This document shows positions 1 to 27,385 of a stretch of 27,385 nucleotides of DNA, one piece after another; the first letter of the stretch is position 1, and each line of letters starts with the position of its first letter. The notes under the pieces were generated by a model. The model saw only the letters and a list, made by a program, of their open reading frames with translations, had not been told where the DNA came from and ran no database searches. The DNA lies in the IMG/VR virus record IMGVR_UViG_3300005581_000101, positions 1 through 27,385 of that record. One strand, 5' to 3'. The DNA is from a virus. Position numbers and translations under genes: made by a program.

Positions 1-92
1 ACCTTGACCCAGGGCATTGCCTCTTTGGGTGTAAGGGTATCCAAAACATGTGTAATTTTGTAAACTGCTAATGCTCCAAGTATGTAATCCAT
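1..92 (-). CDS. DUF1360-like small phage protein, partial
   Basis: An open frame starts at ATG 92-90, directly after the TAA stop (95-93) of the upstream gene, and runs off the left edge, so only about 30 residues are visible. A GGAG-type ribosome binding site lies five bases before the ATG, inside the end of the upstream gene. The visible peptide begins MDYILGALAVYKITHVLDTL. A short hydrophobic stretch followed by a Tyr-Lys-Ile-Thr motif resembles the start of DUF1360 membrane proteins, which are common in phages of Gram-positive bacteria, but too little is visible to be sure. The function of that family is unknown. The start and the reading frame are more certain than the family name. Confidence 0.6.
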   Translation of the reverse strand, partial: MDYILGALAVYKITHVLDTLTPKEAMPWVK

Positions 93-1766
93 TTATGCTC
101 CGTGGTAGTAGTTAAACGATACGTTTACATTATCCTTAATTGTGACAGGTGCAACATAGTTTCTAATAATGTTTTGCGAAACTTCAAACACTCTTTTATA
201 GTCTAAGAGGTAATAGGAAAATGAAGTGTTTGGGGAAGATGCCCAACGATAGTCAGAGGAACCACTTCCAAAGCCAGTTAACTCTGGGATTAAACCACCT
301 TCATTACTGTTTCCATCAAAGTATTCATTAATTGAATAAGGTTCAACTAACCATTTTTTAATAGTTATGGTGGCACCCGCAGCAAGTGAGAAATGCAAAA
401 CAGGAATAACACTTACAGTTGTAGTTTCTGTACTGTTTGGGTCTATTTCAAAACGTACTTCAGTAGGATGCAAGTTGTCTACAGGTAATGGTTGAGCAAC
501 CGTATTCCAAGTATCAAAATATAAACTTGAAGGAACACTTCCTCCTGTTACGTTAGCCTCCCATGATGTTTGTTTAGCAGGTGTTGATACATGGAAATTG
601 TTAAAAGAGGCACCCGCTGACAATGTTGGAGTAAAACCTGCATACAAATAAGCACTTTGGTAATATGGAAACGCAGTAGTTTGATAAACGAGTGCTTCTA
701 TTGTTCCTGTTCCAACATTTTTAACTGTTAATGTGTTATTTACTGAGGTAACACTAGCCCCTGTAGTTCCTGTGTTCCCATAGGAATAAACACCCCAAGT
801 AGCCGTTTTAGTTAAACCAACACGGTTAGTTGCACCTACTCCTGTAGTTGTTGTGTAGGTTGCATTAAAGAATGTGGGGTCAGCCGCAAAGTTAATTCTT
901 TGGTTATGCACTTTAAAGTTATAAGAAACAGATGCGCCACTTCCTGTAGTAGTGTAAGTTACTTCACTTCCAGTAATTGCAGAAGCATATGAAGCAATAC
1001 TGTCTGCTGTTCCTTTTCGTCTACGCAAAGAGCCAATGTTACTTAACAAATTTCTTGCTTTGGTAGTCCCTAAAACATCTATGTCTATTTCAAGACCTGT
1101 TTCATAAGCCAATTCTCGCAATGCAGGAGTAACCGCTAAAGTAGGGTCATTAGATACCGCAATAGAATCAATAAGCGTTCTAGTTCTATCCATTTCCCAT
1201 CCAAATAACTCTAAAAAGTTGTATAAAGGAGAATTATCTAAATTAGAATCTAAGGTTCTGTAGTACTCAGGAATGTGCGCCCAAAGGTTATTAATTGATT
1301 TGTATTCTTTAGGTATTTGCACATACAAAGTAGCGGCACGTTCATACCATTCTGTGGGAGTTGTTTCAAAATCAGAATACTTAATAAATAAAGAGTAATA
1401 AACCCATCTACCAGCAGAAACTCTAGCAATGTCTGTAAAAGTTGTAGTGTTATCATTAGAAACTGTGGTTACTAGTGAACCATCTTTATAAGTTATAGGT
1501 TCTCCCGTAGGAGAACTAACAATTGCTATTTCTTTAACTCCATAACCATCTAAGCCTGCGGAAGCCGAAAACAAAAAAGATAGTTCCCAAGAAAGCATAA
1601 CTTCATTAACACTAAGTACATTTGCAGTAAAAGTGTTATCGGCTGATGGAGTTGCTTCAGAAACTGCAAAAATATCTGCACGTAGTAATGAGTCATTGCC
1701 ATTACTTTGAAGGTAGGAACCACGTTCGGCACTTGTTTTTCTTAGGGTAAAGGATGTGGTGACCAT
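93..1766 (-). CDS. Baseplate/tail protein, P2 gpI-like, with adhesin-like C-terminus
   Basis: 557 residues. Residues about 160-270 match the tail protein I family of P2-type baseplates (Tail_P2_I): an opening like HIPEYYRTLD, a TPALRELAYETG segment and a RRRKGT motif near residue 250. That family sits at the baseplate rim and links the gpJ wedge to tail fibers. Residues about 40-150 are beta-rich and look like a fibronectin-III domain. Residues about 275-500 are Thr/Ser/Gly-rich beta sequence resembling a carbohydrate-binding or jelly-roll domain. The order FN3, gpI core, beta domain is inferred from sequence texture, not from alignment. The ATG at 1766-1764 follows the gpJ stop by two bases and has only a weak ribosome binding site, so translation is probably coupled. 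The C-terminal part may contact the host or a fiber. The gpI assignment is fairly secure; the flanking domain names are tentative. Confidence 0.85.
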   Translation of the reverse strand: MVTTSFTLRKTSAERGSYLQSNGNDSLLRADIFAVSEATPSADNTFTANVLSVNEVMLSWELSFLFSASAGLDGYGVKEIAIVSSPTGEPITYKDGSLVTTVSNDNTTTFTDIARVSAGRWVYYSLFIKYSDFETTPTEWYERAATLYVQIPKEYKSINNLWAHIPEYYRTLDSNLDNSPLYNFLELFGWEMDRTRTLIDSIAVSNDPTLAVTPALRELAYETGLEIDIDVLGTTKARNLLSNIGSLRRRKGTADSIASYASAITGSEVTYTTTGSGASVSYNFKVHNQRINFAADPTFFNATYTTTTGVGATNRVGLTKTATWGVYSYGNTGTTGASVTSVNNTLTVKNVGTGTIEALVYQTTAFPYYQSAYLYAGFTPTLSAGASFNNFHVSTPAKQTSWEANVTGGSVPSSLYFDTWNTVAQPLPVDNLHPTEVRFEIDPNSTETTTVSVIPVLHFSLAAGATITIKKWLVEPYSINEYFDGNSNEGGLIPELTGFGSGSSDYRWASSPNTSFSYYLLDYKRVFEVSQNIIRNYVAPVTIKDNVNVSFNYYHGA

Positions 1767-1768
1767 AG

Positions 1769-3280
1769 TTAACCAGTAATTCCACCACTTGGTACTAACA
1801 CAAAGTCTGCTGCTTTATGCAACAAACTTGTTGGTCCTGATGTTATTCTGTGGTTTGCAGCAAGTCCTGAAGATGTGGTATTAAAAACACTAATGTAAAG
1901 GTAATCTACACCTTCAATGGCTGTTGCTGCTTTGTAAAACTGCCCTACTGAAAGTGTTTGATTAAAGGACACAGCATCAAAATCTAAAAATTTGTTAAAG
2001 GCTTCTTCTACGGCATTGATAACCCAACGTTGCACATAGCCTTCTTTAATATAGATAGTTGCTTGGATATGAACATCTACAAGGTTGATGGAAGGAGCAA
2101 TCCCTACGCTTGCTCCAATCATAGTACGAGGAGCAAAATAAGTAAGAGTGTCAGTTGCAATTGTTGAATCAATAGCAATTGAAGAACCAAAAGCAATATT
2201 TAAGTAATCATCTTGGTAAGGGATTGGGTAAAGAGTGACGTTACTTCCAGAGTTACTTGCGGTGCCCTTTACTACTCCTGGAATACGCAAAATAAGGTCT
2301 TTAAAATCTTGTAAAGAAACTGCTCTATCTTGGGTTCTAAATAACAACGGAACGTTTGCTTTTAACGAAGTAATTGATTCTTCATCAAAGCCTCCTGTAG
2401 CCGCAGTAGAACTTGTAATAATAACTCCTGTAGGTGTACTACCTGCAAAAGAAGTAATTCTGTTTTGTGCAATGTTTCCAGATGAACCTGATGATTTTAA
2501 ATAATCAGCGGTAATTGCGGCATTTGTTGATGGTATTTTTCCGTTTACACCATTACCAAAAATGACTTGAACAATTCCATCGGCTGCTACTTCTACAGTA
2601 AATACTCTGTCGGAAGCGGTATATTCATTTAAATTTTCAACATACAAATATTCTACAGAAGTAGCCATTCCAGAAACTACTGGTCCTTCAAAAACATATG
2701 CAATTACACTAGAAGGGACTACATGTATATTTCTTAAAACAAAACGTTGGCTAGGTAACCCATTACTTTTATTACCGTCAGCAACAATTGTATTTATGAT
2801 TTGTTCTGAAGTTACTAGTTCCCCTTCTTGTAACGATAGGGTTACTGAATCCGTTGACGCTGACATACTTGCGGATGCTGTACTTACAAAATAAACAGTA
2901 TTTTCTGTAGTGTTTCGGGATGGTGCTACAAAACTAGTACCTTCAGAAATAACAGTGCCGTTAACAAATCCAGTTGTTTTACCTAAAGTAACAGTGGCTT
3001 GTGCAGAGTTAAGAGCCAACGGTGTGTAGTCTAGTAAATTAGCCAACGCTAAAACTGAGTCTCTCTGTGTGGCTGTATTCAAATAAGTTTCGGCTGCTGC
3101 TCGGTCTACATAAAAGTGTAAAACATCACCCATGTACGCCCAAAGGTCTACAAGCATCACACCAAAATCGGCAGGCGAACGTGTGTCCCAATCATTGCCA
3201 ATTGGCAGGGTTGCAGCACGTGTTAACAAATCTTCTCGGATGCCATAGTAATCACGGCTCGTATAATCAAATGTTGGCAT
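1769..3280 (-). CDS. Baseplate wedge protein, gpJ/T4 gp6-like
   Basis: 503 residues. The N-terminus, reading DYTSRDYYGIREDLLTRA and continuing to a PADFGVMLVDLWAYMGDVL segment, is the hallmark of Baseplate_J proteins (P2 gpJ, T4 gp6). These form the wedge ring around the hub and trigger sheath contraction. The middle (about residues 90-290) is beta-rich. The stretch near residues 310-345, with RTQDRAVSLQDFKDLILRIPG, is another typical element of the family, followed by an alpha/beta C-terminal domain. Length and position between the gp25-like and gpI-like genes fit the usual baseplate order. The start ATG at 3280-3278 has an AGG element eight bases upstream. No truncation is seen. Confidence 0.92.
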   Translation of the reverse strand: MPTFDYTSRDYYGIREDLLTRAATLPIGNDWDTRSPADFGVMLVDLWAYMGDVLHFYVDRAAAETYLNTATQRDSVLALANLLDYTPLALNSAQATVTLGKTTGFVNGTVISEGTSFVAPSRNTTENTVYFVSTASASMSASTDSVTLSLQEGELVTSEQIINTIVADGNKSNGLPSQRFVLRNIHVVPSSVIAYVFEGPVVSGMATSVEYLYVENLNEYTASDRVFTVEVAADGIVQVIFGNGVNGKIPSTNAAITADYLKSSGSSGNIAQNRITSFAGSTPTGVIITSSTAATGGFDEESITSLKANVPLLFRTQDRAVSLQDFKDLILRIPGVVKGTASNSGSNVTLYPIPYQDDYLNIAFGSSIAIDSTIATDTLTYFAPRTMIGASVGIAPSINLVDVHIQATIYIKEGYVQRWVINAVEEAFNKFLDFDAVSFNQTLSVGQFYKAATAIEGVDYLYISVFNTTSSGLAANHRITSGPTSLLHKAADFVLVPSGGITG

Positions 3281-3292
3281 AGTTATAACCTA

Positions 3293-3679
3293 CTAAATAG
3301 TTGTATTTACATTAAAAGTGAATCCCCTGGAACCTTCAAAAGGTAGGGAATATTGGACAGTTACATAAAGAGTGGAATCTTCAGAAAAAGACATTTGGGG
3401 GGAGTTAGGATAAGAAGTTGTAATGTTTACAACATTACCAGATGTTAATACTTTATTTATTTTGTCTAAAACATCTAATTTAAAATCATCAAAAACAAGA
3501 GTATCCATTGGTTCATACAATAATGATTGAATATTGCCACCGTACCCTACGTTAATTGCTCGTTCCCCAGGGGAGGTCATTAAGACATCTACAATGTTTT
3601 GTTCTGTTATTGTTGTTTGCTCTGTAGTAGTTACTACAGAACCGTTTGAAAAATTAAAGGGAATTGATATTGCTTTCAT
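3293..3679 (-). CDS. Baseplate wedge protein, T4 gp25-like
   Basis: 128 residues from the ATG at 3679-3677. The same frame is open upstream, but I chose this start because AAGGA sits five bases before it and because the earlier start would lie inside the preceding gene. The segment LMTSPGERAINVGYGGNIQS is the classic gp25/GPW core: a turn with Pro-Gly-Glu-Arg, then the Gly-rich stretch that leads into Leu-Tyr-Glu-Pro. In T4 and P2 this protein sits at the sheath-baseplate junction and nucleates sheath assembly. Despite the old name gp25-like lysozyme, it is structural. The stop of the upstream hub gene overlaps this gene's ribosome binding site, which suggests coupled translation. Confidence 0.9.
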   Translation of the reverse strand: MKAISIPFNFSNGSVVTTTEQTTITEQNIVDVLMTSPGERAINVGYGGNIQSLLYEPMDTLVFDDFKLDVLDKINKVLTSGNVVNITTSYPNSPQMSFSEDSTLYVTVQYSLPFEGSRGFTFNVNTTI

Positions 3680-3687
3680 ATGTATCC

Positions 3688-4857
3688 TTAATAAGTATTT
3701 ACGTAGTTGGTAGAAGATACCCAATGGTTATTAATTAACGAAGGGACTGGTGGAGTTACATAACTTTCTGCTACTGTTGTAGTGTACGTTGCATCTCCAA
3801 TGCTGTCTTTAACCATTTCTAGTGTAGTAACAAGTTGGGAATGGGTAATCTCGTGACGAGCACTGCGAACGTACCAAAAACCATCAAAATCTGTATTGTA
3901 CTTATCTAATTTTACAATGCCACCTGGTTTGATAGTTGGGTTACCCGTTATTTGTACGGTGGCGCTCATTGAAAATGCATGACGTAATGAGCCCAAAATA
4001 AACTTGTTAGCCATTTCATAACTATCAGCATTTTTAGAAACAGTGTCTGTAAAAGGAGATTCTAAAGGTGTCCCTAATCCAGATGTTTCTTTATTTAAAT
4101 CCCCACCTACAGAAAGTATTACATTGTTTTTAGTTAGTATGTGAATAGTTTCTGGAGTGCGTTCACCAGTGGTTGAAACATTTCCAATGGTTGCATCAAA
4201 ATTAAGTACTTGACCAACGTTGGGCGAAACATTACCGTTTAATCCTGCAATTGTTTTTAACACTGCGTAAGAGATGCGGTGGTTCATTGCTTGAAAGGGG
4301 TCCCAAATGTGGAGGTGTGTACCTCGTGCGCTAATTGAGTAACCTAACGTATTGCAAGTTTCTTTAAGAAATTCCCAATCTGATTTAGAAGATTGAACTA
4401 ATCTAGGGAACCTGTAAGGGTCTTTAGGCACAGACACTGAAAACTTGTAAGTATCAGCAATAGTTTTTGCAATGTCTGAAATAGTTACGTTTTCCCAAAC
4501 CTTTGATTTTTTTGATTTCATCATGTAACTAGCCCCAAAACAATACATCCTAGTAATTTGAAAAGCACTTTGGTTAACAAGTCCTTTATTTGTTTCAGAA
4601 TGTGGTTCTAAAAACCCAATGTAACCATAAAAATTAACGCTACCTAATGAAGGAAAAGATATATTAACATTTATAGGTTTATCAACAAAATCAAAAAGAG
4701 TGTTAGGGTCTAATCCTGAAAAATCAAGAATTACAAGGTTATGGTTATTTTCTTTTTCTTCAATAGAAATACGTTGTAATGATAGGTAGTTAGTTGGAAC
4801 ACTATCAATGGTAATTGACACATCAGGAGATATGGGGGAAGCAGTTTTAAAAATCAT
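3688..4857 (-). CDS. Baseplate hub protein, phage late control gpD-like
   Basis: 389 residues. The layout is that of gpD/gp27-type hub proteins: a beta-rich N-terminal part (VSITIDSVP onward), a GFLEPH turn near residue 80, then a segment near 150-175 reading SSKSDWEFLKETCNTLGYSI that is typical of the family, and further beta structure (GNPTIKPGGIVKL near residue 305). The hub trimer sits at the bottom of the tail tube and carries the spike. The ATG overlaps the stop of the LysM gene as ATGA. No separate spike or PAAR gene is visible beside it in this window; the Ser/Thr-rich C-terminus is short. Family assignment rests on motif and synteny. Confidence 0.85.
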   Translation of the reverse strand: MIFKTASPISPDVSITIDSVPTNYLSLQRISIEEKENNHNLVILDFSGLDPNTLFDFVDKPINVNISFPSLGSVNFYGYIGFLEPHSETNKGLVNQSAFQITRMYCFGASYMMKSKKSKVWENVTISDIAKTIADTYKFSVSVPKDPYRFPRLVQSSKSDWEFLKETCNTLGYSISARGTHLHIWDPFQAMNHRISYAVLKTIAGLNGNVSPNVGQVLNFDATIGNVSTTGERTPETIHILTKNNVILSVGGDLNKETSGLGTPLESPFTDTVSKNADSYEMANKFILGSLRHAFSMSATVQITGNPTIKPGGIVKLDKYNTDFDGFWYVRSARHEITHSQLVTTLEMVKDSIGDATYTTTVAESYVTPPVPSLINNHWVSSTNYVNTY

Positions 4858-5114
4858 GACAACGGAACACGTATAATAGAACCTGTTGGAATTGAATCAG
4901 GAAATTTAATAAAAGGGTTTAAGTTTGCAATTTTCCAATATTGTGTAGAGTCACCTAAAATATGAGAAGCAATTTTTTGAAAAGTATCACCCGATTTAGT
5001 TGTAATGGTTGTTACTCTTTGCGGTGAAAGTGTTGTACTTTTAATTGCAATTTGTGTTGCTTGATTTTCATAAGTAACTACAGATTGGGTATAACGAGAA
5101 CCATTGATAATCAT
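4854..5114 (-). CDS. LysM-domain tail/baseplate protein
   Basis: 86 residues from the ATG at 5114-5112, which overlaps the stop of the preceding gene as ATGA. A longer in-frame start exists upstream but lies inside the preceding gene and would add Cys/Phe-rich sequence unlike a real N-terminus, so I reject it. Residues about 35-86 form one LysM domain: TKSGDTFQKIASHILGDSTQ, then YWKIANLNPF, then IPTGSIIRVP. LysM domains bind peptidoglycan glycan strands. In contractile tails a LysM protein (P2 gpX, T4 gp53 relatives) joins the tube end to the hub and wedges. Here it is a separate gene directly after a CIS-tube-type protein, in which the LysM is often fused at the C-terminus. Confidence 0.88.
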   Translation of the reverse strand: MIINGSRYTQSVVTYENQATQIAIKSTTLSPQRVTTITTKSGDTFQKIASHILGDSTQYWKIANLNPFIKFPDSIPTGSIIRVPLS

Positions 5115-6997
5115 ACTGTAAAACCTATTTTTCCATTTTTGCTGTTGGTAATAAAAGCAGCAGTTGTGGGGCTTACATTGTCTATAACCATAGATTTGTA
5201 AATTGAAACAGAATCTGGAGAAGAATCTATTGTGCCAAAAGGGTAATTGCAAGATATTTTAACAACCATTGCAACCATTATGTTAGTTGTTCCAAAACGA
5301 TTGTTTGGTGTGAGACCCGTTTGTAGTGGCGCTGATTGCCAAGGTTTTTTAATAGGTTTATTTGCCGTTGATTTTTCAATGTTAGCAGTTTCAATACCAT
5401 CTTTAGCAGTCTTGCCATTTGTTCCGTTATTATTTTGTGTATTAAAGAAAGTGTTTTCTATAATATTTATTTCAGTTTTAAGAAGTACAGTTTTGGTTTT
5501 TGGACCGTCACCAGGGATACCTCCAGTTGCGTCTAATGTCTTTTTTACTGCTGCTACATTTCTGTCTTTTTTAGAAAGTTTGTCTTTGTTTATAAAAATT
5601 AATTCAATTTTTTCAATTGTAATGTTTTGAACATTATTACTTTTTATACTGGCTGCAAGTGCTGGGGTTACCCAACATACAACGCCATTGTTTTTATCAC
5701 CCGAATCAAAACGGGCCCCGTTACCAATGTTATATTTCCAATCATTATTTGTGCCAGAAGCCCACCAACTATTTAAACTGTCGCCATCTACACTTCCATG
5801 AGGGGTTACATAATTAAGCAAAAGTTTTAAACCTTGCATTGCTTTTTTTGCAGCATCACGTGCGTCTATTTCTTCTTTTTTGGCTTCAGAAGCCTGTTTA
5901 AATTGTGTTGCAAGTTGTTGCGACACATAAGAATTCTTTTTTGCAAAACCTAAATAAAGTGCTTGTACGTTTAAAGTAACACTGCATACAGTTGGAACCA
6001 TTTTGCTATTAAACTTATGAAATGCAACAGAAGAAGAAGTTACAAAACCTTCAACCATAAACAAAGATGAAAAAACAATACGAACAGGTAAAGGGCTTAA
6101 AAATGCAGAGTTACCAAGAACTGATGCAAGTCTTTCTTTTGTGTCTTCACTTTTAAAATCAAAATTACCCAAAGAATTAGCAGGAGCATTTGTAGGTGTT
6201 TCACTAATTAATTTACCGTTTTTGTCTCTAACGGTTACTACAACATCTCCATTTGCGCTTGTTACAGTAGTTGTTTTTGTACCATCTTGGTTTTCTGTTA
6301 CAGATTCGCTTCCTACTCTGGTTTTTTGTTGGATATCCCAATAAGCAGTTAAAGCATTGATACTGTCTTGTGTTATAGATTGACCAATAATTGAATCTAA
6401 AACATACAAATCTGAAAGCACCCCAAGGTCGGCTACATGATTAGGGCTGTACGCATTACCTTCAGCACCATAGTTTTCTAAAGATGCATCAAAAACACCA
6501 ACTTTAGACATGGTTGGGTCTCCCGCATCATTAAACCCTGAAGCCATCCTATGGTTAGCCACTTCACGTTCCCTATTAAAAAGCAGTTGAAACTCAAAAG
6601 CAGCCTGACCTGGAATAGGTTGTAGTAACTCTGTGGCAGGTTGAAGTAAAGGGTTAAGGACTGTTGTACTTGCTTCTACAGAACGTAAAATAAGAGAAGG
6701 GTTAAATTGAAAAAAACAACGCCGTGTAACTAAATCTTTTGTTGCGTTTGTGTATGATGTATCAGTTTTGCTTGCTTCTTTCATTATTTCTGGAAAAATG
6801 CCACGAATAAAACCACGTTGTACAAGACCTGGGTCGTAATTAGTGTTATCTCCAGCACGGTCATAAACGTTAGGAGCACGGTTTCCAGGGTATGCAAAAT
6901 TTGGGTTATCTGTTGTTTTTACATTTAAATCTTCCCCATAACTTGAAGAGTTAAAAAATTGGTCTGTTGCATAACCTTTTATTGTATTGTCTGCCAT
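5111..6997 (-). CDS. Contractile-tail CIS-tube-type protein with long insert
   Basis: 628 residues. Two separated parts together resemble the CIS_tube domain (Afp7/Pvc7-type proteins at the baseplate end of the tube): RRCFFQFNPSLI at residues 92-103 with FEFQLLF at 134-140, and PVRIVFSSLFMVEGFVTSSS at 304-323 followed by KFNSKMVPTVCSVTLNV. Between them lies an extra region of about 150 residues containing a small beta-hairpin-like repeat (residues 230-270). After residue 360 comes a charged helical segment and then about 220 residues that I do not recognise. The usual C-terminal LysM is absent and is instead encoded by the next gene. The ATG at 6997 overlaps the stop of the tape measure gene as TAATG, with GAGAGG upstream. 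The role as tube-baseplate adaptor is inferred from the family. Confidence 0.72.
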   Translation of the reverse strand: MADNTIKGYATDQFFNSSSYGEDLNVKTTDNPNFAYPGNRAPNVYDRAGDNTNYDPGLVQRGFIRGIFPEIMKEASKTDTSYTNATKDLVTRRCFFQFNPSLILRSVEASTTVLNPLLQPATELLQPIPGQAAFEFQLLFNREREVANHRMASGFNDAGDPTMSKVGVFDASLENYGAEGNAYSPNHVADLGVLSDLYVLDSIIGQSITQDSINALTAYWDIQQKTRVGSESVTENQDGTKTTTVTSANGDVVVTVRDKNGKLISETPTNAPANSLGNFDFKSEDTKERLASVLGNSAFLSPLPVRIVFSSLFMVEGFVTSSSVAFHKFNSKMVPTVCSVTLNVQALYLGFAKKNSYVSQQLATQFKQASEAKKEEIDARDAAKKAMQGLKLLLNYVTPHGSVDGDSLNSWWASGTNNDWKYNIGNGARFDSGDKNNGVVCWVTPALAASIKSNNVQNITIEKIELIFINKDKLSKKDRNVAAVKKTLDATGGIPGDGPKTKTVLLKTEINIIENTFFNTQNNNGTNGKTAKDGIETANIEKSTANKPIKKPWQSAPLQTGLTPNNRFGTTNIMVAMVVKISCNYPFGTIDSSPDSVSIYKSMVIDNVSPTTAAFITNSKNGKIGFTV

Positions 6998-9819
6998 TAT
7001 CGGCCTCTCTGTAACGTTAAGCGCATTTGGCGTTCTACATGCGCAGCAATTTCTCTACTTATTTTTTGAGCGTCCATAGCCGTGTTGTTTCCACCATGCA
7101 AATGTATTGTTGGGGACACTGTAACATTATAATTATTTCCAAATGAAGAAGATGGAGCAGATTGTTGTTGAATAAGTACTGTGGAAGCAGCGGGGGCTTG
7201 TTTAGGCATACCTTGGCCCATGCCCATCCCACTAACAGGGTCTCCTTGCTTAGGGTCACCTGAGGTGGCGTAACCCGCTTGTTTAACGTATTTAGCGGCT
7301 TGCGGAATGTCAGTTTTGGCTAACGGATTACCATTTAGTTTCCAATGGTCCCAGTTGTTGCCATGCCCAGACAACTTCCAAGCAACTTGTGCATTGGTAT
7401 CAGGATTAAATAAATCTTCATTCTTTTTAAGATTGTAAGTTTTTCTACGACCTGGACCCATAGCCCCTTTCATATTGATTTGCATCAAACCATATGAAAG
7501 GTCATCACTATCATTAGCAAAAGACTTAGGGTTAAAACGAGACTCTCGTTGAGCAATAGCAACTGCTTCTACTAAACGTTTTCCTCTAAAGCCTGCTTTA
7601 TACATAATGGCTGCTACTTGACGACCACTTAAAGGTCCTGAGCCTACATTACTGCTTCCAAGGTTACTGGAAGTTCCTACAGAAGATGTGCGAACATTAC
7701 CCGTAGAGCCACTTGAACCACCACTGCGAGAACCTCCACTAGTAGGGGCCATTGCATCAATAGCATCGTTAATACTTAAACCTGAATAGTCTTGAATTTT
7801 CATGTTTACTTTAGAAACATTACCTTGCCCACTCTTGCTACCAGACGGGTGTTCCATTCCTAAAAGGTTACTAATGTTTGCTTTAAGGTCAGTAGGCTCT
7901 GCTGTTTGACCATTGTGTCCCCAAGGCGCTCCGCTCTTCTCATATTGCATACGAGATGCAGGGAGTTCACTAGGCTGTACGTGCCAAGGCTCATCGTTAA
8001 CATCAAAAAATGACCGAAGACCAAAACGTTGTGCGTTGTCTTTTATCCATCCAAATTCAGATTCGGGAGCCATGTCTGCGGCAAGACCAATCTCATGCAT
8101 AGACATTCCTGGAGGGGCTGCTGCTGCACCTGTGTGCCGTTCCCAATATTGTCCTTTCCAAAAGACATCTGTTTTTTCGGTTGTAGGTTTGTACCTAGAC
8201 ATGAACATTGCTTTTTGTTGTGCGGTAGAACGAACACCACCACCAATATAAAGTTTGGAGTTTTCTCGCATCATTGCTTCTACTTTTTGGCGCATCTTAG
8301 GATGAAGTTTTGATAGAGCCCCTTGACTTTTTGTAACGTTGGCAGGGGTACCACTTGCTTTAGAGTTTAGTTTTTGAGCATTGCTTTCTTTTTCACCTGT
8401 AGGGTCACCAATTGCACTTGCACCAAAGTTACCAAGGGCACTACCAATCATGGCACCAGCAACTGTATTTCCGCCAGCCGCAGTTCCAATTGCTGCACCA
8501 ATTAAAGTACCTGCCATTGGCAACGCACCCTTAATAAGAGAACCAATACCACGAGTACGAATCTTTGCACCAACAATACTAGCCATAGCATTGTCTAACT
8601 GTTCCATGGTGCGTGTTAAAGACTGCATACCCTTTTCCATAGCAGCGTAGTTGTCAGCCTGACGCTTGTACATGTTTTCTTCACGGTTACCCTTAACACG
8701 GCTTGTTTCTTCATTTTGGTTTGCGTAACTATCCTCAACACCCATGGTCTTACGCATACCTTTATTGGAAGCGTCATACATTCCCGCTCCACCTTTTTTC
8801 TTGTATGCCACGTTTTGTTGGGCATACTGAAGGACAAGGTCTTGCATATCCTCAGGAAGACCTGATTGGCGCAAACGTTCACGAGTCATAGAGCCAGGAG
8901 CCATTGCTCCCTTTAGAGCGCTTTCTGTAGTTAATCCAAGACGTTGTACAACATCTTTTACTACTGTCATGCTGCTTTTTTGTTGCCCACCAACACCATA
9001 CATACCAGTTCCCATAGTCATGAACATACGGTTAGCAGATTGTGCGCTTGCCATACCACGAGTCATTTGGTTGATTTGGTCGGTGCTATACCCGTAACCA
9101 GAAGAAGCCCTAAGAGATTCTACGCTCTTTGCTTGCTTTAGTGCGTCAATACCTGTGGATGCTTGTAAAGCCAAAACACTGTTAATTCCACCAGCACCAA
9201 GTTTGTATTGTTGTAGTGGTTGGCGCTTTGTGTCATAAACACTTTGGCGGCTCATACCACTTGTTTGTTGAAGCAGCATATCCAAACGACTGGCTGATAA
9301 TGAATAACTAGAGTTTTCATTAATGCGATTGTTTAAAGCAGCCCCAAGTGCAGAGGCTACTTGGGAAGCAATTTGTTTCCCAATGTCTGCTGCGGAACCG
9401 CCTTTTCCGCCACCGCCACCCATCATTGTTAAGTTTTGACTACGGTCTGTAGTTATTGTGGTGTTACCAAAGTTAAACATAGGTCCACCGCCACCGCCAC
9501 CAAGAACTGATTGAGTAAGTGTTCCAGCAGGTGCACCATTAGGGCTGGTTCCACTGCCACCACCCATACCACCCATGGCATTAGAAACCATCCGCATCTT
9601 TGATGCCCATTGTTCAGTCAAACTAATAACCTTAGGAAGGTCAGTCTTTAACTTATTAATGTTTGTATTGATTTTGGTTAAAGCAGTATCAAGTTCCTGT
9701 AATGCTTGGGTATCTGCTTGAAAGCGGTTGTTACCCTTTGCGGAAACTTTGCTGGCTTCACCAACAGCAGCACCACCGCCTGTATCAAAACTAGATTGTC
9801 CTATAGGTGTTTCGCTCAT
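6997..9819 (-). CDS. Tail tape measure protein with VanY-type peptidase and lytic transglycosylase domains
   Basis: 940 residues from the ATG at 9819-9817; a GTG one codon earlier is possible, but AGAGG lies better spaced for the ATG. The N-terminus has a helical segment (residues about 30-70) and several glycine runs. A hydrophobic Gly/Ala-rich stretch at about 420-475 could be a membrane-inserting segment. Residues about 500-620 hold a D,D-carboxypeptidase (VanY/LAS) domain: GGVRSTAQQ, the exact S-x-H-x-x-G-x-A-x-D motif as SMHEIGLAAD, and EPWHVQ. Residues about 735-850 hold a lysozyme-like transglycosylase domain with ESRFNPKSF and SYGLMQINM, the first Glu being the likely catalytic acid. 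The protein sets tail length and probably cuts both peptide and glycan bonds of peptidoglycan during DNA entry. Size and position after the tube and assembly genes fit. Confidence 0.92.
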   Translation of the reverse strand: MSETPIGQSSFDTGGGAAVGEASKVSAKGNNRFQADTQALQELDTALTKINTNINKLKTDLPKVISLTEQWASKMRMVSNAMGGMGGGSGTSPNGAPAGTLTQSVLGGGGGGPMFNFGNTTITTDRSQNLTMMGGGGGKGGSAADIGKQIASQVASALGAALNNRINENSSYSLSASRLDMLLQQTSGMSRQSVYDTKRQPLQQYKLGAGGINSVLALQASTGIDALKQAKSVESLRASSGYGYSTDQINQMTRGMASAQSANRMFMTMGTGMYGVGGQQKSSMTVVKDVVQRLGLTTESALKGAMAPGSMTRERLRQSGLPEDMQDLVLQYAQQNVAYKKKGGAGMYDASNKGMRKTMGVEDSYANQNEETSRVKGNREENMYKRQADNYAAMEKGMQSLTRTMEQLDNAMASIVGAKIRTRGIGSLIKGALPMAGTLIGAAIGTAAGGNTVAGAMIGSALGNFGASAIGDPTGEKESNAQKLNSKASGTPANVTKSQGALSKLHPKMRQKVEAMMRENSKLYIGGGVRSTAQQKAMFMSRYKPTTEKTDVFWKGQYWERHTGAAAAPPGMSMHEIGLAADMAPESEFGWIKDNAQRFGLRSFFDVNDEPWHVQPSELPASRMQYEKSGAPWGHNGQTAEPTDLKANISNLLGMEHPSGSKSGQGNVSKVNMKIQDYSGLSINDAIDAMAPTSGGSRSGGSSGSTGNVRTSSVGTSSNLGSSNVGSGPLSGRQVAAIMYKAGFRGKRLVEAVAIAQRESRFNPKSFANDSDDLSYGLMQINMKGAMGPGRRKTYNLKKNEDLFNPDTNAQVAWKLSGHGNNWDHWKLNGNPLAKTDIPQAAKYVKQAGYATSGDPKQGDPVSGMGMGQGMPKQAPAASTVLIQQQSAPSSSFGNNYNVTVSPTIHLHGGNNTAMDAQKISREIAAHVERQMRLTLQRGR

Positions 9820-9821
9820 CA

Positions 9822-10034
9822 CTAGCCTCTTGGGTTATTGCGCCAACGAGCCATGGCGTACCAATAAGCCCGTTGTCGCACTGTCATATTTTTTAGGTCA
9901 TTTAGACCAAACCCCGAATAAAGCGAGGCAATCGTTTCGTATTCCCAGTAGGTAAGCGTTAGGTTAACTGAATAAAAGTGAGACCCAGTCCATAAGAATG
10001 AGAAGGTCGTCTTCACATTTGGCACACTGAGTTT
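9822..10034 (-). CDS. Second-frame extension of the tail assembly/hub protein (probable frameshift product)
   Basis: This frame is open from just after an in-frame TGA (10037-10035) to TAG at 9824-9822 and overlaps the end of the upstream gene by about 70 bases. It has no ATG near its beginning; the only early candidate is a GTG at 10025. The part beyond the upstream stop encodes about 47 residues, including LTLTYWEYETIASLYSGFGL and MTVRQRAYWYAMARWRNNPR. That resembles the C-terminal helical part of T4 gp26-type and tail-chaperone proteins, so I infer that it is normally joined to the upstream protein by a ribosomal shift of +1 (or -2). Independent initiation or a sequencing indel are alternatives. 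The coordinates give the open frame, not a proven start. Confidence 0.6.
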   Translation of the reverse strand, partial: KLSVPNVKTTFSFLWTGSHFYSVNLTLTYWEYETIASLYSGFGLNDLKNMTVRQRAYWYAMARWRNNPRG

Positions 10035-10037
10035 TCA
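9964..10037 (-). other. Candidate programmed ribosomal frameshift window
   Basis: Between the TGA that closes the second frame (10037-10035) and the TAA that ends the first (9966-9964), both frames are open. A switch must be +1 or -2 to join them. It should lie after the second CxxC pair if zinc binding is kept, which points to the last 45 bases or so. The run TCACTTTTATTCAGTTAA at the end of the first frame is the most likely place, but I recognise no canonical slippery heptamer there. Lambda-type tail chaperones use -1 and Mu uses -2, so the direction here is worth testing. Confidence 0.5.
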
Positions 10038-10758
10038 CCTCTTCCATTTTTGGACCTGGAGGGTTTGTGGTGAGTGCCCGTACCAACTTGTTTCTGTCGC
10101 TGACACCCAGTGTTTTAGCCCATTTTTGAACATCTGCTGGTTTGTCGTCACCCCATTCAGCACAACGTGACAACATAAGGGTGTTTTGTTCTGCGTTGTT
10201 TTTTGCGTTTTTTGCAACATATGAACTATCTGAACCTGTTGGGTAACGAAGTTTTACAATAGAGCCATTACGAAGTTCTACTTCTAATGGTTTTGTACAA
10301 TCAAATGTTGGTTTTTCAAACTTAAAATCTTCTTCAAGGTTAAGAGTTACAAAGTTAGTTGCGTTACAGTTCCCACAAGCAACTTCCATTTCACGAAAAC
10401 GACCATAGGTTGCTTTCATGGCACCAATAAAAAGTAGGTCACGGTCACCAATTAGTAGGTCATCAACCATTGTAGGGTCATCTGACATTTGCACATTGCC
10501 AATAGATACAACTGCTCTTTTAAGAAGTGCTGTCATATAATCGCTGTACACAAGTTCGTTCTTACTGGTAAGAGAAGCAATTGCTTCTTCGTCTTCTCCA
10601 TTAAGTTCACGAATTACAGATTCTTGTAACCATTGGTTGTCCCGAAGAACACCCCGCATTAATAGAACCTCTGTTACAGGGGCATTATTAATACGTGGTG
10701 CGGGGTCTGATAAGGCTTCGTTAGCAGCATCAATTGACGCTGTATTTGTTTCAATCAT
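9964..10758 (-). CDS. Tail assembly chaperone/baseplate hub-assembly protein with zinc motif (T4 gp26/gp51-like)
   Basis: 264 residues. Two CxxC pairs, C128-C131 (ACGNC) and C245-C248 (QCAKC), form a probable structural zinc site, as in T4 baseplate gp26-type proteins and related tail assembly proteins. The stretch after the first pair (FVTLNLEEDFKFEKP) and the charged helical segments fit that family. The gene sits between the tube and the tape measure, the standard place for tail chaperones that coat the tape measure before tube growth. Start ATG at 10758 has AAGGA well placed. The ORF stops with TAA just after MDWVSLLFS, and the expected helical C-terminus continues in another frame (9822-10034). 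I take this as the unshifted product. The family name is moderately supported. Confidence 0.75.
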   Translation of the reverse strand: MIETNTASIDAANEALSDPAPRINNAPVTEVLLMRGVLRDNQWLQESVIRELNGEDEEAIASLTSKNELVYSDYMTALLKRAVVSIGNVQMSDDPTMVDDLLIGDRDLLFIGAMKATYGRFREMEVACGNCNATNFVTLNLEEDFKFEKPTFDCTKPLEVELRNGSIVKLRYPTGSDSSYVAKNAKNNAEQNTLMLSRCAEWGDDKPADVQKWAKTLGVSDRNKLVRALTTNPPGPKMEEVKTQCAKCEDDLLILMDWVSLLFS

Positions 10759-10783
10759 TTTATTTTCCTTTTAAGTAGACTAT

Positions 10784-11449
10784 TTAAGAAGCGCTGGCAA
10801 GCGCATTAATTTTGGTTTGGTCATATTCAATAATGAAACCTTCATGCACAAGGCTTAACTCATGCACCATGATTTCGCTACCACTTGCGTTAAGACCGCT
10901 CATTGTAAATGATGCAGGCCATGCGTTAAAAATTTTAATACCAAGTTTGCGGTTACCAATAAAGTTTGCTGTTCCACTACCAGCGTTCCCTACGTTATCG
11001 GTATAACTTGCATTAGAGTGTGGGTGGTCATAAACGTATACAACTACGTCACAACGGTAATCGTTGCCCCCAGTTGAACCTGGAGCACCTGCTTGCCAGT
11101 TGTGAATAAAGCGTTGCCACTTCCACAATTGGTCTTGGTTTTCAAATACACCACGGTTAAATGAAATAGGTGCAAAGTCTGTTTGACCAACCATTTTGTG
11201 TGGGTGAGTATTCATCCCACCTTCACGGTATTGGATTACTTCGTTAGTAACAGCCAAGCCACTCATAGCGGCAAAGCCAAGGTTACCAAGACCACGAGCA
11301 AACTCAGAAAGTGTAGTTGTACTTCCTCCTTGAGTAGCAGTTGCTGTTGTGGGCGTTACGGTAGTATTTAGTGCAGTGGATAATGTTGGGACTAAAAATT
11401 GAACCTCAAATTTAAAGGAACGGATTGGGTCTGTGCGTGTTAAAGGCAT
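10784..11449 (-). CDS. Tail tube protein, T4 gp19-like
   Basis: 221 residues. The central segment MSGLAVTNEVIQYREGGMNT followed by KMVGQTDFAPISFNRGVF and LWKWQRF is the diagnostic core of the T4 gp19-like tube family. In that family a Gly-Leu-x-x-x-x-Glu-x-Ile-x-Tyr-Arg-Glu-Gly-Gly pattern is followed by the arm that stacks hexamers. About 30 low-complexity Thr/Ala residues near position 25-50 look like a loop insertion. The protein forms the inner tube through which DNA passes. It follows the sheath gene by eleven bases, with AAGGAG upstream of the ATG. The Ala/Ser-rich end and the overall length are slightly larger than T4 gp19 (163 residues). Confidence 0.93.
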   Translation of the reverse strand: MPLTRTDPIRSFKFEVQFLVPTLSTALNTTVTPTTATATQGGSTTTLSEFARGLGNLGFAAMSGLAVTNEVIQYREGGMNTHPHKMVGQTDFAPISFNRGVFENQDQLWKWQRFIHNWQAGAPGSTGGNDYRCDVVVYVYDHPHSNASYTDNVGNAGSGTANFIGNRKLGIKIFNAWPASFTMSGLNASGSEIMVHELSLVHEGFIIEYDQTKINALASAS

Positions 11450-11460
11450 TAGTTTTCTCC

Positions 11461-12981
11461 TTAGAGTGTTTCTGTAGTGGTATTTCCACCAGCAAATTGG
11501 CTTACATTAATAACAATGAATTCCGCAGGAGATGACAAAGCAACTCCTACTTCAACGTGTACTTCTCCTGCCTCAACGACATAAGAAGGGTTGTTTGTGG
11601 CATCACAAGTAACATAGAAGGCTTCAGCAGCACTACGTCCTTTTAATGCACCAGACGACCACAACCCAGAAAGCATGCCAGCGATGCTTCCTTCAATAGA
11701 AGACCAAAGTCGGTCACCAATTGGTTGGAACAATGCAGGCTTTGTAAGTTCTTCAACTTGAGCCTTAACGTAGTTAAGTGTACGGCGGGCTGGGATGTAC
11801 TTAGTGATGTCTGTCTTTTTGAGTGTGCGGGCACCATTGACAATTACGCCAGCGCCAGCAACATTCTTAAGAGTGTTGATGTGTGCAGCATAAAGTGTTC
11901 CAACTTGTGCTTCCGTAAAGTTAGTTACTGTTCCAAAGGTATTTTGGAGGGTGTAACCATAACCAGCAGCAGCACGACCAATACCTTTTTCAGCGTCTAC
12001 ACGCTGGTATAGACCAGCAATAGCACCACCTGGAAAAGTGTTACGCAACGCAGCAGAACCACGAACCGCTGGGTTTGTCATAGAAAGCATTCCGTAATAC
12101 ACAGCAACATAAGATGACGCTGTGTAGCCTGAAACAGCCGTAACAATGTCAGAAGCAACAGTCAATGCTGGGTTGGGGTCTACAATCAAGAACGAGTTTT
12201 TACGGGCATTGGGAGTAGAGTCAGAGTTTGTATAACTGACGTAGTCAATTGCATTGTTAATAATTGCAGTGGAACTTTGACCTACCAAGTTAATAACAAG
12301 TTGTCCTTCAACACCATCTAATTTGGTAAGTGCTGTTGACCAGTCATTTGTACTAATAGCAGAACCGTTTGCACCACTTGTTAGTGTTGTGCTTACTGCG
12401 GAAACTGAATAAGCCGCTCCAGCCGCTGATGCACCAACGTTGGACATGACTACATATGCAGAGTAGTTATTAATTACTGTTGGAGCATACCGAGCATCAT
12501 TAGCGTTAAGACTAAGTTCAGACCAGTTTTCTACAGGTGTTCCATCGTAACTAATTGCCAAGTTAAATGTTGGTTGGTTTCCTGCTGTTAGCCCAGCAGA
12601 GACAACAGCGCTAATGCTATTACCCCATGTGCCAATGCTTGATGCAGAAAGTTTAAATACTGTTGCACCAACGGTTGCAACCGTTCCTGTAAAGTTTGCA
12701 AAAGCCGCAGCAGAGGTGCTTGCACCTGAGATAACACGGGTTGCATAAGCAGTACGTCCACCATTTGCAAAGAAGTGGTACATGGCATAACTCATGTCGT
12801 AGTTAACGTCAAGGTCACCAAACTGCATTTTGTAAGAGTTCCAAGATTGAATAAGGGCAGGGGTTGAAGGGCCACGCTCTGCTGTGCCAATAAAAGCAGC
12901 AGCAGAAGTAGATGGGCTACTTGCTACCTGTGTAGTAAAGGGACCTTCTGAAACATAGATTCCTGGTCGTGTGTATGTCAT
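11461..12981 (-). CDS. Contractile tail sheath protein
   Basis: 506 residues. The N-terminus TYTRPGIYVSEGPF and the following AAFIGTAERGPSTPALIQSW are typical of phage tail sheath proteins. The C-terminal region has the conserved block LWSSIEGSIAGMLSGLWSSG, then AAEAFYVTCD, then VHVEVGVALSSPAEFIVINV, which forms the sheath core and interlocking C-terminal arm. A variable Ser/Ala/Thr-rich beta region fills about residues 90-260. This gene by itself identifies the virion as contractile-tailed. The ATG has AGGAG upstream. It is directly followed by the tube gene, the universal order in these phages, which helps the two be made in matched amounts. Confidence 0.96.
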   Translation of the reverse strand: MTYTRPGIYVSEGPFTTQVASSPSTSAAAFIGTAERGPSTPALIQSWNSYKMQFGDLDVNYDMSYAMYHFFANGGRTAYATRVISGASTSAAAFANFTGTVATVGATVFKLSASSIGTWGNSISAVVSAGLTAGNQPTFNLAISYDGTPVENWSELSLNANDARYAPTVINNYSAYVVMSNVGASAAGAAYSVSAVSTTLTSGANGSAISTNDWSTALTKLDGVEGQLVINLVGQSSTAIINNAIDYVSYTNSDSTPNARKNSFLIVDPNPALTVASDIVTAVSGYTASSYVAVYYGMLSMTNPAVRGSAALRNTFPGGAIAGLYQRVDAEKGIGRAAAGYGYTLQNTFGTVTNFTEAQVGTLYAAHINTLKNVAGAGVIVNGARTLKKTDITKYIPARRTLNYVKAQVEELTKPALFQPIGDRLWSSIEGSIAGMLSGLWSSGALKGRSAAEAFYVTCDATNNPSYVVEAGEVHVEVGVALSSPAEFIVINVSQFAGGNTTTETL

Positions 12982-13017
12982 TTCTTCTCCTAAAGGAAGT
13001 AGTTGGTAAATAAAATT

Positions 13018-13698
13018 TTAAGAATTGATATAGTCAATAGTAGCGACTATCTCGGTTGCCTGCTTGGAGCCATATACATCAGTTGAAGGCAGTTCTGCCG
13101 ACATCTGCAACGTGTAAACCTTTCGGAAAATCCTCTTACGGTAACCTGCTTCTGGGTCCAGAAGGTCTGCGGTTGACCAGTCAAGTAGTTCCAAACGGCG
13201 GTCTGTGTTATCTGCGGGCACATGAATAGAGCCTCTGCGGAAAGGGAAAATCTTGGTAAGCATGATGGATGACAAATAGCGGTCATGCAAAGCGCTACGA
13301 GTAAATGTAGAGACTTGATACAAAAGGTCTACAGGGACAAACTCATTAGTCATAAGGGTTTGGTAATTATTTTTATCTGTAAAATATGAAAAATCAGATG
13401 AAATGCTAGGCCAGTAATTTAAAGCATTTGGCATAAACGAAGCACCTACTGGGGCTGATGCTCCACCAGCCGTGTTGTAGTAGTACAACTGATTTTCAGA
13501 ATGTTGGCGATTCTTGGCATGGACAATGTCTAACATTTCAATAGTGATGAAAGGGTAGTCACGCTCTGTTTCAGCCTCAGGATACCTAAAAAATACTTTA
13601 ACAGGACGAGTTGCATTACGGTCATCAGATACTGTAATGCCCGTAAGACGGTTTTTAATTGCTTCGTCTTCTGCTAAAAGAAACCCTGTTTTGCTCAT
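13018..13698 (-). CDS. Putative tail terminator/completion protein
   Basis: 226 residues; I do not recognise a specific family with confidence. It begins MSKTGFLLAEDEAIKNRLTG and has an RPVKVFFRYPEAETERDYPF segment leading into ITIEMLDI, a pattern seen in tail terminator or virion proteins placed just before the sheath gene. The rest is alternating helix and strand with no membrane segment or catalytic motif. It overlaps the upstream gene as ATGA and lies 36 bases before the sheath start. Position between the neck genes and sheath suggests the ring that ends the sheath and tube, by analogy with T4 gp15 and lambda gpU. That role is inferred from synteny. Confidence 0.75.
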   Translation of the reverse strand: MSKTGFLLAEDEAIKNRLTGITVSDDRNATRPVKVFFRYPEAETERDYPFITIEMLDIVHAKNRQHSENQLYYYNTAGGASAPVGASFMPNALNYWPSISSDFSYFTDKNNYQTLMTNEFVPVDLLYQVSTFTRSALHDRYLSSIMLTKIFPFRRGSIHVPADNTDRRLELLDWSTADLLDPEAGYRKRIFRKVYTLQMSAELPSTDVYGSKQATEIVATIDYINS

Positions 13699-14117
13699 TT
13701 ATCAGAACCAAACAATAAATCATAAGTATTATTTACAACCCTGTTACCAAAGTTGTCTTTGCCTCTAGCAGCCGCTGTGCGAAGGATTGGAGTTGGACCA
13801 ATGTGCTTGTACCCAAATTCCAAGTTTTTAACTTTGTTGATATCTTCTCCAGATACATCAACAGAATAACGAAGCATTCTTTCTTCTTCATTATATTGAA
13901 CTTTAATTTTATCTGCCAGAGTAGACCAGTCACTGTCTGAGGAACTAGCCATATTGCGAGTGATTTCTTGCTCTTCATCAGCAATATCTTTGATTGCTTG
14001 ACTGATAGCGGCTTTGTAGTCTTTAACAATCATTTCAGCATATTCAATTACTGAAAAAGTGCCCTTTAAAAGAGGGCCAGAACTAGGGGTATTAGGAATG
14101 GTAGAGGAACCTGACAT
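13695..14117 (-). CDS. Putative HK97 gp10-like neck/tail-completion protein
   Basis: 140 residues. The first 70 form a helix-rich acidic region (VIEYAEMIVKDYKAAISQAI). The C-terminal LEFGYKHIGPTPILRTAAAR resembles the end of HK97 gp10-type tail-completion proteins, where a Glu-x-Gly, a Pro pair and an Arg-x-Ala motif recur. Such proteins sit at the head-tail joint. The ATG at 14117 has AAGGA seven bases upstream, and the stop overlaps the next start as ATGA. Family similarity is weak and was judged by eye. Confidence 0.65.
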   Translation of the reverse strand: MSGSSTIPNTPSSGPLLKGTFSVIEYAEMIVKDYKAAISQAIKDIADEEQEITRNMASSSDSDWSTLADKIKVQYNEEERMLRYSVDVSGEDINKVKNLEFGYKHIGPTPILRTAAARGKDNFGNRVVNNTYDLLFGSDK

Positions 14118-14144
14118 AGGTAAGTCCTTACATAGTTCTGGGCA

Positions 14145-14170
14145 ATGAGCACCTTGGCGCTCACCAAGGA
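14145..14170 (-). other. Small intergenic hairpin with two alternative pairings
   Basis: In the 66-base gap between two neck genes, CCTTGG (14152-14157) can pair with CCAAGG (14164-14169). Alternatively TGAGC (14146-14150) can pair with GCTCA (14159-14163). The two stems exclude each other. No T-run follows on the minus strand, so this is not a clear terminator; it may be an RNA processing or stability element, or chance. Confidence 0.25.
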
Positions 14171-14183
14171 TAATACAAGTTTA

Positions 14184-14720
14184 TCAAATTCCAGGGAGTG
14201 CTGTAGGCCATGGGTAATTGGTGACCACATAAGGGTCTGGACCTGGGTCAAAAGGCATTTCTTGGTTAATGTAAACCTCTAGCCCTTCCACAACTACCAA
14301 AATGTCGTCCCTAAGGCGACCACGCACACGGTAGGACATTACAGAAAAATATCTACCGTCATACAAAAACATGTCATTAAGGTGTTCTCTATACTCAAAA
14401 ACATTTCCAATTCCTGCATCTCGGAAGTCTGAAACAGAAGCAACCAAGTTAACAATTTCTACAGGTTGACGACCTTCAGGGATGGCACGCTTGGTATCTT
14501 CTGATTCTGTAACCATGAGGACAGGGACGGTAATACCAGGCTTAAAAGACTTTCCCCCTGTACCTTTTACCCCTTCGTCATAGACATCATCGTAGTAAGA
14601 GCCTGCACTGGCAGCGTTTGCTAGTGGCTTATGCTCATACCAAATGATGCTTTCACCAGCATAGGACTGGTAACTGCGGTATTGCTTGCGAATGTTGTTC
14701 GCTTCTATACGTAGGTCCAT
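14184..14720 (-). CDS. Putative head-tail connector (head closure) protein
   Basis: 178 residues, not assigned to a family by clear motif. The sequence is mainly beta: IIWYEH near residue 25, VPVLMVTES near 65, a charged VFEYREHLNDMFLYDGRYFS segment, then RGRLRDDILVVVEGLEVYIN. Such short beta-barrel proteins with a loop insertion are usual for head closure or stopper rings of the neck. It starts at an ATG that overlaps the stop of the adaptor-like gene (TAATG). It ends in a Pro-rich tail (DPGPDPYVVTNYPWPTALPG). Role is inferred from position between the adaptor candidate and the tail-completion candidates. Confidence 0.65.
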   Translation of the reverse strand: MDLRIEANNIRKQYRSYQSYAGESIIWYEHKPLANAASAGSYYDDVYDEGVKGTGGKSFKPGITVPVLMVTESEDTKRAIPEGRQPVEIVNLVASVSDFRDAGIGNVFEYREHLNDMFLYDGRYFSVMSYRVRGRLRDDILVVVEGLEVYINQEMPFDPGPDPYVVTNYPWPTALPGI

Positions 14721-15520
14721 TAGAAGTAGGCGTTACTCGTATAACTAGCAGGAGGCTCTGTATCAATAAAGACATCTTCCCTCAATGGTTCATTCTTTTC
14801 AGTAATAAGAATTTGACCCTCTGATTCTTCAACAAAGATGCGCTCCATAGGACCATATTCACCAAGTTCTTTAGCCTTATAGAGGGGTACAAGACGGTTA
14901 GTGCTACGGGATACACGGCGAAGGCTGAACTGCTCAATACGCTCAGGACCAATGTTAAGGTTATTAGCACGCTTGCGGTACTCAAGTTCCCATTGTTGGC
15001 AGAGGCTTTGGAGCATGCGGAAACGCTGAGAACCAGGTATATGAATGGACTCAGAAGTCATGACATCAATGTCACGGGCATATTCTGTCATAAGAGCCTG
15101 TAAGGCTTCTACGAGGGCACCAATACCAATGACATCTAAAACTGCTGGATTAGCCTGTTCTAGGGGTACGTTAACAGTTGGTTTATGATAATTAATTGAA
15201 TGCTTTGCGTAAAACTCAAGGTCAGCAGGTAACATCCACTCGTAGTAATAACCTTCAACGAGCAGTTTGCTGTTAGCAGCAGGGGTAGCAGCCAACCTCA
15301 CAATGCCATTTCGGGCATCTATTGAGTAGTTTGTAGATGTAAGAGTGGTAACGCTTGCGCCAGCAACACTTGCAACCCAAATAGTGCTGGTGTCAATGTT
15401 AGGTTGTCCTAACTCAAAAGTACGCCCAACAGCATCAAAGTTGACTTGGAAAAACTTAGGAAAATCACGCAAATAAGTTCGTGCTACTTCTACAACGTAT
15501 TCAAGGGGTGTCTGTGTCAT
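14720..15520 (-). CDS. Putative head-tail adaptor protein
   Basis: 266 residues. It opens with a helical segment (PLEYVVEVARTYLRDFPKFF), then a beta insert with a STNYSIDARNGIVRLAATPA stretch that recalls the strand-loop-strand insert of many phage structural proteins. A second helical region follows (residues about 120-215, with PAVLDVIGIGALVEALQALM). This helix bundle plus beta insert is compatible with a connector adaptor ring below the portal, such as T4 gp13 or HK97 gp6 types. No enzyme motif is seen. The ATG overlaps the stop of the 50-residue gene as TAATG. The assignment depends mainly on gene order. Confidence 0.6.
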   Translation of the reverse strand: MTQTPLEYVVEVARTYLRDFPKFFQVNFDAVGRTFELGQPNIDTSTIWVASVAGASVTTLTSTNYSIDARNGIVRLAATPAANSKLLVEGYYYEWMLPADLEFYAKHSINYHKPTVNVPLEQANPAVLDVIGIGALVEALQALMTEYARDIDVMTSESIHIPGSQRFRMLQSLCQQWELEYRKRANNLNIGPERIEQFSLRRVSRSTNRLVPLYKAKELGEYGPMERIFVEESEGQILITEKNEPLREDVFIDTEPPASYTSNAYF

Positions 15521-15672
15521 TATTGGTCTCCTGAGCCCTTTCCAGGGATAGTGTCACTAGAAGGTTGGTTCATCTGTGGCTGTTGTTCACGAAAGCGGTG
15601 AGCAGTAACAGCCCGCACTTTAGTGATATCGGCTAAGGTACCAGTGGGTAATGGTAGGTCACGAGTTGTCAT
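15520..15672 (-). CDS. 50-residue hypothetical protein
   Basis: A short open frame from ATG (15672-15670) to TAA (15522-15520) encodes 50 residues beginning MTTRDLPLPTGTLADITKVR. It fills the only sizeable gap between the Zn-ribbon gene and the adaptor candidate and ends in a TAATG overlap with the adaptor start, which is the coupling pattern used throughout this block. The sequence is polar, Gln/Pro/Gly-rich at the end, with no membrane segment or motif I recognise. A purine-poor leader upstream (GGTAAGTATAA) gives only a weak ribosome binding site. The fit into the coupled array is the main reason to call it real. Confidence 0.6.
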   Translation of the reverse strand: MTTRDLPLPTGTLADITKVRAVTAHRFREQQPQMNQPSSDTIPGKGSGDQ

Positions 15673-15678
15673 TTATAC

Positions 15679-15924
15679 TTACCAATTTCCAATAGGGCAC
15701 ACTGCATATTTTAGTTTACTTTTAGCAGGCATGTAGCAGCCACATTTGGAACACTGGTGGGTAACCATATAATGGGGGCACCCTTCACATATTGTCATTC
15801 TAGAAGTTTGTGTGATGTCATCAACTTCTGGGGTATCGGGGTTTAACAACGCCATTGGCGTAACTATTCCCGCTTCTTGTTTGGCTAAATTCTTAGCCTT
15901 CCATTCTTGCCAAGGTGAAGTCAT
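15679..15924 (-). CDS. Small Zn-ribbon protein (DUF6171-like)
   Basis: 81 residues with six cysteines at positions 46, 49, 58, 61, 63 and 76. The blocks CEGCPHY, QCSKCGCYMPAKSKL and CPIGNW match small phage zinc-ribbon proteins of the DUF6171 kind, in which two CxxC pairs bind zinc and the final CPxGxW is conserved. Residues 1-40 look disordered. The function is unknown; such genes commonly lie among head and neck genes of phages from Gram-positive and aquatic bacteria. The ATG lies three bases after the stop of the preceding gene, so translation is probably coupled. Confidence 0.72.
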   Translation of the reverse strand: MTSPWQEWKAKNLAKQEAGIVTPMALLNPDTPEVDDITQTSRMTICEGCPHYMVTHQCSKCGCYMPAKSKLKYAVCPIGNW

Positions 15925-15927
15925 TGA

Positions 15928-16137
15928 CTACACCGTTGGTGGGTTAAAGGTTGTACCATCCCATATTGACCCAACCTCTACAGTTTCATTAACGACCATA
16001 AAACGAGGGTCACTACTAAGAACAGCAATTGGTTTTACAAACTGTGACCATACGTCTTCTGACACATTGTCACCTTCTTCTGGATACTGGACAAGGTCAA
16101 CAACTTCATTGTCTACCATTATTACAAATTTTTTCAT
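15928..16137 (-). CDS. Small fiber-associated-type protein
   Basis: 69 residues, beginning MKKFVIMVDNEVVDLVQYPE and ending with VGSIWDGTTFNPPTV. The Gly-x-x-Trp-Asp-Gly-x-x-Phe ending is common in short phage proteins encoded next to tail or head fibers and at fiber termini, although no biochemical role is fixed for them. The ATG at 16137 has a good AAGGTAG element upstream and lies 15 bases after the Cys-rich gene. Pairing with the two preceding appendage-like genes supports a link to surface fibers, but this is inference. Confidence 0.65.
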   Translation of the reverse strand: MKKFVIMVDNEVVDLVQYPEEGDNVSEDVWSQFVKPIAVLSSDPRFMVVNETVEVGSIWDGTTFNPPTV

Positions 16138-16152
16138 ATTACTACCTTATTG

Positions 16153-17043
16153 TTAAAAGAACCCACAACCACCTGTATTTACTTCGTAGCGACCGTCACG
16201 AGAATTCTCTGTGTAACCATGTGAGCACTGATAAAGATTCCACAAAGCATAAGCACTACCAGAACAACCATTTCCGTGCAGGTTGTTACTAGGAGTGTAA
16301 CCACCATAATTATACAATGCGTACCAGTCAACTCCATCTCCCAAGAAGTTATACAAAACACTACTACTAAATGGGTAAATTGGAATCTGTTGTACCCAAC
16401 CACTATTACAAGTACCTGACCAAGATGTAGCACTATCAGAAGCAGTACAACCTGTTCCAGCCTTTGGTTCGTAATGGGTATAACTTCCTGGCTCTCTGCC
16501 ACATGCCCCACATGCCCGTTCAACATTCACAGTAGAAGTAGTAAAGCAGTCAGCATCTCCAGTAGAACAATCTCCTGTGCAAGTACCTGACCATGATGTA
16601 GCACTATTATAAGTAGTACAACCAGAACCAGCATTTGCAGTGTAGGTGTAATACGTACCAGATTCGGAACCACTACAACCACAACCTCTGGAAGTTGTTT
16701 GTATTGCAGATTGTGTAAAGCAACCGCTGTTACAATCAGGGCTAGATACCCATGCTGTATACCGTGAATACCCTGCACACCCAGTTTTGCTGTAGTCAGT
16801 ACGAACACGGGTTTCACGGTTATTACACGTGTTTTGATATTCAGTTACACCAGCAGCAGCAGTCCAATCCCGACCACCAGCAGCATCATGTTGGCGACAA
16901 TCAGTCCACACTTGTTGCCAAACACCACTTGTTTTAACATGAGCAGATTTTCCATATTGGAAACCGCCACTGTTGCCATAAACAACATCTGCGTCATACC
17001 ACTGGCTTCCTGAGCCTTTGTTGGCTTTACCCTTGAAGGCCAC
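16153..17043 (-). CDS. Cysteine-rich repeat protein, putative virion surface appendage
   Basis: 296 residues with 18 cysteines, far more than any other gene here. It starts at a GTG (17043-17041), four bases after the TGA of the fiber-like gene; no in-frame ATG is close. Residues 1-48 (FQYGKSAHVKTSGVWQQVWTD) resemble the short beta motif with a Val-Lys-x-Ser-Gly-x-Trp ending seen in phage particle proteins. Residues 104-158 and 159-213 are two tandem copies of a Cys-rich unit sharing SATSWSGTC, and a degenerate earlier copy may cover 49-103. The C-terminal 80 residues are Tyr/Gly/Asn-rich. The even cysteine number suggests disulfides or metal sites, which would be formed outside the host cell. 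I do not recognise a named family. Placement right after the fiber-like gene suggests a receptor-binding or decoration role. Confidence 0.72.
   Translation of the reverse strand: MAFKGKANKGSGSQWYDADVVYGNSGGFQYGKSAHVKTSGVWQQVWTDCRQHDAAGGRDWTAAAGVTEYQNTCNNRETRVRTDYSKTGCAGYSRYTAWVSSPDCNSGCFTQSAIQTTSRGCGCSGSESGTYYTYTANAGSGCTTYNSATSWSGTCTGDCSTGDADCFTTSTVNVERACGACGREPGSYTHYEPKAGTGCTASDSATSWSGTCNSGWVQQIPIYPFSSSVLYNFLGDGVDWYALYNYGGYTPSNNLHGNGCSGSAYALWNLYQCSHGYTENSRDGRYEVNTGGCGFF
16405..16734 (-). repeat. Two tandem intragenic repeats in the Cys-rich gene
   Basis: Two units of about 165 bases (16570-16734 and 16405-16569) encode the paired Cys-rich protein repeats. DNA identity is highest around 16414-16452 and 16585-16623, where about 39 bases match with only a few changes (shared core GATGTAGCACTAT on the plus strand). 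The conservation at DNA level suggests a fairly recent duplication or recombination between units. Confidence 0.75.
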
Positions 17044-17046
17044 GAA

Positions 17047-18033
17047 TCAAACCACTACCCAAATGTCACCATTTTTACCACCACTAGGTGCAGAGGCACT
17101 AACAGTTATGGAAGGGACGGTATTAGTCGTGTCAAGCATAGATTGAGTTACTTGACCTGCGCCAATTGTAGCGTTTACTGTGTAAGCACCTGTGGAAGAA
17201 GCAGCAGAAGTTCCTGTAACGTTCCCAGAAAGCGTTACAGTGCGTCCTGTGGCATTCTGAAAGTTAGTAGCGGTAGTAGCGTTTCCAACAACACTGCCCG
17301 TTAGGATACCCGCTACGTTGCCTGTAAGGCTTGCCGTAATTGTGCCAGCAGAGAAGTTACCACTAGCATCACGTTGAACAACCGCACTGGCAGTATTGGC
17401 GCTGGTTGTTGCAATGTACTCAGCAAGGTTTTCCCAAGCACCACTGCGTTTAACCCACAACATGGATTGACCATTAGCAGTAGCAGATGTATCTACCCAA
17501 AAGTCTCCATTGTTACCATCGCTGTTTGTAGGAGCAGCAGTCTTTAGCCACGTTGTGTTGCTTAATACAAATTTGCGTTTATCTATGATAAGAGCGTTAA
17601 TTGCGTAACTAGTAACTGTTCCTGAAGGACGGTATACAGAAGCAAGAAGAACGTCCCCATCAACAAGTGCTGGGAATACGGGGTTGTCACTGCTTTCAGA
17701 ACCTTTACGAAACGTTGGTGTTTGTGGGGCACTTGCGGGAATGACGATGAGGTCAAAGCGTGGGTTAGCGCCACCTTCATCAAGTGTTAGTTGAGTGGAT
17801 GTACCCTTTACTTGGTATACACCATTGACAAGAACTTTATATGGGGCAATTGCTACGCCCTGCCCAATAACACTTTGTTGGGTTACTACACCATTAGTGG
17901 CGTAGTTAGTTGGGTCATAGACAACACCAGAGGTGCCATCACCAAGTACTTGAAAGTCTACGCTATCGGGCTCAGATTGGTCACTAGCACCGTTTGCTAA
18001 CGCTAGGGTGTAGTTGGGAATGGTAAAGCCCAT
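17047..18033 (-). CDS. Fiber-like virion protein (putative head fiber)
   Basis: 328 residues. Residues about 1-145 resemble the N-terminal attachment domain of phage receptor-binding and baseplate upper proteins: VLVNGVYQVKG, a LDEGGANPRFDLIVIPA strand and PALVDGDVLLASVYRPSG. Residues about 215-275 carry the repeat style of long tail fibers, with VVQRDASGNFSAGTITASLT and GNATTATNFQNATGR, which usually forms trimeric beta-helix rods. Two similar short motifs, APTNSDGNNGDFWVDT and ASAPSGGKNGDIWVVV, flank the rod; this Gly-Asp-x-Trp-Val motif recurs in fiber proteins. The gene lies in the head block, between the capsid and neck genes, so it could be a head fiber rather than a tail fiber. The ATG has GAGG six bases upstream. 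Confidence 0.78.
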   Translation of the reverse strand: MGFTIPNYTLALANGASDQSEPDSVDFQVLGDGTSGVVYDPTNYATNGVVTQQSVIGQGVAIAPYKVLVNGVYQVKGTSTQLTLDEGGANPRFDLIVIPASAPQTPTFRKGSESSDNPVFPALVDGDVLLASVYRPSGTVTSYAINALIIDKRKFVLSNTTWLKTAAPTNSDGNNGDFWVDTSATANGQSMLWVKRSGAWENLAEYIATTSANTASAVVQRDASGNFSAGTITASLTGNVAGILTGSVVGNATTATNFQNATGRTVTLSGNVTGTSAASSTGAYTVNATIGAGQVTQSMLDTTNTVPSITVSASAPSGGKNGDIWVVV

Positions 18034-18041
18034 TAGTTACC

Positions 18042-18275
18042 TCAGAGAGTGTCGTAGATGTTTCCGTTGGTCTTGAGGTACTCATAAAGGTCTGCTGGAA
18101 TATGGAAGGTTTTTCCATCTTCAAAATCAAACTTCTGGCTACCCCAATGCATTAGCCATGTGCCTTTTACACGAGCACGGCGAATGTTTGAGTCAGTAAC
18201 AGGCTTAGATACGACTGTTTCAGTCTCATCGTCCTCAACTGGTTCTGCAAATATGTTGGTCTTTTTTGTGGTCAT
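18042..18275 (-). CDS. Small head-region protein of unknown function
   Basis: 77 residues. The first 35 are acidic and probably disordered (EPVEDDETETVVSKPVTD). The rest is a compact, conserved-looking domain with VKGTWLMHWGSQKFDFEDGK and IPADLYEYLKTNGNIYDTL. It lies just after the major capsid gene, with AGGAG five bases before the ATG. Small genes in this position often encode capsid decoration or connector accessory proteins, but nothing in the sequence shows which. A hairpin in the leader separates it from the capsid gene. Confidence 0.7.
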   Translation of the reverse strand: MTTKKTNIFAEPVEDDETETVVSKPVTDSNIRRARVKGTWLMHWGSQKFDFEDGKTFHIPADLYEYLKTNGNIYDTL

Positions 18276-18312
18276 TTTGACTCCTAGTTTATGTAACGTA
18301 AATTGTTGTGTT

Positions 18313-18338
18313 AAAGGGGGGCCTTGCGACCCCCCTTC
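18313..18338 (-). terminator. GC-rich hairpin after the major capsid gene
   Basis: AAGGGGGG (18314-18321) pairs perfectly with CCCCCCTT (18330-18337) around an eight-base loop. On the minus strand the stem is followed by only three T residues, so it may be a weak or leaky terminator, or a hairpin that stabilises the 3' end of capsid mRNA. It lies 29 bases past the capsid stop and before the next small gene. Attenuation here would raise capsid protein relative to downstream genes. Confidence 0.6.
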
Positions 18339-18366
18339 TACATCTTAGTAGATTGCAACTCCTTAA

Positions 18367-19455
18367 TTAGGAGATTGCACCACCCTTTGTGTTGATGAGT
18401 ACACGAGACTCTGCGGTAATTACACCGAAGCCCCAGATTGCGTACCATGACAAACCATGCTCACGACCGAAGTCAATGACACCACCGTCACGCAGTTCAA
18501 CTGGCAATGCGATTGCCTGTCCAAATGCGTTGTCACCAATCATGATGGCTGAGTATGAAGTGTTGGTTGGGTCTGTAGCAAGACCAGCAGCACCACTCAA
18601 GTCAACAACATCAGTTCCAGCGGTTTGACCCTTAAGAACTTGCGTGGTTTCAATGAATACTACGTCATACAGACGACCAATTTCACCAAGCATGAAGTTA
18701 CCTGGAGCGGCATACTTTGTTACTTCAATGAATTCAGGCCAGTCACGAAGCGCACGGCTCTGTGAAGGGTGTACGAAACATACGTAGGTATCGCCAAGGC
18801 GAGGAATGTTCTGTCCAGCGAGTACTTCAACTGCATCCTTGATGGCAGCAGGTGAGAGCCAACCTGGGTTAGAAGCAGTACCAAGAGTACCAGCCTCGTA
18901 TGGTGCAATACCACCACGAGCGCTAGGAGGGGTACGACCGAAGACTACTGAAGGAGCAACGGCTGCGCCGCCACCGAATGGTGTTCCTGGTGCGTACAAT
19001 GTGTTACGAGCCTGGATGTCCATGGACTGAGCCATGTGACGACCAAGAAGTCGTGAAGACGATGCCATAACGTCATCAAATGATGCGTTAAGAAGGAGTT
19101 CAGTAACTGCAACAGCCTGTCCTTGTTCCTTAACGGTGATTTGAATCTGGCTTGCGGAAAGAGCAACTGGCTCCATACGAACGCCTTCAGTAAGTTGAGC
19201 ACCAGTGGCTTCGCTGACTGAGAGGTTGTTGTAACGCATAAAGTTGATTGTCAAACCAGGCATAACTCCGAGTTCCGTCTTCTTGACGGCAAACTGTTCA
19301 AAGCGTAGAACTGGCATTGCTTGGAACAAGATTTCCTTGGACCAAATTTGCTGAATTGCTGGAGAAAGTGTTGAATCACTTGAGTAGCCTGTGGTTGTAA
19401 TAGAACCAAGACCTGCTCCTGTAATTGCGCCACCTTGTGGGGCTGGAAGGGCCAT
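18367..19455 (-). CDS. Major capsid protein, N4-gp56 family (HK97 fold)
   Basis: 362 residues. Residues about 30-75 (SPAIQQIWSKEILFQAMPVL, then RFEQFAVKKTELGVMPGLTI and NFMRYNNL) match the N4-gp56 family of HK97-fold capsid proteins. The LTEGVRMEP and VTVKEQGQA-type strand that follow, and DTYVCFVHPSQSRALRDWPE with the later LPVELRDGG block, fit the peripheral and axial domains. The protein forms the icosahedral shell. The start has a strong GGAGGAT six bases upstream, the best ribosome binding site in the window, as expected for the most abundant virion protein. It follows the scaffold gene. No long N-terminal delta domain is obvious, so scaffolding is probably supplied by the separate upstream gene. 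Confidence 0.95.
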   Translation of the reverse strand: MALPAPQGGAITGAGLGSITTTGYSSDSTLSPAIQQIWSKEILFQAMPVLRFEQFAVKKTELGVMPGLTINFMRYNNLSVSEATGAQLTEGVRMEPVALSASQIQITVKEQGQAVAVTELLLNASFDDVMASSSRLLGRHMAQSMDIQARNTLYAPGTPFGGGAAVAPSVVFGRTPPSARGGIAPYEAGTLGTASNPGWLSPAAIKDAVEVLAGQNIPRLGDTYVCFVHPSQSRALRDWPEFIEVTKYAAPGNFMLGEIGRLYDVVFIETTQVLKGQTAGTDVVDLSGAAGLATDPTNTSYSAIMIGDNAFGQAIALPVELRDGGVIDFGREHGLSWYAIWGFGVITAESRVLINTKGGAIS

Positions 19456-19490
19456 ATAATTATCCTCCGTGGATAGTTGTTGTTTTTAGG

Positions 19491-20294
19491 TTAAAACCTG
19501 CCCCGTGAGGGGCGGGCGTTGAGGAGCCTGTCTCGCATCTTCATGTACTGGTCCATCGGCATGTTGCGGATATCCTCCGCTGTCAATGTTTGGTATTCCG
19601 TCTGAGTTTCCATTGGCCCAACAGGGGGAGCCGTTACGGGCGCACCCCGCAGGCGACCTTGCTGTTGCGCAGTCGCTTGCTGGATTGACTCAATAATAGC
19701 ATTACTTCTCTCAGTAAGCACAGCAATTGAGTTTTCTATCTCTTCTTCGGTATTACCAAAGACAAGGTCTTGTAGTTCAGGGATAATGCTGTCAGCAGCA
19801 TCTTGAACACGACTGTTGCGATAAGCCGTTAATTGCTGGATACGGCGCTCTTTATCAAGGAGTGCTTCCTGTGCGGCACGCTGTGTTTCAATAGCATCAA
19901 TGCGTGCTTTGTAGTCTTTTTCTACACTTTCAAAACGCTGAGTCCATTCATCTTCCTTTTTAAGAAGAAGTTCTTTAGCGCTGAGTTCATTAAGTTCACG
20001 CTGTTTAATAATCTCGTGTTCTTGCTTTGAACGCTCATCCGCTTCTTTTTTGATTGCTTCACGCTCTGCGCTAATGATAGCCATTTGCTCTTCCATGCTT
20101 TTTACACGGATATCAGCCTCTTCAAGACGCTTATACATCTTGTCTTTTTCCTGTTTACGGATGTTCTCTACTTCATCCTCAGAAAAGACTTTAGAGTTAC
20201 TTTTCTTCATTGCGTCTTCAACGAACTGTTCCACTTGTGGAGCATCCGCAGGGACTGAGATAATGTCCCCTTCGGGACCTGGGTTTCTTGCCAT
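19491..20294 (-). CDS. Capsid scaffolding protein
   Basis: 267 residues, rich in Glu, Lys, Gln and Arg. Residues about 40-165 are a continuous charged helix predicted by eye to be a coiled coil (DKMYKRLEEADIRVKSMEEQ and further heptads). The region 200-235 is Gln/Pro-rich and flexible. The C-terminal end, TAEDIRNMPMDQYMKMRDRL then basic ARPSRGRF, could be the capsid-binding helix, as in other phage scaffolds. The gene lies between portal and major capsid, the standard place. There is no protease motif, so it is not a fused protease-scaffold. The ATG at 20294 has a modest AGG site. Confidence 0.88.
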   Translation of the reverse strand: MARNPGPEGDIISVPADAPQVEQFVEDAMKKSNSKVFSEDEVENIRKQEKDKMYKRLEEADIRVKSMEEQMAIISAEREAIKKEADERSKQEHEIIKQRELNELSAKELLLKKEDEWTQRFESVEKDYKARIDAIETQRAAQEALLDKERRIQQLTAYRNSRVQDAADSIIPELQDLVFGNTEEEIENSIAVLTERSNAIIESIQQATAQQQGRLRGAPVTAPPVGPMETQTEYQTLTAEDIRNMPMDQYMKMRDRLLNARPSRGRF

Positions 20295-20347
20295 GAGTAT
20301 TACCTACTTTGTTAGTTTGGCTTATATGAACTTGTTTAGTACTACGT

Positions 20348-22039
20348 TTAGTTATCTTCGTCAGGGTTACGGCGTTGTGCAAAACGAGCGCCATAAGCCC
20401 TGGATACTATCTTATTTACAATTTCCTCTTCCATCGGCATTGCTGCACCAAGTCCAGGCATCGGAGAAGCAGGGCTTCCCGATGTGCTTACATTACCACC
20501 TTCTGAAGGTGCAGGCTGGGCACCTCCGTCAGGCTGTGTAACCATTCCAGTAGCAAGCATGATGGCTTGCTGAATCTGCGCACGCATCATGTCCAAGGCA
20601 CCTTGGTCAATAGCGTCATCTTGCAGTTCTTCAAAAATTTCAGATAACTTCTCACGTGGGAATTCTTCACCAAGGATGCGCAAAGCGCCTTCTTTTGATT
20701 CAAGCCCAAGTTGCATCTTGGCTTGCACTTCATTCAACTTGATAAGAACATCAATAGGAAGTGGTTCAGGCCAGTGAATAGTTGTGCGGTAAGTAAGCGG
20801 GTCAGCAGGGTCTAACTGTGGAAGTTGGTCACGCTCTGGTTCTGAAGCCTTACTTGGGTCGTATGTCAACATCCAAGGTTCAAAGATTGCAGCAGTACGA
20901 ATAATAATTTCGTTAACACGCTCAAGACCCTTAGTAAAGTGAATCTTTTTCATGCTGTAGCGGTTCATCATTGGCTGATACTGAATAGCCAGAGCCACAC
21001 CAGAAGTGTTAGAAATAGGTTGCATTTGACCAAGAGCAGTTTCAGGAACTCCTGTAATTTCATGCATTGTACGCTTAATGAAATTGACATATTCCAAAGC
21101 ACCTGACATCTCCCCACGAGATTCAAGGTTAAAGACGTTGGCATCCTTAGGAAGACCAGCCCAAACCTTCTTAGGTCCACGCTCCAACTGGGAAGCCTTG
21201 GCACCAGTAATGATTGTTACAGGAGCAGCATGGTAGTTAATGATATCTGAAACTTCAGTCATCTTTTCATTAAGTTCACGGTTAAGTGGGATGATGTCCC
21301 AGATGTCTGACTGACCCCAAGGAGAAGAAGAAATTGTTACGTTAGGAATGTGTACAACAGGTATTTGACCTAGAGCATTAGGGTATTGGTCAATTAGTTC
21401 ATCATTAACAAACTGCTGGACCATATCGTCAGACAAGATTTCAACAAAAGTGTAAACCTGACGAGTACCTTCAGGAGATGTTCCCCAGAAACGGTATTTA
21501 AGTTTGAAGCGAATTAAGCGGTCACGGTCATGTGGGTGATACTCAGGAAAACAATGTGCTGGGTTAAGGGGAATAATACGAATACGCCCCTCATGCTGCA
21601 AGCCCACAGAATCCACATAAGGCTCTTCGTAGGCAATCTTTACGAAGCAATCGCCTGTTACTGACGCTAGTTGTCCCATTTCCCAAAGTACAAAATGTTT
21701 GTTGTTATCGCCATCCCACACTCTATGAAGGAGTGGTGGAATTACAGCAGCATTTTGTTCAGGAACATGAAATTGAATACCTTTACCAAAACAAAAGTTG
21801 GTGATGTAGTCCGACATTGTACGGACGTAGTTCATATAGAACTGTGATTCGCCCATCTCACGGCGGTAAGACCAGTGGTGACCAAGGTACCAAGCCCATG
21901 CGGCTGAGTAGCGGTTTAGGCGTGGTCCATGGACCTCAAACTCTTCGTCAGCAAGTTCTACTAGCCCTAACGGGCTAATGGCAACTGTTAGGTCGCCTGA
22001 TGCTGCTCTATACGATGGTGACCAGAAGTCAACTGCCAT
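20348..22039 (-). CDS. Portal protein
   Basis: 563 residues. The N-terminal half has the usual portal layout: RREMGESQFYMNYVRTMSDY, a GDCFVKIAYEE strand, and YPNALGQIPVVHIPN. The middle holds a long helical region with SQLERGPKKVWAGLPKDANV and, near residue 330, MHEITGVPETALGQ, which is a typical portal stem/wing motif. C-terminal residues about 480-530 are Gly/Pro/Ser-rich, followed by a short helical and basic end. Portal dodecamers form the DNA channel at one capsid vertex and bind the terminase. Size and place upstream of scaffold and capsid fit the family. Confidence 0.92.
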   Translation of the reverse strand: MAVDFWSPSYRAASGDLTVAISPLGLVELADEEFEVHGPRLNRYSAAWAWYLGHHWSYRREMGESQFYMNYVRTMSDYITNFCFGKGIQFHVPEQNAAVIPPLLHRVWDGDNNKHFVLWEMGQLASVTGDCFVKIAYEEPYVDSVGLQHEGRIRIIPLNPAHCFPEYHPHDRDRLIRFKLKYRFWGTSPEGTRQVYTFVEILSDDMVQQFVNDELIDQYPNALGQIPVVHIPNVTISSSPWGQSDIWDIIPLNRELNEKMTEVSDIINYHAAPVTIITGAKASQLERGPKKVWAGLPKDANVFNLESRGEMSGALEYVNFIKRTMHEITGVPETALGQMQPISNTSGVALAIQYQPMMNRYSMKKIHFTKGLERVNEIIIRTAAIFEPWMLTYDPSKASEPERDQLPQLDPADPLTYRTTIHWPEPLPIDVLIKLNEVQAKMQLGLESKEGALRILGEEFPREKLSEIFEELQDDAIDQGALDMMRAQIQQAIMLATGMVTQPDGGAQPAPSEGGNVSTSGSPASPMPGLGAAMPMEEEIVNKIVSRAYGARFAQRRNPDEDN

Positions 22040-22060
22040 GGGTTAGACCTTACTACAGTT

Positions 22061-22369
22061 TTACTGAGCAGTTTTCTTAGCGGCTGCCTTTTTGGCTGGA
22101 GCCTTCTTAGCGGCTTCTTTTTTTTCTTCAACAGCAACAGTAACTTCTTTTACAAGTTCAGGAAGTTCCTGTGATGCCTTGGTAAGGAAGTTAGCAGTGC
22201 CCTTGTCACCAACGAGGGTGCTTGCATATGCAAGACCTGTAATAACAAGTGGCATGATTGCGGCTTGTGCGCCTGGGTCAATGTTTGCCTTAGCAAGGAA
22301 ATAAGAAAGTGCGCCAACAACTGCACCCTTTAGCGTTTGGTCTGCGACCTGTTGATTCTTCGTAGCCAT
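22061..22369 (-). CDS. Small membrane protein with Lys/Ala-rich tail, possible holin
   Basis: 102 residues from the ATG at 22369-22367, chosen because AAGGAG lies five bases upstream; a longer open frame exists but overlaps the protease gene. Two hydrophobic stretches, residues 14-26 and 36-53 (IMPLVITGLAYASTLVG), surround a short loop. The last 20 residues are almost only Lys, Ala and Pro (KKAPAKKAAAKKTAQ). Two hydrophobic segments and a strongly positive C-terminus are the usual plan of class II holins, but the segments are only moderately hydrophobic and no lysin gene is nearby. The histone-H1-like tail could instead bind DNA or the membrane surface. The role is undecided. Confidence 0.68.
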   Translation of the reverse strand: MATKNQQVADQTLKGAVVGALSYFLAKANIDPGAQAAIMPLVITGLAYASTLVGDKGTANFLTKASQELPELVKEVTVAVEEKKEAAKKAPAKKAAAKKTAQ

Positions 22370-22418
22370 GAATGCTCCTTGTGATAGGGTATCCTTTAAT
22401 AATACTGTATCTAGAGAC

Positions 22419-23024
22419 TTACTGCTCTTGAATCTGTGCATAGAACGGAGGACCTGTATGAGGGTCGTAATGAGCAGCAACGGTAAGGGCCTTCAAGGCA
22501 AGACTTTTCGCTTGGGTAGCAGTCAACTTCTTCTTGGGAAAAAGAGCCTTAAGAGCACCCAGTGCGTATGGTCCCCCCGTCCCCAACCCATAGAGACCAT
22601 TGTTGTCCGAAGCCCACGAGTAATCGCTGTCAATGACATAGATGACACCGTGGATAGCAACAAGGATTGATGAACCTTGTTCTGCAATGTGGTCTGATTG
22701 GTCATTAGTAGGGGCAGAATAACCTTGTGAATCAAAGCATTCTCGTAAATCAGGAATAAACTTTGAAGTAAAAAACTTGTCTAAACGCACACCAAGAAGA
22801 GTTGCTGGGGGTGCTGGAGGGGTAAAGACATGGTGCAAAAGATTAATTGCACGCATGTCCCCAGCCGCTCCAATAATGTATTTGCCGTTTTTGGCAACTT
22901 TGCCAGAACCAGGGCGCACTGTAGATATCCGTGATACAAAACCATTTGAGTCAGTATCCGAAATGCGTGAATCGTTAGCGATTATGGCGTAGCCATCACC
23001 TTGTATTCCGACAATAGTTGTCAT
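22419..23024 (-). CDS. HslV/proteasome-like Ntn-hydrolase protease
   Basis: 201 residues. The start MTTIVGIQGDGYAIIANDSR is that of HslV and 20S proteasome beta subunits. Removing Met exposes Thr at position 1, the nucleophile, and Asp is found at mature position 17 as in those enzymes. K41 in mature numbering (in SGKVAKNGKYIIGAAGD) is the best candidate for the catalytic Lys, usually 33; the spacing implies an insert of about eight residues. GLGTGGPYALGALKAL near residue 146 matches the HslV Gly-x-Gly-Gly-Pro-Tyr-Ala block. No HslU-type ATPase is in this window. It overlaps the metallophosphoesterase as ATGA and lies upstream of portal, scaffold and capsid, so it may mature the capsid, though regulated proteolysis of host or phage proteins is equally possible. 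Confidence 0.82.
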   Translation of the reverse strand: MTTIVGIQGDGYAIIANDSRISDTDSNGFVSRISTVRPGSGKVAKNGKYIIGAAGDMRAINLLHHVFTPPAPPATLLGVRLDKFFTSKFIPDLRECFDSQGYSAPTNDQSDHIAEQGSSILVAIHGVIYVIDSDYSWASDNNGLYGLGTGGPYALGALKALFPKKKLTATQAKSLALKALTVAAHYDPHTGPPFYAQIQEQ

Positions 23025-23992
23025 TCTCCGAACACTTTTCCTTTATAGAACATTGTTCCATCGTGGATTGGGAGCATTTCAGGATGAAACGGACCGTCAC
23101 CTTCCTTGTAGTGGATAATTCCTAAGCCTTGTTGCCAGTCTTCCACGATTGTAAGTGGACGACCATCAAGGTCAATACCACCTTTAGTTGAAGGTACTTC
23201 GCCTGATACACGAGCAAGGCAACCAAATGAAATAGCAGCAACTGTTTTTGCTCCATCCCAATCTTGGCGTGTGCGCTCTGCCCATTCACGGCGATGGATA
23301 TGTCCATACACAACAGAAACTTTCTCTGTACTTAAGTACTTGTGAGCAGTAGAACCACCTGAAGCAACTTTGTGACCATGAATAACTTTAATGCGGTTGT
23401 TTAACCAAAGTTGGCTTGCAGGGTATCCAGCAAGGTACTCAACACCAAAGTCGTCCAAACGGCACAGGAAGGGCACAGAAAGCACAGGAAAACTATCTGG
23501 TCTGTTACCTTGCTTTAATCCAAAAGATGCTTTTGCATTGTCTAAGATTGAGTTTGTAAGGCGTGCCTCGTGGTTACCTTCAATCCAAACAATACGAGCA
23601 TACGGAGCCACATCTCGTAGTTGTGCACAAAGAGTAGTCATGTAGTCAATAGTTGCTTGTGTTGTCAACGCATACGCAGGGCTTAGACGGTACTTACCAA
23701 ATTCTGGAAAGTCTGTGTTGTCACCATTTAATGCAATGATGTCAGGCTTTTCTGCCTTAACAACTGCTACTGCATAAGAGATAGCAAGTGGGTCATGAGT
23801 AGGTGTGAGATTACCATCTCGTCCTCTAAAGAACCCTGCTTGAATGTCAGGTAATACAACACATTTCTTCCAATCAGAAAGTGTGGACTTTACAGTAACC
23901 TTTGGAAGTTTGATTGCAGGACCTTGACGTACTGGGTCCCATGATGGACCATACTGTGGAGTAAACTGTTCAGTTAGTTGTCCCACATCCAC
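23021..23992 (-). CDS. Calcineurin-like metallophosphoesterase
   Basis: About 323 residues. The metal-binding motifs appear in the right order: LPDIQ (D49-x-Q51, where most relatives have D-x-H), NGDN (90-92), GNHE (139-142), HGH (205-207) and GHIHR (230-234). These coordinate a two-metal centre that hydrolyses phosphomonoesters or diesters. The first 40 residues are a non-conserved extension. The start is GTG at 23992, or GTG at 23986, which is better spaced from GGAAG; both overlap the upstream gene. The substrate cannot be read from sequence: nucleic-acid ends, nucleotides and phosphoproteins are all possible. It is followed by the Ntn hydrolase with an ATGA overlap, so the two are probably made together. 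Confidence 0.88.
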   Translation of the reverse strand: MDVGQLTEQFTPQYGPSWDPVRQGPAIKLPKVTVKSTLSDWKKCVVLPDIQAGFFRGRDGNLTPTHDPLAISYAVAVVKAEKPDIIALNGDNTDFPEFGKYRLSPAYALTTQATIDYMTTLCAQLRDVAPYARIVWIEGNHEARLTNSILDNAKASFGLKQGNRPDSFPVLSVPFLCRLDDFGVEYLAGYPASQLWLNNRIKVIHGHKVASGGSTAHKYLSTEKVSVVYGHIHRREWAERTRQDWDGAKTVAAISFGCLARVSGEVPSTKGGIDLDGRPLTIVEDWQQGLGIIHYKEGDGPFHPEMLPIHDGTMFYKGKVFGE

Positions 23993-24260
23993 AACTTCCG
24001 TTAATGTGCCGTTGGATGCTACTTGTGGATATTGATTGTCCTAAGTTTTTAAGAACACGGTGTAACCACGAAACACTATATGTTTTTGATTTACCGTTAC
24101 CAATGTCTGAGCGGATTGCGTCTACAACTCTGTCAAGAGTTTCTTGGTCTTGCGAATCCAAATTTGGGCGGATACGCATCAACTTACAGTCAGTGTTGTC
24201 CCTTCCCGCTTTTGGATTAGCAAAAGCCTCTGTGAGGCTCATGGGCTTTTTGTTATCCAT
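23970..24260 (-). CDS. Small putative helix-turn-helix protein
   Basis: 96 residues. Residues about 40-90 (LDRVVDAIRSDIGNGKSKTY, then SVSWLHRVLKNLGQSISTSS and IQRHINGSCGCG) look like a winged or HTH DNA-binding fold: a helix pair followed by a Ser-rich turn and a recognition helix ending in Arg-His. The final Cys-Gly-Cys-Gly is unusual and could bind metal. The ATG at 24260 has AGGA four bases upstream, and its leader contains a 20-base imperfect palindrome. The end overlaps the next gene. It could be a local regulator or a small terminase-type DNA-binding subunit; size and fold permit either, and nothing decides. Confidence 0.65.
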   Translation of the reverse strand: MDNKKPMSLTEAFANPKAGRDNTDCKLMRIRPNLDSQDQETLDRVVDAIRSDIGNGKSKTYSVSWLHRVLKNLGQSISTSSIQRHINGSCGCGTTN

Positions 24261-24280
24261 ATTTCCTAACCTTATTCCGA

Positions 24281-24300
24281 ATCATGAACTAGTACATGAT
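24281..24300. promoter_or_regulatory. Imperfect palindrome, possible operator
   Basis: ATCATGAACTAGTACATGAT reads the same on both strands at 18 of 20 positions, with mismatches only at positions 7 and 14. It lies 20 bases before the start of the small HTH-like gene, in one of the longest intergenic gaps (64 bases). No T-run follows in the direction of transcription. A repressor site bound by the adjacent HTH-like protein is a simple hypothesis; an RNA hairpin with six-base arms is the alternative. I see no convincing -35/-10 pair nearby, though CATAAT lies upstream on the minus strand. Confidence 0.35.
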
Positions 24301-24324
24301 TGTGGTCAGGATTATGTTAGCAGA

Positions 24325-24534
24325 TTAATTCTTTTGATGTGTATCAATGTGGCTATTAAGTCTGTCCCCAACTTTTTCCACAGTGTCTTGAACTTTATTT
24401 AGTTTTGACATGACAACACCATGGTCAGCAGAGTTTGTGTTCTTCATGTCTTTAAACTCTTTTATGGCAACAGCGGCAACAGTTCCAAAGAGGCCAATAA
24501 TGGCGACAACAATGGAAGCGATTGCAGGGTCCAT
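24325..24534 (-). CDS. One-helix membrane protein with coiled-coil tail, holin candidate
   Basis: 69 residues. Residues 4-24 (AIASIVVAIIGLFGTVAAVA) form one transmembrane helix at the N-terminus. After a charged link, residues 38-65 (MSKLNKVQDTVEKVGDRLNS) form an amphipathic helix with a regular heptad pattern, ending HIDTHQ. This plan is very common among small actinobacteriophage proteins annotated as holins or membrane proteins. The ATG lies three bases after the stop of the GP88-like gene. The function is not proven, and no endolysin is encoded in this window. Confidence 0.68.
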   Translation of the reverse strand: MDPAIASIVVAIIGLFGTVAAVAIKEFKDMKNTNSADHGVVMSKLNKVQDTVEKVGDRLNSHIDTHQKN

Positions 24535-24537
24535 GAG

Positions 24538-25746
24538 TTACCCTCGGAATGCGCCACTACGGGAAGGACGGACAGGCATAGATGGACCGTCTTCAGTTTT
24601 AAGTTCTGCTAGTTTACTAGCCATAATTTCTGGAGATGCATAAGCCCTAGGGATTCCTGTTGGGCTACCCACAGGTGCGTCAGGGTCTAGTGGTCTTACC
24701 ATACTGGAGTTGTTAGCCCTGCCTTTAAGAGTTTGCAATCCCGCAGTTTGTTTGTGACGGAGTAAACCAACGCCAACATTGCCGATTGCTCTGTTGTGCA
24801 TGATGGCATCCATGTTGTCTGCGTTAAACGAAGGAAAAGTTTCCCTGTCTCCTGAAGAATCTTCCATTGTCCATTGTGATGGTTTGTCTTGTGATGGGGT
24901 AGCCCAAACAACTCCATGCATTGTGCCACCAGACCCTTCACGAGCACGTACACGTTCTACAGGTGTTTGTTCGCTAATACTTCCTGTAATCTTATAGTTA
25001 TCTGGGTAGTTAGCGTCTGGTTCTGATTCTCCAGGACGTAAGTTTCTATTAAAAGTATTTTTAGTGTAATTGGTGTGTGTTAAAAGAGGGTAATCTTGTG
25101 CAATACCTTCAGCACGATGTGGACCCGCTTTTTCAGTCATTGCGTGAATCCATGGGTCAGCAAGCGTTGTGCTAGGCCAATCAACGTCTTGCCACATATT
25201 TCCACGAAGCGCTGGAATCATACCAATAGAACGGGCAGCAGCGGCTCCTTGACGAGATTGTGCTACTGCTAAAGCACCTGCATATTGGGTGTGTTCAGCC
25301 CAATACTGAGTACGTATTTGCTTGGCCCGTTCAGCACTATTCTTTCCCCCATTAATAGCCATCTTTCCAGAAGAACCATTACAAATAGCAGTACAACCAG
25401 GTGTACGACAACTAGCGCATGTTTCCATAACACCACTAGTGGCACCTTGTGCCAATGACATAGCCATCTGATGGGTACGAGCAACTTCTTCAGAAGGGTG
25501 TGATGCGTTTTTAGAAAGTTTAAGGTTAAATTGTTTTCCTGGGTTAATGCCAGAAATCATATCTAAGCCTGCTCCACCACCACGTTCTACTTTAAACTTA
25601 TTCCAATGAGCCATGATGTCAGGAATATTACTGAGGGCATCTTCATAATCGGCAGTCGGTACGCTATTAACTACTTCTTCCATTGTAGGCAAATCACGAA
25701 CTACACTGATACCAGAAGGTGTTACTTCAATTTTTCTACGTGCCAT
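24538..25746 (-). CDS. GP88-like cysteine-cluster protein
   Basis: 402 residues. Residues 108-122 hold a four-cysteine cluster with spacing C-x2-C-x4-C-x3-C (C110, C113, C118, C122). Downstream come NSAERAKQIRTQYWAEHTQY (residues 136-155), a YTK motif at 227-229, PDNYKITGSIS at 248-258 and a Gly-Gly pair. This order of Cys cluster, Arg-rich helix, Tyr-Thr-Lys and Pro-x-Asn-Tyr resembles the GP88 family first named in mycobacteriophages, whose function is unknown; the cysteines suggest a metal or iron-sulfur site. The first 70 residues and the last 60 (Pro/Ser/Arg-rich) appear specific to this protein. The ATG overlaps the upstream stop as TGATG. I call the family by motif order only. Confidence 0.65.
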   Translation of the reverse strand: MARRKIEVTPSGISVVRDLPTMEEVVNSVPTADYEDALSNIPDIMAHWNKFKVERGGGAGLDMISGINPGKQFNLKLSKNASHPSEEVARTHQMAMSLAQGATSGVMETCASCRTPGCTAICNGSSGKMAINGGKNSAERAKQIRTQYWAEHTQYAGALAVAQSRQGAAAARSIGMIPALRGNMWQDVDWPSTTLADPWIHAMTEKAGPHRAEGIAQDYPLLTHTNYTKNTFNRNLRPGESEPDANYPDNYKITGSISEQTPVERVRAREGSGGTMHGVVWATPSQDKPSQWTMEDSSGDRETFPSFNADNMDAIMHNRAIGNVGVGLLRHKQTAGLQTLKGRANNSSMVRPLDPDAPVGSPTGIPRAYASPEIMASKLAELKTEDGPSMPVRPSRSGAFRG

Positions 25747-26219
25747 CAGTCTGGTACTCCATCAATGTTATCTCTGTTAGCCGCACGGTAAGCGGACAAA
25801 CCTTTTTTCTCCCAACGACTTGGTCCACCTGATTTGTAGGTTAGGCGTGAAGGGTCGTTGAGTTTTGTAGATTTAAACCGCTGAGGTTTAAAAGCATCCA
25901 GTGGGTCTGTGAAGATTTCACCATTTCCTGTTAAACGGCGCTGGCGGTCAATACCGCCTTTTGGACTACGGCGTGGTGGTACAAAAGGGTTATGAATGGC
26001 TGTAGCCGCTTCAAAGTATTTGTAATGTGCCGCAGCCTCTGCAAAAGCCATACGCCTAGCAGCAGCCGCAGGTTTGAAGTTATACGTAGTTTTAAAACCA
26101 GCGTATACTGCCGCAATAGGTATACCACCTTCAGCACTCTGGATACGCAGTGACGTTTGGTACGGCGCAGGTTCAGAGTCTTCGGCGGCACCAGGAGTTG
26201 GTGCTTCGCCGTAGTCCAT
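25746..26219 (-). CDS. Basic protein of unknown function
   Basis: 157 residues, not recognised. The first 20 are acidic and Pro-rich. An Ala-rich helical stretch follows at about 50-75 (AAAARRMAFAEAAAHYKYFE). The second half is strongly basic (PPRRSPKGGIDRQRRL and later PQRFKSTKLNDPSRLTYKSG). No membrane segment or catalytic motif is seen. The basic half suggests contact with nucleic acid or an acidic partner. It starts three bases after the stop of the previous gene and lacks a clear ribosome binding site, so translation is probably coupled. Its stop overlaps the GP88-like start. Confidence 0.65.
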   Translation of the reverse strand: MDYGEAPTPGAAEDSEPAPYQTSLRIQSAEGGIPIAAVYAGFKTTYNFKPAAAARRMAFAEAAAHYKYFEAATAIHNPFVPPRRSPKGGIDRQRRLTGNGEIFTDPLDAFKPQRFKSTKLNDPSRLTYKSGGPSRWEKKGLSAYRAANRDNIDGVPD

Positions 26220-26222
26220 TAT

Positions 26223-26624
26223 TTAGTCGTAAACTACAGTTGGGTTTGGACGGTTCATGTGTCCACCCGTGTTGTACTCATATTCAAAGGTTGGCATGCC
26301 ATCGCCTGCTACAGCGCCCTGTACGAACTCTGAGAGGACCGCAGGGGCTTCAATCCATGAAGCGGCACCTACGTGAGCACGCTCTTGCATTGTCTGCTCT
26401 GGGTACTTGTAGAACATCTCTGGGTTGTTATGGTTCATACGCAATGGCGATGGAGCGGTGTCCATGTATGCGCCTTGTGCGAAATCATTAGGAACATCGG
26501 TGTCAGTTGCGACACCCTCTTCAAAACGAAGAGGACCTTTGTTCATAGGGATTGATGGCGCAAAGCCACGCTCAAACATGGTGGGCGACTTCTCAGGGAA
26601 CATCGGGGCGGGTGCTACGTTCAC
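26223..26624 (-). CDS. Hypothetical protein downstream of terminase
   Basis: 133 residues when started at GTG 26624-26622, which has GGAGG exactly five bases upstream; the in-frame TTG four codons earlier would overlap that site, so I reject it. The sequence is Pro/Met/Asn-rich with acidic patches (FEEGVATDTDVPNDFAQGAY) and no membrane segment, catalytic motif or recognisable domain. The composition looks disordered or structural. It is the first gene after the large terminase, after a gap of about 50 bases containing an AT-rich TTATATAC. Role unknown. Confidence 0.68.
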   Translation of the reverse strand: MNVAPAPMFPEKSPTMFERGFAPSIPMNKGPLRFEEGVATDTDVPNDFAQGAYMDTAPSPLRMNHNNPEMFYKYPEQTMQERAHVGAASWIEAPAVLSEFVQGAVAGDGMPTFEYEYNTGGHMNRPNPTVVYD

Positions 26625-26674
26625 AAAATCCTCCAAAAGGGACTGGGGTTACTTGTATATAAGGGTATCATATT

Positions 26675-27385
26675 TCAGCGGAAAAAAGGATTATCTGCCA
26701 CCAAAATGGTCGGCATAGTATCCTGTGTACTCATTTGACAAGCAATAGCCAAACTATCGGGGTAGTCGTCAAACGCACCTTTTTCGTCAGGAGCAGCCGC
26801 AAGCAAATAAGGTCCCCGATAAATCTTTTCAAGGTCAGACATTTGTTGATTAAACCGCTTCCAGTTTCGTATTCTGCGGGCTTTAGAATGTCCAGGAATT
26901 ACAAGTTGGTCACGCTGAATAAGTTCTGTTAGGTGCACCCAACGTTCATTTTGATTCTTGGCATCTGAGGTAACTGCAAGAACCTCAATATCAGGAAGAA
27001 GAAGTTGTAGACGCTCTGCGACAGCGCCACCGACACCTTGTGAGTCCACACCAATGCGCATACAGTCATAATTGCGCAGGAAGTCAATAATCTGGAAATA
27101 TTGAGATTCCCATTCCTCGTTGTTAATCTCAAGCCAGTTGAGAATACGGTGCTCATAGAACCCAAATGGGTCTGGATGGTCCCAGTCAACCCAAACGACT
27201 GTTACAACCGTGGAGTCATTTGAACGGGCTACGTCAATGCCAACCACAACGGGTGTACGCCACCATTGTTTCACAACATTCATGGAGGCATCGTACATAC
27301 GGTCTAGGCGCTCTTCAGTAACAAACATACCTTTTTCAAGAATCCAACGGTTGCAATAAGACATCTGGAATTCGTCTGAGTCTTC
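26675..27385 (-). CDS. terL: Terminase large subunit, C-terminal nuclease part (partial)
   Basis: 236 residues are visible; the frame is open through the right edge (EDSDEFQMSYCNRW), so the ATPase domain lies beyond the window and the ATG at 27364 is internal. The visible part is the RNase H-like nuclease: motif with the first Asp in VVVGIDVARSND, the second in IGVDSQGVGG, and the last acidic pair in GAFDDYPDSLAIA. The DEFQMSYCN sequence before it is a typical link from the ATPase to the nuclease domain. This enzyme cuts concatemeric DNA and drives it through the portal. The stop at 26675 is followed by the unrecognised 133-residue gene. No small terminase subunit is identified in the window. 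Confidence 0.94.
   Translation of the reverse strand, partial: EDSDEFQMSYCNRWILEKGMFVTEERLDRMYDASMNVVKQWWRTPVVVGIDVARSNDSTVVTVVWVDWDHPDPFGFYEHRILNWLEINNEEWESQYFQIIDFLRNYDCMRIGVDSQGVGGAVAERLQLLLPDIEVLAVTSDAKNQNERWVHLTELIQRDQLVIPGHSKARRIRNWKRFNQQMSDLEKIYRGPYLLAAAPDEKGAFDDYPDSLAIACQMSTQDTMPTILVADNPFFR

Follow-up and report, generated by a model that had tools for sequence, protein, structure and literature searches.

A proteasome-type peptidase gene in a portal-side slot of freshwater actinophages, probably an exchangeable extra enzyme rather than a head-maturation protease

Proteasome homologs are known from phages but are functionally blank; Fuchs, Alva and Lupas (2021), who described the phage groups PPH and AAH, found no functional context for them (PMC8665760). 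The locus analyzed here, within a viral DNA of 27,385 nucleotides (IMG/VR record IMGVR_UViG_3300005581_000101; hereafter the window), places such a homolog beside the head genes. A sequence-only reading had proposed that this Ntn hydrolase may serve as the capsid maturation protease or, alternatively, may act on host proteins without a phage-encoded ATPase. Which role does the locus favor? The relevant features, in their order along the minus strand, are as follows.

26675..27385, minus strand: terminase large subunit (TerL), C-terminal part, cut by the window end (PF17289)
23021..23992, minus strand: metallophosphoesterase (MPE) gene (PF00149, phrog_20266); its stop overlaps the Ntn start (ATGA)
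22419..23024, minus strand: Ntn hydrolase gene (proteasome/HslV-like), 201 aa (PF00227, phrog_1040, AlphaFold/Foldseek)
23019..23021, minus strand: Thr1 codon, putative nucleophile, invariant in 34 homologs (Thr2 counted from Met)
22971..22973, minus strand: Asp17 codon, invariant column
22899..22901, minus strand: Lys41 codon (Lys33 equivalent), invariant column (K42 from Met)
22563..22583, minus strand: GTGGPYA block, residues 148-154 from Met; G148, G150 and A154 invariant
22061..22369, minus strand: small Lys/Ala-rich, partly hydrophobic ORF between Ntn and portal, no confident family match
20348..22039, minus strand: portal, SPP1 gp6-like (PF05133, E=2e-28)
19491..20294, minus strand: scaffold-like ORF, from position and weak phrog_1793; homologs are annotated as scaffolding in Streptomyces phages pSt2308 and GiJojo
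18367..19455, minus strand: major capsid protein, N4-gp56 family (TIGR04387, E=6e-38; phrog_1357)

The minus strand thus reads TerL fragment, MPE, Ntn, small Lys/Ala-rich ORF, portal, scaffold-like ORF and capsid, with the Ntn gene ahead of the head genes as first read and one small ORF (22061-22369) intervening. The order TerL–MPE–Ntn–portal–scaffold–capsid is kept in 60-odd IMG/VR loci. The lineage is akin to Streptomyces phages BRock, pSt2308 and GiJojo (portal 54%, capsid 60%), which have the same gene order and gave no Ntn match. The virus is a freshwater phage. Each of the 11 larger genomes of the lineage that were searched carries WhiB, an actinophage marker (PMC10202952), which makes an actinobacterium the most likely host. 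Two other minus-strand genes of the window deserve mention. Between TerL and MPE lies a GP88-family protein (PF17338; 24538-25746), whose counterparts in relatives reach no more than 25-51% identity or go undetected; the flanking genes are 80% or more identical. Between the capsid and tail genes, positions 16153-17043 encode a 296-aa protein rich in Cys, Gly and Ser; it contains repeated CTGDCS-like blocks and matches no family.

The Ntn ORF starts at an ATG and its product begins M-Thr-Thr-Ile, without a propeptide. A profile search placed it above the curated cut-off of PF00227 (30.2 versus 22.4 bits; E=4e-7), and phrog_1040, "peptidase HslV family", also matches (E=3.4e-18). With 251 related stretches in IMG/VR and a dN/dS of 0.07 against a 90%-identical relative, these scores make the family match more than chance; the purifying selection itself says only that the protein matters. 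Scans of genome contigs yielded no actinobacterial homolog, one alignment giving a single gammaproteobacterial MAG contig, and a viral scan with the homolog from Microbacterium phage Pumpernickel as query returned no match.

The catalytic residues were followed through two alignments, one of IMG/VR homologs (34 rows) and one extending to distant phages (21 rows). Thr1, Asp17 and a catalytic-type Lys are invariant in both, and Tenacibaculum pT24 carries Ser at the nucleophile position instead of Thr1. The oxyanion-region Gly (Gly47 equivalent) is present in a GAAGD segment, in which G52 is invariant across the 21 rows and G55 across the 34. An ATG immediately precedes Thr1 in all close homologs checked, so no propeptide would be needed. 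The leading Thr, Asp17 and the Gly-x-Gly-Gly-Pro-Tyr-Ala block all lie where the sequence-only reading had placed them. It had also taken a displaced Lys as the possible mark of a divergent subfamily. The displacement is real, the window Lys standing at position 41 from Thr1, 8 residues later than 33; the subfamily does not follow from it, because in D'Alembert, a Psychrobacter phage, and in Pumpernickel the same invariant Lys sits at or next to 33. The shift is thus a clade-specific loop insertion rather than a rearranged active site.

Structure prediction recovered the Ntn fold. The AlphaFold model (pLDDT 87, pTM 0.83) has BPH (5ovs/5ovt) and HslV (1e94) as its best Foldseek matches, at probability 1.00, and 20S beta chains also match. 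The model contains helices at 57-65 and 82-99, followed by a long, low-confidence loop (about residues 100-118) that is only mildly acidic. At this site a pore loop has been described that is short in HslV, which is gated by an unfoldase, and long in BPH, which apparently works without one (PMC8665760). Profiles, predicted fold and invariant catalytic residues together bear out the assignment as a proteasome/HslV-like Ntn hydrolase.

The window protein is another member of the known phage proteasome homologs (Fuchs 2021, PMC8665760). It shares with AAH and PPH an HslV/BPH-like group I character, the lack of a propeptide, residence in tailed phages and a context in which no AAA+ partner was found. 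PPH membership was rejected, since PPH proteins are ~140 aa and lack helix 2 (PMC8665760), whereas the window protein has 201 aa and both helices. No actinobacteria-specific phages encoding AAH were found in that survey (PMC8665760), whereas the window lineage appears to consist of actinophages. BPH is the closest in fold (TM 0.70-0.73 by query length) and resembles the window protein in its long post-helix-2 loop and its apparent independence of an unfoldase; the two are 18-19% identical, and the loop of the window protein is less acidic. HslV shares the Thr1-Asp17-Lys set, the GxGGPYA block and the fold, but no HslU gene was seen travelling with the window Ntn gene when ATPase families were compared across 8 genomes. 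Against NCBIfam cut-offs, equivalog status was rejected both for HslV (27 of 137 and 25.4 of 157.75 bits) and for the bacterial 20S beta subunit PrcB (21.6 of 191.9 bits). The closest named phage protein, the 49%-identical 'ATP-dependent protease subunit' of DSL-LC01 (OQ999401), differs in setting: its gene lies beside WhiB, about 6 kb before TerL, and that phage has its own S78-type match at 66 kb.

Sister phages, gathered by a capsid-based search, bear directly on the capsid-maturation proposal. Many of them keep the order TerL–MPE–portal–scaffold–capsid without an Ntn gene between MPE and portal, and their portal and capsid proteins are mostly 75-86% identical. Whole-record searches with the PF00227 profile and homolog alignment found no Ntn family match in 16 records sharing the head module (18-115 kb; some fragments, some 83-115 kb), and exactly one copy in each of the nine Ntn-bearing records that served as the counterpart. 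Across ~95-kb relatives, no S78/U35 or ClpP-type prohead protease was detected in phages with or without the Ntn gene, which supports the earlier impression that no ClpP- or U35-type enzyme is present. Capsid lengths are similar (359-365 aa with the gene, 358-375 aa without), and no prosegment was seen on the portal, scaffold or capsid proteins, whose lengths do not differ systematically between the two sets and whose conserved ends are alike. Since sisters carry the same head genes and similar head proteins without the Ntn gene and without S78/ClpP proteases, the head module appears independent of it. Capsid maturation as a required role was rejected on this ground.

In the sisters lacking the Ntn gene, the place between MPE and portal is taken by another ORF, ~93-143 aa long and bearing a W(L/D)DA...GW motif. 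Among 111 loci with both flanks, 91 carry Ntn, 19 the small protein, one neither and none both; several of these loci are the same contig counted twice, and a sounder figure comes from the distinct portal sequences, of which there are 70, divided 52 to 18 between Ntn and the small protein. Genome-wide, the small protein occurs in 4/4 lineage genomes without Ntn and in 0/7 with it. On the portal tree the slot label changes three times, at least two of the changes being forced by well-supported branches. The small protein is a predicted five-stranded beta-barrel (pLDDT 75) with a weak match to phrog_25889 (function listed as unknown); it has no Pfam family and no significant fold match in the PDB, and nothing marks it as an enzyme. 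Such exclusive use of the slot may reflect simple replacement or similar roles. Contigs with this small family in the slot include L098, L099, L105, L115, L121, L162 and L171, among others. Separately, an AAA ATPase paired with a large CobT/VWA-like protein occurs in the Ntn-lacking genomes G005, G010 and G014 (e.g., G005:10976-14302) and not in four Ntn-bearing ones. Because the pair is missing from Ntn-lacking G012, it does not track the slot and was rejected as a slot-linked ATPase.

A second lineage also places the gene at the portal. In 39-kb phages around OX376640 and OX376641, the order is TerL–portal–Ntn–...–scaffold-like–capsid, and in 80/81 loci Ntn is the gene immediately following portal. 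These accessions are the cultured 'Ca. Planktophila' phages LanE43AprE7 and F5, whose authors list genes for host-protein degradation without naming the Ntn gene among them (PMC10202952). They are actinophages, as the window virus appears to be, and their Ntn gene, 33-34% identical, comes immediately after the portal gene; they differ in belonging to a smaller-genome lineage (39 kb) akin to Immanuel3, the window lineage being akin to BRock. The portal-adjacent Ntn genes of the two lineages do not group into a single clade. Relatives of the second lineage without the gene include Streptomyces phages such as Immanuel3 and the contigs L317, L330 and the close relative L338 (portal 81%, capsid 90%).

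Elsewhere, close relatives of the window gene are not beside the portal gene. The homolog adjoins ThyX in Pumpernickel, thymidylate synthase and DHFR in Geobacillus E3 and Vibrio 1.101.O, DNA ligases in Tunturi_5, and WhiB in DSL-LC01 and contigs L051, L052, L055, L075 and L175. In these five contigs and in L001, from actinophages unrelated in their head genes, the WhiB-family gene is immediately downstream of the Ntn gene; in L055 and L075 the Ntn gene is itself preceded by a phosphoesterase gene. Pseudomonas prophage AH14a encodes a 'proteasome subunit beta' a few genes ahead of terminase (PMC4936722). An annotated head maturation protease is present in D'Alembert in addition to its Ntn homolog, just as DSL-LC01 has its S78-type match. 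The expectation that a head enzyme would stay within head modules is thus contradicted by the distant homologs and upheld in the two lineages where the gene is steadily portal-adjacent. In L074 (9315-12136 and 5936-6634), a phage contig of 105 kb, the surroundings of the Ntn gene include ThyX and a member of the cytochrome P450 family (PF00067, E=2e-26), the latter unusual for a phage.

We consider it somewhat probable that the Ntn protein is an accessory, self-contained Thr peptidase that needs no phage ATPase and probably degrades host or damaged proteins. Because close relatives encode apparently the same head without it, the gene is probably an exchangeable extra rather than a head protease. 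Simple Met removal would expose the N-terminal Thr; the protein would most likely self-assemble into a ring and, as proposed for BPH, could degrade or trim unfolded proteins during infection without a phage unfoldase, its substrates presumably being host or damaged proteins. Carried in a late-operon slot beside portal, it would probably be co-expressed with late genes while not being needed to make the head. No ATPase family was confined to Ntn-bearing genomes among the 8 compared, which fits unfoldase-independent action and, in the ~95-kb relatives, agrees with the suggestion that no phage-encoded ATPase partners the enzyme; host ATPases (Mpa, ClpC) could serve it. A trans-acting Thr peptidase useful in several genomic settings is the most economical reading. 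Counting against this explanation are the gene's place directly beside portal in two lineages, a hint of some connection with assembly or the virion, the possible service by host ATPases, and the mildly acidic loop, unlike that of BPH. The literature searched held no virion proteomics of a phage Ntn homolog.

Portal adjacency is also an argument for roles tied to the head. That the enzyme cleaves scaffold, portal or capsid protein as the capsid maturation protease would suit its steady position in two lineages and the failure to find an S78 or ClpP-type protease in the lineage; we nevertheless judge it very unlikely, given that the close sisters lack both the Ntn gene and such proteases, that the capsid protein has no prosegment, and that D'Alembert and DSL-LC01 carry a head protease plus an Ntn homolog far from it. 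A separate scaffold gene, moreover, permits maturation without a protease, as in SPP1 and P22, whose heads mature protease-free. A less doubtful but still unlikely alternative is an optional protease tied to the head or to injection, which would be packaged or act on scaffold or on ejected proteins and so improve assembly or takeover. It would be dispensable if the slot's other occupant did an equivalent job, and would account for a slot occupied by one or the other and never both. Simple gene replacement also yields such exclusive use, however; the beta-barrel, lacking a significant structural match, shows no enzymatic sign, and close Ntn relatives elsewhere are not beside portal. Quite improbable, in our estimate, is that a proteasome-type peptidase was recruited in two lineages for the portal or late head complex and became interchangeable in one with a small beta-barrel protein; if true, this would be a previously undescribed kind of proteolytic factor, replaceable and acting in assembly or injection.

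Some members of the superfamily are not general proteases, as connectase, a monomeric ligase, illustrates (PMC8665760). A specific processing enzyme, a connectase-like ligase or a modulator of the host 20S proteasome is thus conceivable for the window protein, but the model shows no connectase-type helical insertion. Many actinobacteria possess Pup-proteasome systems, which would suit a modulator; homologs also occur, though, in phages of hosts lacking them (Geobacillus, Vibrio), and we think a role of this sort rather improbable.

What is new relative to the literature searched is the slot beside portal and its swap with a small protein, together with a second lineage in which the gene adjoins portal and the connection to cultured phages. 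The question of what phage proteasome homologs do is thereby narrowed to a gene that appears dispensable for the head module, occupying a defined portal-side slot in abundant freshwater actinophages and swapped with one small family. Since E7 and F5 are cultured phages with a cultured host and carry portal-adjacent homologs, the function of a viral proteasome homolog becomes directly testable. As a minor observation, L203, of the podo-type lineage, encodes a 1925-aa protein (L203:11473-17250) in which ADP-ribosyltransferase and head maturation protease PHROGs match the same stretch.
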